Assembly (NCBI RefSeq): GCF_037201915.1
Contig: NZ_CP147505.1
Location: forward strand, 1,178,001-1,242,000
Direction of reading: 5' to 3'
Length of the DNA: 64,000 nucleotides
Source: Haloplanus sp. CK5-1
GTDB taxonomy: Archaea; Halobacteriota; Halobacteria; Halobacteriales; Haloferacaceae
The notes below the pieces were generated by a model. The model was not told where the DNA came from and did not search any database. It saw nothing but the letters and a program-made list of their open reading frames with translations. The translations under genes and the position numbers were made by a program. Numbering within the stretch: the stretch's first letter is position 1; each line of letters opens with the position of its first letter. Positions 1 to 64,000 of the stretch are shown one piece after another.

Positions 1-437
1 GTGTGGTTGCCCGCGGCCATCACGTCCATGAGGAGGGCGTCGGTCACCGGCCCCGGCGCGTCGCCGACGACGGCGACGTTGCCCGGCGCGTTCGACGCGG
101 CGAACAGCGGGTGCATCGACACCCGTTCGCGGTCGGGGAGCGCCCCCCGCATCGCCTCCACCGGCGTGGTCATTACGCCCGTCACGTCGCACATCGCGCG
201 CTCGGCGCGGGGGGCGTAGCGCTCGACGGCTTCGCCGACGACCGAGATGGGGACGGCCAGACAGACGGCGTCGAAGGTCTCCTCCGTGTCGGCGGGGACG
301 GCCCGGACGCGGCCGTCGAGGCCGGCGGCCGCCCGCTCCGCCGTCGACGGATCGACGTCGGCGAGTGCGACGGGCCGGTCGACGGTCCGGGCGACCCACC
401 GCCCCATCTCGCCCGCGCCGACCACCAGCAGATCCAT
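1..437 (-). CDS. tyrA: Prephenate dehydrogenase (partial, C-terminus off the left edge)
   Basis: Likely oxidises prephenate in tyrosine biosynthesis in the cytoplasm. The visible 145 codons start at ATG 435-437 with the dinucleotide-binding loop VGAGEMGRWVA at residues 6-16, continue through DVDPSTAE at the end of the second strand, and carry the family stretch SMHPLFAASNAPGN near residue 115. The C-terminal dimerisation half lies outside the window. It lies 57 bases downstream of the MFS gene on the same strand. The Rossmann fold and the HPLF region fit haloarchaeal TyrA; another NAD(P)-binding 6-phosphogluconate-like family is less likely. Confidence 0.8.
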   Translation of the reverse strand, partial: MDLLVVGAGEMGRWVARTVDRPVALADVDPSTAERAAAGLDGRVRAVPADTEETFDAVCLAVPISVVGEAVERYAPRAERAMCDVTGVMTTPVEAMRGALPDRERVSMHPLFAASNAPGNVAVVGDAPGPVTDALLMDVMAAGNH

Positions 438-494
438 GCGCGTGGGTTCCCCCTCACCGCTCAAAAGGAGTTCGGTGCGGTGGTTCGGGGCGAC

Positions 495-1664
495 TCACAG
501 GTCGAGGCCGAGCGCACGGTTGCTCACCAACAGCGTCAGTCCGACGCCCATCACGCCCACGAGGAGGCCGTAGGCGGGTCCCCAGCCGGCCACGTCCGAG
601 ACGACGCCCACGACGACGCTCCCGGTCGCGCCGAGCACCATGTAGGCGGTGCGGACGAGGCCGAAGGCGGCCCCCCGCTCGTTCGCCTCGAACTTGTCGA
701 AAAAGCGCGACTGGAGCGGTGCGCCCCACGTCATCGCGACGCCGACGACGACGACTGCGGGGAGGAGCGACATCCGTGGCCCCGCCACCAGAAGGCCGTA
801 GCCGGCGACGCCGAGCGCCATCGACGCCGTCGCAGCCCCGTCGCGGCCGATCCGATCGGACACCAGTCCGATCGCGGGTTGAGCGAGGCCGTTCACCACG
901 AAGTACGCCGAGAACAGGAGCCCGGCACTCGTCTCGGATAGCTCCCGGAAGTCCACGAGGAAGGCCGGAAGGAAGGAGGCCGTCGCCTGCCAGGTGAACG
1001 CTCCGAGGACGGCCACGGCGGTCGTGAAAGCGATCGGTGGGCGGGAGAGCACCCCGATCAGCGGTCGGATCGCCATCCGATCGCGCATCGACTCGCCGGG
1101 GCGTTCGGCCGGCGTCGGGTCGACCCGCCACGCGAACGCGACGAAGGCGGGGAGCGCGACGCCGGCACCGACGGCGATGGCTGCCCGCCAGTCGTAGCGG
1201 ACCGCCACCGCGGTGGCGACGATGGGGGCGACCAGGCCCGCGAGTGGCCCCCCCGCGACGTGGACGCCGATGGCGCGCCCGATGTCGTCGAACTCCTTCG
1301 TCAGGAGGGTCGTGGCGACGCTGTAGTGGAGGCCGGCCCCCGCCCCGAGTGCGACCGTCAGGACGGCGAAGGCGGCGAAGGTCGGGGCGAGCGACAGCGC
1401 GAGGCTGGCGACGGCCGTCACGCCCACCGCGGCGAGGATCACCCGATGCTCGCCGAAGCGGTCGCCGAGGATCCCCGAGGGGAACTGCGTCAGCGCGTAG
1501 GCGGCCCACATCCCCGAGAGCGCGAGGCCGACCGCCCCGGTCGACACGTCGAAGTGGGCGGTCACGTCCGGCACGACCGGACTGATGACCAGTCGCGCCA
1601 GCATCGTCGACGCGAACGCGAGCGTACAGAGTGTGAGGACCGTGTGCCGGTACCGCCAGTTCAC
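495..1664 (-). CDS. MFS transporter, 12-TM permease
   Basis: A 389-residue polytopic membrane protein with the major facilitator pattern: two six-helix halves, and the loop 2-3 signature GILGDRFGEHRV near residue 65 with its echo LVSDRIGRDG near residue 265. The substrate cannot be read from sequence. It starts with ATG at 1664, only 39 bases downstream of the M24 peptidase gene on the same strand, so the two are probably co-transcribed. That raises the possibility of peptide or amino-acid traffic, but this is inference from position alone. Confidence 0.85.
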   Translation of the reverse strand: MNWRYRHTVLTLCTLAFASTMLARLVISPVVPDVTAHFDVSTGAVGLALSGMWAAYALTQFPSGILGDRFGEHRVILAAVGVTAVASLALSLAPTFAAFAVLTVALGAGAGLHYSVATTLLTKEFDDIGRAIGVHVAGGPLAGLVAPIVATAVAVRYDWRAAIAVGAGVALPAFVAFAWRVDPTPAERPGESMRDRMAIRPLIGVLSRPPIAFTTAVAVLGAFTWQATASFLPAFLVDFRELSETSAGLLFSAYFVVNGLAQPAIGLVSDRIGRDGAATASMALGVAGYGLLVAGPRMSLLPAVVVVGVAMTWGAPLQSRFFDKFEANERGAAFGLVRTAYMVLGATGSVVVGVVSDVAGWGPAYGLLVGVMGVGLTLLVSNRALGLDL

Positions 1665-1703
1665 ACCGACAGTCGGTCGACTTCGAGCAAGTGCCTTGCG
1701 ATC

Positions 1704-2870
1704 CTATACGGTCAGTTCGACCGGGTACTCCGTCAGGTTCTCCGCCCCGTCCTCGGTGACGAGGACGAGGTCCTCGATGCGAATCCCGCCCACCTCGGGG
1801 TCGTACAGCCCCGGTTCGATCGTGATCACGTTGCCCGGTCGAAGTTCCTCGCCGTCGGGGGCGATGCGGGGCAACTCGTGGACGTCGAGGCCGACGCCGT
1901 GGCCCGTACTGTGGATGAACCCCGTTGCAGTCTCCGGATCGCTCCGGAGGGTCGGCAGGCCGGCGTCCTCGTAGACGTCGCAGGCGGCGTCGTGGACGGC
2001 CGCGCCGGTGACGCCGGGTTCGACGGCGTCGAGGGCGGCCCGTCGGGCCTCGTCGGTCAGGTCGAACCACTCCCGAACCCGCTCGCTCGGCTCCCCCTTC
2101 AGGAACGTCCGCGTCGTGTCCGCGTGGTACCGCGTCTCCTTGTCGCGCGGGAAGACGTCGACGACGACCGGTTCGTCGGCTTCGAGCGGTCCGGAGCCGC
2201 GGTCGTGGGGATCGGCCGCGTCGGCCCCACAGGCGACGATGGTCTCGTCCAGCGCACACCCCTCCTCCAGTAGCGTCCGCTCGATGGCCCGCCTGACCCG
2301 TTCGCTAGTCAACGGTTCGCCGTCGTGGTGGAGAACGCCGTCGACGACGCTCGCCGACGCGAGGAGGTCCTCGGCGGTCCCGATCGCCCGCTCGTTCGCG
2401 CGCTGTGCCCGGCGGACGTTGTCGACCTCTTCGGACGTCTTGACGGCGCGCGTCCGCGTGACTGCGTCGGAGTCGTCGACGCGGACGGCCACCCCCGCCT
2501 CGCGCAGGCCGTCGGCGGTGCCGAGTGGGAACCGTTCGGGGACGGACACACTCGAAACGCCGCGGTCGGCGAGCCACTCCGCGACGACTGCGGCCCGCGC
2601 CTCGGCGCGACCCACCTCGCCGACTCGGTCGCGGTAGTCGTACGCCGACAGCCGGGCGACGCTCTCGGCCTCGGCCTCCGTGTTCGCCCGGCCGTACTCC
2701 AGCCCGGAGACGAGGAGAGAGACGCCGTCGGGCGTATAACAGGTGACGAAGGGATCGGGCGCGTCGAACCCCGAGAGGTACCGTTGGGTGGAGTCGGTGC
2801 CGTCGGCGTCGATCAAGTAGCCGTCGCAGTCACCGAGCGCCGAGTCGATCGGCGAGTGGTCCGGGTGCAT
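1704..2870 (-). CDS. M24 family metallopeptidase (Xaa-Pro aminopeptidase-like)
   Basis: A 388-residue cytosolic dipeptidase or aminopeptidase-P-like enzyme. The C-terminal pita-bread domain has the complete dinuclear metal set: Asp in VVVDVFPRD, Asp in ADTTRTF, His in TGHGVGLDVHE, Glu in ITIEPGLY and Glu in GGIRIEDLV. The N-terminal creatinase-like domain precedes it. I chose ATG 2868-2870 (MHPDHSPID) over an upstream start that would add a basic nine-residue leader. A G+C drop and repeat A lie just upstream. Exact specificity (Xaa-Pro dipeptidase or aminopeptidase) is not decided by sequence. Confidence 0.88.
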   Translation of the reverse strand: MHPDHSPIDSALGDCDGYLIDADGTDSTQRYLSGFDAPDPFVTCYTPDGVSLLVSGLEYGRANTEAEAESVARLSAYDYRDRVGEVGRAEARAAVVAEWLADRGVSSVSVPERFPLGTADGLREAGVAVRVDDSDAVTRTRAVKTSEEVDNVRRAQRANERAIGTAEDLLASASVVDGVLHHDGEPLTSERVRRAIERTLLEEGCALDETIVACGADAADPHDRGSGPLEADEPVVVDVFPRDKETRYHADTTRTFLKGEPSERVREWFDLTDEARRAALDAVEPGVTGAAVHDAACDVYEDAGLPTLRSDPETATGFIHSTGHGVGLDVHELPRIAPDGEELRPGNVITIEPGLYDPEVGGIRIEDLVLVTEDGAENLTEYPVELTV

Positions 2871-2919
2871 GCCCGACCGTCGGGACCGGGCGGGCAAATA
2901 CTCTCGCCCGGTGGGATCG

Positions 2920-3003
2920 GTAGCGTTGCGATAAGGAACGAGGCGGTCGATGATTTGAGTGGATCATACCCTCGTTTAACCTCCTCAGCGGCAATAAGGG
3001 TGG
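2920..3003. repeat. Direct repeat copy A flanking a low-G+C cassette
   Basis: An 83 bp segment that matches 4718-4800 in the same orientation at roughly 85-90 percent by eye. The shared core includes AGCGTTG, ATAAGGAA, GAGGCGGTC, TGATTTGAGTGGAT, CTCGTTT and CTCAGCGGC. Its arms GAGGCGGTC and ACCTCCTC form an imperfect stem. It lies between the M24 peptidase gene and the DUF3592 gene. Differences between the copies do not favour synonymous changes in any frame, so it looks non-coding. Confidence 0.8.
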
Positions 3004-3068
3004 CATAGAGTGTATCTCCCGAGAGCGACACAGCGCGTCGGACGACCCCATATCCGGGGCCAGCAGCG

Positions 3069-3584
3069 CTACAGTGGTATCCCGAATATCAGCGCGAGTC
3101 CGAAAAGCAAAATACCACCCCCAATGACCGTAGTCGTCACAGCCTGTCGATTCCGTGATTTGTTTTCCAAAAACGAGAGGGTGGGGTCGCTGGGGTCGTA
3201 GTATACGTCGACCGTCTTTCCCTCCGGATATTGTTGTAGAATTTCCCGTGGTTTCTCTTTTGAACTCGACCCCGACCTAGCCGGCCCCGGATAGAGGCTG
3301 TCGTTGGTGTAAGTCTCGTCCTCTACCGTGTACTCGTACCTGACTTTGGGGACGTAAATCGTCCTTTTGCCTTTTCTGTTGGGGTCCGTTTCCAACCCCC
3401 AGTCGATGAGCCGTCGCCAGTATTGGCCCTGCCCCCTCACGTTCGTCTCGAGTCTTGAGTCGAGGACCTGTGCTGTGGCGGGTTCATACGCGTCTCGCCT
3501 GGTAGTCGCGTGGAATGTCTTCACCCCCTTGAACAACATAACTCCCCCGAGACCTCCGATAAATAGGCCGATCAACTCGCTCAT
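3069..3584 (-). CDS. DUF3592-like membrane protein
   Basis: A 171-residue protein with a hydrophobic helix at the N-terminus (residues 4-20), a soluble central domain and a C-terminal helix (about residues 148-168). The middle has the DUF3592 hallmark: VRYEYTVEDETYTND, then YPEGKTVDVYYDPSDPTLSFL. The family function is unknown. Codon use is less G+C biased than in its neighbours, with many AT-ending codons, and it sits inside the repeat-bracketed cassette, so it is probably acquired. It may work with the lipoprotein gene at 3929-4663, but only position suggests this. Confidence 0.75.
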   Translation of the reverse strand: MSELIGLFIGGLGGVMLFKGVKTFHATTRRDAYEPATAQVLDSRLETNVRGQGQYWRRLIDWGLETDPNRKGKRTIYVPKVRYEYTVEDETYTNDSLYPGPARSGSSSKEKPREILQQYPEGKTVDVYYDPSDPTLSFLENKSRNRQAVTTTVIGGGILLFGLALIFGIPL

Positions 3585-3653
3585 AGGGTCGTTACTACCA
3601 ATATTTCAACAATTTATAAACGTTTGGCCACAACCGCTGGATCGTGTCGAATC

Positions 3654-3670
3654 AGGAACGAGGCGGTCGA
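3654..3670 (+). repeat. Third, truncated copy of the cassette repeat
   Basis: Seventeen bases, AGGAACGAGGCGGTCGA, identical to positions 2934-2950 of copy A, lying just upstream of the 83-residue ORF. Only the left arm of the repeat is preserved; the right arm is not recognisable here. A 17-base identity of this kind is unlikely by chance between non-coding stretches. Confidence 0.6.
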
Positions 3671-3684
3671 ATTCCGCGTGTCCT

Positions 3685-3936
3685 ATGTCCGAGATCGACC
3701 GCTTCAGCGACCCTGCCGAGTGGGTCGACTTGGCGTTTGTGGAGCAAGAGCGGACACTCGACTTTGCGATTCGCGTGGGTACTCGGCCCTACCGTGTTCC
3801 TTTCTCGCTTTCGAACACCACACAGTATCCCGAGAGGGTGGGTCTCGAACGACGTCGAACGGCGATTCACCATAGAGATCCGACTGCTGTCGAACGTGTT
3901 GTGAACCAACTGGTCGCGACGTACCGACTCAGCTGA
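3685..3936 (+). CDS. Hypothetical protein, 83 residues
   Basis: I do not recognise this protein. It starts at ATG 3685 (MSEIDRFSDPAEW), has no signal peptide or membrane segment, and is mixed in charge with an arginine-rich centre (VGLERRRTA) and the end VERVVNQLVATYRLS. It looks like a small alpha/beta domain. Its stop overlaps the end of the convergent lipoprotein gene by eight bases. Codon use is less biased than in the surrounding chromosome, as for its cassette partners. The truncated repeat copy is 15 bases upstream of the start. The reading is moderately secure because the opposite strand is also partly open. Confidence 0.5.
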   Translation: MSEIDRFSDPAEWVDLAFVEQERTLDFAIRVGTRPYRVPFSLSNTTQYPERVGLERRRTAIHHRDPTAVERVVNQLVATYRLS

Positions 3937-4663
3937 CGGAGATACTGTAGCGGACCGTAACTTTGCTCTTGCCAGTACTGAACACTATACTGTGGTCGCC
4001 CGCTGGGGCCCCCTCTCCGACCGGATGTGATTGAGATTCAAATCCTAGCGAGTCGGGCTCATCTTCCGGTTCTAGACCGTCCCGGTCGTAAAGCTTTCCT
4101 GCGAATGTGAGATACTTTTGTTCGGAATAATCGAGGTCGTAGATAATAATAGTCAATGGCTTGACCGACATATTGAGCATCTGAGATTCCCCTTCTCTGA
4201 GTGTCAAAGCCGAATCTTTCCGCCTAAACCAGGCACGTCCAGTCCAGGCCGACTTCACCTCCGCACTGGTGCCCAAAATCAATGATCCGACCAATTCTAA
4301 ATCGTTCGCACCGCCCGAAGCCAAGTCGTCTACTCGATTTGCCTCGACCTGTAACTCGGTTAGGTCGTACCTGATCGTGGGTTTCGGCGTCTGCCCTGGG
4401 TCGTACGGCTCTACCGGTGTGACGTACACGGATACGTTTCCCAGCGAAGTCCCGTTCGCTGCCGGCGTGTTCGTCGGTGTGCTTGTCGGCGTACTCCTCG
4501 GAGTTTGTGTCGTCTGTCGTCTCTGCTGGTCGGATTTCTTGCTCACGTCGACTTCCCAGCCCCCCACCGATGTCGTGCAGCCTGCTGTCAGTGCTGTCGA
4601 GACTGCTCCGACGGTCTTGAGAAAACTCCGTCGGTCCCCCGGCGACTTGTCTGGATCGGTCAT
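3929..4663 (-). CDS. Tat-exported lipoprotein, unknown function
   Basis: A 244-residue protein with a twin-arginine signal (DRRSFLKT at residues 9-16) followed by a hydrophobic stretch and lipobox LTAGC, so it is predicted to be lipid-anchored outside the membrane. A Thr/Pro/Ser-rich linker (QTTQTPRSTPTSTPTNTP) follows, as is common in haloarchaeal lipoproteins. The rest is a beta-rich domain of unknown family ending in KVTVRYSISVS. It belongs to the lower-G+C cassette. Repeat copy B begins 54 bases upstream of its start. Confidence 0.75.
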   Translation of the reverse strand: MTDPDKSPGDRRSFLKTVGAVSTALTAGCTTSVGGWEVDVSKKSDQQRRQTTQTPRSTPTSTPTNTPAANGTSLGNVSVYVTPVEPYDPGQTPKPTIRYDLTELQVEANRVDDLASGGANDLELVGSLILGTSAEVKSAWTGRAWFRRKDSALTLREGESQMLNMSVKPLTIIIYDLDYSEQKYLTFAGKLYDRDGLEPEDEPDSLGFESQSHPVGEGAPAGDHSIVFSTGKSKVTVRYSISVS

Positions 4664-4717
4664 TCTCTACGGGAAAATAGTTGGTAATACTATATAAATT
4701 GGCATCCCCCGAACGGG

Positions 4718-4800
4718 GTAGCGTTGGGATAAGGAATGAGGCGGTCACTGATTTGAGTGGATTATGCTCTCGTTTGACCGCCTCAGCGGCGATAGTAGGA
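4718..4800. repeat. Direct repeat copy B with perfect stem-loop
   Basis: The second copy of the 83 bp repeat, in the same orientation as 2920-3003. Here the arms are perfectly complementary: GAGGCGGTCA (4738-4747) and TGACCGCCTC (4775-4784), separated by 27 bases. It ends exactly at the stop codon of the LysE gene (4801), so it sits where a 3' untranslated region would be. No transposase lies between the copies. Confidence 0.8.
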
Positions 4801-5481
4801 TCAGGCCAGTGCTCGGACGGCATCGACGAGGAAGACGACTCCGAAGCCACCGAGGACGACGGCGCTCACCCCGGCGACGACCGGGGCGAAGGCGTCGACG
4901 CGGCGCTGGGCCGCCCGGAGCGCCGCCGGGAAGCCGGTGATCCACAGGCCGATGCCGCCGAAGAAGCCGACGAGCAACGCGGGACTCCCCGTCCTGACCA
5001 CGAACCACCCGGCGAGGTCGTTCCCCACGTAGGGGGTATAGGAGAGGACGTCGAGTGCCCCGGGTTCGAGGAGACCGACGCCGATGGTCAGCCAGAACAG
5101 GATCTGGTAGGGGTTGGTGAGCGCGAGGACGAACGCCTTCCGGAAGCCGGTGGTCGCCCGCGCGGTCCGCCCGTCCGTCACGATCCCACTCGTCACGCCC
5201 GCCGCCGCGTCGTACGCGAAGTACAGCATGAGGAGGCCGCCGACCCCGATCATCACCGCCCGCACGGTCGGGAACCGCTCGACGAAGGCAACGACACCGA
5301 GCAACGAGCCGACGAGAAAGATCGCGTCGGCGCTCATCGCGCCCAGACCGGTCCGGAACCCCGCGAACCAGCCGTTCTCCACCGACTCCGAGGCGATGAC
5401 GGCGTTCATGGGGCCCGGCGGGGCCGCGAGCGCGAGGCCGAAGACGACGCCGGCGACGAGCGAGGGGAGGGGACTCGACAC
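4801..5481 (-). CDS. LysE family amino-acid exporter
   Basis: A 226-residue integral membrane protein with six predicted helices. The N-terminus carries the LysE/RhtB signature GLALAAPPGPMNAVIASESV (residues 15-34), followed by GWFAGFRTGLGAMSADAIF. The C-terminal helices are typical of the family, which exports amino acids or small metabolites. It lies 43 bases downstream of the manganese exporter on the same strand. Its 3' end abuts repeat B, so whatever inserted the cassette left this gene complete. The substrate is not determinable. Confidence 0.85.
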   Translation of the reverse strand: MSSPLPSLVAGVVFGLALAAPPGPMNAVIASESVENGWFAGFRTGLGAMSADAIFLVGSLLGVVAFVERFPTVRAVMIGVGGLLMLYFAYDAAAGVTSGIVTDGRTARATTGFRKAFVLALTNPYQILFWLTIGVGLLEPGALDVLSYTPYVGNDLAGWFVVRTGSPALLVGFFGGIGLWITGFPAALRAAQRRVDAFAPVVAGVSAVVLGGFGVVFLVDAVRALA

Positions 5482-5524
5482 GTCGGGGTTCTCGCGACGG
5501 CCGGTGAAAAACGCTTCCGAACGC

Positions 5525-6235
5525 TCAGAACAGTCCCGTCACGGCCGTCGCCACGACGTCGACGACCGTCTCCCAGACGGAGAACCCGGTGACGATGCTC
5601 AGCGCGGTGTCGGTCGCGAAGAACCCGAACAGCGCCGCGGAGAAGAGGTGGGCCTTCCGGAGGTCGAGGCGGTGGGCGAACTTGTGGAAGAAGAAGGCGT
5701 TCGCGAGGCTCACGGGGATGATCGCCAGCATCTCGCCCGCCCAGATTGCGGGGTGTGCGCCGTACTGGGCCGCTAGCCCGATGGTCACGAGCTGGGTCTT
5801 GTCGCCGAACTCGCCGGCGGCCATCATGACGAAGATGGGGAGAAATCCCCCGAGTGCGTCCGGGACCTCCCGGCCGAACACCGTCGGTTCGAACTCCCCG
5901 GGGAGGGCTGCCATCCCCCCGTCGGTCGCCGTCGGGTCGACTCGTTCGGGATCGCCACCCGAGGGGGCCGAGCGGTAGAGCAGGACCGCGAAGACGAGAA
6001 ACAGGGCCGCGGTGAACGCGTCCAGCACGATCGGCGGGAGCGCCCGCTGGAGTGCTTCCCCGAAGAGGATCTCTAGGGCCGTCCAGCCGGCGAAGGCTGC
6101 GCCCGCGGCGCTGACGACGACGAGCGGGTTGTACCGAGTCGACAGTCCGGCGATGATGAACTGCACCTTCTCGCCCGGCAACACGACGAGTTGGGCGACG
6201 AAGGCGACGGTGAGGATCTCGACCCAGCCCGTCAC
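5525..6235 (-). CDS. TMEM165/GDT1 (UPF0016) family cation exporter, probably Mn2+
   Basis: A 236-residue membrane protein of two homologous three-helix repeats. The second repeat has the canonical metal motif (GEFGDKTQL near residue 137). The first has a changed version, LPGEKVQF, near residue 20, with Glu for Asp and Val for Thr. Family members export Mn2+ or exchange Ca2+/Mn2+ for protons. The gene overlaps the upstream DtxR-type regulator by four bases (stop and start share ATGA), which points to translational coupling and to manganese as the substrate. The role assignment is inferred from family plus context. Confidence 0.85.
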   Translation of the reverse strand: MTGWVEILTVAFVAQLVVLPGEKVQFIIAGLSTRYNPLVVVSAAGAAFAGWTALEILFGEALQRALPPIVLDAFTAALFLVFAVLLYRSAPSGGDPERVDPTATDGGMAALPGEFEPTVFGREVPDALGGFLPIFVMMAAGEFGDKTQLVTIGLAAQYGAHPAIWAGEMLAIIPVSLANAFFFHKFAHRLDLRKAHLFSAALFGFFATDTALSIVTGFSVWETVVDVVATAVTGLF

Positions 6236-6927
6236 GCGTCGGTCACCCCTTCGGTCGGCGTGCGGTCGGCCCCGGCCGGACGAACCCGGATCGTTCGCGC
6301 GACCCCCTCCGGGAGGCTCTGCTCGTCGTCGTCGATCCGGACCGTCACCATCCCGAACGGAGCCACGTCGACCACCTCCAGGGGCGTCCCCGGCCGGATG
6401 CCCGCGTCGTCGAGGTAGGCGAGCTCCGCCTCGTCTCGGTCACGGACCCGGCTGACGACCACGTGATCACCCGCCTCGTGGTCGCTCAGTGGCGTCGTCT
6501 CGTCGCGGTCGAGCGGCCGCAGATCCGCCCCCGGGATCGGGTCGCCGTGAGGGTCGACCGCGGGGTCGTCGAGGACGTCCGCGACCCGCCGTTCGAACTC
6601 CTCGGAGATGTGGTGTTCGAGGATGTCCGCCTCCTCGTGGACGTCGACCCACGAGTAGTCGAGGTGTTCGGCTAGGTACGCCTCCAGCAGTCGGTGGTGG
6701 CGAACCACCTCCAGGGCCACCGTCTCCCCCTCGGGCGTGAGTTCGACCCCCTTGTACTTCTCGCGCTCCACCAACCCCCGATCGGCGAGGTTCTGCACCA
6801 TGCTCGTCACCGTCGGGGCTGTCTTCCCCACCTCCTCGGCGATGGCGGAGGTCGACACCGGCGCGCCGCCCTCCGACTGGAGTCGGTAGATCGCCTTGAG
6901 GTAGTCCTCCATCGCGTCGCTGAGCAT
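6232..6927 (-). CDS. DtxR/MntR-family metal-dependent transcriptional regulator
   Basis: A 231-residue repressor with an N-terminal winged helix (VSTSAIAEEVGKTAPTVTSM, residues 24-43), a dimerisation and metal-binding helix region, and a C-terminal FeoA/SH3-like domain with LPEGVARTIRV. Likely metal ligands are Asp8 in MEDYLKAIY, His in VRHHRLLEAYL, and the Glu/His cluster DILEHHISEEF. The Bacillus MntR Glu11 position is Lys here. It is first in an operon with the Mn exporter, and the palindrome 13 bases upstream of the ATG suggests autoregulation. Confidence 0.9.
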   Translation of the reverse strand: MLSDAMEDYLKAIYRLQSEGGAPVSTSAIAEEVGKTAPTVTSMVQNLADRGLVEREKYKGVELTPEGETVALEVVRHHRLLEAYLAEHLDYSWVDVHEEADILEHHISEEFERRVADVLDDPAVDPHGDPIPGADLRPLDRDETTPLSDHEAGDHVVVSRVRDRDEAELAYLDDAGIRPGTPLEVVDVAPFGMVTVRIDDDEQSLPEGVARTIRVRPAGADRTPTEGVTDA

Positions 6928-6939
6928 CTGTCGTCTGGA

Positions 6940-6960
6940 TTAGACGGGTCTAATTCATAA
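6940..6960 (-). promoter_or_regulatory. TATA box overlapped by palindromic operator of the DtxR-type regulator
   Basis: A perfect inverted repeat TTAGAC-GG-GTCTAA occupies 6940-6953, and a TATA-like TTATGAATTA lies on the minus strand at 6951-6960, about 25-33 bases before the ATG at 6927. The transcript would be leaderless or nearly so. An operator lying between the TATA box and the start fits repression by the metal-bound regulator encoded immediately downstream. Confidence 0.75.
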
Positions 6961-7001
6961 GTCTGACGTACCGAATAGAGTATCGACCACGATCGAATTC
7001 G

Positions 7002-8168
7002 TCAGACTCCCTGTCCCATCAGGTGGCTCCGGAGCACGTCGGCGGTCTTCACTCCGGCGTCGGCGTTGACTAGTACCACCGTCTCGTCGGCGTCGAACGC
7101 GTCCCGGTCGGTGAGCGCCCACGCTCCCGCGGCGGCGGCGCCGCCGGTCGCACCCACTTCGATTCCCAGCCGTTGGGTGAGCGCCACCGCACTCTCCAGC
7201 AGGTCGTCGTCGGGGACGGCGACCGCGCCGCCACCGGTCGATACGACGGCGTCGCGGGCCATCTCGCCGCCCGCCGGATCGGGGAGTTCGAGTTCGCCAC
7301 AGATGGTGTCGGGATGCTCGACCGCCTCGACCGGCCGGTCTTCGTCGACGGCCTCGACGACGGGTGCACACCCCTCCGGCTGGACGGCGTAGAGGCGGGG
7401 GACCCGATCGGTCAGGCCGAGGTCGACGAGATCACGGAATCCCCGTTCGACACCCGCGATCACCTCGCCGGTCGCGACGGCGAGGACGACGGCGTCCGGG
7501 GCCGTCCAACCACCCTCCGCGGCCACCTCGTACGCCAGCGTCTTCGCCCCGTCGTGGCGGTAGGGCGTCGTGAACTCTTGGAGGGAGTACCACGACCGCT
7601 CCAGTTCGTCGAGCGCAGCGAGGGCGTCCGGATACCGGCCACCGATCACGCGCATGTCCGCGCCGTGGACGTTCACCATCGCCTTGTTCGGGAACGGCGC
7701 GCGCGAGGGGAGGTAGGCGTAACAGTCGGTTCCGATCCGGCCGGCGTACGCCGCCGCAGATTGGCCGGCGTTACCCGGGGCCGCGAGCGCCAGGAGGTCG
7801 GCGCCGTGTGCCCGCGCCATCGTCGTCGCGACCGACAGCCCACGGTCGAGGACCGTCCCAGTCGGGTTGCGCCCCTCGTCCTTGAGGCGGACCGTGTCGA
7901 CGCCCAGATCGGCCGCGAGGCCGTCCGCGGGCAGCGACGGCGTCGCCCCCTCCCCCGCCGAGACGGCGCACTCGGCCGGCACGGGGAGGAGGGCGTCGTA
8001 CCCCCACATCGAGTCGGGCGCGGTCGGGAGCGAGTCGGGATCGACGGCTCCGAGGTCGTACACCGGATCGAGCGGTGCGCCGGCGTCGCCGCGGCCGACG
8101 TGGGTCGTCGGGTATCGGTCGCCGGTCGCCGTGCAGTCCAGTCCGACGAACGCGTCGGCGGTGTCCAT
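7002..8168 (-). CDS. Threonine-synthase-like PLP fold-type II protein lacking the catalytic lysine
   Basis: A 388-residue homologue of threonine synthase and the tryptophan-synthase-beta superfamily. The Asn/Gly loop AAPGNAGQSAAAYAGRIG, the phosphate-loop region ATGEVIAGVERGF and the C-terminal GVKTADVL are recognisable. The internal-aldimine motif, usually NPTGSFKDRG, reads NPTGTVLDRG (near residue 110), so the PLP lysine is replaced by leucine. The N-terminal zinc-ribbon-like part is degenerate (GLDCTATGDRYP). It may be a non-catalytic or altered paralogue; a true threonine synthase is unlikely. It stands alone, downstream of the divergent amine-oxidase gene. Confidence 0.75.
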   Translation of the reverse strand: MDTADAFVGLDCTATGDRYPTTHVGRGDAGAPLDPVYDLGAVDPDSLPTAPDSMWGYDALLPVPAECAVSAGEGATPSLPADGLAADLGVDTVRLKDEGRNPTGTVLDRGLSVATTMARAHGADLLALAAPGNAGQSAAAYAGRIGTDCYAYLPSRAPFPNKAMVNVHGADMRVIGGRYPDALAALDELERSWYSLQEFTTPYRHDGAKTLAYEVAAEGGWTAPDAVVLAVATGEVIAGVERGFRDLVDLGLTDRVPRLYAVQPEGCAPVVEAVDEDRPVEAVEHPDTICGELELPDPAGGEMARDAVVSTGGGAVAVPDDDLLESAVALTQRLGIEVGATGGAAAAGAWALTDRDAFDADETVVLVNADAGVKTADVLRSHLMGQGV

Positions 8169-8239
8169 GACGGCGGTTGCGACCGGAGCGGCAAATCCCT
8201 GTCCATGGGTTCTTTGGTCCCGCCGACCGACCGCCCGAC

Positions 8240-9523
8240 ATGGACGATCGATCGTCGGTCGCCGTCGTGGGTGCGGGACTCGCCGGCCTCGTCGCCGCGC
8301 GACACCTCGCCGACGCCGGCGCGGACGTGACCGTCTTCGAACGACGCGAGACGGTCGGTGGCCGGGTGCGAACCCGCCACTTGGACGGCTTCACGCTCGA
8401 CCGTGGCTTCCAGGTGCTCTTTACCGCCTACCCCGCCGTCCGGCGCGAACTCGACCTCGGCGCCCTCGACCTGCAGTCGTTCTCGCCGGGTGCGGTCATC
8501 GCCCGCCCGGGCGAGCGGTCGACGCTCTCCGACCCGCTCCGTGACCCCTTCTCGCTCACCGACAGCCTGTTCAACCGCGAGGTGTCGACGACCGACAAAC
8601 TCCGGACGCTCGCGCTCCGGCAACACGTCGGTGACCGCGACGAGACGGAGATATTCGAGAGCCCGGACGCCCGCATCGACGACTACCTCCGCGACTGGGG
8701 GTTCACGGAGCGCTACCTCGACAACTTCGTCGCCCCCTTCTACGGCGGCATCACCCTCGACCGCACGCTGTCGACCTCGAAACGGGTCTTCGAGTACACG
8801 TTCAAGGCGATGAGCGAGGGCCGTATCGCCCTCCCCGCGTCCGGCATGGGGGCCATCCCCGAGCAGTTGGCCGACCGCGCCCGCGACGCAGGGGCGACCC
8901 TCCGCCTCGACGACCCCGTCGCCGTCGTCGACCCACACGGCGGTGCCGACGGGACGGTCACCGTCGAAACCGAGGGCGACGTCCGGACCGTCGACGCCGC
9001 CGTCGTCGCCACCGACCCCCGGACCGCGCGCCGTCTCACCGGCGTCGGCGCCATCCCCACCGCCGCTCGACCCGCCGTGACGGGCTACTACGCCCTCCCC
9101 GACGGGAGTGGGATCGACGGACGGAAGATCCACCTGAACGCGGCCGACGGTCACCCGAACGTCGTCGTCCCGCTCTCCACCGTCGCGCCGACGTACGCCC
9201 CCGACGACCGGACGCTCCTCGGTGCGACCTTCCTCGGCGACGACGCGTTGGACGCCGACCCGGACACGCTCCGGGAGGCGACCCGCGACACTCTCGCGTC
9301 GTGGTACCCCGAACGTCTGTTCGACGGGCTCGAACGCGTCCACACCGACCGGATCGAGTTCGCGCAGTTCGACCAGCCACCCGGCGTCCACGACGACCTC
9401 CCTGACCCCCGCGACCCCGAAGGCGCGGTGTACCTCGCCGGCGACTACACCGCGTGGTCGTCGATCCAAGGCGCGATGCGGAGCGGGCGCGAGGCGGCCG
9501 CGGCGGTTCGGGGCGACCTGTAA
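8240..9523 (+). CDS. FAD-dependent amine oxidase/phytoene desaturase-like oxidoreductase
   Basis: A 427-residue flavoprotein. The FAD-binding Rossmann motif VVGAGLAGLVAARHLADAG starts at residue 8, followed by the family's VFERRETVGGRVRT. The C-terminal FAD contact region is AVYLAGDYTAWSSIQGAMRSG. The family includes phytoene desaturases, protoporphyrinogen oxidase and amine oxidases; the true substrate is unknown. The carotenoid oxygenase gene 1.3 kb away may hint at carotenoid chemistry. I chose ATG 8240 (MDDRSSVAVVG) rather than an upstream start, because it gives the normal short lead-in to the nucleotide-binding strand. It is divergent from the threonine-synthase-like gene. Confidence 0.85.
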   Translation: MDDRSSVAVVGAGLAGLVAARHLADAGADVTVFERRETVGGRVRTRHLDGFTLDRGFQVLFTAYPAVRRELDLGALDLQSFSPGAVIARPGERSTLSDPLRDPFSLTDSLFNREVSTTDKLRTLALRQHVGDRDETEIFESPDARIDDYLRDWGFTERYLDNFVAPFYGGITLDRTLSTSKRVFEYTFKAMSEGRIALPASGMGAIPEQLADRARDAGATLRLDDPVAVVDPHGGADGTVTVETEGDVRTVDAAVVATDPRTARRLTGVGAIPTAARPAVTGYYALPDGSGIDGRKIHLNAADGHPNVVVPLSTVAPTYAPDDRTLLGATFLGDDALDADPDTLREATRDTLASWYPERLFDGLERVHTDRIEFAQFDQPPGVHDDLPDPRDPEGAVYLAGDYTAWSSIQGAMRSGREAAAAVRGDL

Positions 9524-9580
9524 TCCCGTCCCGCCGCACGCTGGGCAACGTATTTCCCCACCACCCACCGATCCCGGGCA

Positions 9581-10331
9581 GTGCACGACGCGCTAGTGGA
9601 GGCCGGTGTCGACCGTTGTCGGCGAGCGGAGATGTCTATCGTCCGCCCGGAGAGCGGCGGACAGCCACCCGCGATTGCGACACCGGACGCCGGGGCCGCC
9701 GTCGACCCTAGCCTCCCGCTTCCGACCGCCGACCGTCCGGTCGCGGTCGAACCGATCGGGGAGCCCTCGCCGACGCTCGTCCTCTCGCGACTCTGGAACG
9801 ACCATCGACACGACCGGACGGCGTCGTTCGTCGTCACCGACGGCGACGCCGCCGAGCGGATCGAGGCGTTGCTCACCGATCCTGTCGGCATTCGGGCCGC
9901 CGCCGACCGCGGCCGGACGTTCCACGCTGGCTCGGGTCGGGTTCCGCTCGCGGAGGGTGGGTACGCGGCCGTCCCCGCCGGGACCTCCCTCCGGTGGCGC
10001 GAGTCGACCACCGCGGGGGCGGCGGACTCCGAACGGTCGGTCGACGACCCGTGGCTCGAACTGCACGCAGACGGCGCCGTCGTCACCCGCCTCGACGGCG
10101 TCGACGCGCTCGACTGCCCGTCGCGGGTCCGTTCCGTACGCCTACGCGCGGGACCGCGACAAGCAGATCCGGGTCGTCGACTCCGCCGGGCGGCCGGTCC
10201 AGCGCTACCCCGGGATCGGCGCGATGCGGGACGGTGGCTTCCGGCCCGTTCCCGCGCCACTGGTCCCCGAGCACATGTTCGACGGCCCGATAGATGGCTG
10301 GTGGGCCGTCACCGTCGCCGACCGACGGTAG
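9581..10331 (+). pseudogene. Hypothetical haloarchaeal protein disrupted by a +1 frameshift
   Basis: Unknown family. Reading frame 2 runs from GTG 9581 (or ATG 9632, MSIVRPESGG) to about 10130 and has the normal composition of a soluble protein. It then turns into arginine/proline-rich shadow sequence. The continuation lies in the next frame: VPYAYARDRDKQIRVV, then YPGIGAMRDGGFRPVPAP, ending at TAG 10331. Removing one G from the GGG run at about 10124-10127 restores a roughly 249-residue protein. A TATA-like GTATTT at 9550 supports the GTG start. This is either a real mutation or a base-call error. Confidence 0.65.
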
Positions 10332-10349
10332 CGTCCCCGATCCGTCCGC

Positions 10350-10517
10350 TCAGTCCACGTCCGCGAAGTACGTGGGACCACGGAACCGGCCCGTCAGGTC
10401 GGTGAGAGCCATCGACCCACAGCGTCCGCAGGCGGCCGTCGCGGTGTTCGATGCCGCCATGGGGACGGCGGCGACGGTGTCGCAGTCCTCGCAGGCGACG
10501 TAGCGCAAACCGAGCAC
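10350..10517 (-). CDS. Small zinc-ribbon protein, 55 residues
   Basis: A short protein with two CxxC knuckles: CEDC near residue 10 and CGRC near residue 29, consistent with one zinc ribbon. It ends RFRGPTYFADVD. The start is GTG 10517, inferred because a TATA-like ACGCTTTTGT lies about 22-31 bases upstream on the minus strand and no ATG precedes the first knuckle in frame. The function is unknown; haloarchaea carry many such mini zinc proteins. It is convergent with the frameshifted gene before it. Confidence 0.6.
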   Translation of the reverse strand: MLGLRYVACEDCDTVAAVPMAASNTATAACGRCGSMALTDLTGRFRGPTYFADVD

Positions 10518-10604
10518 GGTCTTTGGTCGGTCGTCGCCGGACAAAAGCGTGTCTTCGACCCCGCGGACCGAACGGTCATACGTGCTCGGTCCCAGGTACC
10601 GGTG

Positions 10605-10847
10605 ATGGTGTCGCTCCGCACTCGCCTCCGGTTGCTGTCGGTCCTCGGACTGGTTGCAGGCGTCGCTCACCTCGTGTTCGCCGACCGGATCCTCGCGGCC
10701 GCCCGGTGGGGATACGACAGGACTCTCGCCGTCGACTTCGACCCTCGGCCGAACGCGGTCCGCCGGGTTCGACTCGTCGGCGTCCTGTTCGTCGGTCTCT
10801 CGGCCCTCGTCGAGTACGTCAGTCGGGTCGTCGGCGGTAGCGTTTAG
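10605..10847 (+). CDS. Small membrane protein, about 80 residues
   Basis: An 80-residue protein with two hydrophobic helices: LLSVLGLVAGVAHLVFA near the start and VRLVGVLFVGLSALVEYVS near the end, joined by a short charged loop (WGYDRTLAVDFDPRPNAVRR). The family is unknown to me. Start ATG 10605 is preferred over GTG 10602. It is divergent from the zinc-ribbon gene and lies 24 bases before the carotenoid oxygenase gene on the same strand, so the two may form an operon. Confidence 0.65.
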   Translation: MVSLRTRLRLLSVLGLVAGVAHLVFADRILAAARWGYDRTLAVDFDPRPNAVRRVRLVGVLFVGLSALVEYVSRVVGGSV

Positions 10848-10871
10848 TCGACCGTATCCCACACTCCCACC

Positions 10872-12368
10872 GTGTGTCCACAGCCTGGCTTTCACTCGCT
10901 CCACGACGAAGCCGCCGCTACCCTCGAAGTCGAGGGATCGCTCCCCGATTGGCTGACCGGGAGCCTCCTCCGTGCCGGACCGGGTGCCTTCGAGATGCCC
11001 GACGGCAGCGCCGTCGACCACTGGTTCGACGGTCTCGCGGTGTGCTACCGCTTTACGTTTGACCCCGGCGACCGAGGCCGGAGCGACGCCGACGGTGGGA
11101 CCACCGACACCGTCCACTACCGCAACCGGTTCCTCCGGACCGACGCCTATCGGGCCGCCCGCGACGGCGAGTTCACCGGCGGGTTCGCCACGGGGGAGAC
11201 GACGCTTCGGGACCGACTCCGGTCGCTACTCTCCGACCCGTACGACAACACGAACATCGTCGTCGAACGGGTCGGTGATCGGTATCTCGCTCTGACCGAG
11301 TCACCGCGCCGTGTCGTCGTTGACCCGAACACGCTGGGGACGCGTGGCCACGACGAGTACGACGGCTCCGCCCCGACGGGGCAACTCGCCTGTGCACACC
11401 CGAAACGCGACCCGGCGACGGGGACGCTCCTGAACGTCGAGACCGGATTCGGCCGAACCCATCAGTATCACGTCCACACCCGGACGCCCGCGGGCGACCG
11501 TCGCCACGTCGGCAGCGTCGCGACGGACGCCCCGGCGTACATGCACAGTTTCGCGCTCACCCCTCGGTACGTCGTGTTGACCGAGTTCCCCCTGCGGGTC
11601 GATCCCACCCAATTCTTCCGCCCGGGGCGACAGCCACCTTTCATCGAACAGTTCGAGTGGCAGCCCGACCGCGGCACACGGATCGTCGTCCTCGACCGAA
11701 CGACTGGCGAGGTGGTGGCGACGCCGACGACGGACCCCCTCTTCGGCTTCCACCACGTCAACGCGTTCGAACGCGACGGCGGCCGGCAGATCGTCTTCGA
11801 CCTCGAAACCGTGCCCGACGCGAGCGGTATCGGCGACCTCTACCTCGACGAACTCCGCGAGGGCGACCTGGGCGCCATCGCCGGCCGACTGGAACGTTTC
11901 ACCGTCGACCTCGGGGGGAACCGCTACGGCGTCGACGACGCGACCGTCTCCCGCGAGACGCTGTACGCCGACGGGACCGCACTGCCAACGGTATCGCCCG
12001 CCCGGTGGTGTCGCCCCCACCAGTACGTCTACGCGATGAGCATGGACCAACCGGCCACCGACTGGGCCCGCGGCGTCCTGAAAGTCGACACCGAGACGGG
12101 AGACGTGATCGAACACACCGACGGCGGCGCGTACTTCGGCGAACCGATATTCGTCCCCGGCCCGGGTGACGCGGTCGACGACGGCGTCGTCCTCACCGTG
12201 GTGCTCGATCCCGATACGGACCGGTCGCGACTGCTCGTCCTCGACGGCGGGACGCTCGCCGAACGGGCGCGGGCGACGCTCCCCCACGCCGCACCCTTCG
12301 ACTTCCACGGCCGCTACTTCCCGGAAATAACGGTGGCTGCGCGCGTGAACGGCGTGTCCGTCGGATGA
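10872..12368 (+). CDS. Carotenoid oxygenase (RPE65/CCD family)
   Basis: A 498-residue non-haem iron dioxygenase that cleaves carotenoid or related double bonds. The four iron-binding histidines are present in the usual order: CAHPKRDP (about residue 174), YMHSFALTPRYVVLTEFPL (about 224), GFHHVNAFERDG (about 294) and DFHGRYFPE near the C-terminus. The N-terminus LTGSLLRAGPGAFEMPDG matches the family. The start is GTG 10872. In haloarchaea such enzymes could supply retinal or degrade carotenoids; the actual substrate is not shown. The stop overlaps the next small gene (ATGA). Confidence 0.9.
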   Translation: MCPQPGFHSLHDEAAATLEVEGSLPDWLTGSLLRAGPGAFEMPDGSAVDHWFDGLAVCYRFTFDPGDRGRSDADGGTTDTVHYRNRFLRTDAYRAARDGEFTGGFATGETTLRDRLRSLLSDPYDNTNIVVERVGDRYLALTESPRRVVVDPNTLGTRGHDEYDGSAPTGQLACAHPKRDPATGTLLNVETGFGRTHQYHVHTRTPAGDRRHVGSVATDAPAYMHSFALTPRYVVLTEFPLRVDPTQFFRPGRQPPFIEQFEWQPDRGTRIVVLDRTTGEVVATPTTDPLFGFHHVNAFERDGGRQIVFDLETVPDASGIGDLYLDELREGDLGAIAGRLERFTVDLGGNRYGVDDATVSRETLYADGTALPTVSPARWCRPHQYVYAMSMDQPATDWARGVLKVDTETGDVIEHTDGGAYFGEPIFVPGPGDAVDDGVVLTVVLDPDTDRSRLLVLDGGTLAERARATLPHAAPFDFHGRYFPEITVAARVNGVSVG

Positions 12369-12578
12369 CCGACCCGAACAGTTGTACCGCTGGGCGAGCA
12401 ATCTCCGTGTCGACCACCGACGGCCGGGACGGCCACTGCGTCGTCGCGGTCCGGTCGCCGGACGGCGACTCGGTAGAACTCGTCGTCACCCTCGCCGTCC
12501 GCGACCTGTTTCTCGACAGACTTGGACGACGGGTCGCCCGTCGAGGAACGGGTCTGGTACCGCCAGCGCGGCGAGTGA
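12365..12578 (+). pseudogene. Small unknown protein, +1 frameshifted
   Basis: Starts at ATG 12365, overlapping the stop of the carotenoid oxygenase. The first frame gives a beta-rich sequence (GHCVVAVRSPDGDSVELVV, then LFLDRL). After about position 12525 it becomes basic shadow sequence. The next frame gives the natural ending DDGSPVEERVWYRQRGE and TGA 12576-12578. Deleting one G of the GG pair in CTTGGACGA restores a 70-residue protein. The family is unknown. The tight coupling suggests a link to the oxygenase. The frameshift may be biological or a sequencing error. Confidence 0.6.
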
Positions 12579-12651
12579 TGGCCGACCACCGCGGACGACC
12601 CGTCCGATCACACCTCAACATTTTTTATTTTTCAGTTTACAGTTTCTGGCG

Positions 12652-13338
12652 ATGAGCGGGGAGCCACCGGACGTCGATCGACCGATCCCGGCGGAGGAAC
12701 TGACGGCGACGATCAGCGACGCGAACGACCCCGAGTTCGTCCGTCGCCTCGTGTTCGTCCGGAGTCTCTACGCCGGCGACGCGGTGGCGGACGCCGCCGA
12801 CCGGGTCGGCTGTTCCGTCGGCACGGGGTGGCACTGGCTGACGACGTGGAACGAGGGGGGAATCGACGCCCTGCGTCCGACGCGACCCCTGATTCGGCGG
12901 GGTCTCGTCGCGTGCTACGTCGTCGTCTCCGTCGTCGTCGTCGCTGTCTCGGCAGGGGTGTTCTTCGGCACCGTCAACGGCGTCGCGGGATCGGTGTTCC
13001 CGGCGGACTACGGCATCCTCGACGCCGCGCGGGTCCCGCCGTACGTCTACCTCTTCGCCCTCGTCGGCGGGTTCGGCTACGTCTTCACCGCCCTCATCGA
13101 CGACGAGGGCCGGAGCGTCGGGGACTTGCTCCAGGACGGCGTGCGCCTCGTTGCCGCCCTCCCCCTCGCGGCCGGATCGTATCTGTTGCTCGGGTTCTTC
13201 CGAATCGACGGCGGTGCGTCGGCCCCGACGCCGGTCGTGGGCGGGATAGCGTTTCTCACCGGCCTCTCGGTGAACGTCGCCCACAAGCGTTTCGCCAGCC
13301 TCGCCAAACGGCTCCTCCCAGCCGACGGCGACGCGTGA
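12652..13338 (+). CDS. HTH domain fused to a four-helix membrane domain
   Basis: A 228-residue protein. Residues 1-77 resemble the transposase-type winged HTH found in haloarchaeal IS630/resolvase-like proteins (FVRRLVFVRSLYAGDAVADA, then CSVGTGWHWLTTWNEGGIDALRPT). From residue 80 the frame continues without a start codon into a membrane domain with four predicted helices (CYVVVSVVVVAVSAGVFFG; YVYLFALVGGFGYVFTALI; LVAALPLAAGSYLLLGFF; VVGGIAFLTGLSVNVA). A TATA-rich ATTTTTTATTTTT stretch ends about 20 bases before the ATG, so translation from 12652 is credible. It could be a membrane-anchored DNA-binding protein or an accidental fusion. Confidence 0.65.
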   Translation: MSGEPPDVDRPIPAEELTATISDANDPEFVRRLVFVRSLYAGDAVADAADRVGCSVGTGWHWLTTWNEGGIDALRPTRPLIRRGLVACYVVVSVVVVAVSAGVFFGTVNGVAGSVFPADYGILDAARVPPYVYLFALVGGFGYVFTALIDDEGRSVGDLLQDGVRLVAALPLAAGSYLLLGFFRIDGGASAPTPVVGGIAFLTGLSVNVAHKRFASLAKRLLPADGDA

Positions 13339-13368
13339 TTTAATATCCGGGCCGTCCGAGACGACCGT

Positions 13369-13983
13369 ATGGCACCACGCCCGGATTGGCTCCCCACCCG
13401 TACGGACGAGGCGGTCGTCTGGCGGGGCGCGCCCCGACTCCGGCGCGTCCTCCCGACCGTCGCCGCGTCGTCGTGTTGGATCGCCCTCCTCGTCGCCGTC
13501 GCCGTCGTCTCTCCCGGACCGACCCGTTCGGTTCCGCGGGTCGTCCTCGTCGGCGGCGCCGTCCTCCTCTCGTTGCCGGCCATCGCCGTCGCCGCCGGTG
13601 CGTACCTCCGGACGGCGAACGTCGAGTACGTCCTGACCGAGCGGAGCGTCTACCGCAAGACCGGCGTCTGGTCGACCACCGTCACCCGCCTCGGTCTCGA
13701 CACCGTCCAACGAACCGCGCTGAACAAGGATCTGTGGGGGAACCTCTTCGACTACGGCACCATCTCGATCAGCACCGCCGGCTCCGGGGGTGTCGACCTC
13801 CGTCTGTCCGACCTCGACGACCCCGAACCCGTCAGACGACGGCTCCGTCGACTAGTGGGATCGGGACGGTCCCACGACGCCCCGAGCGGACTGGACGCGG
13901 CGACCGCCGACACGCTGTCGATGGAGTTCCACGCGCTCCACGAGGCGGCCGACCGACTCGAAGTGGCGGTGAGCGACCGATGA
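13369..13983 (+). CDS. Bacterial-type PH domain (YdbT/bPH2) membrane protein 1
   Basis: A 204-residue protein with two N-terminal transmembrane helices (about residues 32-48 and 58-76) followed by a PH-like domain: VEYVLTERSVYRKTGVWSTTVTRLGLDTVQ, with later LWGNLFDYGTISISTAGSGG. The family scaffolds or senses at membranes; its role in archaea is unknown. A TATA box (TTTAATATC) lies 26 bases before ATG 13369, so the mRNA is leaderless. Its stop overlaps the start of a paralogue that shares the DYGTISISTAGS block, so the pair arose by tandem duplication. Confidence 0.8.
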   Translation: MAPRPDWLPTRTDEAVVWRGAPRLRRVLPTVAASSCWIALLVAVAVVSPGPTRSVPRVVLVGGAVLLSLPAIAVAAGAYLRTANVEYVLTERSVYRKTGVWSTTVTRLGLDTVQRTALNKDLWGNLFDYGTISISTAGSGGVDLRLSDLDDPEPVRRRLRRLVGSGRSHDAPSGLDAATADTLSMEFHALHEAADRLEVAVSDR

Positions 13984-14651
13984 GCGAGTCCGACCACCCC
14001 GAGTGGCTGTCGCTCGACCCCGACGAGGAAGTCGTCTGGATCGGCCGACCCGCCGTCGAGACGCTCTACGGCACCATCGCGACCGGGTTCGTGTTGACGC
14101 TGGTGCTCATCGGCTTCCTGGTCCTCCTCGGGGTCCCGTTCTCCTACTACCGAATCCAGAACACGGACTACGTCGTGACGACCCAGTCGCTGTACGTCAA
14201 GACCGGTGTCTTCTCGACCAACATCGAGACGGTCGACATCGACCGCATCCAGAACACCGAGTACAGCCGAAGTTTCTGGGGCAAGCAGTTCGACTACGGC
14301 ACCATCTCGATCAGCACTGCCGGCAGCAGCGGCGCCGAGATATCATTCTCCGGTATCCCCGACGCTCCGGCCGTTCGTGACCACATCACCGACCTCCAGC
14401 GGACACGGTCCGGTCGCGGGCGGGGCGACGACGGCACCCGCGGGGCCGACGCCGGCGGCGACGCGGACACGCCTCCGGCGAGCGCCGACCAGGTGGCCGA
14501 ACTGATCGCCGAGGTCCGGGCCACCCGCGAGGCGTTCGAGCGGATCGAGCGCCACTTCACGGAGGCGGCGGAGTCGGGAGACTGGAGCGGGGTGGAGACG
14601 GGGTCGTCGCCCGACGAGTCGGACGGTTCGGACGGCGAAAGCGACGCTTAG
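13980..14651 (+). CDS. Bacterial-type PH domain membrane protein 2
   Basis: A 223-residue paralogue of the preceding gene, translationally coupled by ATGA overlap. It has one hydrophobic hairpin (TGFVLTLVLIGFLVLLGVPF), the PH domain (DYVVTTQSLYVKTGVFSTNI, then FWGKQFDYGTISISTAGSSG), and an acidic, glycine- and aspartate-rich C-terminal tail with a helical segment (ELIAEVRATREAFERIERHF). The tail is absent from paralogue 1. The pair probably forms a membrane hetero-oligomer; this is inference. Its stop overlaps the convergent E1-alpha gene stop by three bases. Confidence 0.8.
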   Translation: MSESDHPEWLSLDPDEEVVWIGRPAVETLYGTIATGFVLTLVLIGFLVLLGVPFSYYRIQNTDYVVTTQSLYVKTGVFSTNIETVDIDRIQNTEYSRSFWGKQFDYGTISISTAGSSGAEISFSGIPDAPAVRDHITDLQRTRSGRGRGDDGTRGADAGGDADTPPASADQVAELIAEVRATREAFERIERHFTEAAESGDWSGVETGSSPDESDGSDGESDA

Positions 14652-15748
14652 TCCCGGAGGAACGCCTCGTCGCCGTACCGGTCGAGAATATCGAGGAATC
14701 CCGCGCGCTGACGCCGGAGTGCCGGCGGTAGGTCGTTGTAGGTGTGATCGAACATCGACGTCGGGTCAGTCTCGACGTCCGAGGCGGCCTCGATGACGGC
14801 CGCGACGTGGTCCTCGATCCCTGCCCGGATCTCGGCGTCCAGGTCGTCGTCGAGGCGGCCGGTCCGTCTGAGAAAGGCCTCGAACCGGTCGATCGGGTCC
14901 CGATCCTTCCAGCGCTCGACTTCCTCGTCGTCGCGGTAGGCCGACGGGTCGTCGGCCGTCGTGTGGGCGCCGTAGCGGTAGGTGACCGCCTCGATCAGCG
15001 TCGGCCTGGTCTCCCCTTCGGCCGGGTCGCGCGCCCGGTCGACCGCCTCTTTGGTCACCTTGTAACACGCCAGCGGGTCCATCCCGTCGACTCGGACACC
15101 CTCCATCCCGTAGGCGTCCGCCTTCACCGCGATGGTGTCGCTCGCCGTCTGGCGCTCGACCGGGTGGGAGATGGCCCAGCCGTTGTTGTTACAGAAGAAG
15201 ACCGTCGGCGTATCGAACACGCCCGCGAAGTTCATCGCCTCGTGGAAGTCGCCCTCGCTGGTCGCGCCGTCGCCGAAGTGAGCGACCGTCACGCCGTCGT
15301 CACCGCTCAGCTTCGACGCCCACGACATCCCGACGGCGTGGGGAAGGTGGTCGGCGATAGCGATGTTGAGCGGGAAGACGTGCTTGTCGGCGAGGCCGGC
15401 GTTCCCCGACTCGTGGCCCATCCAGTACGACACGTAGTCGGCGTCCAAGTCGCGGACGACCACCGCACCGTGTTCGCGGTACTGGTAGAGAATCCAGTCG
15501 TCGTCGTCGAGCGCGTACGTCGAGCCGACCTGTGCGCCCTCCTGTCCCGCGGCGGCGGCGAAGGTGCCGATCCGTCCCTGGCGCTGGAGGTTGATCGCCC
15601 GCTCGTCGAAGTGGCGGGTCAAGCGCATGTCGCGGTAGATGTCCAACAGCGTCTCGTCGGTCAGGTCCGGCACCGCGTCCTCGTCGACCGGGACACCGTC
15701 CTCGTCGAGGACCCGGACGAACTCCCCGTCGTCGTTCACGTCGGCCAC
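14648..15748 (-). CDS. Thiamine-dependent dehydrogenase E1 component alpha subunit
   Basis: A 366-residue E1-alpha of the pyruvate/branched-chain 2-oxoacid dehydrogenase type. The thiamine-pyrophosphate motif is complete: GDGATSEGDFHEAMNFAG followed by FFCNNNGWAIS. The phosphorylation-loop region reads YRYGAHTTADDPSAYRD. No E1-beta, E2 or E3 gene is adjacent, so the partner must be encoded elsewhere. The haloarchaeal E1 enzymes differ in substrate (pyruvate, isoleucine-derived or unknown), so I give no symbol. ATG at 15748 is followed by an acidic leader typical of the group. Confidence 0.88.
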   Translation of the reverse strand: MADVNDDGEFVRVLDEDGVPVDEDAVPDLTDETLLDIYRDMRLTRHFDERAINLQRQGRIGTFAAAAGQEGAQVGSTYALDDDDWILYQYREHGAVVVRDLDADYVSYWMGHESGNAGLADKHVFPLNIAIADHLPHAVGMSWASKLSGDDGVTVAHFGDGATSEGDFHEAMNFAGVFDTPTVFFCNNNGWAISHPVERQTASDTIAVKADAYGMEGVRVDGMDPLACYKVTKEAVDRARDPAEGETRPTLIEAVTYRYGAHTTADDPSAYRDDEEVERWKDRDPIDRFEAFLRRTGRLDDDLDAEIRAGIEDHVAAVIEAASDVETDPTSMFDHTYNDLPPALRRQRAGFLDILDRYGDEAFLRD

Positions 15749-15839
15749 CCCACGCTCGCGGCTGTCGGTCCGTTCGACCGGTGCCTCGGTCGGCGTGACC
15801 GTCGCATACCCCGACCGAGGCGCTCCGCCGAATTAAATC

Positions 15840-16553
15840 CTACCACCCCAGATGCCGCCGCGACTCGCCCAGTGGCGGGAACCACAGCGTCTCCCCCGCG
15901 TCGTCGTCGACGACGCCCGGACGGAGCGTGTCGAGGTCGGTCACCAGCGGCGAGTCGATCCGCTCCCGGCGCTCGATCCGCAGCCCCCGGGCGAACGTCG
16001 AGAAGGCCGGCAGAACCAACACCGGTCGGCCGCGGACCTGTCCATCCCCGGCGAGAAAGCAGTCCCGCTTGCGCCCCGCGGCCGTGAGCGCGGGGTGGAG
16101 GTGACCACAGACGTACCGACCGCCCGCCATCTCGGGGGAGTCGTGTCCGTGACAGACGACCGTCCCGTCGCCGAGCCGATAGGCGTCGTGGACCGGACCC
16201 GGCCACGCCGCGGCTAGGCCGCCGTCGTGGTTGCCGGCGACGGCGATGGGCCGGGCCCCCGCCGCGCGGACGAGCCCCGCGAGCGACCGTATCGTTCCCA
16301 CTGCCCGTGGCGTCGGGTCGCCGAACCGGTGGAGCAGGTCCCCCGCGAAGACGACCGTCTCCGGATCGGTCGCCTCGACGACTCGACCGAGGCGGTCCCG
16401 GAGGCCCGCCCGCTCGTCGAGTAGGAGTCCGACGTTCGATGCCGCTGCCCGCCCGGCGTGGAGGTCCGCGACCACGACGGCCTCGGCTGCGGGAAGGTAC
16501 GCCGCTCGGCCGGCCGTGTGAACGCCTTCGGGACCGTCGGTCGTGGTCGGCAT
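15840..16553 (-). CDS. Calcineurin-like metallophosphoesterase
   Basis: A 237-residue phosphoesterase with all five metal motifs in order: VADLHAGR (about residue 28), FAGDLLHRFG (about 70), VAGNHDGG (about 104), VCHGHDSP (about 133) and CGHLHP (about 149). In many archaea relatives of this gene are called a ligase-associated or Lhr-associated phosphoesterase, but no helicase is adjacent here. It is cytoplasmic, and the substrate is unknown. It stands alone between the E1-alpha and J-domain genes on the same strand. Confidence 0.85.
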   Translation of the reverse strand: MPTTTDGPEGVHTAGRAAYLPAAEAVVVADLHAGRAAASNVGLLLDERAGLRDRLGRVVEATDPETVVFAGDLLHRFGDPTPRAVGTIRSLAGLVRAAGARPIAVAGNHDGGLAAAWPGPVHDAYRLGDGTVVCHGHDSPEMAGGRYVCGHLHPALTAAGRKRDCFLAGDGQVRGRPVLVLPAFSTFARGLRIERRERIDSPLVTDLDTLRPGVVDDDAGETLWFPPLGESRRHLGW

Positions 16554-16583
16554 GGTAATCGAAGGGACCGGACGGACAAAAAG

Positions 16584-17198
16584 TCAGTCCGCGTGCTCCT
16601 TGGCCGTCGTGTACGCCTCCTGCAGGCGGCGGAAGTCCTCGCCGTCGCCGCCGTGGTCGGGGTGTACCTCCTTCACTCGCTCGCGGTAGGCCGCCCTCAC
16701 CTCGTCGGCGTCGGCGGTGGGCTGGAGCCCCAACCGCGAGAACGCCGCCGTCACCGACCCGGTCGCCGTCCCCCCCCGCTCGGCCCCTCCATGGCCGTGT
16801 CCGTCGACCGGAGTTTCGAACGGTAAGCGGCGGCCGAGTTGGGAGCCGGGCATCTCGTGTTCACAGAGGACGGCGTACGTGCCCGCCTCCTCGATCCGGA
16901 AGTACGCCTGTGGATCGAAGGTGATGGCCACCTCCCGTTCGGGCAGGTGGAAGGCGACGGCTTCCCCGTGGACCGTGGCGTCCTCCACGTAGCGCTCGCC
17001 GATGCGTCCCAGATACGTCCGGAGTTCGGTCCGCCGGCGATCGGTGCCGTCGATCCGCCGGGACCGCTCGGTCCGTGGTGTGGGATACAGGCGGTCGCCG
17101 GCGACGAAGATACCGGCTACGACCGCGATCGCTGTGATACCCATGGCGACGCCGACGAGCAACCACGGCGGCACGAGGCTGAACCACTCCGGCGACAC
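16584..17198 (-). CDS. Membrane-anchored J-domain protein
   Basis: A 204-residue protein with an N-terminal transmembrane helix (LVGVAMGITAIAVVAGIFVAG), a central soluble region with two cysteines apart (residues about 60-125), a His/Gly linker (DGHGHGGAERGG) and a C-terminal J domain. That domain holds TADADEVRAAYRERVKEVHPDH and DFRRLQEAYTTAKEHA. The HPD tripeptide needed to stimulate Hsp70 is intact. The J domain is at the C-terminus, as in DjlA-type proteins, not at the N-terminus as in classic DnaJ. It may recruit DnaK to the membrane surface; this is inferred from the architecture. Confidence 0.8.
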   Translation of the reverse strand: MSPEWFSLVPPWLLVGVAMGITAIAVVAGIFVAGDRLYPTPRTERSRRIDGTDRRRTELRTYLGRIGERYVEDATVHGEAVAFHLPEREVAITFDPQAYFRIEEAGTYAVLCEHEMPGSQLGRRLPFETPVDGHGHGGAERGGTATGSVTAAFSRLGLQPTADADEVRAAYRERVKEVHPDHGGDGEDFRRLQEAYTTAKEHAD

Positions 17199-17238
17199 GC
17201 TTTCTCCTTACGCGTCCGAGATAAAGAAACTCTCGTCC

Positions 17239-17997
17239 TCAGCCGATGTACCGGAGGTCGTCGTCGGTGGGCATCTGTGCTCCCTGGTTTTGCATCTCCT
17301 GGATCTTGCCGACGACCTCCTCCATCTCGTCGGCGCGGTCCTCCAAGGACTCGTAGTCGAGGTCGAACTCGAGCAGCGACTCCAGAACTTCGAGCACCGC
17401 CCGGGCGCTCTTGGGGTCGACCAGGTAGCCGCTGGTCTCGCCCATCAGACAGGCGGCGTCGACGTCGCGACGCGCGCCCAGTCCCAGCAACAGGCCGCTC
17501 ACGCCGACGATGCCGCCGGCGGGTTCGTCCTCCCGGAACTCGACGCCTTCGGCCTCGAGGTCGTCGATCCGGTCGGCGTCGGTCACCGCTCCCAGGACGT
17601 GGTACTCCTCGATGAGTTCGCCCGTCGGGACGCCGCCGAGCGCGAACAGTTCCTCGACGCCGAGGTCCTCGCTCACGTCGAGAAACGCCTCGGTGAGGTG
17701 GTAGTGTCCGGCGTTGCTCCCCGCCTGGTGGTCGCCGGTGAGGACGAGGAGGTCACGTCCGTCCGTCTCGACGGCGTGAAATTCGGCGTGGACCAGGTCC
17801 GCCACCCCCTCCTCGTCGATGCTCACCTGTGGCGGGAACTCGTCCGCGTACACCCGCCGGACGAGTTCGCTCTCGAACTCCTCGAGGAGGTACTCCGCGG
17901 CGAGTTTGCCGACGTGGCCGACTCCGGGCAACCCCTCGATGAGCACCGGATCCGACAGCGTCGGCTCCGCGACCGTCTCGATATCGATGGCGTCCAT
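17239..17997 (-). CDS. PAC2-family proteasome assembly chaperone homologue
   Basis: A 252-residue protein of the PAC2/PbaB family. The N-terminal motif VLIEGLPGVGHVGKLAAEYL (residues 18-37) is diagnostic. The middle has VLTGDHQAGSNAGHYHLTEA, and the C-terminus is a charged helix (LESLLEFDLDYESLEDRADEM) ending in YIG. Archaeal members help assemble or cap 20S proteasomes. It is the last gene of the L44e-S27e-aIF2-alpha-Nop10 operon, five bases downstream of the nop10 stop, a linkage well conserved in archaea. Confidence 0.88.
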   Translation of the reverse strand: MDAIDIETVAEPTLSDPVLIEGLPGVGHVGKLAAEYLLEEFESELVRRVYADEFPPQVSIDEEGVADLVHAEFHAVETDGRDLLVLTGDHQAGSNAGHYHLTEAFLDVSEDLGVEELFALGGVPTGELIEEYHVLGAVTDADRIDDLEAEGVEFREDEPAGGIVGVSGLLLGLGARRDVDAACLMGETSGYLVDPKSARAVLEVLESLLEFDLDYESLEDRADEMEEVVGKIQEMQNQGAQMPTDDDLRYIG

Positions 17998-18002
17998 ACG
18001 CC

Positions 18003-18185
18003 CTACTCCCGGTCCCGGCGTTTAAGAGCGCGTCGGTACTCCCCGTAGGGATCGGCGGGGTCGAACGGCGCCGGGGCGGTGTTCACCGCCGCCGCGCCAC
18101 AGGTCGGACAGTCCGATCCGAGGGTGTACACCGGTCGGTCGTGTGCGGACCGCCACTCGCTACACACTCGGATGTCCGACTTCAT
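18003..18185 (-). CDS. nop10: H/ACA ribonucleoprotein Nop10
   Basis: A 60-residue protein with the archaeal Nop10 layout: a short zinc ribbon containing RVCSEW and [11 protein letters not shown], then the linker and helix [20 protein letters not shown]. It binds the pseudouridine synthase Cbf5 in H/ACA guide RNPs for rRNA pseudouridylation. Its start overlaps the stop of the aIF2-alpha gene by four bases (ATGA), so it is translated with that gene. Confidence 0.93.
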
Positions 18186-18982
18186 TCCTCGTCGGTGCGA
18201 CGCTCGCGGTGGTACTCGCCGGTGCCGCCGGCCTCGGCGATGGCGGCCCGGGCACGTTCCGCGCTGGCTTCGAGTTCCGACTCCGCGGTCTTGTAGTCGG
18301 GTGCGCGCACTTGGATGCGGTACTCCGGCGATCCGACGTAGGAGACCGACAGTTCGATCTCGTCGCTCACGCCGCCGTCGCCCTCGGCGGCCCGGAGCGC
18401 CGCCTTGATGTCGTCGACGCCGTCGGCGTTCGGACACTCGAGGTCGACGTAGCCCGTGACGTTGACGTAGGGCACCGAGACGTTCTCGCGGGCGGTCGAG
18501 ACGACCGTCTCGATCGTCTCCTCGTCGAGGTCGATCCCGTCGAGGGCGTCCTCGCCGCGGATCGCCGCCGTCTCGAAGGCGTCGTAGAGGCTCTCGAACT
18601 CCGCCAGCAGGGCATCCGCGACCTCCTGGTAGCGCTCGTCGGAGACGTCCTCGCCGAAGGCGATGCCCATCCAGTTGTCCGCCTTCTGCTCGTTTTTCCA
18701 CTCCTGGATCTTCTCTTTGCGCTGGTGTTCGTTGACGTCCTTGATCGAGAGGTCGATCTGCTGGGACCCCTCGTCCACGTCGAGCACCTTCGCGACGACC
18801 GTCTGTCCCTCGCGGACGTGGTCGCGGACGTTCTTGATCCAGCCGCTGGCGACCTCGCTGATGTGGGCGAGACCGCGCTTGTCCTCGTACTCCTCGAGGT
18901 CGACGAACACGCCGAAGTCGGTGATCTCGTCGACCTTGCCGACGACGAGTTCGCCCGTCTCGGGCCAGCCACTGTACTTCAT
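18182..18982 (-). CDS. eif2a: Translation initiation factor aIF2 alpha subunit
   Basis: A 266-residue alpha subunit of the initiator-tRNA-carrying aIF2. An S1/OB domain fills residues 1-85 ([20 protein letters not shown], then [14 protein letters not shown]). A helical domain follows ([20 protein letters not shown]) and then the C-terminal alpha/beta domain ([20 protein letters not shown]). I start at ATG 18982 (MKYSGWPE), the universal family start; the upstream open extension crosses the gap from S27e. The gene sits between rps27e and nop10 in one operon. Confidence 0.95.
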
Positions 18983-18992
18983 GGTGGAGATA

Positions 18993-19166
18993 TCAGCGTG
19001 CCTCGACGGTGCCGGTGACCTCGCCCTCGAACTCCGAGTGGCCGCCGGTCGGTCGGGCGAGTGTGCTCCCACAGACCGCGCAGTTCACCGTCGTCGCGAC
19101 CTTGCCGAAGACGGTCTGCTCGTTGCCACAGTCGGCACACTCGACGCTCTTGAAGTCCCCAGTCAT
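18993..19166 (-). CDS. rps27e: Ribosomal protein S27e
   Basis: A 57-residue small-subunit protein with the C4 zinc ribbon CADCGN (residues 10-15) and CAVCGST (residues 29-35). The length is normal for archaea. ATG 19166 overlaps the last codons of rpl44e (stop at 19163-19165), so the two are coupled. A ten-base gap follows before aIF2-alpha. Confidence 0.95.
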
Positions 19167-19444
19167 TCCTGGAACTCCAGTCGGCCGGCGCGCCATCCCT
19201 CGCGCATGTGGGCCTTCCCACACTCGGAGCAGCGGTACTTCAGGTTGGTCTTCTTCGTGGGCTTGTCGCCACCGGGCACCTTCGAGAACTTCCCGGCGTT
19301 GCCGATGGTGGACGTGTTGCGCTCGCGCTGTCGGTCGATCCACTTCATGCCCGTCTCGCGGCCCCGACGCACTTTCTCGACCTCGTGCTCGAAGTGCCCG
19401 TTGCAGTGCGGGCAGTACGTGTTGAATCGGCGTGGCATCTGCAT
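19163..19444 (-). CDS. rpl44e: Ribosomal protein L44e
   Basis: A 93-residue large-subunit protein with zinc knuckles CPHC (residues 11-14) and CSEC (residues 72-75), and the core [20 protein letters not shown]. First gene of the translation operon. ATG 19444 ([11 protein letters not shown]) is the usual haloarchaeal start; the second Met at 19438 is an alternative. The TATA-poor region 19445-19611 upstream also carries the divergent promoter of the small gene at 19612. Confidence 0.95.
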
Positions 19445-19611
19445 AGATAATCTACCTTACCGGGGATTTCGCGCCGGGCGTTAAAACCCGTTTGGTTCGC
19501 CGGCGGCCGGCGACGACTCGCCGTGGTGCGTGGCCGTCGACGCTCGGCGGCCACCCTCGTCTCCCGACCGCCATCGAAGCGATTAAGCCCGAACTGTCCG
19601 AACGCCCGCCC

Positions 19612-19875
19612 ATGCAGCACCTCATCGTCAGGGGGGACCCCGGCATCCGGAAGGACGCCGTCATCGACTACGACGGCGAGGAGCAGGTCTGTTTCTCGAT
19701 CCAGCGCCAGGGCGACTACCACGGCCCCGACGAGGTCCAACTCTGGTGTACCATCGGCACGCCCGACGAGCGCGAGAGCTTCGAGAAGCGACGATACGTC
19801 CCACACTGGCTCGACGTGGATTCGATCGACGCCGACGCGCTCGACGTGGTGTCGTCACTCGGTCGGCAGTCGTAG
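19612..19875 (+). CDS. HAH_0734-like small conserved protein
   Basis: An 87-residue soluble acidic protein starting MQHLIVRGDPGIRKDAVIDY and ending in a short helix (DADALDVVSSLG). The sequence resembles a haloarchaea-specific family I know as HAH_0734; the function is unknown. A TATA-like GCGATTAAG lies about 25-33 bases before ATG 19612. It is divergent from the L44e operon, and 32 bases separate its stop from the end of the convergent DUF2298 gene. Confidence 0.75.
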   Translation: MQHLIVRGDPGIRKDAVIDYDGEEQVCFSIQRQGDYHGPDEVQLWCTIGTPDERESFEKRRYVPHWLDVDSIDADALDVVSSLGRQS

Positions 19876-19907
19876 CGTAGCGTCGTGGGCCACGTCCACG
19901 GCACGGC

Positions 19908-22220
19908 CTATCCGTCGACCTGCGGATCGTCCACCCGATAGATCGTCACCGCCTCGTTCTCGAAGACGGGCGTCAGCCCGTCGACGCCGTCGAACGCGAC
20001 CGGCCCGTAGCGGGCGCGCTCCGCCGGCCCCACCCACACGTAGTCGACGCCGTACGCCTCCAACACGTCGACGGTCCGCTCGGGCGATCCGGTGTAGGCG
20101 TCGTCGACGCCGCGGACCCGCGAGAGGTACGGCTCCCGGCCGCGGTAGCCGACCTCGTGGTGCCAGCCCGCGACCGTCGGGACGCCCGTCAGACTCGCGG
20201 CAGGACTCGAGTCCCAACTGTACATTCCGGGCGGTGCGGGCGCGTCGCCGCCGGGACCGGGGTAGCGACTCGTCGCCGGCGCGGACAGCAGGGTCGGCCG
20301 ACCGGACAGGTCGTCGACGTAGGCGATGGCCGCCGCCTCCTCGGGGTGCTCCCGTTCGACGAACGCCGTGGCGTCGAGGGTCGGCTCCCCGCCCGGCGCG
20401 AAGTGCGCCGAGAGCGCGAGTCCCGCGTACGGTACCGTGGCGGCGACGACGGCGACGGCCAAGCCGGCCCGGAGCCACCGCGAGCGGGTCCCCGGGACCG
20501 ACACCCCGCCGACCCACCGCGCGAACGCTGGCAGGGCGACGCCCGCGGCCACGCCCCACAGCACCCACACCTGCATGTACGTCTTGAACACGGTGTTCAT
20601 GCGGAGCGGTCCGGCCTGCTCGACGACGTACACCAGTTCGACCAGCCCGACCAGCCCCGCGCCGGCGACGATCAGGACCGTCTCGAACCCGACCGGCCGG
20701 TCGGTCCGGCAGGCGGCCCACCCCAGAACGAGCAACGGGCCGGCGAGGAGGGCGACGGCGAGGTTCGCCGTCGCCGCGAGCAGGCCGAGTGCACCGAGGC
20801 CAACGAGCGGCGCGACGACGCGGTCGACCGACAGCCGATCCAGCAGGTACGCGAGGAAGGTGACGACGAAGGCCCCGTGGACGAGCAGGAGTGCTGGGAG
20901 GCTGGATCGCTCCGCGGCGTCGAGGAGTGCGACTTCGCGGCCGCTCCCGGCCCCGAGCAGAAACGGAAGCGACAGGACACCACCGAGGACACCGGCGACG
21001 CCGGCGACGGCGAGCGCGCCCCCGAGGTGGGCGAGTTCGTCGGCGAGTGGCCCCGTCGACCGGTCACGGCGCCACGCCGCGAGCCGACGGGAGAGGATCG
21101 GCCACGGGTCGGACGGGCCGAGCGCGGCGGCTAGGAAGAGCAGGCCGAACACCGAGGGGACACTCCACGTGTCGACGACGGTCTGGAACCCCGCGAGCAG
21201 GGGGAGGGCGAGGAACGCGAGTCGGCGCCGTCGCCAGAGGTCGCCCGGCGGCGTCCGGTAGAGGGCGAAGGCGAGCGCGGCCGCCAGCAGGAGGAACGGC
21301 GTCCCCATCATGTGGGCGTGGAGGTCGCCGTTCAGCCACGCGAACAGGGGGAACTCGTTGATCGTCCCGGGGACGACGCGGCTGGCGGTCCAGTAGGAGA
21401 ACGTGTCGACGCTCCCCCCGACGGTGTCGGCCGAGTAACGCGTCCGGGCGGCGACGGCCCGAACCACGTCGGCCCGGAGCGACCCCGGGAGCCAGCCGAC
21501 CAGGAGGCGACCGGCCGTGACGAGGTTGCTCGCGACGCCGACGAAGAAGGCCGCTGCCAGTCCCGCCGCCCGCCACGACCCGGCACGTTCGTGCGCCACC
21601 GCGCCCGCGAGGCCGTAGGCGGCGGTCACCAGCGTCGCGTAGAAGCCCGCCAGCGAGAGGTTGTAGGCGTAGCGGGTCGGCGTAGCGGTGAGGTCGGCGA
21701 GTAACGCCGTCACCAAGTGGCCGCCGTAGTAGTAGCGAACGGGTTCGCCCGCGAACCACATGTCTTCGGGCGGGAGGCTTCCCGCGCGGTCGAGCGCTTT
21801 CAACAGGCCGAAATCGAGGAACTTCTCGCCGCCGACGGGGTAGACCGCGGGGTCGACGGCGCGGACGACCACCAGCGCGCCGAAGGCGACGACGAACACC
21901 GCCGCCGCCTCCACGCTCCGACGGCCGGGGCGAACGCCGGCGGCGAGGCGGAGCCGCCGGTCCCGGAGCGCGTCCCGGTCGAGCCCCGCGACCAGAGCGA
22001 GCGCGACGAGGACGGCGACGCTCGCGGCGAGGGCGGCGGGGCCGAAAGTGAGGTGGCCGACCCAGTAGGCCGTCGTGCCCACGATCACGAGCGCCGTCGG
22101 GAGGCCGAATCCAACGCCCCGGCCGGGGAGCGTCGAGAGCAGGCGGGCGGCGACGACCCGCCCGAGACCGGCGAGGACGGCGTACGCGACGAGCCACCGG
22201 AGGACGAGACCGTACTCCAT
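19908..22220 (-). CDS. DUF2298 polytopic membrane protein (putative glycosyltransferase)
   Basis: A 770-residue protein with about 16-18 transmembrane helices. The DUF2298 signature is clear near residue 130: GGEKFLDFGLLKALDRAGSL, PPEDMWFAGEP, YYYGGHL. The exposed C-terminal part (FAPGGEPTLDATAFVEREHP, then YVWVGPAERARYGPV) lies outside the membrane. The family is distantly related to PMT/GT39-type glycosyltransferases that use dolichyl-phosphate sugars. A GT2 and a GtrA gene diverge from it across a shared 130-base promoter region, which suggests a surface glycosylation module. Confidence 0.85.
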   Translation of the reverse strand: MEYGLVLRWLVAYAVLAGLGRVVAARLLSTLPGRGVGFGLPTALVIVGTTAYWVGHLTFGPAALAASVAVLVALALVAGLDRDALRDRRLRLAAGVRPGRRSVEAAAVFVVAFGALVVVRAVDPAVYPVGGEKFLDFGLLKALDRAGSLPPEDMWFAGEPVRYYYGGHLVTALLADLTATPTRYAYNLSLAGFYATLVTAAYGLAGAVAHERAGSWRAAGLAAAFFVGVASNLVTAGRLLVGWLPGSLRADVVRAVAARTRYSADTVGGSVDTFSYWTASRVVPGTINEFPLFAWLNGDLHAHMMGTPFLLLAAALAFALYRTPPGDLWRRRRLAFLALPLLAGFQTVVDTWSVPSVFGLLFLAAALGPSDPWPILSRRLAAWRRDRSTGPLADELAHLGGALAVAGVAGVLGGVLSLPFLLGAGSGREVALLDAAERSSLPALLLVHGAFVVTFLAYLLDRLSVDRVVAPLVGLGALGLLAATANLAVALLAGPLLVLGWAACRTDRPVGFETVLIVAGAGLVGLVELVYVVEQAGPLRMNTVFKTYMQVWVLWGVAAGVALPAFARWVGGVSVPGTRSRWLRAGLAVAVVAATVPYAGLALSAHFAPGGEPTLDATAFVEREHPEEAAAIAYVDDLSGRPTLLSAPATSRYPGPGGDAPAPPGMYSWDSSPAASLTGVPTVAGWHHEVGYRGREPYLSRVRGVDDAYTGSPERTVDVLEAYGVDYVWVGPAERARYGPVAFDGVDGLTPVFENEAVTIYRVDDPQVDG

Positions 22221-22350
22221 CTATCGGATCAGGTGTCAGCGGCGATAAACAGTTTGTGGTGTGTGTCGGCCGCGCGGTCACCCGAACCTCGGTGTCGACG
22301 CCGCAACCGAAGTCGGTCGGTTTTTTACTGCCGTCGCGAAAGGCGTTCCC

Positions 22351-23121
22351 ATGACCCGTTCCGTCGGGGTGGTTCTCCCCGCGTACCACCCGGACGTCGA
22401 CCGACTGGCGGCCTACGTCGACGCCCTCCACGAGACGGTCTCCCCCGAGGTGATCCGCGTCGAACTCGACGCGGCGGAGCCGTCGGTCCGCGACCGCCTC
22501 GCGTCGCTGCCAGTCACGGTCAACGAGGCGTCGACCCGCCGGGGAAAGGGAGCGGCGATCACCGCCGGCTTCGAGGCGCTGTCGACGGACGTGGTTGCCT
22601 TCGCCGACGCCGACGGCAGCACGCCCGCGGCCTCCGTCGCCGACGTGCTCCGGCCGGTCGTGGCCGGCGACGCCGACCTCGCAGTCGGCTCCCGGCGACA
22701 CCCCGACGCGACCGTCCAGTCCCACCAGACCGTCGCCCGCCGACACCTGGGCGATGGCTTCGCGTGGCTCGCCCGTCGACTGCTCGACGTCCACCTCTAC
22801 GACTACCAGTGTGGCGCGAAGGCGCTCACCCGGGACGCTTGGGAGCGGGTTCGCACCCACCTCACCGAACCCGGCTTCGCGTGGGACATCGAACTCGTCG
22901 CCATCGCCGACGCCGCCGACTGTCGGATCGTCGAGGTGCCCGTCGTCTGGGAGGACCGTCCCGAGTCGACCGTCTCGCCCGTGCGCACGACGCTCCGTCT
23001 CGGCCGGGGACTGATCGCCGCCCGCCATCGCGCCCGACTCCTCCGCGACGACCGCCTGCACACGCTCCTCGACCGACAGCGCGAATCGCCGCCCTCGCTC
23101 GTCGACCGGGACCACCGATGA
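22351..23121 (+). CDS. GT2 family glycosyltransferase (dolichyl-phosphate hexose synthase-like)
   Basis: A 256-residue soluble GT-A enzyme. Features seen are VVLPAYHPD at the N-terminus, RRGKGAAITAGFEA, the metal-binding DADG (FADADGSTP, about residue 90), VGSRRHPDA, and the polyprenyl-phosphate-hexose-synthase block YDYQCGAKALTRDAW with FAWDIELV. It probably transfers a sugar from NDP-sugar to dolichyl phosphate on the cytoplasmic face. Start ATG 22351 follows a TATA-like TTTTTTACT. The stop overlaps the GtrA start (ATGA), as in flippase-coupled glycosylation pairs. Confidence 0.85.
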   Translation: MTRSVGVVLPAYHPDVDRLAAYVDALHETVSPEVIRVELDAAEPSVRDRLASLPVTVNEASTRRGKGAAITAGFEALSTDVVAFADADGSTPAASVADVLRPVVAGDADLAVGSRRHPDATVQSHQTVARRHLGDGFAWLARRLLDVHLYDYQCGAKALTRDAWERVRTHLTEPGFAWDIELVAIADAADCRIVEVPVVWEDRPESTVSPVRTTLRLGRGLIAARHRARLLRDDRLHTLLDRQRESPPSLVDRDHR

Positions 23122-23576
23122 GCGGGGGGCTCGGCAAACTGGAGGAACTGTACTCGGGGATCAGGTTCGGCCAGTTCGTCTCCGTCGGTGCGGTGGGGGC
23201 AACGGCGGAGACGATCGTCGTCGCGATCCTGACTGCCGGCTACGGCCTCCTCCCACAACTGGCGAAGGCGGCCGGGGCCGAAGTGTCGATCACGCTCATG
23301 TTCCTGATCAACGACCGGTGGACGTTCTCGGAGGCGGGCTCCGAGGGGTGGCTGGCGGGCGGGCGGCGCTACCTCAAGTCGCATCTGGTCCGTGCCGGTG
23401 GCCTGTTCGTCGGCTTCGCCGTCCTGACCGTGCTGACGAGTTGGACCGACGTGACGCTCGTGGTGTTCGGGGCCGACCTCTGGCCGACCGTGGCCAACGC
23501 CATCGGTATCGGTTGTGGCATGCTGTTGAACTACCTCACCGAGGGGCTGTTCACGTGGCGTGTCGGCCGCGAGTGA
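23118..23576 (+). CDS. GtrA family membrane protein
   Basis: A 152-residue protein with four transmembrane helices. Family marks are RFGQFVSVGAVGATAETIV, FLINDRWTFSEAG and the C-terminal LNYLTEGLFTW. GtrA proteins are thought to flip polyprenyl-linked sugars or assist glycosyltransferases. It is translationally coupled to the GT2 gene, and together with DUF2298 it forms a compact glycosylation cluster. Confidence 0.88.
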   Translation: MSGGLGKLEELYSGIRFGQFVSVGAVGATAETIVVAILTAGYGLLPQLAKAAGAEVSITLMFLINDRWTFSEAGSEGWLAGGRRYLKSHLVRAGGLFVGFAVLTVLTSWTDVTLVVFGADLWPTVANAIGIGCGMLLNYLTEGLFTWRVGRE

Positions 23577-23643
23577 CGCGTCGGAATCCACGGACGGTAC
23601 GCGAATCACAACCCTTAATGCCGCGACCGGATTCGGATTCGGT

Positions 23644-23718
23644 AGCGGGATGGGATAGCCAGGAGATTCCGCCGGGCTCATAACCCGGAGATCGGTGGTT
23701 CAAATCCACTTCCCGCTA
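23644..23718 (+). tRNA. Initiator tRNA-Met (anticodon CAT)
   Basis: A complete cloverleaf: acceptor arms AGCGGGA and TCCCGCT with discriminator A at 23718, anticodon loop CTCATAA with CAT at 23679-23681, and T arm GGTGGTTCAAATCCAC. The A1-U72 pair and the three G-C pairs at the foot of the anticodon stem (GGG/CCC) mark it as initiator, not elongator. There is no intron. A TATA-like CCTTAATG lies about 25-32 bases upstream. Confidence 0.95.
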
Positions 23719-23808
23719 TCTTTCGGACGACACCACGACCGAGGAGCGACGGCGACGTGGTCGCGCCACTCCGTCGGTTTTATGATTCGACGGGTGACAC
23801 TCCCGGAT

Positions 23809-24033
23809 GTGGTCCCCCTCCAGTTCGGCGTTCCCGGCGGTCCCGAGTTGATGATCCTCGCGTTCGTCGCCCTCGTCATCCCCTTCGTGATGGCGTACTA
23901 GGTGTACACCGACGCGACGAAGCGTGGCGACGACCGTGCGGCGCTCTGGTCGCTCGCAGTCGGTGTCCTGACCATCGTCACCGGCGTCGGTGGACTGCTC
24001 GCTCTCGCGGTGTACGTCTGGCAGCGGGAGTGA
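23809..24033 (+). pseudogene. Small two-helix membrane protein gene split by an in-frame TAG
   Basis: From GTG 23809 the frame encodes VPGGPELMILAFVALVIPFV, then MAY, then TAG (23899-23901), and continues in the same frame as VYTDATKRGDDRAALWS, LAVGVLTIVTGVGGLLALA and VYVWQRE to TGA 24033. The two halves form one small two-helix haloarchaeal protein. A TGG (Trp) codon at the TAG position would fit the membrane-boundary pattern. TATA (TTTTATG, 23777-23784) lies 26-32 bases before the GTG, so the start is well placed. It is a nonsense mutation, a sequencing error or true truncation. Confidence 0.65.
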
Positions 24034-24048
24034 GCCTCGGACGCCCGT

Positions 24049-24465
24049 TCAGAAGCCGACTTCCGACGGCGTCGACCCGTCGGAGTCGTCGAGTCCCCCG
24101 AGGCCGACGAAGGTGTAGTCCTCGTCGACCAGATAGACACCGCCGTCCTCGGTACGCACCTCGACGGCTTCGAGGACCGCGCCCTCGCAGGGACCGAAGG
24201 TGCACAGCCCCGTGTCCGTCTCGAAGTACGCCCCGTGGTTCGCACACACCACTTCGCCGTCGCGCATCGGTGCGCCCGACCCCTTGTCCAGTCGCACGTC
24301 GAGCAGGTGCCGGCAGTAGTTCAGCCAGCCCCGCACCTCGTCGTCGGGCGTGCGGACGAGCACCGCCTCCCGTCGCTCGTCGGCGGCGACGTCGCTGACG
24401 GTACAGAGGAGCGTCGTGTCGGTCGGCATGTCGGAAACCGCGGCGATCCGCCGATCCGAGTCCAT
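24049..24465 (-). CDS. Rieske [2Fe-2S] domain protein
   Basis: A 138-residue soluble ferredoxin-like protein. The cluster ligands are CRH (YCRHLLDVRL, about residue 51) and CANH (VVCANHGAYFETDTG, about residue 74), the CxH and CxxH pattern of Rieske centres. The C-terminal tail is acidic. Such stand-alone Rieske proteins pass electrons to oxygenases or nitrite-type reductases; no partner is adjacent. ATG 24465 is used, and an internal Met at residue 13 is an alternative start. Confidence 0.85.
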   Translation of the reverse strand: MDSDRRIAAVSDMPTDTTLLCTVSDVAADERREAVLVRTPDDEVRGWLNYCRHLLDVRLDKGSGAPMRDGEVVCANHGAYFETDTGLCTFGPCEGAVLEAVEVRTEDGGVYLVDEDYTFVGLGGLDDSDGSTPSEVGF

Positions 24466-24511
24466 CGCACCGGGGTAGCGACGGCTGTGACTTATACTCC
24501 CCGACGGCGGA

Positions 24512-25393
24512 TCAGGGAACCTCGTCGACGATCCGGTCCTCGAACAGACGGGCGAGGAGCTCGGTCACGGGACCGCCGCCGACGGCGACGCCGTCGATCC
24601 GTTCGACGGGGCGGACACCAGCGGTCGGTTCGGCGACGAAGGCCTCGGCGCCCTCCCGTAGGTCAGAGGGGGTGTACGTACCTTCGACCACCGGGAGGTC
24701 CTCGGCATGTGCGAGGCCGCACACGACGGACCGCGTCGCGGTCCGGGCCGTCCGGTCGCCCAGTGCCGGCAGCCGGATCGCGTCGTCGGTGACGAAGGCG
24801 GGGTCGCTGGCCGTCCCGCCGACGACGTGGCCGTCGTCGTCGAGGAGGAGTGCCTCGTCCGCCGGATCGCCGTCCGGTGGTGCGGCGTCGCGGAGCTCGG
24901 CTTGCGCCCGGACCGCGTCTAGGCGGTGGTGGGTCGCCGCGGCCGACGGCACCGACGCGGGTGGGATGGCCCGCGTCCGGACGGTTTGGAGGCGGACGGC
25001 TCCCCGATCGTTCGGCAGGGGGGCGGCCGTCACGACGACCGTCGGGTCCGGGTCCGCGGGCGGCCGCAAGCGGCCGGCGTCGATCCGCGGCGGGTGGGTG
25101 GCGCTCCCGCGACCGCGGGTGATCGACAGTCGGACCAGCGCGTCGCTGTGGCCGTTCGCGTCGACGGTGGCCTCGACTCGACTCCTCAGGTCGGCGGCGT
25201 CGACGCCGGGGTCGAAACCCAGTGTGTCGCACGCGTCGAACAGGCGGTCGACGTGTCGGCGCCACGCGACGGGCGTCCCACCGACGACACGGACGGGTTC
25301 GCTCGCGGCGTCGCCGAGAGTGACACCCCGGTCGTCGACCGGGAGGGTCGCCGACTCGGCATCGACGAGGCGGCCGTCGACGTGGTACCGCAT
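24512..25393 (-). CDS. Class-IV aminotransferase homologue (PabC-like) without the PLP lysine
   Basis: A 293-residue member of the branched-chain aminotransferase/aminodeoxychorismate lyase fold. The N-terminal DDRGVTLGDAASEPVRV and the C-terminal half (PADEALLLDDDGHVVGG, then EAFVAEPTAGVRPVERIDG) align with haloarchaeal PabC-like proteins. The motif normally AKTHNYLN reads AATHHRLD (about residue 160), so the Schiff-base lysine is alanine. The usual Glu in VxEGTxSN is Gly. It is therefore unlikely to be a normal lyase or aminotransferase. AroE lies nearby on the same strand, so a link to aromatic or folate chemistry is possible but unproven. Confidence 0.75.
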   Translation of the reverse strand: MRYHVDGRLVDAESATLPVDDRGVTLGDAASEPVRVVGGTPVAWRRHVDRLFDACDTLGFDPGVDAADLRSRVEATVDANGHSDALVRLSITRGRGSATHPPRIDAGRLRPPADPDPTVVVTAAPLPNDRGAVRLQTVRTRAIPPASVPSAAATHHRLDAVRAQAELRDAAPPDGDPADEALLLDDDGHVVGGTASDPAFVTDDAIRLPALGDRTARTATRSVVCGLAHAEDLPVVEGTYTPSDLREGAEAFVAEPTAGVRPVERIDGVAVGGGPVTELLARLFEDRIVDEVP

Positions 25394-25399
25394 CGCAGG

Positions 25400-25933
25400 T
25401 CAGCGGTCCTGTGCGCGCTCGATCCAGCGACCGACCCGCTTGGGCGAGAGGTCGATGGCCTCGGCGAGGTCGTCCGCGTCCGCGGCCGCGAGGTCGGCCA
25501 CCGAATCGATGCCCGCCTTCGACAGCCGGTCGGCGTACGCGGGGCCGATACCCTTGATCACGTCGGTCGGCTCGGCGGTTCCGTCGTCGCCCGCCGCATC
25601 GTCGTCCGTCGCCCCGTGTTCCCCGGTCGTCTCCCCCTCCGATTCGGCCTCGGCCGTACCGAGTTCGGTCTCCACGCCACCGTCGGGTCCGGCTGCTTCG
25701 GCCGGTTCTGCCGCCCCGTCACGGTCGACGAGCGTCTCCGTCGATGCCGACGCGTCGGTGGTGGCGGCCGCGCCGTCGTCGTCCTCCGCGGCCTCCATGT
25801 CGGTCCCCTTCACGGCCGCTTCGGTGTCGGTTCGCGCCTCGCGCTCGACGCTGACGGTCGCGTCTCGCTCCTCGTCGTCGGTCGAGGTGTCGGCCAACCC
25901 GAGTAGCGACAGGAGCGTGTCCAAGATTCCCAT
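25400..25933 (-). CDS. Acidic protein with C-terminal helix-hairpin-helix domain
   Basis: A 177-residue protein. Residues 1-13 form a hydrophobic helix (MGILDTLLSLLGL), residues 15-120 are a low-complexity Asp/Glu/Ala/Thr linker, and residues 123-177 form an HhH pair resembling the Rad51 N-terminal domain (VIKGIGPAYADRLSKAGIDS, then ADDLAEAIDLSPKRVGRWIE). HhH domains of this type bind DNA non-specifically or mediate protein contacts. The gene ends six bases before the start of the class-IV aminotransferase homologue, so they are likely co-transcribed. Confidence 0.8.
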   Translation of the reverse strand: MGILDTLLSLLGLADTSTDDEERDATVSVEREARTDTEAAVKGTDMEAAEDDDGAAATTDASASTETLVDRDGAAEPAEAAGPDGGVETELGTAEAESEGETTGEHGATDDDAAGDDGTAEPTDVIKGIGPAYADRLSKAGIDSVADLAAADADDLAEAIDLSPKRVGRWIERAQDR

Positions 25934-25978
25934 TGCGCCTCCTTAGGGCCGCCCGATATTTAAAAACCTTCGAGACTG

Positions 25979-26803
25979 TCAGAGATGTGATCGGAGTGCG
26001 TCGTTCATCGCCTCGACGGGGGCGTCTCGGCCGGTCCAGCGCTCGAACGCGGCGACCCCTTGAAAGAGGAGCATCCAGGCGCCGTCGACGGTCGTGGCAC
26101 CCGCGGCCGCGGCGTCCCGGAGCAGGCGCGTCTCCACCGGCGAGTACACCGCGTCGAGGACGGCCAGATCGGTGTGGAGCAGCTCGGCGGGCACCGGCGT
26201 CTCGTCTTCCTCCATCCCGACGCTCGTCGCGTTGACGAGCAGGGTCGCTTCGGGAACCCGGTCGGCGAGAGTGTCGAGGCCCCCGCCCGTCACGGTGGCC
26301 CCGCCCGGGAGTCCGTCACGCACGTCGGCCGCGAGCGATTCCGCGCGCTCGACGGTCCGGTTCGCGACGTGGACGGCGTCACACGACTCCGCGAGCGTGA
26401 AGGCGACGGCGCGTCCGGCCCCCCCAGCCCCGACGACGACGGCGTCACCCGATGGATCGACACCGTGGTGCTCGAGCGCCCGCCGAACGCCGGCTGCGTC
26501 GGTGTTGTACCCACGCGGCGGCGACGTGGAGAAGTCGACCGTGTTGACCGCGCCGATGCGTGCCGCGCGGTCGTCGGGATCGACGGCCGCCAGGACGTCC
26601 CGCTTGAACGGGATGGTGACGTTGAGTCCGTCGACCCCCAGCGCCGCCGCGCCCTTGACTGCGGCCGCGGCATCGTCGGGATCGGGTTCGAAGGTGACGT
26701 ATCTGGCCTCCATCCCCAGTTCCTCGTAGGCCGCCTCGTGCATCGGCGGCGAGAGCGAGTGACCGACGGGGTTACCGATCAGGCCGAAGACGTGCATCGT
26801 CAT
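25979..26803 (-). CDS. aroE: Shikimate dehydrogenase
   Basis: A 274-residue NADP-dependent enzyme of the shikimate pathway. It has the shikimate-binding [29 protein letters not shown] with catalytic Lys, GAVNTV, the nucleotide loop [21 protein letters not shown] and NATSVGM, all in the normal order and length. ATG 26803 (MTMHVFG) or ATG 26797 could be the start. It is cytoplasmic and part of aromatic amino-acid biosynthesis, together with tyrA at the left edge. Confidence 0.93.
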
Positions 26804-27083
26804 CGCGGCAGTGTAGCGAGCGCAGGGGGAAAAGCCCCCGCGACCGAGCGCCGGATCCGTCTCTTTCCCCCAAATCCCCCGATTTCACGGTCCAGAGAGG
26901 TTCTATCCACCGGTGGCTCGATTTGGCGGTCGCCTCCGTATTCGGCGCTGTTGAGGCTCGAACCCATCGATATCGGGCGTATGGGCGACAACTTGTGTTT
27001 TATATTCGGTGGAGACGGACGGAGGGTACGAACGTTTCAATGACACGGACACAGACACGGCAGGCGGCGACCAGGGGTGGACG
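26804..27083. promoter_or_regulatory. Divergent intergenic region between aroE and the antiporter gene
   Basis: No gene is supported in these 280 bases. A TATA box TTTATATT (26998-27006) points rightwards and would start transcription near 27030, giving about 50 bases of leader before ATG 27084. This argues against the upstream GTG at 27009 as the start. Two short G- and C-runs (GGGGGAAAAGCCCCC, 26826-26840) form a small hairpin near the aroE start. Confidence 0.55.
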
Positions 27084-28409
27084 ATGAGACGCCAGACGCT
27101 CGGCGCGGTCGCCGGAGCGGTCGCGCTGACGCTCCCGTGGACCGTCGTGTGGGCGACCGGGGCCGCCGGAGGGCTCTCGACGGGTGTGACCGTCGCGGTG
27201 AGTGGACTCTCGGTGCTCGGCGCGTCGTTCCTGCTCGCCTGGGGTGCGGAGACCGCCGAGAAGGACGTGCCCCGGGCCTTCGCCATCGCCGTCCTCGCGG
27301 TGCTCGCCGTCGCCCCGGAGTACGCGGTCGACGCGCTGTACGCGTGGAACGCGGGCGTGTTCGCGGGAACCGAACGGGGCATCGAAGCGGGGAACCTCGC
27401 CGTCGCCAACATGACCGGCGCGAACCGCATCCTCATCGGAATCGGGTGGGCCGGCGTCGCCCTCTTCACCGTCTTCCGGAAGGGTTCGTCGTCCGACCTG
27501 GCGGTCGAGAAGCGCGACGGCTTCCTCGCCGACGCGGTCACCCTCGACCCCGACATCGGCCTCGAAATCGTCTTCCTGTTTCTCGCCACCCTCTGGGCGT
27601 TTCTCGTCCCCTTCGGCGGCGGTATCGACATCCTCGACATGCTGGTTCTCGTCGGTATCTACGTCGCCTACATCGCCGTCATCATCCGCGGCGACGTCGA
27701 ACACGAGGAGGAACAGGTCGGGGTCCCGGCGTACCTCCAGACCTTCCCCAAACCGTACCGTGCGGCGACGGTTCTCCTCCTCTTTCTCTACTCCGGACTC
27801 ATGATATTCACCGCCGTCGAACCGTTCGCCCACGGCCTCGAGAACCTCGGCCAGAGCGTCGGCATCCCCTCCTTTTTCATGATCCAGTGGATCGCGCCGC
27901 TGGCCTCCGAGTCGCCGGAGTTGATCGTCGTCGTCTACCTGGTGAACAAGGCCCGCTCGACCGCTGGGTTCAACGCCCTCATCTCCTCGAAGCTCAACCA
28001 GTGGACGCTGCTCATCGGCACGCTCGTGGTCGTCCACTCCATCGCGCTCGGCCAGTACGGTGCGCTTCCCTTCGACCAGAAACAGTCGGCCGAGATCTGG
28101 CTGACCGCCGCCCAGTCTTTCTTCGCTATCGGCCTCCTCGTCAACTTCGAGATCTCCGTCCGGGAGGCGCTGGTGTTGCTCGTGTTGTTCCTCTCGCAGG
28201 TCTTCTCGGAGTTCCTGCTCATCCGCGAGGTCCTCGTCCTGCCCATCTCGGACTACGAACTCCTGTTGGCGTTCACCGGGATCTACCTGGTGCTCGGCGT
28301 CTCGCTGTTCGTGTCGCGGCGGGCGGCCTTGGGGAGCATCCTCCAGCAGTCGATCGGCACGGTGACCGACGCGTTTTCGGCCGCCGACCACCCACGGGGG
28401 GCGGACTGA
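27084..28409 (+). CDS. CaCA-family sodium/calcium (cation) antiporter
   Basis: A 441-residue membrane protein with about 11 helices and two alpha repeats. Repeat 1 is LLAWGAETAEKDV with VLAVAPEYAVDALY; repeat 2 is APLASESPELIVVVYLVNKA, which holds the acidic PEL core. Repeat 1 is the less conserved (PEYAVD in place of PELxxS). A long cytoplasmic loop is acidic. The next gene, a tandem USP, begins two bases after its stop, so the USP probably modulates the transporter. Which cation it carries cannot be told. Confidence 0.83.
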   Translation: MRRQTLGAVAGAVALTLPWTVVWATGAAGGLSTGVTVAVSGLSVLGASFLLAWGAETAEKDVPRAFAIAVLAVLAVAPEYAVDALYAWNAGVFAGTERGIEAGNLAVANMTGANRILIGIGWAGVALFTVFRKGSSSDLAVEKRDGFLADAVTLDPDIGLEIVFLFLATLWAFLVPFGGGIDILDMLVLVGIYVAYIAVIIRGDVEHEEEQVGVPAYLQTFPKPYRAATVLLLFLYSGLMIFTAVEPFAHGLENLGQSVGIPSFFMIQWIAPLASESPELIVVVYLVNKARSTAGFNALISSKLNQWTLLIGTLVVVHSIALGQYGALPFDQKQSAEIWLTAAQSFFAIGLLVNFEISVREALVLLVLFLSQVFSEFLLIREVLVLPISDYELLLAFTGIYLVLGVSLFVSRRAALGSILQQSIGTVTDAFSAADHPRGAD

Positions 28410-28410
28410 G

Positions 28411-29244
28411 ATGTTCGACGACGTCCTGATCGCGGTCGACGGAAGCGAGTGTGCGCGTCGGGCGGCCAAACACGGGTTCGAACTCGCGGCTCGGTACGAC
28501 GCCGAGGCCACCGTCGTCACCGTGTACGGCGGGGCCGACGAGCGTGGACGGGCGGTCCTCGACGAGACTGCGGCGCTGGCGACCGACGTGGGTGTTCCAG
28601 TCGAGAGCGAACTCCTCTCGGGAAAGCCGGCGAGCACCATCGCTGGTCGCGCGGCCGACGGCGGTGCCGACCTCGTCGTCGTCGGACGGCAGGGGCGGTC
28701 AGGTGTGGCAAAGCGGATCCTCGGTAGCGTCACCGAGCGCCTCCTGCGCCGGAGCGACGTGCCGGTGTTGACCGTGCCCGCTGGCGACATCGAGGACGAC
28801 ACCGGCGCGGACTACGGGACCGTCCTCGCGACCACCGACGGGAGCGAGGTGGCCGAGCGAGTGGCTCCCTACGGGGCCGACATCGCCCGCCGATTCGGGG
28901 CGACGCTCCACGCCCTCTCCGTCGTCGACATCCAGGCCGAAGCCGGGGTGTTCAACGCCGGCGGCGTCGGCAAGGAGTTCGTCGAGCGCCTCGAAACCCG
29001 TGGACGACAGGCGGTCGACGACCTGGTCGACGGCATCGACACGGCGGACTTCGAGGTTCGGACGTCCGTCGTCCGCGGCACCGCTCACGACGCCATCGCC
29101 GACTACGTCGACGACGAGGGCGTCGATCTGCTCGTCATGTCGTCCGAAGGGCAGACCAACCTCGCCGGCCAGCAGTTGGGCACCGTCACGGGTCGGGTCC
29201 TCCGGAGCGTCGACCGCCCGGTACTGGTCGTCACCGGGGACTGA
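28411..29244 (+). CDS. Universal stress protein, tandem USP domains
   Basis: A 277-residue protein with two USP domains, residues 1-135 and 138-277. Domain 1 has MFDDVLIAVDGSE and the nucleotide loop VVGRQGRSGVAKRILGSVTE. Domain 2 has GTVLATTDGSEVAERVAPYG and MSSEGQTNLAGQQLGTVTGR. The loop of domain 1 fits the ATP-binding GxxG-9x-G(S/T) pattern. It is separated by one base from the antiporter gene and very likely co-transcribed, a common transporter-USP pairing in halophiles. Confidence 0.9.
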   Translation: MFDDVLIAVDGSECARRAAKHGFELAARYDAEATVVTVYGGADERGRAVLDETAALATDVGVPVESELLSGKPASTIAGRAADGGADLVVVGRQGRSGVAKRILGSVTERLLRRSDVPVLTVPAGDIEDDTGADYGTVLATTDGSEVAERVAPYGADIARRFGATLHALSVVDIQAEAGVFNAGGVGKEFVERLETRGRQAVDDLVDGIDTADFEVRTSVVRGTAHDAIADYVDDEGVDLLVMSSEGQTNLAGQQLGTVTGRVLRSVDRPVLVVTGD

Positions 29245-29291
29245 CCGCGCCGGACCGCGGTCGTTTTGTGGGTCGACCGCCAGAGTCCGGC

Positions 29292-30659
29292 GTGATCGCT
29301 ATCGTCGTCAGTCGTGCCGACAACGCCTCCGAACACATCGGCGAGCAGTTACTCGACCTGGCCGACTGGACCGAGGGCCGGGACGACACGCGGCCGGACG
29401 CCGACGGCGGCGGCGTCTACTACCGGACCGACGGGTTCGAACTCCGGACGTTCGACGACATCCACATCCACCTCGAACGCCCCGACGTCGCCTTCGACGA
29501 CCCCGATCTGCTGATCGTCGTCTCGCGTCACTCCGGCGAGACCGGCCCGCTCCTGACCGCCCACCACACGGGTAACTTCGGCGAGGCGGAGTACGGCGGC
29601 GACCCCGGTCGGTTCGCCCGAGCGCCACCCAACGCCGCCAGCGACGTCGTCGCCGCCCTCGACCGGCACGCGCCTCCCGACTACGAGGTCGGAACCGAGT
29701 GTACCCACCACGGCCCGACCGACGTCGGCGTGCCGTCGATGTTCGTCGAACTCGGGAGCAGCGAGGCCGAGTGGACGGATCCCGAGGGGGCGATGGCGGT
29801 GGCTCGGGCCGTCCTCGACCTCCGGGGTGTCGACGCCGACCGCGAGAAACAGATCGCCGGCTTCGGCGGTGGCCACTACGCACCCCGTTTCGGCCGGATC
29901 GTCCGCGACACCGAGTGGGCGGTGGGCCACGTCGCCGCCGACTGGGGGCTAGAGGCCATGGGGAACCCGGCGACGAACCGGGACGTGATCCGGCGGGCGG
30001 TCGAGGCCAGCGCGACCGACGTCGTCCTCGTCGAGGGCGACCGACCGGGATTGGAGTCGGTCCTCGACGACCTGGGCTACCGCGTCGTCACCGAGACGTG
30101 GCTCCGGGAGACGGGCGATCACCCCCTTCACTTTGTCGACGCCGCCGAGGATCGACTCGCCCCTGTCGAGGACGGCCTCCGCTTCGGCGACGCCGTGCCC
30201 TCGGTCGAGGGCCGCGACCCCGACGCGGCCATCGCCGTCGCGTCCTTGCCGACCGACCTGATCGACGCGGCCCACGCCGTCGACGCCGAGGCGACCCGCG
30301 CGGCCGTCGAGGGAGTCGCCGTCGCCTTCGAGACGGTGGAGGCCGGGACCCGACCCCGTGGGCGGGTGGCGCTCCCGGCGACCGACCCCACGACCGCGGC
30401 CGACGACCTGACCGACGCCCTGGCCGCCGTCCTGCGGACGGGCGACGGCGACGTGGAACGCCGCGACGACGAGGTGGTCGTCCGGACGGAGTCGTTCGAC
30501 CCCGCCGCCGCCCGTCGGCTCGGCATCCCGGAGGGACCAGCCTTCGGCCGCCTCGCGGACGGGCAGGCCGTCGACGTCGACGGCGAACGGATCGATCCCG
30601 CGGTGGTGCAACGCGAACGAGTCGAACGTCTCCCGGCCGTCGAGCCGCCGGAAACATAA
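29292..30659 (+). CDS. dtdA: Archaeal D-aminoacyl-tRNA deacylase
   Basis: A 455-residue zinc enzyme that hydrolyses D-aminoacyl-tRNA to keep protein synthesis homochiral. Family marks: [20 protein letters not shown] at the start, [40 protein letters not shown] and [15 protein letters not shown]. The C-terminal half is the extended haloarchaeal domain. GTG 29292 is chosen because the conserved N-terminal strand begins there; an upstream start adds eight unrelated residues. Confidence 0.92.
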
Positions 30660-30783
30660 CGAAAGTTACCATTGTCTGACGCACGCAAGACGCGACGACG
30701 AGTCGGTTCCGCGGAGCGTCAGACGCACGCGTGACAACGGGCGGAAAGATAATGTGGCTGCCTTCGAAACGCGTGGACATACC
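30660..30783 (+). promoter_or_regulatory. ftsZ1 promoter with 9 bp inverted repeat
   Basis: Between dtdA and ftsZ1 there is a TATA-like AAAGATAAT (30746-30754), about 30 bases before ATG 30784. Further upstream GTCTGACGC (30674-30682) and GCGTCAGAC (30716-30724) form a perfect 9 bp inverted repeat with a 33-base spacer. The element GACGCACGC also occurs twice as a direct repeat. These could be regulatory sites for cell-division control. Confidence 0.5.
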
Positions 30784-31983
30784 ATGGACTCGATCGTGGA
30801 GGATGCCATCGAGGACGCCGAGGAGCCGGGGGATGGGACCACGGCCGACGCGGATCCGGCCGCGGGTCGGGAGCCAGCCGCCGAGAGCGACGCCTCGAAC
30901 CGTTCGGGGAAGATGACCGACGACGAACTCGAAGACGTTCTGGAGGATCTCCAGACGGACATCACCGTCGTCGGCTGTGGGGGCGCCGGCGGCAACACTG
31001 TCAACCGGATGGCCGAAGAAGGGATCGACGGTGCGAACCTCGTCGCGGCCAACACCGACGTCCAGCACTTGGTCGACGTCGAGGCCGACACCAAGATTCT
31101 CATGGGCGAGGAGAAGACCGGCGGCCGGGGTGCGGGTTCGGTTCCACAGGTCGGCGAGGAGGCCGCGATCGAGAGTCAAGAGGACATCTACGGGGCCATC
31201 GAGGGGTCCGACATGGTGTTCGTCACCGCGGGACTTGGCGGTGGCACCGGCACCGGGTCGGCCCCCGTCGTCGCGGAGGCGGCCCGCGAGTCGGGTGCGC
31301 TCACCATCGCCATCGTGACGACACCGTTTACCGCCGAGGGCGAGGTCCGCCGGACCAACGCCGAGGCCGGCCTCGAACGACTGCGCGACGTGGCCGACAC
31401 CGTCATCGTCGTGCCCAACGACCGACTGCTCGACTCCGTCGGGAAACTCCCGGTCAAGCAGGCGTTCAAGGTGTCCGACGAAGTGTTGATGCGCTCGGTG
31501 AAGGGAATCACCGAACTCATCACCAAACAGGGCCTCGTCAACTTGGACTTCGCCGACGTGAAGACGGTCATGAAGAAAGGCGGCGTCGCCATGATCGGTC
31601 TGGGCGAGAGCGACTCGGAGCAGAAGGCCCAGGACTCGGTGCGCTCCGCCCTGCGGTCGCCCCTGCTCGACGTGGACATCTCCGGGGCTAACTCGGCGCT
31701 CGTCAACGTCACCGGCGGCACCGACATGGCCATCGAGGAGGCCGAGGGCGTCGTCGAGGAGATTTACGACCGCATCGACCCCGACGCCCGCATCATCTGG
31801 GGCACCTCCATCGACGAGGAACTCGACGGCACGATGCGGACGATGATCGTCGTCACGGGCGTCGAGTCGCCCCAGATCTACGGGCGCGGGGACGAGGCGG
31901 CGACCGAGGAGGCACCGGCCGGCGGTGCGACGCCCGAACCGACGCCCGAACCGACGACCGACGACATCGACTACGTGGAGTAG
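30784..31983 (+). CDS. ftsZ1: Cell division protein FtsZ1
   Basis: A 399-residue tubulin-fold GTPase that forms the mid-cell ring. A negatively charged N-terminal extension of about 55 residues precedes the core [14 protein letters not shown] (T1). The T4 loop [18 protein letters not shown] and the T7 region [14 protein letters not shown] with the GTP-hydrolysis Asp are intact. The C-terminus is Pro/Glu/Thr-rich and ends DDIDYVE. The location upstream of secE-spt5 and the N-terminus [15 protein letters not shown] match the haloarchaeal FtsZ1 paralogue, not FtsZ2. Confidence 0.93.
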
Positions 31984-32045
31984 CGCTCGCCGGCCGGTCC
32001 GGATCTTATCAATAGATAAAAAAAGCCGGCTCGCGTAGCTCGGCT
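31984..32045 (+). promoter_or_regulatory. secE-spt5 promoter
   Basis: The 62-base gap after ftsZ1 contains an AT-rich stretch CTTATCAATAGATAAAAAAA (32005-32024) amid G+C-rich flanks. AGATAAAA (32014-32021) lies 25-32 bases before the secE ATG and is a good TATA box, so secE-spt5 can be transcribed apart from ftsZ1. TTATC and GATAA around AATA form a small inverted repeat, and the A-run might also act in termination. Confidence 0.5.
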
Positions 32046-32219
32046 ATGGACGTCAAATACGACCTCGCAAGCTACGTCCGCGTGCTCAAGATGGCGAGCA
32101 CGCCGTCGTGGAACGAGTTCTCGCAGATCGCCAAGATCGCGGGGGCGGGGATCTTTCTCGTCGGCCTCCTCGGATTTGTCATGTTCGCCATCATGACCTT
32201 CATCCCCGGAGGCGGCTGA
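32046..32219 (+). CDS. secE: Protein translocase SecE/Sec61-gamma subunit
   Basis: A 57-residue single-pass membrane protein, normal length for archaea. An amphipathic helix ([20 protein letters not shown]) precedes [20 protein letters not shown] and [11 protein letters not shown]. It clamps the SecY channel. It is followed after one base by the spt5 gene; the secE-spt5 order is conserved across archaea and bacteria. Confidence 0.93.
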
Positions 32220-32220
32220 T

Positions 32221-32658
32221 ATGGGCATCTTCGCAGTCAAGACCACGGCCAGTCAGGAGCGAACCGTCGCGGACATGATCGCCAGCCGCGAGGAGGACGA
32301 GGTGCACGCCGTCCTCGCGCCCGACTCGCTGACGAGTTACGTGATGGTCGAGGCCGAAAACAGCGCCGTCCTCGAACGCGTGATGGAGGAGATTCCCCAC
32401 GCCCGGAGCATCGTCCCCGGCACCTCCTCGCTCACCGAGGTGGAACACTTCCTCTCGCCGACGCCGGACGTCGAGGGCATCGCCGAGAGCGACATCGTGG
32501 AACTCATCGCCGGCCCGTTCAAAGGCGAGAAAGCCCGTGTCCAGCGGATCGACGAAGGGAAAGATCAGGTGACAGTCGAACTGTACGAGGCGACCGTCCC
32601 GATCCCCGTGACGGTCCGTGGCGACCAGATCCGGGTGCTCGATAGCGAGGAGCGGTAG
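32221..32658 (+). CDS. spt5: Transcription elongation factor Spt5 (NusG)
   Basis: A 145-residue processivity factor with an NGN domain (residues 1-85: [18 protein letters not shown], then [18 protein letters not shown]) and a C-terminal KOW domain ([20 protein letters not shown]). With Spt4 it closes the RNA polymerase clamp. The length and domain order are typical for archaea. Confidence 0.95.
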
Positions 32659-32795
32659 CTCCTCGAATATCCGGACGTGGTCCGGCGACAGCGAAGAACG
32701 CTAGCGCGCCTTTCCGGTCTCGATTCCCGTCGGTCGGCTCACACGACATCGCCGGAATGACAACCACTAACTGCGGCGTCCGACCAGAGTGAAAC

Positions 32796-33560
32796 GTGAC
32801 GACGGCAGGGCAGACCCGCATCGACATGCACGTGAAAGTGCTGGACGATCGTGTCGTCGAGCGAGCGAAAGCCCGCGGCCTCGACATGTTGGTGTACGCC
32901 CCGCATTTCACACGGTTACCGACCATCCGCGACCGTGCTGCACGCTTCTCCGACGACGACCTCCTCGTCGTCCCCGCGCGCGAAGTGTTCACCGGACCGT
33001 GGCACGCCCGCCGGCACCTCCTCGTGGTCGGACTGTCCGATCCCGTCCCCGATTTCATCACGTTCCGCGGCGCCCTCGCCGAGTTCGACCGACAGGACGC
33101 GGCGGTCCTCGCACCCCACCCCGAGATGCTGAACGTCAGTTGCTCGCGGGCGGACGTGGCCGCCGACCCCGACGCCTTCGCTGCCGTCGAGACGCACAAC
33201 GCGAAATGTCTCCCCCACCAGAACCGTCGGGCACGGATCGTCGCGCGCAAGACGGGGTTGCCGGGGTTCGGATCGTCGTACGCCCACTTCCGGGCCACCG
33301 TCGGCGAGGTGTGGACCGACTTCGACGTGAGCATCGACTCTGAGGCCGACCTCGTGGCGGCGCTTCGATCCGGAACGCCACGGCGGGTCGTCCGTCGGAG
33401 CGGTGCAGACCACCACCTCCGCGGACTCGCGGAGTTCGCCCACCTCGGCTACGAGAACTCGTGGGGCAAGATCGACCGCCTCTTCCTCTCCGGGACCGAG
33501 CCGACCAATCCCAGCCACATCGCCTACGGTGACCGGTTCGACGACCTGACGGTCTACTGA
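32796..33560 (+). CDS. PHP-domain metal-dependent phosphoesterase-like protein
   Basis: A 254-residue protein of the PHP superfamily as found in haloarchaea. Possible metal-binding segments are RIDMHVKVLD (residues 8-17), VYAPHFTRLP, VVPAREVFTG, LAPHPEMLN and VETHNAKC. The C-terminal part (SGADHHLRGLAEFAHLGYEN) is the PHP-associated region. The substrate is unknown; family members hydrolyse phosphate esters such as nucleotides. Start GTG 32796. It stands alone downstream of spt5. Confidence 0.75.
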   Translation: MTTAGQTRIDMHVKVLDDRVVERAKARGLDMLVYAPHFTRLPTIRDRAARFSDDDLLVVPAREVFTGPWHARRHLLVVGLSDPVPDFITFRGALAEFDRQDAAVLAPHPEMLNVSCSRADVAADPDAFAAVETHNAKCLPHQNRRARIVARKTGLPGFGSSYAHFRATVGEVWTDFDVSIDSEADLVAALRSGTPRRVVRRSGADHHLRGLAEFAHLGYENSWGKIDRLFLSGTEPTNPSHIAYGDRFDDLTVY

Positions 33561-33565
33561 TCGGG

Positions 33566-34096
33566 TTACACCGGAAGCGCGTTCACGACGCTCGTCGGGA
33601 TGGCGTTCAACGCGTTCGCCGTCCGGTCGAGTGGCAGCACGTAGAAGTGGATGCCGCCGAGGACGCCGAGTTCGATACCGGTGACGATCACCGTCACGAG
33701 GTCGGCGTACTTGCTACTGGTCGTCACGCCCGACGGGAGTCCCCACTCCTGACTGGTCAGCGGGTAGAAGAAGGCGATGCCCCGACGACTCCCGACCACA
33801 TCGAGGAGGAAGTGCGTCGCGACGCCGATCCAGACGTACTGGAGGTTGCCGAAGAGGACGGGAAACGCGGCGACGACGCCCAACACGAACACGTTGTGGA
33901 GCGTCTTGCGGTGTTTGCCGAAAGCCGTGTCCACGTCCGGAAAGAGCGCGCCGAGGACGACCGGAACGGAGAGTTCGATCACCATCACCGCGGAGTCGAG
34001 CGCGGCCGACGCCGAGAGGGTCGTCGGCGTCGCCAGCACGACGCCGAGGCCGACGCTCAACAGCGCCGCGTTGAGTACGTGTCCTTTCTTGTTCAT
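33566..34096 (-). CDS. YdjM-like membrane metal-dependent hydrolase
   Basis: A 176-residue protein with four predicted helices. It begins MNKKGHVLNAALLSVGLG, has LGALFPDVDTAFGKHRKTLHN (the D-x-D...H-x3-H signature) and a third conserved segment ATHFLLDVVGSRRGIAFFYP. The family, named after E. coli YdjM and once DUF457, is thought to hydrolyse lipid-linked or membrane substrates, but the activity is largely untested. It is convergent with the PHP gene (six bases apart). Confidence 0.8.
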   Translation of the reverse strand: MNKKGHVLNAALLSVGLGVVLATPTTLSASAALDSAVMVIELSVPVVLGALFPDVDTAFGKHRKTLHNVFVLGVVAAFPVLFGNLQYVWIGVATHFLLDVVGSRRGIAFFYPLTSQEWGLPSGVTTSSKYADLVTVIVTGIELGVLGGIHFYVLPLDRTANALNAIPTSVVNALPV

Positions 34097-34185
34097 TCGG
34101 CCGGTGGTTCGACCCCCCTCGACTCGAAACTACCGGCATCGGTGTGGAGCGAAAGAGCCATTCGGCGGCCGTCCAGACAGCGACC

Positions 34186-35283
34186 ATGGAGTACGACACG
34201 CCCCTCTTCTTTCACGTCATGCAGTACGCGGCCGAGGCCGACCGCGACGTCATCGACCTCGTGAGCGGCGGGCCCGACTGGGAGCCACCGGCCGCGCTCC
34301 GCGACGGCCTCCGGGAGTACGCCGACGCCGACCCCGACGAGTTCCAGTACCCGCCCAGCGACGGATTGGGCGCTCTCCGCGAGGAGATCGCCGCCCGGCG
34401 TGGCGTCGACGCCGACCGGATCATCGTCACGAACGGCGCTGGCGAGGCGAACTACCTCGCCATGGCCGGCGCACTCGACCGCGACGCCGGCTCCGAGATC
34501 CTCCTGACCGACCCCGTCTACCCCTACTACCCCGGCAAGGCGCGGCTGCTCGGCGCCGACGTGCGACTCGTCCCCGTCGCCGACGACGGCGGTCTGGACC
34601 TGGCGGCGATGCGCGAGGTGGCCAGTTCCGAGACTGCTGCGATCCTCGTCAACTCGCCGAACAACCCGACTGGCGCGGTGTACGGCGAGGAGACGATGGC
34701 CGCCGTGGCCGACCTCGCGGCCGAGGTCGACGCCGTCCTCATCTCCGACGAGGTGTACGACCACTACGATTACTCCGGCCGGTTCGCGAGCGCACTCTCG
34801 GTCACCGACGACGCCGTCGTGACCAACTCCTTCTCGAAGTCGATGGCGGTGACCGGCCTCCGGGTCGGCTACGGCGTCTTCCCGCCGGAACTGGCCGAGG
34901 CTGCCCGCACGCGACACATGCTCGTCAACGTCACCGGCGCACGCCCCTCGCAGGCCGCCGTCCTCCGGGCGCTCCGGGAGACGGGGCCGGAGTACTACGA
35001 GGCCTCGCGGGACCTCCTCCGGGAGCGCATCGACGCCTTCACCGACGCCCTCGACGCCGCGGGCGCGGAGTACGTCGTCCCCGACGGAGCGTTCTACGTG
35101 TTCGCGCGCTTCGAGGGCTTCCCCGGCACCCTCGACAACGTCGAGCGACTGGTCGACGAGGCGGGTGTCGCCTGCATGCCCGGCGATACGTTCGGCACGC
35201 ACGACGAGTGGCTCCGGTTCGCCCTCGTCACCCCGCGGGCCGAGGAAGCGGCAGAGCGGCTGGCCGACTACGACGGCTTCTAA
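34186..35283 (+). CDS. Class I/II PLP-dependent aminotransferase
   Basis: A 365-residue fold-type I enzyme with intact active site: NSPNNPTGAVYG (pyridine-ring Asn), SDEVYDHYDYSG (Asp/Tyr) and NSFSKSMAVTGLRVGYGV with the Schiff-base Lys. C-terminal Arg in LRFALVT binds the substrate carboxylate. Relatives use aspartate, aromatic or branched amino acids; the substrate is open. ATG 34186 (MEYDTPLFFH) is preferred because the upstream extension is basic and unrelated. Its stop overlaps that of the convergent lipoprotein gene. Confidence 0.87.
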   Translation: MEYDTPLFFHVMQYAAEADRDVIDLVSGGPDWEPPAALRDGLREYADADPDEFQYPPSDGLGALREEIAARRGVDADRIIVTNGAGEANYLAMAGALDRDAGSEILLTDPVYPYYPGKARLLGADVRLVPVADDGGLDLAAMREVASSETAAILVNSPNNPTGAVYGEETMAAVADLAAEVDAVLISDEVYDHYDYSGRFASALSVTDDAVVTNSFSKSMAVTGLRVGYGVFPPELAEAARTRHMLVNVTGARPSQAAVLRALRETGPEYYEASRDLLRERIDAFTDALDAAGAEYVVPDGAFYVFARFEGFPGTLDNVERLVDEAGVACMPGDTFGTHDEWLRFALVTPRAEEAAERLADYDGF

Positions 35284-35625
35284 CAGACGACGACGCTCGC
35301 GCGGTAGTACGCCCCGTCGTACGCCACGACGCCGACCCCCCGCCAGTCGTGCGCGAGTTCCTCGACGCTGCCGTCGCGCGCGGTCGAACCGTCGCCCGTT
35401 TCCGGCGGAGAGGCTCCCGTAGTCGACGGCGGCCTCGGTGTCGACAGTTTCAGGGTCGGCTTCGGAGACGACCAGCGCGGGCGGGCAGTCCGTGTTCGGG
35501 GTTGGTGTCGCGGTCGGTGAGGCCGTCGGGGCCGTCGACGGCTCGCTCCCGAGACAGCCGGTGATGGATCCGGCCACCGACACGACGGCCGCGAGGACCG
35601 AGCGTCGGGAGAGCCCCTTGTTCAC
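35280..35625 (-). pseudogene. Tat lipoprotein gene with +1 frameshift
   Basis: From GTG 35625 the frame encodes a twin-arginine signal (NKGLSRRSVLAAVVSVAG), lipobox SITGC, a Thr/Pro linker (TAPTASPTATPTPNTDCP) and SLSAGNG. The protein-like frame then shifts at a GGG run (about 35396-35398) to DGSTARDGSVEELAHDWRGV and YRASVVVC, ending at TAG 35280-35282. The span of 346 bases is one more than a multiple of three, as expected for a single extra base. A repaired product would have 114 residues. This may be a sequencing error. Confidence 0.7.
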
Positions 35626-35705
35626 GGCCAGTCGTCGGTTCGTCCACCGGGTAACCTCTTTCCCGTATCGACGGGTACAGGTGTCCGGACCGTCTCGGAC
35701 CGGAC

Positions 35706-36806
35706 ATGAGCGAACTCGACGTGGAGCCGGTCGACGAGGTCGACGAGGCGGACGATGCCGACGCCGGTCCAGAGCCCGTCGCCGTCGAGACGACGACCGA
35801 CCTGCCCGCCGGCGTCGACGCGCCGGAGTACGTCCTCTACGGCGGCAAGGGTGGCGTTGGAAAGACGACGATGGCGGCGGCGACAGCACTCTCCTCGGCC
35901 GCCGGCGGCGACGCGACGCTCGTCGTCTCGACCGACCCCGCCCACTCGCTGTCGGACACCCTCGACGTCGACATCCCGGCCACGCCGACGCGTATCCGTG
36001 AGAACGATCCGCTGTGGGCGGTCGAAATCGACCCCGAGGCCGCGATGGAAGACGGCCTGTTGGGTGAGGGGGGGATCGGCGTCGACGACGCGCCCCTGGG
36101 TGGCCTCGGCGAGATGGGCGAGATGCTCGGCGAGGACGCCGTCGACCCGCTGATGGGTGGGTCGATGCCCGGAGCCGACGAGGCGGCGGCGATGCGGCAA
36201 CTGCTGGAGTACCTCGACGACCCGCGGTTCGACCGCGTGGTGATCGACACGGCGCCCACGGGACACACGCTCCGACTCCTCGAACTCCCCGAAGTGCTCG
36301 ACTCGATGGTCGGTCGCCTGCTCTCGATGCGCGAGAAGTTCTCGGGAATGATGGAGGGGTTCAAGGGGATGTTCGGGGTCGGCGACGACGACGAGAAGGG
36401 CCCCGACTTGGACGAACTCCGCGAACGCATCGAGCGACTCCGCGCAGTGTTGCAAGACCCCGCCCGGACGGATTTCCGGGTCGTGATGGTCCCCGAGGAG
36501 ATGAGCGTCGTCGAGTCGGAGCGGCTGCTCGCCCGACTCGAGGAGTTCTCGATTCCGGTCGGAACCGTCGTCGTCAACCGCGTGATGGAAGACCCCGCGG
36601 ACGTGGCCGACGTCGACCCCGAGTGGGTGGTCGCACCGAACCTCGAGGAGTGCGAGTTCTGCCAGCGACGGTGGGACGTCCAGCAGGACGCGCTCCGCCG
36701 TGCCGCCGACATGTTCCGCGGGCACGACGTGAAGCGGGTGCCCTTACTCGCCGACGAGGTGCGCGGCGAACGCGCGCTCCGCGTGGTCGCGGCCTGTCTG
36801 GACTAG
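35706..36806 (+). CDS. ArsA/Get3-family ATPase
   Basis: A 366-residue deviant Walker-A ATPase. It has P-loop GGKGGVGKTTMAAATAL (residues 46-62), switch I VSTDPAHSLSDTL, switch II VVIDTAPTGHTLRLLELP and NRVMEDPA (base recognition). A Met-rich helical region (GEMGEMLG, SMREKFSGMMEGFKGMFG) resembles the hydrophobic groove of Get3, and CEFC near residue 319 matches the zinc CxxC of Get3 dimers. So tail-anchored protein targeting is more likely than arsenite pumping; no ars genes are adjacent. Confidence 0.88.
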   Translation: MSELDVEPVDEVDEADDADAGPEPVAVETTTDLPAGVDAPEYVLYGGKGGVGKTTMAAATALSSAAGGDATLVVSTDPAHSLSDTLDVDIPATPTRIRENDPLWAVEIDPEAAMEDGLLGEGGIGVDDAPLGGLGEMGEMLGEDAVDPLMGGSMPGADEAAAMRQLLEYLDDPRFDRVVIDTAPTGHTLRLLELPEVLDSMVGRLLSMREKFSGMMEGFKGMFGVGDDDEKGPDLDELRERIERLRAVLQDPARTDFRVVMVPEEMSVVESERLLARLEEFSIPVGTVVVNRVMEDPADVADVDPEWVVAPNLEECEFCQRRWDVQQDALRRAADMFRGHDVKRVPLLADEVRGERALRVVAACLD

Positions 36807-37627
36807 CGGAGCCGGTCCAGCAGCGAAAAGAGACGGTCCCGGGCGGCGTCGGGCACGAATCGTCCGAGCACGCTCACTCGGGCGAGCGTCCCGACCGGCA
36901 CGCGACTCGCCGGCTTGGTCGAACTCGCGGCGTCTACGATGTCCTCGGCGACCCGTTCGGGCGGCACCGCGCCCGGACCGCCCCCGCCGATGGCTTGCGT
37001 GTCCTCGAACACCTCGTAGAACGACTCGTAGGCGCCCGATCGCTCGACACCCTCGAGTTCGTCCGCCGCGCGGTCGGTGAACGCCGTCTCGACCGGGCCG
37101 GGTTCGATCAGGACGGCGTCGACGCCGTACTCGTCGACTTCGGCCCGGAGGGCGTCGGTCATGGCTTCGAGGGCGAACTTCGACCCGCAGTAGACGCCGC
37201 CGCCGGGGAAGGCGAGTCGGCCGGCGACGCTGGAGACGTTGACGATCGTCCCCTCGCGCCGCCGGCGCATGTGCGGGAGGACCGCCCGCGTCAGCCGGTG
37301 GGGGCCGTAGACGTTCACGTCGAACTGTCGGTGGACTGCGTCGGCGGGCACGTCCTCGATGGGGCCGAACTGTGCGTACCCCGCGTTGTTGACCAGACAG
37401 TCGATCCGTCCCTGTTCGTCGAGGATTCGATCGACGACTCGCTCCACGTCGTCGTCCTCCGTGACGTCGAGCGTGGCGATCGAACAGCCGCGTTCCCCGA
37501 GCGTCTCGACGTCCGCCGGGTTGCGCGCCGTGGCGTACACCTCCCACCCTTCGTCGAGGAAGGCGTCGGCGGTCGCACGACCGATACCGGACGAACTGCC
37601 CGTGATGAGGACCGTCTTCGGTTGCAC
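36803..37627 (-). CDS. Short-chain dehydrogenase/reductase
   Basis: A 274-residue classical SDR. It has the NAD(P)-binding motif TGSSSGIGRA (residues 9-18), DVTEDDDV, the NNAG motif (CLVNNAGYAQFG) and the catalytic Ser-Tyr-Lys: VNVSSVAG and YCGSKFA. The C-terminal half contains EPGPVETAF. Arg in ATARNP suggests NADPH preference. The substrate is unknown. It is convergent with the Get3-like gene, overlapping by four bases. Confidence 0.87.
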   Translation of the reverse strand: MQPKTVLITGSSSGIGRATADAFLDEGWEVYATARNPADVETLGERGCSIATLDVTEDDDVERVVDRILDEQGRIDCLVNNAGYAQFGPIEDVPADAVHRQFDVNVYGPHRLTRAVLPHMRRRREGTIVNVSSVAGRLAFPGGGVYCGSKFALEAMTDALRAEVDEYGVDAVLIEPGPVETAFTDRAADELEGVERSGAYESFYEVFEDTQAIGGGGPGAVPPERVAEDIVDAASSTKPASRVPVGTLARVSVLGRFVPDAARDRLFSLLDRLR

Positions 37628-37656
37628 ACCTCCACGTCGTCCCGGCGGCAGTTAAC

Positions 37657-38139
37657 TCATTCCCGACCGACCGCGAAGGGGCTCTCCCCTTCGGTCCACT
37701 CCCACCCGGGCAGGCGGGTCTGGAACCCCGCCACCAGCGCCGCGTCGAGGTCGTCGGCCCCCGCACCCCCCTCGGTGTGTACCGTCACGTCCGCGAAGTG
37801 GAAGGTCGCGCCGGCCAGCGTCGCGAAGGGGTCGCCGCCGGCGATGGTCTCCGCGAGCGCGCGACCGAGCGTCTCGTCGACGACGAACCCCGGGTAATCA
37901 CCCTCGACGTCGAGGTCGCGAAGCAGGGAGACGTAGCCGGCGACGTTGACAGCGCGGTCGCCGTCCGCGAAGACGGTGTCGACCTCCTCGCGGTACGCCC
38001 CCCGCGTCACGTCATCGACCTCGACGCCGAAGTGGTCGCCGAGGCGCGCCCGTGTCTCGTTCACGACTGGAACCACGGTCGGCGCACGGTCACGGACCCA
38101 CTCGTGTTCGGCCGCGACGGTCTCCGGTGTGAGTCGCAT
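37657..38139 (-). CDS. Conserved haloarchaeal protein, unknown function
   Basis: A 160-residue soluble acidic protein that I do not assign to a named family. It begins MRLTPETVAAEHEWVRDRAP, has the mid-segment YVSLLRDLDVEGDYPGFVVD, and ends in a beta-rich part (AGATFHFADVTVHT) with LPGWEWTEGESPFAV. There is no signal peptide or membrane helix. A TATA box (TTTTATAAT, 38163-38171, minus orientation) lies 24-32 bases before ATG 38139, so the mRNA is leaderless. It is divergent from the aCPSF1 gene. Confidence 0.7.
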   Translation of the reverse strand: MRLTPETVAAEHEWVRDRAPTVVPVVNETRARLGDHFGVEVDDVTRGAYREEVDTVFADGDRAVNVAGYVSLLRDLDVEGDYPGFVVDETLGRALAETIAGGDPFATLAGATFHFADVTVHTEGGAGADDLDAALVAGFQTRLPGWEWTEGESPFAVGRE

Positions 38140-38345
38140 GTCCGCTTCGACTTTGCGAAGGCTTTTATAATACTGGACTAATAGGGTGATTCAAGCGGGT
38201 TTTCGCTGCCTCTTCCCGCAGTCGAGCACCTACCGTACAGCACCCGTTCACCGATGCTCTCACGACACGACAACGGCCGGCCAGTCGCGACGTGTCCGGG
38301 ACACTCGGCGACGGCGGCTGTCCGGAGGGCTCTCAACCGGCACAC
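38140..38345. promoter_or_regulatory. Divergent promoter region of the 160-residue gene and aCPSF1
   Basis: A 206-base gap. The leftward TATA box ATTATAAAAGC (38162-38172) is strong and well placed for ATG 38139. For the rightward gene I see no clear TATA within 25-35 bases of ATG 38346. The open frame extends upstream to 38292, so either the mRNA has a leader or the true start is earlier. Confidence 0.45.
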
Positions 38346-40268
38346 ATGAGCTCCGTAGACAAGCAACTCGAGGACCTGAAAGCAGAGATCGAGGACGAAC
38401 TACCCCCCGGTATCTCCGTATCGGACGTAAAATACGAGGGCCCGGAACTGGTCGTGTACACGCGCGACCCCAAGGAGTTCGCCAGCAACGGCGACCTCAT
38501 TCGAAACCTCGCGAGCAAACTCCGCAAGCGCATCACGGTCCGTCCGGACCCCGACGTGTTGATGGGCGTTTCGGAGGCCCGCGAGCGGATCCGAGAGGTG
38601 ATCCCGGAGGACGCGGGCGTCACGGACCTCGACTTCCACGCCGACACCGGCGAGGTCGTCATCGAGGCCGAGAAACCGGGGATGGTTATCGGCCGACACG
38701 GCGCGACGCTCCGCGAGATCACGCAAGCCATCGGCTGGACGCCGGAAGTGGTCCGCACCCCGCCCATCGAGTCCTCGACCGTCTCGAACGTCCGAAACTT
38801 CCTGAAACAGGAGCGCGACGAACGCCGCGATATCCTCGAACGCGTCGGTCGGCAGATCCACCGCGAGGAGATGTCCGACGAACAGTGGGTTCGGATCACC
38901 ACGCTGGGGTGCTGTCGCGAGGTCGGTCGCGCGAGTTTCATCCTCTCGACCGCCGAGACGCGAATCCTCGTCGACTGTGGCGACAAACCCGGTGCCGAGG
39001 GCGAGGTGCCGTACCTCCAGGTTCCGGAGGCCGCCCCCCTGAACTCCATCGACGCGGTCGTACTCACCCACGCCCACCTCGACCACTCCGCGCTCATCCC
39101 CCTGCTGTTCAAGTACGGCTACGACGGGCCGATCTACTGCACCGAACCCACCCGCGACCTGATGGGCCTGCTTACCCTCGACTACCTCGACGTGGCCGTC
39201 AAGGAGGGCCGTACCCCACCCTACGAGAGCGAGATGGTTCGCGAGGCGATCAAACACACCGTCCCCCTCGAGTACGGCGACGTGACGGACATCGCGCCCG
39301 ACGTGAAACTCACGTTCCACAACGCCGGCCACATCCTCGGCTCCGCGGTCTCTCATTTCCACATCGGCGACGGCCTCTACAACGTCGCCTTCTCGGGCGA
39401 CATCCACTACGAAGACACCCGCCTGTTCAACGGCGCGGTCAACGACTTCCCCCGCGTCGAGACGCTCGTCCTCGAATCCACGTACGGCGGCCGCAACGAC
39501 TACCAGACCGATCAGGAGGACTCCGAGCGAAACCTCCTGGAGATCATCAACGACACCTACGACCAGGGCGGCAAGGTGGTCGTCCCCGCCTTCGCGGTCG
39601 GGCGGTCACAGGAGATCATGCTCGTCCTCGAACGGGCGATGCGCAGCGGGAAAATTCCGGAGATGCCCGTCCACCTCGACGGGATGATCTGGGAGGCGAC
39701 GGCCATCCACACCACCTACCCCGAGTACCTGCGCGACGACCTCCGGGACCGGATCTTCCACGACGACGAGAACCCGTTCCTCGCCGAAGAGTTCAACCAC
39801 ATCGACGCCGGCGAGGACGAACGCCAGGAGGTCGCCGACGGCGACCCGGCGATCATCCTCTCCACCTCCGGGATGGTGACCGGCGGCCCGATCATGTCGT
39901 GGCTCCGCCACCTCGGCCCCGATCCGGACTCGAACCTCGTGTTCGTCGGCTACCAGGCCCAGGGAACCCTCGGTCGGCGCATCCAGAACGGCTGGGACGA
40001 GATTCCGATGAACGACCGCGGCGACGGTCGCGGCCGCAACGACACGCTCTCGCTCAACATGGGTGTCGAAACCGTCGACGGCTTCTCCGGCCACGCCGAC
40101 CGGCAGGGACTGGAGAACTTCGTCAAGACGATGAATCCCCGTCCGGAGAAAGTACTCTGTGTCCACGGCGACGAACGCTCCGTTCAGGACCTCTCCTCGG
40201 CGCTGTACCACGACTACAACATGCGGACGTTCGCGCCGAAGAATTTGGAGACGTTCCGGTTCAAGTAG
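38346..40268 (+). CDS. aCPSF1 beta-CASP ribonuclease (KH domain)
   Basis: A 640-residue archaeal CPSF73 homologue that acts in transcription termination and mRNA 3'-end cleavage. The N-terminal two-KH region (residues 1-150, with KPGMVIGRHGATLREITQ) is followed by a metallo-beta-lactamase domain: LTHAHLDHSALIP (HxHxDH), SGDIHYEDT and LESTYGGRND. The beta-CASP insert carries FAVGRSQEIM and STSGMVTGGPIMSW, and the final motif is FSGHADRQGLENF. All catalytic metal ligands are visible. ATG 38346 (MSSVDKQLEDLKAEI) fits the family start. Confidence 0.95.
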   Translation: MSSVDKQLEDLKAEIEDELPPGISVSDVKYEGPELVVYTRDPKEFASNGDLIRNLASKLRKRITVRPDPDVLMGVSEARERIREVIPEDAGVTDLDFHADTGEVVIEAEKPGMVIGRHGATLREITQAIGWTPEVVRTPPIESSTVSNVRNFLKQERDERRDILERVGRQIHREEMSDEQWVRITTLGCCREVGRASFILSTAETRILVDCGDKPGAEGEVPYLQVPEAAPLNSIDAVVLTHAHLDHSALIPLLFKYGYDGPIYCTEPTRDLMGLLTLDYLDVAVKEGRTPPYESEMVREAIKHTVPLEYGDVTDIAPDVKLTFHNAGHILGSAVSHFHIGDGLYNVAFSGDIHYEDTRLFNGAVNDFPRVETLVLESTYGGRNDYQTDQEDSERNLLEIINDTYDQGGKVVVPAFAVGRSQEIMLVLERAMRSGKIPEMPVHLDGMIWEATAIHTTYPEYLRDDLRDRIFHDDENPFLAEEFNHIDAGEDERQEVADGDPAIILSTSGMVTGGPIMSWLRHLGPDPDSNLVFVGYQAQGTLGRRIQNGWDEIPMNDRGDGRGRNDTLSLNMGVETVDGFSGHADRQGLENFVKTMNPRPEKVLCVHGDERSVQDLSSALYHDYNMRTFAPKNLETFRFK

Positions 40269-40275
40269 TCCCCTC

Positions 40276-40689
40276 ATGCGACACCGTCTCACCGATACCC
40301 TCCACGTCGGCGACCGGGCCGCGGCTCGGGACGTCGAGGCCCTGTCCGACGCCGGGATCACCGCCGTCCTCAGACTGACACACGGTACGCCCCCCGCGTA
40401 CCCCGACTCGCTGACCGTCGTCTCGCGCCCGCTCGTCGACGGGCCACGGAACGACCTCTCGAACTTTCGGGCTGCGGTCGATCGGCTGACCGCGTTGCTC
40501 GACGCCGACGAGACGGTCCTCGTCCACTGTTCGGCGGGGAGTTCCCGGAGCGTCGCCGTCGCCGTCGCTGCCCTCGCGCGGCGGAACGGCACCGACGTCG
40601 AGACGGCGCTCGACCGCCTGCAGTCGGCACATCCCGACGCCGACCCACACCCCGCGCTGGTGGATCACGCCCGCCGCGTCGTCGAGTGA
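40276..40689 (+). CDS. Dual-specificity protein phosphatase
   Basis: A 137-residue cysteine phosphatase. The P-loop is VLVHCSAGSSRSVAVAVAAL (residues 81-100) with catalytic Cys and Arg in HCxxGxxRS. The Asp-loop region is VDGPRNDLSNF. The N-terminal TLHVGDRAAARDVEALSDAG is typical of DUSP-like folds. It may dephosphorylate proteins on Ser/Thr/Tyr. It begins seven bases after aCPSF1 and is probably in the same transcript. Confidence 0.88.
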   Translation: MRHRLTDTLHVGDRAAARDVEALSDAGITAVLRLTHGTPPAYPDSLTVVSRPLVDGPRNDLSNFRAAVDRLTALLDADETVLVHCSAGSSRSVAVAVAALARRNGTDVETALDRLQSAHPDADPHPALVDHARRVVE

Positions 40690-40692
40690 GGC

Positions 40693-41496
40693 TCAGCCGT
40701 CGGCTTCCGCCGGATCGACCACCACACCACCCGCCGGGTCGACGCCGATCCGGTCACACCGGTCGTAGAGCGGGCACGCCTCCGGCCCGTCAAGACACGC
40801 CGGTTTCCGCGCCGAACAGTACTCACGACCGAACTGGATCGTCGCGGTGTGCCCGAAGCCACACTTCTCGGCCGGCACCGTCGCCTCCAGAGCCTCCCGA
40901 ACCGCCTCGTGATCCGCGTTTGCCGGCGCGAGCCCCATCCGGCGGGCGACCCGGTGGACGTGCGTATCGACCGGGAAGACGCCGTCCCGACCGCCCGAGA
41001 ACAGGAGGACGCAGTCGGCGGTCTTGGGGCCGACGCCCCGGATCGAGAGCAGTCGCTCGCGCACCTCGTGGGGGTCGCCCTCGCGGACGAACCGGTCGAA
41101 CGCCTCGGCGTCCCCGAAGTCGGCGACGACCTCCTCGGCACACTCGACGATCACCCGCGACTTCTGGTTGTACAGTCCCGCCGACTCGATGGTCTCGGCC
41201 AGTCGCTCGCGGTCGGCGTCGGCGAGGGTCGCCGCGAGGTCTCCCGTACCTCCGTAGTGCTCCAGCAACGCGTCGAACGCGGGTTGGCTGGCCACGTCGC
41301 TCGTGTTCTGACTCAGGATCGTCCGGACGAGACAGAGGAGGGCGTCCCGACCGCCGTACGCCTTCTGCCAGTACAGCTCACCGAGGGCGTCGACGATGGC
41401 CTCGGCCCGGGTCTCGGCGTCGTCGGCTCCGAACCCCGTCTCGGTGCCGCCGCCGTCGGGACCGGTGCCTATGTTCTCGGCGGGTTCGTCGGACAT
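40693..41496 (-). CDS. nth: Endonuclease III-type DNA glycosylase
   Basis: A 267-residue base-excision repair enzyme. The HhH motif with catalytic lysine (IRGVGPKTADCVLLF) and the catalytic aspartate region FPVDTHVHRVARRMG are intact. A [4Fe-4S] cluster motif is present, but with spacing C-x6-C-x6-C-x5-C (YCSARKPACLDGPEACPLYDRC region) in place of the E. coli C-x6-C-x2-C-x5-C. About 40 residues of acidic N-terminal extension precede the core. It is convergent with the phosphatase gene. Confidence 0.9.
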   Translation of the reverse strand: MSDEPAENIGTGPDGGGTETGFGADDAETRAEAIVDALGELYWQKAYGGRDALLCLVRTILSQNTSDVASQPAFDALLEHYGGTGDLAATLADADRERLAETIESAGLYNQKSRVIVECAEEVVADFGDAEAFDRFVREGDPHEVRERLLSIRGVGPKTADCVLLFSGGRDGVFPVDTHVHRVARRMGLAPANADHEAVREALEATVPAEKCGFGHTATIQFGREYCSARKPACLDGPEACPLYDRCDRIGVDPAGGVVVDPAEADG

Positions 41497-41532
41497 GTGC
41501 GGACTTGGAAACGGCGACGCAAAAACGCGGCG

Positions 41533-41946
41533 TCACTCGACGGCCAGCGTGACGGTGAGATCCGCGCCGGTGGCGAGGGCGTCGACGAGGTCTCGGTCGA
41601 GGTCGGCGGCGGCGGCGTCGGCACCGACGGCGACCGTTCGGTCATCGACGTACGTGCTGGTTCGGATGACGGCGCTTCGATCGCTCTCGAAGCCGAGGTC
41701 GGGGTGGCCGCGCGCGCGAACGGAGACGGATTCGTCGGCCGCCGAGAGTGTCAGCGTGATGGTCGCCTCGGGGTCGCGGCAGGCAGCGACGAAGTCGTCG
41801 TCGAAGTCGGCCGGGGCGCGGTCGGCCTCGACGCCGACGATACAGTCGCCGGCCGGCGTCAACCAGTCGTCCGTCGTCACCTCGAACGTGCTGTCGTGGG
41901 TCGCGGCGACGTGTTCGTGGCCGCGCGCGCGGACCTCCTCTCGCAT
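41533..41946 (-). CDS. DUF371 family protein
   Basis: A 137-residue protein conserved in archaea, function unknown. It has the DUF371 pattern: ARGHEHVAATHDSTFEVTTD, LTPAGDCIVGVEADRAP, ARGHPDLGF and the C-terminal VIRTSTYVDDRTVAVGADAA. ATG 41946 gives the normal family N-terminus; the longer upstream frame runs through the next gene. No membrane segments are predicted. Confidence 0.85.
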   Translation of the reverse strand: MREEVRARGHEHVAATHDSTFEVTTDDWLTPAGDCIVGVEADRAPADFDDDFVAACRDPEATITLTLSAADESVSVRARGHPDLGFESDRSAVIRTSTYVDDRTVAVGADAAAADLDRDLVDALATGADLTVTLAVE

Positions 41947-41993
41947 AGCGGGCGTCGGCCCCTGTCCGGCATACCGGTTTCGGTTCTCGCCGG

Positions 41994-42170
41994 TCACCCG
42001 CGGGTGACGGTCACCGTCACGGCGCCACACGCACACTCGTAAGCCCGCCGTTCGCCACCCTCGGTCCGCATCGACAGCATGAGCGCGTCCTCGCCGAGAG
42101 GACGGTCACAGCCCTCGCACGTACTGGTGAGGTTCTCGAGCATGGCTCGACCTACGGCCTCCTCCGACAT
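41994..42170 (-). CDS. Small zinc-ribbon protein
   Basis: About 58 residues with CEGC (residue about 19) and CACG (residue about 47), likely a single zinc knuckle pair, ending VTVTVTRG. The start is uncertain. ATG 42227, 42170 and 42143 are all in frame, but the TATA box (CATATAAATGG, 42226-42236) would start transcription near 42205, downstream of the first ATG. I use 42170 (MSEEAVGRAML); 42143 (MLENLTSTCEG) is close behind. The function is unknown. Confidence 0.6.
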   Translation of the reverse strand: MSEEAVGRAMLENLTSTCEGCDRPLGEDALMLSMRTEGGERRAYECACGAVTVTVTRG

Positions 42171-42192
42171 GAACCTCGGCCATCCCCGAAGT

Positions 42193-42210
42193 GAAACTGA
42201 AACTGAAACT
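42193..42210. repeat. Three tandem GAAACT hexamers
   Basis: GAAACT occurs three times head to tail at 42193-42198, 42199-42204 and 42205-42210, in the leader of the small zinc-ribbon gene (read as AGTTTC repeats in its mRNA). It is too short to be a CRISPR array or a mobile element. A role as a protein-binding site or slippage tract is possible. Confidence 0.55.
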
Positions 42211-42227
42211 CCTTCCGACGCATCCAT

Positions 42228-42470
42228 TTATATGCCGGCGAGAATGGTGTCACACCTTCACACGGCAGGTACACGGTGTCTTGGTACGCGTTTTCAGGGG
42301 GTCCGCCCACCGAAGTATTTATGTGTGAATCCGCCGTAGGTGGTAGTACCAACGCGCCTCCGGCGTATTGGCGGCATCGCACGCAGAATGATCGGGAATT
42401 CTTATCCACGGCAGACTGCGCGACGGCGAGCCACACCTACGTCCGGAGCGATGGTATCGAGGTTTCAACA
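42228..42470. promoter_or_regulatory. Divergent promoter region before the coiled-coil gene
   Basis: A 243-base gap with lower G+C than its flanks. Leftward TATA: CATATAAATGG at 42226-42236. Rightward TATA candidate: AAGTATTTATGTG (42313-42325), which would leave a leader of roughly 125 bases before ATG 42471. A second AT-rich spot, AATTCTTATCC (42399-42409), lies closer. No gene or hairpin is convincing. Confidence 0.45.
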
Positions 42471-43394
42471 ATGGTAACAACAGAAGAAGTACTCGACGAA
42501 TTCGACGTCGACGCGCTCGACGAGGCGGACAACGTCGAACTCACGGACGACCAGCTCGAAAACGACTCGAAGGGACAGCTCATCAAACTCGCCGGACAGC
42601 TCCGGGACCGACGCAACGAACTCAACCAGATGGCGTCGGAGCGCGCCTCCAAGCGCGACGACCTGAACGCGAAGACACGGGAGAAGGTCGACGAAGCACA
42701 GGAGCACCGCGAGCAGCGCGACGAGCTCAACGAGCAGGTCCAGGAACACAAGGAGAGCCGCAACGAGCTCAACGCGGAGGCAAACGAGCTGTTCGACCAG
42801 GTCGAGGAGCTGAAACAGGACCTCGAACTCGGTGACGGCAAGGATCTCGAGGAGCTCGAAGAGGAGATCGAGGAACTCGAGTTCCGCCAGCAGACCGAAG
42901 TCCTGAGCACCGAGGACGAGCGCGAACTCATCGAGAAGATTGAGGACAAGCGCGAGGAGTACCAGCAGCGCAAGGAGAAACTCGACGACGCCAGTGAACT
43001 CGACGAACTCGTCGAGGAGGCCGAGGAAGTCCGCTCCGAGGCGTCCCAGCACCACCAGAAGGTGACGGAACTCGCGGACGAGGCCCAGGAGCACCACAAC
43101 CAGATGATCGAGGCCTACCGCGAGGCCGACGAGATCCGCGACAAGGCCGACGAGATGCACGACCTCTTCGTCGAGGCACAGGAGGCGGCCGACCGCCACC
43201 ACGAGGACTTCGTCCGCGTGCAGAAGCGCCTGCGCGAACTCGACAAGGAGGAAGAACAGGAACAGCAGGACGAGCGCGAGGCCGAACGCGAGGCCGCCAA
43301 GGAGGAGGCCGAGGAAATCTACCAGAAGTTCAAGGAAGGCGAGACCCTCGACACCGAGGACCTGATGAAGCTCCAGAAGACGGGGCTCCTGTAG
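42471..43394 (+). CDS. Coiled-coil protein, haloarchaeal
   Basis: A 307-residue almost fully helical protein with long heptad stretches rich in Glu, Gln, Lys and Arg (ELNQMASERASKRDDLNAKT, then EEEIEELEFRQQTEVL, then EAEREAAKEEAEEIYQKF). It has no membrane segment. Archaeal homologues are often mis-named phosphoserine phosphatase. The C-terminal GETLDTEDLMKLQKTGLL is a conserved end seen in the family. The role is unknown, perhaps structural or RNA/ribosome linked. Start ATG 42471 (MVTTEEVLDEF). A T-run follows at 43422-43427. Confidence 0.8.
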   Translation: MVTTEEVLDEFDVDALDEADNVELTDDQLENDSKGQLIKLAGQLRDRRNELNQMASERASKRDDLNAKTREKVDEAQEHREQRDELNEQVQEHKESRNELNAEANELFDQVEELKQDLELGDGKDLEELEEEIEELEFRQQTEVLSTEDERELIEKIEDKREEYQQRKEKLDDASELDELVEEAEEVRSEASQHHQKVTELADEAQEHHNQMIEAYREADEIRDKADEMHDLFVEAQEAADRHHEDFVRVQKRLRELDKEEEQEQQDEREAEREAAKEEAEEIYQKFKEGETLDTEDLMKLQKTGLL

Positions 43395-43466
43395 ACCGGT
43401 CACGCCGACGCGACGTGCGTGTTTTTTATACTGATCCGCCCCCAGCCCTGGGTATGGTGACTCAGT

Positions 43467-44465
43467 GTGAGTGACGGCGACGACGTCGGCCGACTCCTGA
43501 TCGTCCTCGGGGGCGTCTTGGTCTCGGCCGTCCTCGGCGCCGTGTTCTTCCTCGTCGTTCCCGGATCGCTCGCGGATCTCCTCGGAGTAGTGTTGACGCT
43601 CTCCGTCGTCGTCCTCGGCGCACGCGGTGCGAGTCGTCTCGCGGACTCGATGTTCCCCGACTACAACGCCGCCGAAGTGGCGGTCGAGGGGCCGATCACC
43701 CGTGACGGCTCGACGCCCGGCCCGCTTCCCGGATCGATGGGCGCCACCGCCGACGACGTCGTCGAACGGATCGAACGCGCCGACGAGGACGAGGCCGCCG
43801 ACGCGTTGCTGGTGAAACTCGACACGCCCGGCGGGGCGGTCGTCCCGAGCGACGACATCCGCCGCGCGGCCGCCGACTTCGACGGTCCGACCGTCGCCTA
43901 CGCTACCGACGTCTGTGCGAGCGGGGGTTACTGGATCGCGAGTGGCTGTGACGAACTCTGGGCCCGACGCGGGAGCATCGTCGGCAGCATCGGCGTCATC
44001 GGCTCGCGGGTGAACGTCTCCGAACTGGCCGACGAACTCGGGGTTTCGTACGAGCGCTTCGCGGCCGGGAAGTACAAGGACGCCGGCACTCCGCTGAAGG
44101 AACTCTCCGCGGACGAACGGGAGTACCTCCAGGGCCTGATTGACGGCTTCTACGACGACTTCGTCGAACGGGTCGCCGAGGGCCGCGGGATGGACCCCGA
44201 GGCGATCCGGGACACCGAGGCGCGCGTCTACCTCGGCGAGGACGCCCACGAACTCGGTTTGGTCGACGACATCGGCGACCGGGACGGCGTCGAGGACCGC
44301 GTCGGTGACCTCCTCGACGCGGAGGTGTCGGTCCGCGAGTTCGAACCCGAACGGGGGCTCGCCGACCGTCTCCGCGGCGGTGTGGCCGCCGTCGCCTACG
44401 CCTTCGGGGCCGGCGTCGCTGGCGTCGTCGGCGACGACGAACGCGGCTTCCGTCTCCGGTTTTGA
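43467..44465 (+). CDS. sppA: Signal peptide peptidase SppA-type (S49) serine protease
   Basis: A 332-residue membrane protease. Two N-terminal helices (VGRLLIVLGGVLVSAVLGAV; LLGVVLTLSVVVLGA) anchor it; the catalytic domain follows. The Ser nucleophile is in DVCASGGYWIASG and the general-base Lys in RFAAGKYKDAGTPLKELS, the Ser/Lys dyad of archaeal SppA. It degrades leftover signal peptides or membrane proteins. GTG 43467 is the only start fitting the TATA (TTTTTTATA, 43422-43430). It is followed by DUF373 after 44 bases. Confidence 0.88.
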   Translation: MSDGDDVGRLLIVLGGVLVSAVLGAVFFLVVPGSLADLLGVVLTLSVVVLGARGASRLADSMFPDYNAAEVAVEGPITRDGSTPGPLPGSMGATADDVVERIERADEDEAADALLVKLDTPGGAVVPSDDIRRAAADFDGPTVAYATDVCASGGYWIASGCDELWARRGSIVGSIGVIGSRVNVSELADELGVSYERFAAGKYKDAGTPLKELSADEREYLQGLIDGFYDDFVERVAEGRGMDPEAIRDTEARVYLGEDAHELGLVDDIGDRDGVEDRVGDLLDAEVSVREFEPERGLADRLRGGVAAVAYAFGAGVAGVVGDDERGFRLRF

Positions 44466-44509
44466 AGCTCGGCGGGGGATATTTATTCCCGTGGATAGTT
44501 TTCTCGACC

Positions 44510-45643
44510 GTGACGACGCTCGTCCTGTGTGTCGACCGCGCCAACGACATCGGGCGGACGACCGGGGTGTCGATGCCCGTCGACGGCTGGGACGCGGTCC
44601 AGTCGCTGGCGACGGAAGTCGGATTGGCCGACCCCGAGGACTCGACGGTCAACTGCCTCCTCGAAGCGCTTCGCGTCACGCGTGACCTCCGGAACGACGG
44701 CGAGGAGGCGACCGTCGCCGCCGTCTCCGGCTCCGGCGACACCGCCGTCGATGCCGACCGGTCGGTCGCCGCACAGATCGACCAACTGCTGGACCGCCAC
44801 GACCCCGCGTCGGCGATCATCGTCACCGACAGCGCCGACGACGAGCGACTGATTCCGGTCGTCGAGAGCCGCCTCCCCGTCGACTCCGTCGACCGGATCG
44901 TCGTCAGACAGGCACGAGATATCGAGTCGACGTACTACCTCCTCAAGCAGTTCCTCGCCGACGAACAACTCCGGTCGACGGTACTGGTCCCGCTCGGCGT
45001 CGGCCTCCTGCTCCTGCCCGTGTTGCTCGTCCGCTTCTCGGTCGGTGTGGCGCTCGCCGGCCTCGCCTCCCTGCTCGGGGCGGCGGTGTTGTACAAGGGA
45101 CTGGCGATCGACGCCTACATCGCTCGCCTCCCCGACCAGACCCGGGACGCCCTCTACTCCGGGCAGGTGTCGGTCGTCACCTACGCAGTCGCGGCCGGGC
45201 TCGCGCTCGTCGGTGCCTTTCTCGGTGCGCTCGCCGTCTCCCCCGTCTCGGACGGAGTCGTTCTGGTACCGGTCATGCTGTTTCTCTACAGTAGCATCCC
45301 GTGGCTGGCGCTGGCGGCGCTGACCGCGAGCGCCGGGCGACTCCTCGACGAACTCATCGACACCGACCGCATCCCACGGCCCTACCTGAACCTGCCCTTC
45401 GGCGTCGTCGCCCTCGGCCTGGTCGTCCGTGGGTTCGCGGGCTACTTCCTCGAACGGGAGTCGGTGCTCGCTCACCTGCGCGTGGCCGGCGTCACCGTCC
45501 TCCCCACGCATCGCCTCGCCCTCTTCGTCGTCTCGGCCATTGTCGTCTCCCTCGTCGGCGTTCGCGTCGGCGCGCACCTCGCCGACGAGGGGAAAGGGAC
45601 GGGCGATCCGGACCCCGACCCCGAGACGGTCGAGCGGTCGTAG
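44510..45643 (+). CDS. DUF373 family membrane protein
   Basis: A 377-residue protein. The N-terminal 140 residues are a soluble alpha/beta domain (TLVLCVDRANDIGRTTGV, then AIIVTDSADDERLIPVVESR). About seven transmembrane helices follow (LVPLGVGLLLLPVLLVRFSV to LALFVVSAIVVSLVGVRVGA). DUF373 is archaea-wide and of unknown function. TATA (GATATTTATT, 44478-44487) lies 23-32 bases before GTG 44510, supporting the leaderless start. Confidence 0.87.
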   Translation: MTTLVLCVDRANDIGRTTGVSMPVDGWDAVQSLATEVGLADPEDSTVNCLLEALRVTRDLRNDGEEATVAAVSGSGDTAVDADRSVAAQIDQLLDRHDPASAIIVTDSADDERLIPVVESRLPVDSVDRIVVRQARDIESTYYLLKQFLADEQLRSTVLVPLGVGLLLLPVLLVRFSVGVALAGLASLLGAAVLYKGLAIDAYIARLPDQTRDALYSGQVSVVTYAVAAGLALVGAFLGALAVSPVSDGVVLVPVMLFLYSSIPWLALAALTASAGRLLDELIDTDRIPRPYLNLPFGVVALGLVVRGFAGYFLERESVLAHLRVAGVTVLPTHRLALFVVSAIVVSLVGVRVGAHLADEGKGTGDPDPDPETVERS

Positions 45644-46468
45644 TTACCAGGGTGCGAAGTCGGGGTCGATCCGCCGCTCGCGACGCTCGATGCCGTCGAT
45701 GCGTTCAACGTCCTCGTCGTCGAGGTCGAGCGACAGCGAGGCCCAGTTGTCGCGGATGTGGCCCTCGGTCGTCGCCTTCGGGATGGCGGTGACGCCCTTC
45801 TCGCGGAGCCACGCGAGCGACACCTGTGCCTCGCTGACGCCGTGTCTCTCCGCGACCGCCTGGATCTCCGGCACGTCGAACACCTCGCCACGGGCCAGCG
45901 GCGAGTACGCAACCACTTCGACGTCGTGAGCGGCACAGTGTGCTCGGAGTTCTTCCTGTGGGAGCAGGGGGTGACACTCGATCTGGTTGGCGAAGATCGG
46001 TGCGTCCGTCAGTTCGACCGCCTCGGTCACTCCCTCGGGCTGGAAGTTGCTGATCCCGATCCGGTCGATCCGCCCCGACTCGTGGAGTTCCTCGAACGCC
46101 CCGAGCGTTTCCTCGGGGTCGTACGCCCCGGCGGGCCAGTGGACGTACAGCAGGTCGACGTAGTCGACGCCGAGTTTGTCGAGGCTCTCTTCGGTCGAGG
46201 ACAACACGTCGTCGGCCGCGAGTTGGTCGATCCACACCTTCGTCGCGAGAAACACGTCGTCGCGTGGCACGTCGGCCCGCGCGATGCCGTCGCCGACGTG
46301 TTCCTCGTTGTCGTACGCCTGTGCCGTGTCGACGTGTCGATACCCCATCTCCAAGGCGGTTGCGACCGCCGCTGCGCAGTCCTCGGGATCCGTGTTCTGC
46401 CAGGTTCCGAGTCCCAGTACCGGCATTTCGGTCGTCGTCGATCCGTCGCTGTTCGGGGGAGTGGACAT
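45644..46468 (-). CDS. Aldo/keto reductase
   Basis: A 274-residue (beta/alpha)8 NADPH-dependent reductase. The catalytic tetrad is visible: Asp and Tyr in YRHVDTAQAYDNE (residues 44-56), Lys in FLATKVWID and His in LLYVHWPAG. The cofactor region ISNFQPEGV and IPKATTEGHIRDN are present. The substrate is unknown, possibly sugar or methylglyoxal reduction. The stop (TAA 45644-45646) lies just beyond the convergent DUF373 stop (45643). Confidence 0.9.
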   Translation of the reverse strand: MSTPPNSDGSTTTEMPVLGLGTWQNTDPEDCAAAVATALEMGYRHVDTAQAYDNEEHVGDGIARADVPRDDVFLATKVWIDQLAADDVLSSTEESLDKLGVDYVDLLYVHWPAGAYDPEETLGAFEELHESGRIDRIGISNFQPEGVTEAVELTDAPIFANQIECHPLLPQEELRAHCAAHDVEVVAYSPLARGEVFDVPEIQAVAERHGVSEAQVSLAWLREKGVTAIPKATTEGHIRDNWASLSLDLDDEDVERIDGIERRERRIDPDFAPW

Positions 46469-46534
46469 ACACGTTCGAGGGCCGAGACGCCGAAAGGGGT
46501 TGTGGAAGGACCGGTTCGTGCCGCTATCTCGCAG

Positions 46535-47770
46535 TCACTCGCCCAGCCGTTCCTTGGCGAACCGCCCGAGGAGCGGCATGTCCCGCAGGTGGACCAGTCG
46601 CAACATCGCCCGGACGTTGCCCGCGTTGGCTTTCGCGAGGGTGTCACTGTCCGTGGCGTTGAGGTCCGACATCAGGGTGTCGTACCGGTCGTTGGGGGCG
46701 AGATAGAGAAGTTCCGTCATCAGCAGTCGTTCGCGCATCCGTGGGGCGACCTCGCTGTGCCAGAGTTTGCTGTACACCGACATCGCCTCCGCGGAGGTGT
46801 CGGGGTCGTCGTGAGCGAAACAGCGGTCGGCGGTGATGGCGGCCATTCGACCGGATTTCATCCCCTTGTGGATCCCCTCGCCCCACAGCGGATCGATCGT
46901 CGGGACGGTGTCGCCGATGGCCATGAACCCGTCCGTACAGAGCTGTCTGGGCATCTGGATGTGGGCCGAGCCGCGGTGTTGCTGTTTCTCGGCGATGCGC
47001 TCGGCGTCGGCGAAGCGCGGATCGGTTTCGAGCCAGTGGTGGAGGTAGTCGTCGATGCCCGCGTCGTCGCGGCCGTAGCGTTCGTGGCTCTCGTTTTGGA
47101 TGTAACAGAGACCGACCTTCGCGGTGTCGCCGCCGGTGTGGAAGATCCAGGAGTAGCCGCCGGGGGCGTACTCGTGATCCAGCCGGAGCATCATCGTGTC
47201 GGTCAGGTCGGCGTACTCCGGGTGATCGACGTCGACCCCCTCCATCTCCCACTCGACACCGATGGCCTGTTTCTCCCGGGAGAGGTCGCTCACCCCGAGT
47301 TCCTTCGCGAGGGGGGCGGCCGGCCCGGTGGCGTCGACGACGATGTCCGCGTACACTTCTTCGTCGCCCGCGTACCGGACGCCCGAAATCGTGCCGTCGT
47401 CCATGATCGGCCCGTTCACCCGGGCGTCGAATCGGTAGGTCGCACCCTCGTCGCGTCCCTCACTCACGAGCCACTGTTTGAACTCCGCGAACTCCAGAAC
47501 CGCGCCGGGTTGGTGTTGGACGTAGTGTTCGTTGGGGGATTCGAGCACCACGTCGTCGGTGTAGTTCATCACCACGTCGTCCGGCACGCCGAAAGAGGCC
47601 ATCATGGAGTGAAACGTGCCGGCAGTCGACTTGTTGCTCTGACGGGGGAACCCGTCCTCGGCTTCGGCCTCGAGGACGACGACGTCGTGCCCCCGCTGAG
47701 CGAGGTCGCGCGCACACTGGGCCCCGGCAGGCCCAGCGCCGGCGACGATCACGTCGAAACGGTCGGACAT
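46535..47770 (-). CDS. Geranylgeranyl reductase family FAD oxidoreductase
   Basis: A 411-residue flavoprotein that reduces isoprenoid double bonds, probably those of archaeal lipid chains. FAD motifs: DVIVAGAGPAGAQCARDLA at residue 5, VVDATGPAAPLAKELG and AIGDTVPTIDPLWGEGIHKG. Substrate-side marks QHQPGAVLEF and GGYSWIFHTGGDTAKVGLCY match digeranylgeranylglycerophospholipid reductase. Paralogues occur in haloarchaea, so menaquinone or carotenoid reduction is also possible. The upstream MFS gene is on the same strand, 69 bases away. Confidence 0.85.
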   Translation of the reverse strand: MSDRFDVIVAGAGPAGAQCARDLAQRGHDVVVLEAEAEDGFPRQSNKSTAGTFHSMMASFGVPDDVVMNYTDDVVLESPNEHYVQHQPGAVLEFAEFKQWLVSEGRDEGATYRFDARVNGPIMDDGTISGVRYAGDEEVYADIVVDATGPAAPLAKELGVSDLSREKQAIGVEWEMEGVDVDHPEYADLTDTMMLRLDHEYAPGGYSWIFHTGGDTAKVGLCYIQNESHERYGRDDAGIDDYLHHWLETDPRFADAERIAEKQQHRGSAHIQMPRQLCTDGFMAIGDTVPTIDPLWGEGIHKGMKSGRMAAITADRCFAHDDPDTSAEAMSVYSKLWHSEVAPRMRERLLMTELLYLAPNDRYDTLMSDLNATDSDTLAKANAGNVRAMLRLVHLRDMPLLGRFAKERLGE

Positions 47771-47839
47771 GGTTTCCGATACCGCGAGAGGCTAATCAGT
47801 CTTGCTGAACGGGGTCGGTGCCGTACCACCGGCCGGTCG

Positions 47840-49063
47840 CTACGCCCCCTCGCCGATCCGCTGGAAGACGAGTCCCCAGAGGCTCGTCGCGAGGGCGACG
47901 CCGCCGAGGAGGAGGAACGCCCCGTCGAACAGCCCGTAGTCCGCGAGGTGCCCGACCGTCGGCGGACCGATCGCGCCGAACGCGATGTATCCGGTCCGGA
48001 GGAGGCCGAATCCGCTCCCCCGAATCTCGTCGGGGAGCGATCCGACGCCCGCGGCGTTCACCGGCGGCATCCCGCCGAGCATACAACTCAACAGGAGGAC
48101 GACACCCACCAACGCTGGCAGCGTCTCGACGACCGTGAGCAGGCCGAACGCCGGGACGCTGAGCCCGAGAAACAGCCCGATAGCGACCCGGTTGCCGAAG
48201 CGGTCGGCCGTCACACCAGACAGGAACTGCAGTCCGATCGCGGCGGCGAAAAAGAGGCTGAACAGCGTCGCGGCCGTCCCCGGATCCTGCCCTTTCACCT
48301 CGATGAGGTACGTCGGCAGGAACCCCGTTACGCTCTGGTAGAGGAACATGTTGAGCGAGAGGAGGACGGTGACCGAGAGGACCCGCGGGCGCTTGACTTC
48401 CGTGGCGACGGTCGACATCGTCCTCCGGAACGACTCACCCTCGTCGTGGGCTGACGACCGCCGGGGGACTGCGATCCAGATGCCCACCGCGGCGACGACC
48501 AAGACCGGCAACAGGATCCCGAATCCCCACCGCCAGCCGAGGTAGACGCTGACGGCCCCCGCACTCGCCGGCAACACGACGTTGCCGACGTTGCCAGCCG
48601 CCTGCGACACGCTGATCGCTGTCGTCTCCATCCGCTCGTACACCGCCGAGATCACCGTGATCCGGGTGGTTCCGTAGAGTCCAGTCCCGAGGCCGAGCAG
48701 GATCGTCGCGGCGACGAACAGCGGCAGCGTCGTCGAGGCGAAGATGGCTCCGACGCCGACGACCGTGAGCAGGACGCTCCCGGTGAGCACGGATCGCTCC
48801 CCGACGACGTCGGCCAGGGCACCGCCGGGGAACTGAAAGAGCGCGTAGGTCGTCCACAGGACGCCGATGAACAGCCCCGCGGTCGCGTTGTCGACGCCGA
48901 ACTCCGCGGTCACCTGCGGGAGAAGTGCCGGATAGACGATGCGCACGCCGAGTGTCAGAAACCAGCCAAGCGAGACGAACAGGAGGACCCACCCGGAGCC
49001 GTCACGCCTGAGGTCGGTCACCACGTCGGCGACCGACGCGTAGAACCGGGACACCGTTACCAT
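47840..49063 (-). CDS. MFS transporter
   Basis: A 407-residue 12-helix permease. Loop 2-3 signature GGALADVVGERSVLTG is near residue 77 and the half-repeat SGVTADRFGNRVAIG near residue 278. Helix 5 contains PASAGAVSVYLGWRWGF. The substrate is not known. It differs from the first MFS gene of the window at 495-1664 and is not a near paralogue. ATG 49063; a TATA box is not obvious. Confidence 0.85.
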   Translation of the reverse strand: MVTVSRFYASVADVVTDLRRDGSGWVLLFVSLGWFLTLGVRIVYPALLPQVTAEFGVDNATAGLFIGVLWTTYALFQFPGGALADVVGERSVLTGSVLLTVVGVGAIFASTTLPLFVAATILLGLGTGLYGTTRITVISAVYERMETTAISVSQAAGNVGNVVLPASAGAVSVYLGWRWGFGILLPVLVVAAVGIWIAVPRRSSAHDEGESFRRTMSTVATEVKRPRVLSVTVLLSLNMFLYQSVTGFLPTYLIEVKGQDPGTAATLFSLFFAAAIGLQFLSGVTADRFGNRVAIGLFLGLSVPAFGLLTVVETLPALVGVVLLLSCMLGGMPPVNAAGVGSLPDEIRGSGFGLLRTGYIAFGAIGPPTVGHLADYGLFDGAFLLLGGVALATSLWGLVFQRIGEGA

Positions 49064-49135
49064 CGGTGGGGGATACTCCGAACCACGACTTGAGTCATTG
49101 CATCCGGAGGCGGATCGCCCCCGGACCTGGGACCC

Positions 49136-49999
49136 TCAGTAGAACTCGCGGACGAGGTCCGTCGCGTCCTCGGGCGCGCCGTCGGGGACGTCTGTCATGT
49201 CCGCGTCGACGCCGTGTCGTCGACTGTACGGCACCGAGTCCTCGTCCCGGTAGAGGACGCCCTGGTACTCCTTGCCGGGGTCGAGGATGCGCGACCGGGC
49301 GTCCTCGTAGTCGGTGGGATCGTGGTCGACGTCCGCGAGGTCGACGATGTGGTCACGGAAGTAGTCGTACGTGTCGACGTCGTTGAACGTCACACAGGGC
49401 GAGAACACGTTGACGAAGCCGAAGCCGTCGTGTTCGACAGCCTGTTTGACGATGTCGGCGTGACGCTGGGCGTCGGTCGAGAACGACTGTGCGATGAAGG
49501 TGCCGCTCGCGGCGAGTGCGAGCGCCAGTGGGTTCACCGGGGGTTGCTGTGGCCCCTCGGGTGTGGTCGACGTCTCGAAGTCCTCGCGGCTGGTCGGCGA
49601 GGCCTGGCCCTTCGTCAGCCCGTAGATGCGATTGTCCATCACGACGTAGGTCATGTCGACGTTGCGGCGGACGGCGTGGATGAAATGCCCCGCGCCGATG
49701 GAGTAGCCGTCGCCGTCGCCGCCCGCGACCATCACCTCGACGTCGGGGTTGGCGAGTTTGACGCCGGCACCGACCGGAAGCGCGCGGCCGTGGACGCCGT
49801 GGATGGCGTAGGAGCGCATGTACGTTCCGATCTTGCCCGAGCAGCCGATGCCCGCGACGACGAACGTCTCGTCGGGGCTGTTGCCGGTTTCGGCCAGCGC
49901 CTTCATCATCCCGTTCATGGTGCCGAAGTCGCCACATCCCGGACACCACGTCGGCTGTGCGTCGGATTTGAAATCGGTGAATCGAACGTTGGAACTCAT
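49136..49999 (-). CDS. korB: 2-oxoacid:ferredoxin oxidoreductase beta subunit
   Basis: A 287-residue thiamine-diphosphate subunit. TPP and cluster marks: WCPGCGDFGTMNGMMKALAE, GIGCSGKIGTYM, and the Mg/TPP motif GDGDGYSIGAGHFIHAVRRN. A cysteine in NVFSPCVTFN completes the [4Fe-4S] set. It converts 2-oxoglutarate (or pyruvate) and CoA to acyl-CoA with reduced ferredoxin. It overlaps the alpha subunit by four bases. The kor or por assignment is tentative; the gamma-alpha fused partner suits the two-subunit haloarchaeal type. Confidence 0.9.
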   Translation of the reverse strand: MSSNVRFTDFKSDAQPTWCPGCGDFGTMNGMMKALAETGNSPDETFVVAGIGCSGKIGTYMRSYAIHGVHGRALPVGAGVKLANPDVEVMVAGGDGDGYSIGAGHFIHAVRRNVDMTYVVMDNRIYGLTKGQASPTSREDFETSTTPEGPQQPPVNPLALALAASGTFIAQSFSTDAQRHADIVKQAVEHDGFGFVNVFSPCVTFNDVDTYDYFRDHIVDLADVDHDPTDYEDARSRILDPGKEYQGVLYRDEDSVPYSRRHGVDADMTDVPDGAPEDATDLVREFY

Positions 50000-51768
50000 G
50001 GGGTTGCCTCCTCTCCGGCCGCCTGGGTGCCGAGTGCCGCTGCGATCCGCTCCGCGAGTTCGTCCGCCTTGAAGCGGACGCCGTCGTACTTGTTCAGCCG
50101 TGTCACGCGCGTCAGCGTGTCGTGCTCGATCAGGTCCGCGAACTGCCCGGTCGCGTTACACTCGACGACGATGGTCTCCGCCGCGGCCTCGACGGCCTCG
50201 GTCAGGTCGGGACGCGGGAAGACGTAGGGCACCGAGAGGAACCGCACGTCGATGCCCCGATCGTCGAGAAAGCGCATCGCCTCGACCATCGCGCCCTCGT
50301 TCGACCCCCACGAGACGACGAGCGTGTCCGCGTCCGCGTCGCCGAACTCCCGTGGTTCGAACGCTTCCCGGTCGCGGGCCGTCTCGACCTTTCGGCTCCG
50401 CTTGTCGACTTGCTGGACGCGCATCTCCGTGTCCTCCGTCCGCCGGCCGAGTTCGTCGTGTTCGAGGCCGGTGGACATGTGGACGCCGCCTTCGGTCCCG
50501 GGGAACGCCCGCGGGCTGACGCCGTCGTCGGTGAGAGCGTGGGGTTTGAACCGACCCTCCTCGTCCTGCCACTCGCCGACGGTCTCCTCGTCGACGACCT
50601 TCCCGCGATCGATCTCGACGGCGTCCATGTCGAACTCCTCGGGCGCGTAGGTCTGCTCGGTGACCGCGAGCGAGAGGTCGGCCGTGAGGTAGACGGGGAT
50701 CTGGTACTTCTCCGCGAGGTTGAACGCCTCGACGGTCTTGTGGAAACACTCCGCGATGGTCGTCGGCGCGAGAACGAACCGCGGCACTTCGCCGTGACCG
50801 CCGTAGAGCATGGCGTTCAAGTCGCCCTGCTCCTGTTTGGTCGGCATCCCGGTCGAGGGCCCCGACCGCATCACGTTACAGATGACCAGCGGCGTCTCGC
50901 TGGTCGCCACCAGCCCGAACGTCTCGGTCATGAGGTCGATCCCCGGCCCGGACGTGGCCGTCATGGACCGGGCGCCCGAGCGAGCCGCCCCGAGCGCCAT
51001 GTTGATCGCCGAGAGTTCGTCCTCGGCCTGGACGACGTGGCCTCCGTAGCGTTCGATCCGGCCGGTGAGATACTCCATCACGTTGGTCGCGGGCGTGATC
51101 GGGTAGCCGGCGTAAAACCGACAGCCGCCGGCGATGGCTCCCATGCCGATCGCCTCGTCGCCGTTCAGGAGGACGTAGTCCTCGTCGGTACACTCCAGAT
51201 CGTAGCCGAAGGCTTCGTCGTACTCGTCTTCGACGTAGTCCCGCCCCTTCCGGGCGGCGGTCATGTTGTTCTCGACGATCGATCGTCCCTTGTCGCCGAA
51301 CCGTTTCTCGAGCGCGCTGTCGAGGTTCTCGATCGGGAACCCGCTCACCGCACACGCCGCGCCGAGGGCGACGACGTTGCGCATGATCGCCCCCCCGGCA
51401 TCCTCGGCGAGTCCCTTCAGGGGGACGTCGAGACCGATCATCCCGTCGGGAATCTCGACGTCCTGCATGGTCGTCCGGTCCCCGTCGTAGATGATGACGC
51501 TCCCGTCGTGGAGTTCGTTCAGGTTCTCGTCGATGGTGCGCTGGGTCAACGCGATGAGAACGTCGAGACGGTCGACGACGCTCTGGACCTGCGATACCGA
51601 CGTCCGGATCTTGTACGAGGTGTACCCGCCGCGGATCCGCGACGCGAAGTCCTTGGAGGTGAACACGTGCCGACCGGCCCTCGAAAGCGCCTGGGCGAAG
51701 ATTTTTCCGGTGGAGTCGATGCCGTCGCCGGCCTCGCCACCGATCGCCCAGTTGAAGTCCGCAGGCAT
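49996..51768 (-). CDS. korA: 2-oxoacid:ferredoxin oxidoreductase fused gamma/alpha subunit
   Basis: A 590-residue subunit. Residues 1-190 are the gamma domain (FNWAIGGEAGDGIDSTGKIF, then RIRGGYTSYKIRTS). Residues 205-590 are the alpha part (GCRFYAGYPITPATNVMEYL, TSGPGIDLMTETFGLVATSE, VSWGSNEGAMVEAMRFL). This gamma-alpha fusion is typical of aerobic haloarchaeal 2-oxoglutarate and pyruvate oxidoreductases. The start is ATG 51768. A TATA-like CTTTTGA lies about 28-34 bases upstream. It is divergent from acs. Confidence 0.9.
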   Translation of the reverse strand: MPADFNWAIGGEAGDGIDSTGKIFAQALSRAGRHVFTSKDFASRIRGGYTSYKIRTSVSQVQSVVDRLDVLIALTQRTIDENLNELHDGSVIIYDGDRTTMQDVEIPDGMIGLDVPLKGLAEDAGGAIMRNVVALGAACAVSGFPIENLDSALEKRFGDKGRSIVENNMTAARKGRDYVEDEYDEAFGYDLECTDEDYVLLNGDEAIGMGAIAGGCRFYAGYPITPATNVMEYLTGRIERYGGHVVQAEDELSAINMALGAARSGARSMTATSGPGIDLMTETFGLVATSETPLVICNVMRSGPSTGMPTKQEQGDLNAMLYGGHGEVPRFVLAPTTIAECFHKTVEAFNLAEKYQIPVYLTADLSLAVTEQTYAPEEFDMDAVEIDRGKVVDEETVGEWQDEEGRFKPHALTDDGVSPRAFPGTEGGVHMSTGLEHDELGRRTEDTEMRVQQVDKRSRKVETARDREAFEPREFGDADADTLVVSWGSNEGAMVEAMRFLDDRGIDVRFLSVPYVFPRPDLTEAVEAAAETIVVECNATGQFADLIEHDTLTRVTRLNKYDGVRFKADELAERIAAALGTQAAGEEATP

Positions 51769-51973
51769 GCTGTGGACGACCTACCGCCGGATCGGTCAAA
51801 AGCCTTCTGAATAGTTCGGATTCCCGCAAAAACGGACGGTTCTCGGCCTTCGTGGCCCGGTTTTCGGTCCTCAAAGTCCCCGGGAGCCGCCGACGCCACT
51901 CGATTCGGCCCCGAAACGCCGCGGTCCCGTGGCGTAGGTTTATCACGAATGATTTGAAAATCTATCGTGAGAT
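51769..51973. promoter_or_regulatory. Divergent kor/acs promoter region
   Basis: A 205-base gap. The leftward TATA-like element GGCTTTTGACC sits at 51794-51805. The rightward TATA TTTATC (51939-51944) lies 30-35 bases before the acs ATG. It is overlapped by an inverted repeat TCACGA (51943-51948)-N16-TCGTGA (51965-51970) that reaches almost to the start codon, a plausible repressor or activator site controlling acetyl-CoA metabolism. Confidence 0.5.
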
Positions 51974-53971
51974 ATGTCCGATGACGACGACATCGAACTG
52001 GAGGCGCGCCTCGAAGAACAGGCAGCGTTCAAACCCTCCGACGCGTTCGCCGACCAGGCGAACGTCTCGGATCCGGGCATCTACGAGGAGTTCGAGGAGA
52101 ACTGGCCGGAGTGTTGGGAGGCAGCCGCCGATCTCCTCGACTGGGACGCGGGGTACGATCAGGTGCTCGACGACTCGAACCCGCCGTTCTACGAGTGGTT
52201 CACCGGGGGAGAACTGAACGCGTCGGCCAACTGTCTCGACCGGCACCTCGACGAGCGTGGCGACGAGGCGGCCATCGAGTGGGTCGGTGAACCCGTCGAC
52301 GAGGACGACCGGACGTACACGTACGAGGAACTCCACCGCGAGGTCAACGAGTTCGCCGCGGGGTTGCGGGACCTGGGCGTCGGCGAGGACGACGTGGTGA
52401 CGATGTACATGCCGATGATCCCCGAACTTCCCATCGCCATGCTCGCGTGTGCGCGCATCGGTGCGCCACACAGCGTCGTGTTCGCGGGGTTCTCGGCGGA
52501 CGCGCTGGCGACCCGGATGGACGCCGCCGACTCCGAGTATCTCGTCACCTGCGACGGCTACTACCGCCGTGGTGATCCGCTCGACCACCTCGCGAAGGCC
52601 AACGAGGGACTCGACGGCGTCGAGGGCCACGTCGAGGACGTGGTCGTCACCGAACGCCTCCTGGACGGCGACGGCTTCGGCCACGACCTGGCGGACAACC
52701 AGCGCACCTACGCCGACCTCGTCGCCGCCCACGAGGGCGAGACGGTCGAGCCGGTCCAGCGCGACGCCGAGGACATGCTCTTCTTGATGTACACGTCCGG
52801 GACGACCGGGCAACCGAAGGGCGTGAAACACACCACCGGCGGCTACCTCGCGTGGGCGGCGTGGACCGGGCAGGCGGTACTCGACATCAAGCCCGAGGAC
52901 ACGTACTTCTGCTCGGCGGACATCGGCTGGATCACCGGCCACTCCTACATCGTCTACGGACCGCTCGCGCTCGGCACGACGACGATGATGTACGAGGGGA
53001 CACCCGACCACCCCGACCGGGACCGCCTCTGGCAGATCGTCGACGACTACGACGCGACCCAACTCTACACCGCGCCGACCGCGATCAGGGCGTTCATGAA
53101 GTGGGGAGCGGAGTACCCCGACCGCCACGACCTCTCCAGCCTCCGGCTGCTTGGGACGGTCGGCGAACCCATCAACCCGCGGGCGTGGAAGTGGTACTAC
53201 AAACACATCGGGAACGAGGAGTGTCCCATCGTCGACACGTGGTGGCAGACCGAGACGGGCGGGATGATGGTCACGACCCTCCCGGGGGTCAAGACGATGA
53301 AGCCCGGGAGCGCGGGCCCGCCCCTGCCGGGCGTCGACGCACGGATCGTCGACACCAACGGCGACGAAGTGGAGGCCGGCCGCGCTGGCTACCTCACGGT
53401 CGAGAAGCCCTGGCCCGGCATGCTGCGGACGCTCTACCGCAACGACGAGCGGTACATCGAGGAGTACTGGGCGGAGTACTCCGACACCGACAGTTCCGAC
53501 CCCGAGGACTGGGTGTACTTCCCCGAGGACGGCGCGAAGATCGACGACGATGGCTACATCACCGTCCTCGGCCGGGTCGACGACGTGATCAACGTCTCCG
53601 GCCACCGCTTGGGGACGATGGAGATCGAGTCGGCCATCGTCGGCGTGGAGGGCGTCGCAGAGGCGGCGGTCGTCGGCGGCGACCACGAGATGAAAGGCGA
53701 GGCGGTGTACGCCTACGTCATCACCGAGGAGGGGTACGATGAGAACGACGAACTCCGGGACCGGATCGTCGCGGGCGTCGAGGACGCTATCGGCCCGATC
53801 GCACGCCCAGAACGGGTGGTCTTCTCGCCCGATCTGCCCAAGACCCGGTCGGGCAAGATCATGCGCCGTCTGCTGGAGGACATCGCCAACGAGGCCGAAC
53901 TGGGCGACACGTCGACGCTACGAAATCCCGACATCGTCGAGGACATTCAGGGCAAGATCAGCGGCGACTGA
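51974..53971 (+). CDS. acs: Acetyl-CoA synthetase (AMP-forming)
   Basis: A 665-residue adenylate-forming enzyme. Motifs: LMYTSGTTGQPKGVKHTTGG (P-loop), TWWQTETGGMM (A5), GYLTVEKPWPGM, the hinge GRVDDVINVSGHRLGTMEIE (A8) and the C-terminal DLPKTRSGKIMRRLLEDIA with catalytic Lys. The Trp-pocket region typical of acetate-specific Acs is present. It activates acetate (or propionate) for growth. The neighbouring symporter pair suggests acetate uptake. Start ATG 51974. Confidence 0.94.
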   Translation: MSDDDDIELEARLEEQAAFKPSDAFADQANVSDPGIYEEFEENWPECWEAAADLLDWDAGYDQVLDDSNPPFYEWFTGGELNASANCLDRHLDERGDEAAIEWVGEPVDEDDRTYTYEELHREVNEFAAGLRDLGVGEDDVVTMYMPMIPELPIAMLACARIGAPHSVVFAGFSADALATRMDAADSEYLVTCDGYYRRGDPLDHLAKANEGLDGVEGHVEDVVVTERLLDGDGFGHDLADNQRTYADLVAAHEGETVEPVQRDAEDMLFLMYTSGTTGQPKGVKHTTGGYLAWAAWTGQAVLDIKPEDTYFCSADIGWITGHSYIVYGPLALGTTTMMYEGTPDHPDRDRLWQIVDDYDATQLYTAPTAIRAFMKWGAEYPDRHDLSSLRLLGTVGEPINPRAWKWYYKHIGNEECPIVDTWWQTETGGMMVTTLPGVKTMKPGSAGPPLPGVDARIVDTNGDEVEAGRAGYLTVEKPWPGMLRTLYRNDERYIEEYWAEYSDTDSSDPEDWVYFPEDGAKIDDDGYITVLGRVDDVINVSGHRLGTMEIESAIVGVEGVAEAAVVGGDHEMKGEAVYAYVITEEGYDENDELRDRIVAGVEDAIGPIARPERVVFSPDLPKTRSGKIMRRLLEDIANEAELGDTSTLRNPDIVEDIQGKISGD

Positions 53972-53977
53972 GCGGGA

Positions 53978-54094
53978 TCAGGCTCCCTTTTTCCGGTCAC
54001 GCCACACGGTCAGTAGTTCGTACAGGAAGACGACGCCGACCAGTGCCACCGACCCCCAGATCAGGGCGGCAAAGGCGAACGCCGAGAGCGTCAT
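53978..54094 (-). CDS. Small one-helix accessory peptide of the symporter
   Basis: A 38-residue protein, too short for routine ORF calling: MTLSAFAFAALIWGSVALVG, then VVFLYELLTVWRDRKKGA. It has one transmembrane helix and a basic C-terminal tail. Its ATG overlaps the stop of the SSS symporter gene (TCAT at 54091-54094, read ATGA), so it is translationally coupled. Small subunits of this kind (MetS/YjcH-like) accompany sodium:solute symporters. Confidence 0.75.
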   Translation of the reverse strand: MTLSAFAFAALIWGSVALVGVVFLYELLTVWRDRKKGA

Positions 54095-55590
54095 CGCTCC
54101 GTCCCCCCGTCGGTCGAGGCCTCCGGATCCTCGAGTCGGCGGATGTCACGGTCGAGTCGGGTGAGGTCGTACGGCCGGTCGACGAGACGCGCCGTCAGGA
54201 CCGCCAGCCCCGTTGAGACGGCGGCGGCCCCGAGGAAGGAGACGAAGTAGGAGGCCGCGGGGAGCGCAGCGAGGGGGAGGACGCCCCGAGCGGGCGGGAA
54301 GAAGGCCAGGCCGACGACGAGGCCGGCCGCACTTGCCAGGAGCGCCCCGCCGGACCACGCCCGCGAGGAGTAGAGGCCATGAAGGAGGGGGACGAACGTC
54401 GCGGCGGCGAGGAGGTCGGCGAGCAGAAAGAGCGTGAGCACGGAGTAGCCCTGTGCGCCGACGCCGGTGGCGGCGGCGGCGACGACGACGGTCACCCCGC
54501 GGGCGGCCGCGGTCAGGCCGGCGTCGGAGACGTCGAACGCGCGGGGGAGGTCGACCGTGACGATGCTCGCGATGGCGTTGAACAGCGTGTCCGCACTGGA
54601 GACGACGAGCAGGGTCGCGAGGAGGGCGACGACTGCGACGGCGGCGTCGGGTAACACCTCGTTCACGACGAGGAAGAAGGAGACGCTGGCGTCGCCGGGT
54701 GCCTCGACGAGGCCGAGACCGACCGCGACGGGGCCGAACACGCCGGCAAGGAGAACCATGGGAACGACGGCGACGGCGGCGACGAGGAAGGAGCGTCGGA
54801 GCGTCCGCTCGTCGCGGGCGGCGTACACTCGCTGCCACCACGCCTGGTTCAGCATCTCTGCGCCGACGACGGCGACGACGACGTAGACGCCGAACTCCAC
54901 GCCGGTCGGCGACCCGACCGCCAGCAGGTCGGGCGAGGCGTCGACGATCGCGGCGTGGGCGGCTCCGGTACCGCCGAGCGAGAGGAGCGTAACGACGACG
55001 CTGACGATCAACAGGGGCAGGATGAGGATCGTCTGGACGGTGTCGGTGACCATGCTCGCTCGGAGGCCGCCATAACCGGTGTACGCGAGGACGGTGACGC
55101 CGACGACCGTCGCCGTCTGCCAACCGGGGACACCAGCGAGCAGGGAGAGCGCACTCGCGATGCCGGTGAACTCGGCGGCGAGGAAGACGAACATGTAGGC
55201 GACGCTCACCAGCAGGACGTAGCCGTACATCGCCGTCCCGTAGCGGGCGTAGGCGTACTCCGTGAGACTGTGGCCGTCGGGAATCAGCTCCCGAATCCGC
55301 GGACCGAGGACCGCGAAGGCGACGAGTGCCAGCGCCGATCCGGCGGCGTAGCCGGCGACGGCGGTCACGCCGCCGAACGCCGCCCCCGCCTCGGCGGGAC
55401 TGAAGAGGATCCACGCTCCCATGCTGGAGGCGACGAGGGTCGCGGTCAGCGCTCCGCCGCCGGTGGAGTTCCGGGCGGTGATGTAATCCTCGACCGTCTC
55501 GATGCGACCGCGGGCGAACCACGCGCCGAACGCGGCGAAGGCGATTAACACGACGACCACGAGTCCGAGAACCGGCGTCGTCGTCACCAC
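54091..55590 (-). CDS. Sodium:solute symporter (SSS family)
   Basis: A 499-residue transporter with about 13 helices. It has the SSS signature AYTGYGGLRASMVTDTVQTI near residue 165, a first helix set GALTATLVASSMGAWILFSP and LTEYAYARYGTAMYGYVLLV. A C-terminal tail carries DRPYDLTRLDRDIRRLED. It lies convergent to acs, and with its 38-residue partner it may carry acetate or another monocarboxylate. GTG 55590 is the start; a TATA-like GTTATAACAC (55670-55679) leaves about 55 bases of leader. Confidence 0.88.
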   Translation of the reverse strand: MVTTTPVLGLVVVVLIAFAAFGAWFARGRIETVEDYITARNSTGGGALTATLVASSMGAWILFSPAEAGAAFGGVTAVAGYAAGSALALVAFAVLGPRIRELIPDGHSLTEYAYARYGTAMYGYVLLVSVAYMFVFLAAEFTGIASALSLLAGVPGWQTATVVGVTVLAYTGYGGLRASMVTDTVQTILILPLLIVSVVVTLLSLGGTGAAHAAIVDASPDLLAVGSPTGVEFGVYVVVAVVGAEMLNQAWWQRVYAARDERTLRRSFLVAAVAVVPMVLLAGVFGPVAVGLGLVEAPGDASVSFFLVVNEVLPDAAVAVVALLATLLVVSSADTLFNAIASIVTVDLPRAFDVSDAGLTAAARGVTVVVAAAATGVGAQGYSVLTLFLLADLLAAATFVPLLHGLYSSRAWSGGALLASAAGLVVGLAFFPPARGVLPLAALPAASYFVSFLGAAAVSTGLAVLTARLVDRPYDLTRLDRDIRRLEDPEASTDGGTER

Positions 55591-55691
55591 GTCCCGTCAC
55601 CTCCGGGTCGATCTGCCGTTCCGGTAGCGTGCATGTCCGCCGGTGCGTGGCCGACGGTGTAATAGTTTGTGTTATAACCGGGTAATCACCG

Positions 55692-56447
55692 CTACAGGTA
55701 GCTGGCGTCCCACCGGGTCGGCTTGCGGCGGTTCTCGCAGTCGTTGCAGACGACGCGACCCATCGTGTCCATCGAGACGGCGAAGCTGTCGCAGTTTCCA
55801 CAGAGGTAGCCGTAGCGCTCGTCGCGGCCCCGGTCGAGATACACGGTGTAGAACGGGCCGTCGGAACCACGGAGGCTCTCGTCGAGGGCAGCGTACACCT
55901 GCCGACCGTCGGGGAGGGTCGCGGCCTCGGTGAGAACCTGTCGACCGCCGGCGTCGGGGAACTTGGAGTAGAGGCGTTCGACGAACGGTTCGCCACCGAT
56001 CTCGACCGTCCGCTCGCCGACGGCCTCGAAGTCCTCGTTCTCGTAGAAGTCGGTGCCGGCCTCGTTGTCCGCCAGGACGCGGCCCTCGATCCGGCCGACG
56101 CCGTGTTCGAGGAGTCGCCGTTCGAGCGCCGACAGCAGTCGGTTCCCGAGGCCGCTCCCCCGGCTGTCGGGTTCGACGTGGAGCCAGTCGATCTCGCCGA
56201 CCACGTCGCGACGGTCGACGACGTAACACTGGGCGAAGCCGACGACGTCGTCGCCGTCGGTCGCGACGAGGAACTCGGAGTCCGTATCGTCGAGGTCGTC
56301 GGCGAGGGTCGCCTCGTCGTACCACCGTTCGACGGCCTGTCCGATGATGTCGTCCTCCAGAACGTGTCCGTACGATGCGGCGAGGGAGTGGTGGGCGACC
56401 GTCCTGATCCCCTCGATGTCCGCCGTCGTAGCCTCGCGGATATCCAT
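55692..56447 (-). CDS. GNAT acetyltransferase with C-terminal zinc-ribbon (DUF5816-like)
   Basis: A 251-residue protein. The N-terminal GNAT domain (residues 1-155) has the acetyl-CoA loop EPDSRGSGLGNRLLSALERR and VGEIDWLHV; ENEDFEAVGERTVE closes it. The C-terminal region ends with a CxxC/CxxC zinc ribbon (LCGNCDSFAVSMDTMGRVVCNDCEN) that matches a haloarchaeal domain I know as DUF5816. ATG 56447 (MDIREATTAD) is preferred to the start three codons upstream. The target is unknown. Confidence 0.83.
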   Translation of the reverse strand: MDIREATTADIEGIRTVAHHSLAASYGHVLEDDIIGQAVERWYDEATLADDLDDTDSEFLVATDGDDVVGFAQCYVVDRRDVVGEIDWLHVEPDSRGSGLGNRLLSALERRLLEHGVGRIEGRVLADNEAGTDFYENEDFEAVGERTVEIGGEPFVERLYSKFPDAGGRQVLTEAATLPDGRQVYAALDESLRGSDGPFYTVYLDRGRDERYGYLCGNCDSFAVSMDTMGRVVCNDCENRRKPTRWDASYL

Positions 56448-56538
56448 ACGAGGCACGTGGGCGACGCCGAGTCTTAAATGGTTGCCGTCCGACGCGACGT
56501 GTCGACACGTTTTCTACGCTCGCAGTCCTACCCCCGAT

Positions 56539-56901
56539 ATGGACGAGCAACCGGGGTTGAGCGATCAGTATCGGCGGGCAAGTCCGTGGCCGCTGTTCGT
56601 CGCGCTGGGGATTCCCATCGCCGAACTCGGAATCCTGTTCGACGTGTTCGCCGTCGCCGTCGCCGGACTGCTCCTGTTCTGTGGGAGCGTGACCGGGATG
56701 CTCCGCGAGTCGGGGTACGCAAAGACGCCGTGGCGGCCCCTCGGCGCGTTCGCGCTCCTGTTGTTCGCCGTCGGCGGGGTCCTCGCGTTCACCGACCTGA
56801 ACCTCGTGACCCGAGGGTACGCCATCATCACGGCCGGGGGGTTCCTGGCCGCCGCCGGCATCGGGGGCGAACTGTTCGTCCCCAAAGGAGAGCCGATCTG
56901 A
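56539..56901 (+). CDS. Membrane protein of the cox cluster, 120 residues
   Basis: A 120-residue protein with four hydrophobic helices (PLFVALGIPIAELGILFDVF, AVAVAGLLLFCGSVTGML, LGAFALLLFAVGGVLAF, YAIITAGGFLAAAGIGGEL). The N-terminus MDEQPGLSDQYRRASPWP is a common haloarchaeal pattern for proteins next to haem-copper oxidase genes. The function is unknown, perhaps assembly or stability of the oxidase. It is divergent from the GNAT gene, with starts 91 bases apart. Confidence 0.75.
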   Translation: MDEQPGLSDQYRRASPWPLFVALGIPIAELGILFDVFAVAVAGLLLFCGSVTGMLRESGYAKTPWRPLGAFALLLFAVGGVLAFTDLNLVTRGYAIITAGGFLAAAGIGGELFVPKGEPI

Positions 56902-56965
56902 CGGCACTCGCACCGACTGCGTGGCGATGAAAACCTATTTGTTCGGGGTGTACCATGGGTCGACT

Positions 56966-57259
56966 ATGGCGACGAAAGTGTTCGACCGGGAGATGTTCCT
57001 CGATCTGATAGTGAATTTCATCCCGCTGTTCCTCCTCTTTTTCTTCATCGTCGGGTACACCGTGTACAACCCGTTCGGCGTCGATACGACCTTCAGGACC
57101 CTCCAGTACGCCCTGATCGTGATGCCGTTCGTCCTACTGGCTCTGCTCACCTACCTGTCGGCGAAAGCTATCGGGTCGAGCGAAAGCGAGTCGCCGGCGT
57201 ATCTCCCCGGTGGATCGACCGTCGACGGTGCCGAACCGATCGAAGACCACGAGGAGTAA
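56966..57259 (+). CDS. Membrane protein of the cox cluster, 97 residues
   Basis: A 97-residue protein with two helices (FLDLIVNFIPLFLLFFFIVG and LIVMPFVLLALLTYLSAK) and a long acidic C-terminal tail (PAYLPGGSTVDGAEPIEDHE). It resembles small haloarchaeal oxidase-associated proteins. Starts 56921, 56927 and 56966 are in frame. I chose 56966 (MATKVFDREMF) because an AT-rich AACCTATTTG lies about 25-32 bases before it, giving a leaderless transcript. The cox subunit I gene follows 100 bases later. Confidence 0.7.
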   Translation: MATKVFDREMFLDLIVNFIPLFLLFFFIVGYTVYNPFGVDTTFRTLQYALIVMPFVLLALLTYLSAKAIGSSESESPAYLPGGSTVDGAEPIEDHEE

Positions 57260-57359
57260 TCCCGGCGACCCGACCGCCGCCCGACGGCGGGATGCCCCGG
57301 CCGGAGCGGCCCACGTCGGACCCGAATATTTCTTAACCCTGGGTTCCTGAGCAACGCCC

Positions 57360-59135
57360 ATGCAGATCACCGGACAGTTAGCGTTGACGGTGGTCATGGG
57401 GCTCTTCCTCGTGATCATCGCCGCGTGGCTCGCGCAGATCGAAGACTGGCGGTCGTACACGCCGCTCGGGAGTGGTGGCGCGACCGGCGAGTCGGGGTAC
57501 GTCTCGAAGGAGAAACCCGCCGGAATCAGCCGCTGGCTGACGACGGTCGACCACAAGGATATCGGACTGTTGTACGGGGCCTACGGCGTCATCGCCTTCG
57601 TCGTCGGTGGATTGATGATCATGCTGATGCGGATCGAACTGCTCGATCCGGGGATGACGCTCCTGTCGAACTCGTTCTACAACTCCCTGTTGACGAGTCA
57701 CGGCATCACCATGCTGTTCCTGTTCGGGACGCCCATCATCGCGGCGTTCGCGAACTACCTCGTTCCGCTCCTCATCGGCGCGGACGACATGGCCTTCCCC
57801 CGCATCAACGCCATCGCCTTCTGGCTGCTTCCACCCGGCGCGTTGCTCATCTGGGCCGGCTTCTTCCCCCTCGGCGACATCGTCCCCGCCCAGACGGCGT
57901 GGACGCTCTACACGCCGCTGTCGGCGGGCGTCGGCGCCGGGAGTCAGGCCAACGCCGGCGTCGACCTGATGATCCTCGGCCTCCACCTCACCGGCGTCTC
58001 GGCGACGATGGGGTCGATCAACTTCATCGCGACCATCCTCACCGAACGCGGCGATAAGGTGACGTGGGCCAACCTCGACATCTTCTCGTGGACCATCCTC
58101 ACCCAGTCGGGGCTGATCCTCTTTGCCTTCCCGCTGCTGGGAAGCGCGCTGATCATGCTCCTCCTCGACCGGAACCTCGGGACGACCTTTTTCGCCATAG
58201 AGGCCGGCGGGACGATGCTGTGGCAACACCTGTTCTGGTTCTTCGGTCACCCGGAGGTGTACATCCTCGTCATCCCGCCGATGGGCATCGTTAGCTACGT
58301 CCTCCCGCGGTTCTCCGGACGGCGGTTGTTCGGATTCAAGTTCGTCGTCTACTCCACGCTCGCCATCGGCGTGCTCTCGTTCGGCGTCTGGGCCCACCAC
58401 ATGTTCGCCACCGGCATGGACCCCCGACTGCGCGCGTCGTTCATGGCGGTGTCGATGGCCATCGCCATCCCCTCGGCGGTGAAGACGTTCAACTGGATCA
58501 CGACCCTCTGGAACGGGAAGATCCGCCTGACGACGCCGATGCTGTTCTGTGTCGGCTTCGTCTCCAACTTCATCCTCGGTGGCGTCACCGGCGTCTTCCT
58601 GGCATCGATCCCGGTCGATCTGGTGCTCCACGACACGTACTACGTCGTCGGGCACTTCCACTACGTCGTCATGGGAGCCATCGCCTTCGCCGGCTTCGCC
58701 GGCCTCTACTACTGGTTCCCGATGTTCACCGGGCGGATGTACCAGCGCCGCCTCGGGAAGATCCACTTCTGGACGTGGATGATCGGGTCGAACATCACGT
58801 TCCTCGCGATGATCGTTCTGGGCTACGGCGGGATGCCCCGACGGTACGCCACGTACCTGCCCCAGTTCGCCACCTTCCACCAGGTGGCGACCCTCGGCGC
58901 GGTGCTGATGTTCATCGGCGGCCTCGTCTGGACGTACAACTTCGTCGTCTCGTGGCTGGAAGGTCCCAAGGTTCAGGACGGCGACCCGTGGAACCTCCGC
59001 GACGACGGCATGTACACCAACGAGTGGCAGTGGTTCGAGAACCAACAGGAGACGGCCCTCGCCGACGGCGGCGACGAAGAGGAAGCGGTTACGGACGGCG
59101 GCACGACCGAAGCGAAAGCGGAAGCCGAAGACTGA
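57360..59135 (+). CDS. coxA: Cytochrome c oxidase subunit I (haem-copper oxidase)
   Basis: A 591-residue subunit with 12 core helices plus an N-terminal helix (LALTVVMGLFLVIIAAWLAQ). Haem and copper ligands: SHGITMLFLFGTP, WFFGHPEVYILVIPPMG (Cu-B His and cross-linked Tyr, A-family), VWAHHMFATGM and YYVVGHFHYVVMG. The Glu of the D-pathway (HPEVY context) is present. Subunits II and III are not in the window. An acidic tail ends the protein. TATA-like AATATTTCTTAA lies about 25-36 bases before ATG 57360. A run of seven Ts follows the stop. Confidence 0.93.
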   Translation: MQITGQLALTVVMGLFLVIIAAWLAQIEDWRSYTPLGSGGATGESGYVSKEKPAGISRWLTTVDHKDIGLLYGAYGVIAFVVGGLMIMLMRIELLDPGMTLLSNSFYNSLLTSHGITMLFLFGTPIIAAFANYLVPLLIGADDMAFPRINAIAFWLLPPGALLIWAGFFPLGDIVPAQTAWTLYTPLSAGVGAGSQANAGVDLMILGLHLTGVSATMGSINFIATILTERGDKVTWANLDIFSWTILTQSGLILFAFPLLGSALIMLLLDRNLGTTFFAIEAGGTMLWQHLFWFFGHPEVYILVIPPMGIVSYVLPRFSGRRLFGFKFVVYSTLAIGVLSFGVWAHHMFATGMDPRLRASFMAVSMAIAIPSAVKTFNWITTLWNGKIRLTTPMLFCVGFVSNFILGGVTGVFLASIPVDLVLHDTYYVVGHFHYVVMGAIAFAGFAGLYYWFPMFTGRMYQRRLGKIHFWTWMIGSNITFLAMIVLGYGGMPRRYATYLPQFATFHQVATLGAVLMFIGGLVWTYNFVVSWLEGPKVQDGDPWNLRDDGMYTNEWQWFENQQETALADGGDEEEAVTDGGTTEAKAEAED

Positions 59136-59145
59136 GGCCGCGCTG

Positions 59146-59152
59146 TTTTTTT
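59146..59152 (+). terminator. T-run terminator of coxA
   Basis: Seven consecutive Ts begin 10 bases after the coxA stop codon in otherwise G+C-rich sequence. Archaeal intrinsic termination uses such U-runs without a hairpin. The run ends at the stop codon of the convergent 27-residue gene. Confidence 0.5.
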
Positions 59153-59234
59153 ACGTCGCGAGCAGGATTCCGGTGACGAACATCAGGAGTGCGATCCCGC
59201 CGAGGATGAGTCCGAGGAGGTCCGTATTGCTCAT
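59151..59234 (-). CDS. 27-residue one-helix membrane peptide
   Basis: A complete tiny ORF: MSNTDLLGLILGGIALLMFV, then TGILLAT, ending in TAA (59151-59153). It is one transmembrane helix with a polar N-terminal cap. It resembles the small hydrophobic subunits that accompany haem-copper oxidases. No strong promoter is visible, so existence as a protein is inferred from its good hydrophobic pattern and haloarchaeal start. Confidence 0.5.
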   Translation of the reverse strand: MSNTDLLGLILGGIALLMFVTGILLAT

Positions 59235-59316
59235 GGCTCGGAGGACGGCGCGTACGGGCAAAGGCCCATCGGTCGGAAGGGAAAGCGCTAATTCGCCGGG
59301 ACACCTACCCGACGTC

Positions 59317-59574
59317 GTGCCCGAGACGCAGACGCCCTTGAACGGTCGTCGGTTCGTGTTGTTCCTCTACGCCGCCATCGTGCTCATCGCCGGAGCACTC
59401 GGGTTCATCCTCGGCGAGGTCGTCGACATGGGGGCCGCACCCCGGCTCTTCTTCCTCGTTCCCCTCCCACCGACCGGCGTCGGGTTCGCCGTCTACGGCG
59501 TGGGGACCGTCGCGGTCGCACTCGGGCTTCCGCTGTCGCTCGTCGCCGTCGTCTCGCGACGCGACGATGGATAA
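59317..59574 (+). CDS. Two-helix membrane protein of the cox cluster
   Basis: An 85-residue protein with two helices (VLFLYAAIVLIAGALGFILG and GVGFAVYGVGTVAVALGLPL) and a short soluble link (EVVDMGAAPRLFFLVPLPPT). It starts at GTG 59317 (PETQTPLNGRRF); the upstream open frame is arginine-rich and not protein-like. The function is unknown; it lies between coxA and the USP gene and may belong to the oxidase cluster. Confidence 0.65.
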   Translation: MPETQTPLNGRRFVLFLYAAIVLIAGALGFILGEVVDMGAAPRLFFLVPLPPTGVGFAVYGVGTVAVALGLPLSLVAVVSRRDDG

Positions 59575-59607
59575 AGACCTTTGAGCGTGGCAACCACACG
59601 ACCGGAC

Positions 59608-60006
59608 ATGTACCACGTCGTGATCGGTGTCGACGACAACGAGCAGCGAGCGGTTGCGTGTGCGCGCGCGGCTGCTGACCTCCCCGGAGATGTCTCGGAC
59701 AAGCGTGTGACGATCATCCACAGTTTCACCGACAACCCCACCGGTGCTTCCGCGACCCAGATCGGTTCCGTCCGCGAGGCGATGGAGCTGCTCGAAGAGC
59801 GCGGTGTCGACGTGAAGGTGACCGAGTCGAGCGGCGATCCGGCCGATCAGATCCTCGACGTCGCGGAGAGCGAGGGCGCGGACCTCGTCGTCGTCGCGGG
59901 ACGCAAGCGCTCGCCGACGGGCAAGGCACTGTTCGGGAGTGTCACCCAGTCCGTGATCCTGAACGCCGACCGACCGGTGATGGTCGCCGGCGACACCGAC
60001 GACTAG
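59608..60006 (+). CDS. Universal stress protein, single domain
   Basis: A 132-residue USP. The fold begins MYHVVIGVDDNEQRAVACAR, and the nucleotide loop VVAGRKRSPTGKALFGSVTQ (G-x2-G-like with following G and S) is near residue 105. An acidic C-terminus ends AGDTDD. It likely responds to stress or nucleotide state. ATG 59608. It is convergent with the thioredoxin-like gene, with a 4-base overlap. Confidence 0.9.
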   Translation: MYHVVIGVDDNEQRAVACARAAADLPGDVSDKRVTIIHSFTDNPTGASATQIGSVREAMELLEERGVDVKVTESSGDPADQILDVAESEGADLVVVAGRKRSPTGKALFGSVTQSVILNADRPVMVAGDTDD

Positions 60007-60692
60007 TACACGTCGTCGAAGCGGTCGGCGTAGTCCGCCGGCGACTTGCGACCGGTGATGGTCTCGACGAGGTAGCTGTCACGGAAACAACAGACCGCGG
60101 GCGCGGAGTCGACGTCGAACGTCCGACGGAAGTCGGGGACTGCCTCGCCGTCGACGCCGGCCACGGCGACGTGATCCGGGAGCGCCGCGAAGATCTCGTC
60201 GAGGTCCCCTTTCAACGCCTCACAGGGTGCGCAGTCGTGTCGCCACACCGTGATGACGGCGTCGGAGGCGTCGTCGAAGAAGGGCTCCCACTCGCCCTCG
60301 TCGAGCTCCTCGATCTCCTCGGGGACGGGCGATCCCGTCGATATCTGGGCGGCCAGCGCCGCCATGACCGCCAGTCGCCCGTCGCCGACGTCGTCGAGGA
60401 GGGACCGAAGCGAGAGGAACGCGATCAGTTCCTCGCGAGTGACTTCACCGCTCTCGAGGCGCGCCTCCGCGGTCGCCTCGTCGACGTCGAAGAGGTCGGT
60501 CACCGTCTCGACGACCACCGTTTCGTCGGCGTCGGCGTAGGTGTCGCGGTAGATCCGACGGGTCGACTCGAACTCCTCGGTCGCGACGAGCGTTCCGTCC
60601 GAGCGCTCGTCGACGAGTCCAGCGTCGATCAGGTCGTCGAGTGCCGCCTCGGGGTCGGGTTGGGGGTCGGCGTCAGCGTTGGAATCGCTCAT
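60003..60692 (-). CDS. Thioredoxin-like protein coupled to the liv operon
   Basis: A 229-residue protein. Residues 1-130 are an acidic helical domain of unknown family (TVVVETVTDLFDVDEATAEA, then REELIAFLSLRSLLDDVGDG). Residues 135-229 are a thioredoxin fold with active site HDCAPCEAL (CxxC) and PAVCCFRD (cis-Pro position altered). Its start overlaps the stop of livF by four bases (TCAT), so it is translated with the ABC transporter genes. It may be a disulfide or metal-handling partner of the transporter, an inference from coupling. Confidence 0.8.
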   Translation of the reverse strand: MSDSNADADPQPDPEAALDDLIDAGLVDERSDGTLVATEEFESTRRIYRDTYADADETVVVETVTDLFDVDEATAEARLESGEVTREELIAFLSLRSLLDDVGDGRLAVMAALAAQISTGSPVPEEIEELDEGEWEPFFDDASDAVITVWRHDCAPCEALKGDLDEIFAALPDHVAVAGVDGEAVPDFRRTFDVDSAPAVCCFRDSYLVETITGRKSPADYADRFDDVY

Positions 60693-61432
60693 ACACCGAG
60701 GTACCGTTCTCGAGTCTCTTCGTCCTCACGGAGTTCGTCGGCGCTCCCCTGGAAGACGGTCGCCCCCTGATCGACGACGTACGCCCGGTCGGCGATGTTG
60801 ATCGCGGCCGCGGCGTTCTGCTCGACCAACAGGATCGTCACCCCCTGGTCGTTGATGCGCTCGATGGCCGACTCCACGTCCTCGACGATCTGTGGGGCGA
60901 GTCCCTCGTACGGTTCGTCCAACAGGAGGAGGTCGGTGCTCTGTTTGAGCGCGCGGGCGATGGCGAGCATCTGCTGTTCGCCACCCGAGAGCGTGCCGGC
61001 GATCTGTCCCTTTCGCTCTCGGAGTCTGGGGAAGTCGTCGTACACCTGGTCGGTGGACATCGACTGCCCGGTCGAGGTGAGTCGTCGCCGCCACGTGTTC
61101 GAGGCGTTGCGCGACACGTCGGCGATTTCGAGGTTCTCCGCGACGGTGAGGTTGGCGAACACCCGCCGCTCCTCGGGCACCAGCGAGATCCCCTGCATGG
61201 CGACGTCGTCCGCGGGCATGCCCGTGATGTCTTCGCCCTTGAACTGGACGGTGCCCTCCTCGATGGTCGGCGGTTTCGCCCCGGCGATCGACCGGAGTGT
61301 CGTCGTCTTACCCGCGCCGTTGCGGCCCAGTAGGGCACAGATTTCGCCCTCCTCGACCGTCAACGAGAGGTCGCGCAGGATGTGGCTCTCGCCGTAGTAG
61401 GCGTCGACCGAGTCGACGTCGAGCAGGCTCAC
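60689..61432 (-). CDS. livF: Branched-chain amino-acid-type ABC transporter ATPase LivF
   Basis: A 247-residue ABC ATPase. Walker A LLGRNGAGKTTTLRSIAG, signature LSGGEQQMLAIARAL, Walker B LLLLDEPYEGLAP and the switch region ILLVEQN are all intact. VPEERRVFANLTVAENL is the LivF hallmark. It starts at GTG 61432, overlapping the livG stop (GTGA). It powers uptake of branched-chain amino acids or related substrates such as urea or short amides, together with LivG and the membrane permeases. Confidence 0.9.
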   Translation of the reverse strand: MSLLDVDSVDAYYGESHILRDLSLTVEEGEICALLGRNGAGKTTTLRSIAGAKPPTIEEGTVQFKGEDITGMPADDVAMQGISLVPEERRVFANLTVAENLEIADVSRNASNTWRRRLTSTGQSMSTDQVYDDFPRLRERKGQIAGTLSGGEQQMLAIARALKQSTDLLLLDEPYEGLAPQIVEDVESAIERINDQGVTILLVEQNAAAAINIADRAYVVDQGATVFQGSADELREDEETRERYLGV

Positions 61433-62187
61433 AGGTCCACACCTCCGAGATAGGCCTCCTGAACCTCCGGATCGCCCCTGATCTCGTCGGGCGTCCCCTC
61501 GGCGATGACCCGGCCGCGGTTGAGGACGACGATCCGGTCGGAGACCCGGAAGACTATCTCCATGTCGTGTTCGATGAGGACGAACGTCAGCCCCAGTTCC
61601 CGCTTGACTTCCTCGATGAGGTCGACGGTCGACTCCGTCTCCTCGGGTGACATCCCCGCGGTGGGTTCGTCCATCAGGAGGAGGTCCGGTTCGGCCGCGA
61701 GCGCGATGCCGATCTCGAGCCGTCGCTTGTCGCCGTAGGGGAGGTCGGCGGCCGTCCGATCGGCCTGACCGAGCAGTCCAACGGCGTCGAGGGTGTCGGC
61801 GGCGAGTGCGTGGACGTCGGTGAGGCTGCCACGGTGTTCGAGAAACTTGAACCCGAACGACCCGTGTTCGGCGGCGAGCGCGGCGATCTCGGCGTTTTCT
61901 CGAACCGTGAGATCCGAGAAGATCGACGCCGTCTGGAACGACTTGCTGATGCCCATCTGGACCACCTCGTGGGGGTCGCGGTCGACGATCGACTCCCCCT
62001 TGAACCGAATGTCGCCCTCCGTCGGATCGAGTCGGCGTGTGATCAGGTTGACGAGCGTCGACTTCCCGGCCCCGTTCGGGCCGATGATCGAGACGCGTTC
62101 GTCCTCCTCGACGGTGAGATTCACGTCGTCGGTGGCGACGAGGCCGCCGAACTCCTTGACGAGCCCGTCGGTTTCGAGCAGCGTCAC
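61429..62187 (-). CDS. livG: Branched-chain amino-acid-type ABC transporter ATPase LivG
   Basis: A 252-residue ABC ATPase. Walker A IIGPNGAGKSTLVNLITR, signature-like LPYGDKRRLEIGIALA, Walker B LLLMDEPTAGMSPEE and FVLIEHDMEIVFRVSD are intact. It starts at GTG 62187, overlapping the stop of livM. The region RFKGESIVDRDPHEVVQMGI is the LivG-specific insert. Confidence 0.9.
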   Translation of the reverse strand: MTLLETDGLVKEFGGLVATDDVNLTVEEDERVSIIGPNGAGKSTLVNLITRRLDPTEGDIRFKGESIVDRDPHEVVQMGISKSFQTASIFSDLTVRENAEIAALAAEHGSFGFKFLEHRGSLTDVHALAADTLDAVGLLGQADRTAADLPYGDKRRLEIGIALAAEPDLLLMDEPTAGMSPEETESTVDLIEEVKRELGLTFVLIEHDMEIVFRVSDRIVVLNRGRVIAEGTPDEIRGDPEVQEAYLGGVDL

Positions 62188-62740
62188 TGGTCGTCACCTC
62201 CCGTGACGTAGTCCCGGACGTCCCTGAAGAAGCCCCAGAGCCCCCGCGGGAACGTCCAGATGGTGACGACGAACACCAGTCCGAGTATCAGGTGCCAGAA
62301 CGGGGCGATGGCGTCGATGGGGTGGCCGCCGCTGACGATGTTCTCGACGTAGAGGTAGACGCCGGCACCGACGATCGGGCCGAACAGCGATCCCGTGCCA
62401 CCGAGGACGGTCATGATGACCACCTCGCCGCTCTCGGTCCAGTACAGCGACGAGAGCGGGACGTACGTCCCGTGGATGGTGAACAGGCTGCCGGCGATGC
62501 CGGCGAACAGGCCGGAGAGGATGAACGACATCAGTTTGTACCGCCAGACGTTGAGACCCACGAACTCGGCGCGCTGTTCGTTCTCGCGGATGGCACGGAA
62601 CACCATGCCGTATGGCGAGTGGAGGATGCGGTAGGCCAGCGCGATACAGAGGAGCGTCAGGACCGCGACGAAGGCGTACAGGGAGGTTCCGAGCAGGAGG
62701 CCGAGCACGGAGGGAAGCTCTTCCTCCAGTGGAATCGCCC
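62184..62740 (-). pseudogene. livM: livM, C-terminal fragment (interrupted by IS)
   Basis: The 3' part of the branched-chain ABC permease LivM. It resumes at PLEEELPSVLGL, then runs through several helices (LYAFVAVLTLLCIALAYRIL, MSFILSGLFAGIAGSLFTIH, VYLYVENIVSGG) to VRDYVTGGDDQ and the stop at 62184. GMVFRAIRENEQRAEFVGLN is the family's EAA-like contact with the ATPases. The 5' part is at 63681-64000; between them lies a 940 bp IS. Removing the IS and one target copy restores the reading frame exactly. Confidence 0.9.
62733..62740. repeat. Left copy of the 8 bp target-site duplication
   Basis: AATCGCCC, directly outside the left inverted repeat of the IS; an identical copy lies at 63681-63688. 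An 8 bp duplication is usual for ISH1-group IS5 elements. Confidence 0.9.
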
Positions 62741-63680
62741 GGCTGTGTTGAATCGCTGTAAGGCGTAAAGATTCACTGTTTGACGAAGCGCTTGATGTTA
62801 TAGACGACACACATCAGCGCGATTTCTCGGAACTCACGAAACCATGACCGCGCTCGCACGGCGAAGCCGAGCGAGCGCTTCACAGCAGAGTTCACGGTTT
62901 CGGTCATAGAGCGCTGATTGTAGCGGTTATCGTCGATTCTGGCGTTGTGTGCGTGGTCGTACGGAGCGAAGATGCGGTGCTTGATCAGTGGTCTGATGCC
63001 GAGATCGCGTAATCCTTCACGAAGCGATTGCTTGTCATAGCCTTTATCGGCGGCAAGAGACCGCAGATCGCCCGCGTTCCGGCGGGCGATCTGCTCAGCA
63101 AGGTCTGCGTCGCTTCCTTTTCGATTCGTTGAGCAGTGAACGTCAAGAACGGCTTGAGACGCTGTATCGACGAGTTTCGTGACTTTGAGCTTTTGAACGC
63201 GGTAGCTGATTCGCTGGCAGTAGTGGCGGCTGGCTGGTGAGCGGTCGTAAAACGTGGCGTCGATCGCGGCGTGTTCAGAGAGTTCGTGCAGCTGCGCCGA
63301 CTGGCGCAGCAGCACTCGACAGATGCTCATGCTGATCCGGTCGAACGCCTTACACAACGTGGACGGCGCGGGGAGATCGGCCGCGTTGAGGCCGATCTCT
63401 CCGGTTATTTGTGGCATTTCTTTGAGCAGGTCGATCGTCATGCGGTACGACGAATCGAGGTAAATCCGCAGACAGTGAAGGGAAACGAGTGCATAGTCGG
63501 CGAATCCGCCGCCACCTTCCGGGGCGGCGGATTCGCCTCCATCGCCAGTAACTCTTTGAGCAACCGGTACAACCTCCCCGATGAAGCGGGAGATTTGCGT
63601 CATAGACAACCGCACTCTCTCGCTTCAACTCCTTTGATTTAGCGGCCTACCTCGCTGCTGTATGGCGATTCAACACAGCC
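62741..63680 (-). mobile_element. IS5-family (ISH1-group-like) insertion sequence, 940 bp
   Basis: A complete insertion element inside livM. The ends are perfect 16 bp inverted repeats: GGCTGTGTTGAATCGC at 62741-62756 and its reverse complement at 63665-63680. Flanking 8 bp direct duplications (AATCGCCC) mark the target site. A single intact transposase gene is encoded on the minus strand. Its codon use is less G+C biased than in the chromosome. The intact ends, intact transposase and perfect target duplication show a recent insertion. Confidence 0.95.
62773..63603 (-). CDS. IS5-family transposase
   Basis: A 276-residue DDE transposase. The catalytic triad is in AAIDATFYDRSPAS (first Asp), LRSLAADKGYDKQ (second Asp) and the Y-(2)-R-(3)-E-(6)-K signature in NRYNQRSMTETVNSAVKRSL. 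The N-terminal region ITGEIGLNAADLPAPSTLCK contains the helical DNA-binding part. ATG 63603 (MTQISRF) is preferred; GTG 63615 would add four residues. The gene appears intact and capable of transposition. Confidence 0.93.
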   Translation of the reverse strand: MTQISRFIGEVVPVAQRVTGDGGESAAPEGGGGFADYALVSLHCLRIYLDSSYRMTIDLLKEMPQITGEIGLNAADLPAPSTLCKAFDRISMSICRVLLRQSAQLHELSEHAAIDATFYDRSPASRHYCQRISYRVQKLKVTKLVDTASQAVLDVHCSTNRKGSDADLAEQIARRNAGDLRSLAADKGYDKQSLREGLRDLGIRPLIKHRIFAPYDHAHNARIDDNRYNQRSMTETVNSAVKRSLGFAVRARSWFREFREIALMCVVYNIKRFVKQ

Positions 63681-64000
63681 AATCGCCCCGAACAGGTGGG
63701 CGGTTTCGACGCCCGTGAACCCGTTCTCGCCGCCGGTGATGAACGCGAGCGGCGAGGAGGACATGTAGAACAGCATCTGGGCAAAGGCGAGGGTGAGAAT
63801 GGCGAAGTAGATCCCGCCGCGGCGAAGCGAGAGGAAGCCGAGGACCCACGCGAGCAGGACCGCGACGGTCGTGCCCGCGGCGACCATGAGCACCGGCGAG
63901 CCGGTGACGTGTTGGCTGAAGACGCCGGCTCCGTAGGCGGCGCTCCCCCAGAAGGCCGCGTGGCCGAACGAGAGGAGCCCGGTGTAGCCAAGCAGGAGGT
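63681..64000 (-). pseudogene. livM: livM, N-terminal/middle fragment (runs off the right edge)
   Basis: The 5' side of livM, incomplete at the window edge. It reads LLLGYTGLLSFGHAAFWGSA (a LivM hallmark), VFSQHVTGSPVLMVAAG, LGFLSLRRGGIYFAILTLAF, AQMLFYMSSSPLAF and GFTGVETAHLFGAI. There the IS target begins. The first 8 bases (63681-63688) are the right copy of the target duplication. The frame matches the fragment at 62184-62740 after excision of 948 bases (316 codons). Confidence 0.9.

Follow-up and report, generated by a model that had tools for sequence, protein, structure and literature searches.

In the pseudo-compound transposons of the IS6 family (Tn610, Tn4003, Tn2680 and others), passenger genes lie between directly repeated IS6-type sequences, and both this structure and an 8-bp target duplication are described for IS6 elements in sections of PMC7986276. 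The same sections place the archaeal members within the IS6 family; Harmer and Hall (2019), in the parts of PMC6807381 on archaeal elements, regard the archaeal "IS6" elements as only distantly related to IS26 and report having found experimental data for none of its archaeal members. Haloarchaea carry IS6 elements, ISH29-like and others, some of them on plasmids, as well as MITEs and other short repeats, which in the case of Haloquadratum are presented in portions of PMC3119063 as short non-coding pieces near mobile genes. No archaeal IS6-borne cargo unit stood out in our searches of the literature on IS6, archaea, haloarchaea and transposons, which is not proof of its absence in print.

Here, we analyze a 1,876-bp block in a 64,000-nucleotide stretch of the Haloplanus sp. 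CK5-1 genome (hereafter, the window). Like the pseudo-compound transposons described in PMC7986276, the block has passengers between directly repeated IS6-type sequences, a match (7/8) of 8-bp flanks and a foreign-looking composition; unlike Tn610, Tn4003 and Tn2680 as presented there, its flanking IS copies are reduced to left ends, it lacks a right inverted repeat and it belongs to the archaeal branch. The haloarchaeal IS6 elements, with an IS6 transposase, both inverted repeats and, at some places, 8-bp duplications, represent the parent type of the repeats, but the window copies are truncated and non-coding. The window repeats also differ from the haloarchaeal MITEs and short repeats as PMC3119063 in part describes them, in that they have no second terminal repeat, no duplication around a single copy and were not found dispersed.

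Features of the block and its neighbours (window coordinates)
Feature	Position	Strand	Basis
Left neighbour, M24 peptidase gene	1704..2870	-	PF00557, E 1.1e-49
Left putative 8-bp target duplication, GTGGGATC	2911..2918	.	7/8 match with 4795-4802
Left repeat, IS6-type left end (IS positions 1-78)	2919..2996	+	repeat comparison, blastn, alignment to full IS
Passenger gene 1, DUF3592 membrane protein, 171 aa	3069..3584	-	PF12158, E 1.4e-14
Middle IS6 remnant, IS positions 6-222	3643..3859	+	local DNA alignment
83-codon ORF, IS6 transposase fragment, decayed and probably with an internal deletion	3685..3936	+	matches to same-genome IS6 transposase frames
Passenger gene 2, Tat-signal lipoprotein-like, 244 aa, orphan	3929..4663	-	sub-threshold TAT-signal matches only
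Right repeat, IS6-type left end (IS positions 1-78/79)	4717..4794	+	alignment to full IS
Right putative 8-bp target duplication, GTAGGATC, overlapping LysE stop codon	4795..4802	.	flank comparison
Right neighbour, LysE-type translocator gene	4801..5481	-	PF01810, E 2.2e-19

The two direct repeats are 78 nt long and 87% identical, with a spacing of 1798, a similarity far above chance (blastn, E 2.4e-22). They enclose the DUF3592 gene, the 83-codon plus-strand ORF and the Tat-type lipoprotein gene, exactly as an earlier note on this DNA had reported; its repeat length of ~83 bp was slightly over, and the LysE stop codon (4801-4803 in plus-strand numbering), at which it had the right copy end, lies 6 nt past the repeat. 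The right repeat is 94% identical to IS positions 1-79 of a complete IS copy in a congener (G010) and lacks IS positions 80-691; in the left repeat, weaker similarity to the parent IS runs on to IS position ~93-96, i.e., about 3011. Judged by these alignments, the flanking repeats are the first ~78 bp of an archaeal IS6-family IS, comprising the left inverted repeat and a start-codon hairpin. This hairpin site surrounds the transposase start codon of the IS (IS positions ~22-70), where the structure may limit translation. Within the block a stable hairpin is found in the right copy only, as a perfect 11-bp stem (TGAGGCGGTCA/TGACCGCCTCA) with z values of -2.2 and -3.4 on the two strands in a shuffle comparison. 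The hairpin had raised the idea of an attC-like cassette, which was dropped on finding the full IS.

Intact copies of the parent subtype are 691 bp long, starting with GGTAGCGTTGCGATAA and ending with CTTATCTAGACACTACC, and the terminal inverted repeats of complete copies (GGTAGCGTTGCGATAA and the complement of CTTATCTAGACACTACC) begin with GG. The ORF of one intact copy (L004) matched NCBIfam NF033587 (transpos_IS6, E 2.6e-59) and PF13610 (DDE_Tnp_IS240), both above cutoff, identifying an IS6/IS240-type DDE transposase, and several of the related copies found on plasmids of haloarchaea carry the annotation IS6 family or ISH29-like. Searching with the right repeat gave three places in its own genome, two of them inside the window, and 11 places in 7 genomes when 60 genomes were covered, its own included. 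Of the nine places outside the window, all but L009, which matches over 23 bp only, run well past position 78 as IS. The repeat sequence is found as the end of a full IS at many unrelated places, and what had been suggested to be a mobile structured sequence outside the common IS types is the left end of an IS6-family IS.

The parent IS is complete in congeners and nearly complete elsewhere in the host genome, which gave 28 matches to it; three of these lie in the window, one is a secondary hit within another copy, and the strongest reaches 92% identity over query positions 3-682. The host's IS6-like copies and fragments beyond the window number more than 20 and fall into at least two subtypes, sharing 71-92% and about 66-67% identity with the parent. 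Among the copies retrieved, L011 has an internal deletion and L003 lacks the right end; L008 (G028:C2) is split by a stretch of other DNA ~508 bp long. Of 14 distinct full-length IS places, chosen for recognisable ends, five have flanks that agree at 8/8 bases, so that an 8-bp target duplication can accompany this IS type. At the remaining nine, 0-3 of 8 flank bases match and the duplication is often absent or shifted; three of these (L005, L142 and L163) share by eye 6-7 nt at a shift of 1-2 bases.

The genes between the repeats set themselves apart by composition. The insert has a G+C content of 0.548 versus 0.678 for the window, and GC3 inside it is 0.62-0.67 versus 0.89-0.93 in four neighbouring genes, bearing out the earlier description of less biased, low-G+C genes; the DUF3592 and lipoprotein genes look like foreign low-G+C passengers. 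Matches to the DUF3592 protein were found in 85 of 243 genomes, its own included, the best non-self match being 43% over 102 aa, from which the gene appears to be of a common type with no close relative. For the lipoprotein, no homologue was found in the genome_contigs, viral_contigs and plasmids collections, and the 243 genomes held, besides the protein itself, two weak N-terminal matches and no convincing homologue. PADLOC returned no match for either gene or for the 83-residue ORF. By eye, TATA-like boxes lie upstream of both cargo genes (CGTTTATAAAT in the case of DUF3592), and expression of the two is therefore plausible.

Between the two passengers lies a third IS6-derived piece, in the same orientation as the flanking two. 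This middle remnant aligned to the IS with a score of 114, versus a best of 30 in 60 letter shuffles, and is a more diverged and more decayed copy. The 83-residue ORF gave no Pfam or NCBIfam match (82 residues after the start Met searched), and most of its matches to IS6 transposase frames from the host genome showed 37-40% identity over 52-62 aa (34% for two); the best match, within a small set of fetched loci, was 39% over 61 aa (E 1e-13). Together, the ORF and the DNA ahead of it make up a remnant of an IS6 transposase in a block that had been thought to hold none. The ORF represents the decayed N-terminal part of the enzyme, probably with an internal deletion, and has a left end of its own; its annotation as a "hypothetical protein" should read transposase remnant. 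A reverse-strand IS match within 3931-4716 (score 36 versus 34 for the best shuffle) was marginal and was not counted as an IS piece.

We compared the insertion site across the genus, in which 11 of 12 genomes, the host included, carry both the M24 peptidase and LysE genes. In all ten other genomes holding both, the spacer between them is free of the repeats and of both cargo genes, DUF3592 and lipoprotein, as judged by blast of the ten spacers with the repeats, the middle remnant and the two proteins. These searches gave two weak matches, one in G001 to 17 nt of the middle remnant (E 0.016) and one in G009 to 46 aa of the lipoprotein (E 0.049), and we attribute both to chance. Four congeners (G005, G011, G007 and G008) have compact spacers of 52-66 bp between the matched stretches. 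An empty site with one repeat copy had been predicted; none of the four compact sites contains any repeat. In the other six genomes (G003, G006, G010, G002, G009 and G001) the spacers are longer, 177-2261 bp between matched stretches, and consist of other sequence; that of G001 includes a 756-residue open frame that by eye reads like a PAS sensor kinase. The M24-LysE spacer looks like a tolerated insertion site. By eye, a motif like GGCAAATACGCTTGG lies upstream of the M24 gene at 2870-2918 of the window and recurs in congener spacers; it is probably the M24 promoter, left intact by the insert.

The sequences GTGGGATC and GTAGGATC agree at 7/8 positions at the exact ends (offset zero) of the 1,876-bp insert. 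For random pairs of window 8-mers the probability of such a match is 0.0016, or 0.011 with ±3 slack; support for the putative duplication, which has one mismatch, is moderate. When the window flanks are joined, the spacer ends in GGGATCAGGCC, comparable to GGCCGATCAGAGG of the compact site in G005; the spacer left of the insert ends in bases resembling those beside the LysE stop in that genome. When each short copy was taken by itself (both copies in the window, the middle remnant, L139, L143, L152 and L013), the best flank matches were 4-6 of 8 and none reached 7/8. This difference, together with the resemblance of the left spacer end to G005, speaks for the 1,876-bp unit having been inserted whole, in one event.

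From the repeat identity, the transposase remnant, the absence from congeners, the deviating composition and the 7/8 flank match, we consider it likely that the cassette is the decayed remnant of an archaeal-branch IS6-family mobile unit, its cargo having been inserted by IS6-mediated transposition. In such an event, an IS6 transposase would have acted on the left inverted repeat GGTAGCGTTGCGATAA and inserted a unit composed of the IS left part, the DUF3592 gene, the older IS6 remnant, the lipoprotein gene and a second, direct IS copy. The target would have been the short intergenic stretch where the LysE gene ends at its stop codon, on the upstream side of the presumed M24 promoter, with duplication of 8 bp. 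Such a product is what IS6 elements are expected to give when they insert a replicative cointegrate or a pseudo-compound transposon. Both flanking IS copies, presumably once complete, would later have lost their transposase parts, leaving ~78-96-bp left ends in direct repeat; this order of decay, like movement of the whole unit in one event, is what we infer from the remains. With IS6 pieces flanking the cargo in direct orientation, as left ends only, the block resembles a decayed pseudo-compound transposon, of which the mobility as a unit is putative. The IS26 mechanism is extrapolated here, the archaeal members being held distant and devoid of experimental data in the relevant part of PMC6807381.

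Some features do not sit easily with the IS6-unit reading. Neither flanking IS is complete. The right inverted repeat is missing from the outer right end, where IS homology stops at 78/79 and no IS match above shuffles was found on either strand of 4791-4900, yet the right copy abuts the putative duplication exactly. This counts against simple decay, which would need to have stopped precisely there. Searches of the 243 genomes and of genome_contigs, viral_contigs and plasmids returned no relative of the unit.

The truncated ends were compared with other left ends. A 75-bp left-end query, with no more than five candidates scored in any genome, gave at least 35 places in 20 of 169 family genomes, and all 35 were compared with full copies. 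Four that run into contig ends (L167, L173, L177 and L178) were left out of the solo-end judgement. Among the places listed, solo ends of 72-75 bp occur in one genome only, G375, at two unrelated places (L139, IS 1-72, L139:1501-1572; L143, IS 1-75, L143:1501-1575), and the only shorter solo end is L152 in G006 (IS 1-53). The other incomplete copies end or are interrupted at IS positions 180-567, and the window copies end at IS 79 and about 93; in L013, fetched by motif, only about the first 44 bp of the IS match. Scanned for the exact pattern, genome_contigs yielded two contigs from Haloplanus and viral_contigs yielded none. In the plasmid collection, the 75-bp and the 79-bp left end both matched a single record, an IS6 copy from Halorubrum. 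Searches of 392 genomes with 201-bp and 79-bp left ends returned the best ~2 candidates per genome, unfit for stub counts.

The truncation points at 72, 75 and 79 seem to cluster directly beyond the hairpin. Such a pattern might arise if archaeal IS6 transposase performed one-ended or aborted replicative transposition, with strand transfer at the left end only; copying would stop just past the start-codon hairpin (IS ~22-70) and leave ~72-79-bp stubs joined straight to the target duplication. This would explain both the end of the right copy at 78/79 against the duplication and the stubs in G375. But L139 and L143 have no duplication, and since these two come from one genome and the window copies from one site, the independent truncation events may be as few as two; we give the proposal a very slim chance. 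The term "One-ended" does not occur in the main text of PMC7986276. If true, one-ended transposition could move unlinked cargo.

Other explanations of the block were weighed against an IS6-mediated insertion. The foreign genes and unrelated IS6 copies may have arrived separately in a tolerant spacer, the framing and the 8-bp match being chance. The host genome is rich in IS6-like copies, six of the ten other genomes with both neighbours have longer spacers of other sequence, and the middle remnant is the more decayed of the pieces, all as passive accumulation would have it; that both flanking copies have one orientation and a nearly identical cut, and that flanks matching at 7/8 sit precisely on the outer boundary, makes it unlikely. 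Alternatively, a circular molecule carrying the cargo and one IS6 left end could have entered a resident ~78-bp left end by homologous recombination. Direct repeats of near equal length flanking the cargo agree with this, and a resident solo end is conceivable given those in G375; with no solo repeat at any of the four compact congener sites, two copies that differ at 13% of positions and a target as short as 78 bp, we judge it decidedly improbable. The earlier proposal of a passenger unit moved by repeat-mediated recombination is supported as regards the insertion of passenger genes between IS-derived direct repeats, and recombination as the route is less well supported than transposition.

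The ~78-bp left end might itself be a non-autonomous mobile element, a MITE or a short repeat, that went in twice, once on each side of the genes; this would accord with the two solo ends in G375, with short mobile repeats down to 80 bp in Haloquadratum (in the part of PMC3119063 concerned) and with MITEHarch3, haloarchaeal judging by its name, listed under IS6 in a section of PMC6807381. A MITE would have both terminal inverted repeats and a duplication around each copy; the window copies lack the right inverted repeat, none of the solo or short copies tested has flanks of 7/8 or better, and solo stubs are few among the at least 35 places listed from the 169 family genomes. We rejected this as the main explanation and accord it hardly any weight. 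The right copy, with its perfect stem just downstream of LysE, might also pass for an ordinary 3′-UTR or terminator hairpin unconnected with mobility; the left copy folds no better than shuffles, and the occurrence of the same sequence at the ends of full IS copies at many unrelated places refutes this reading, whose probability is negligible.

On the IS6-mediated insertion reading, an apparently unknown cassette becomes a probable trace of gene capture that IS6 elements drove in a haloarchaeon. Given that the authors of PMC6807381 found no experimental data on archaeal members, natural units with a duplication around cargo would be useful indirect evidence that archaeal IS6 elements move passengers.
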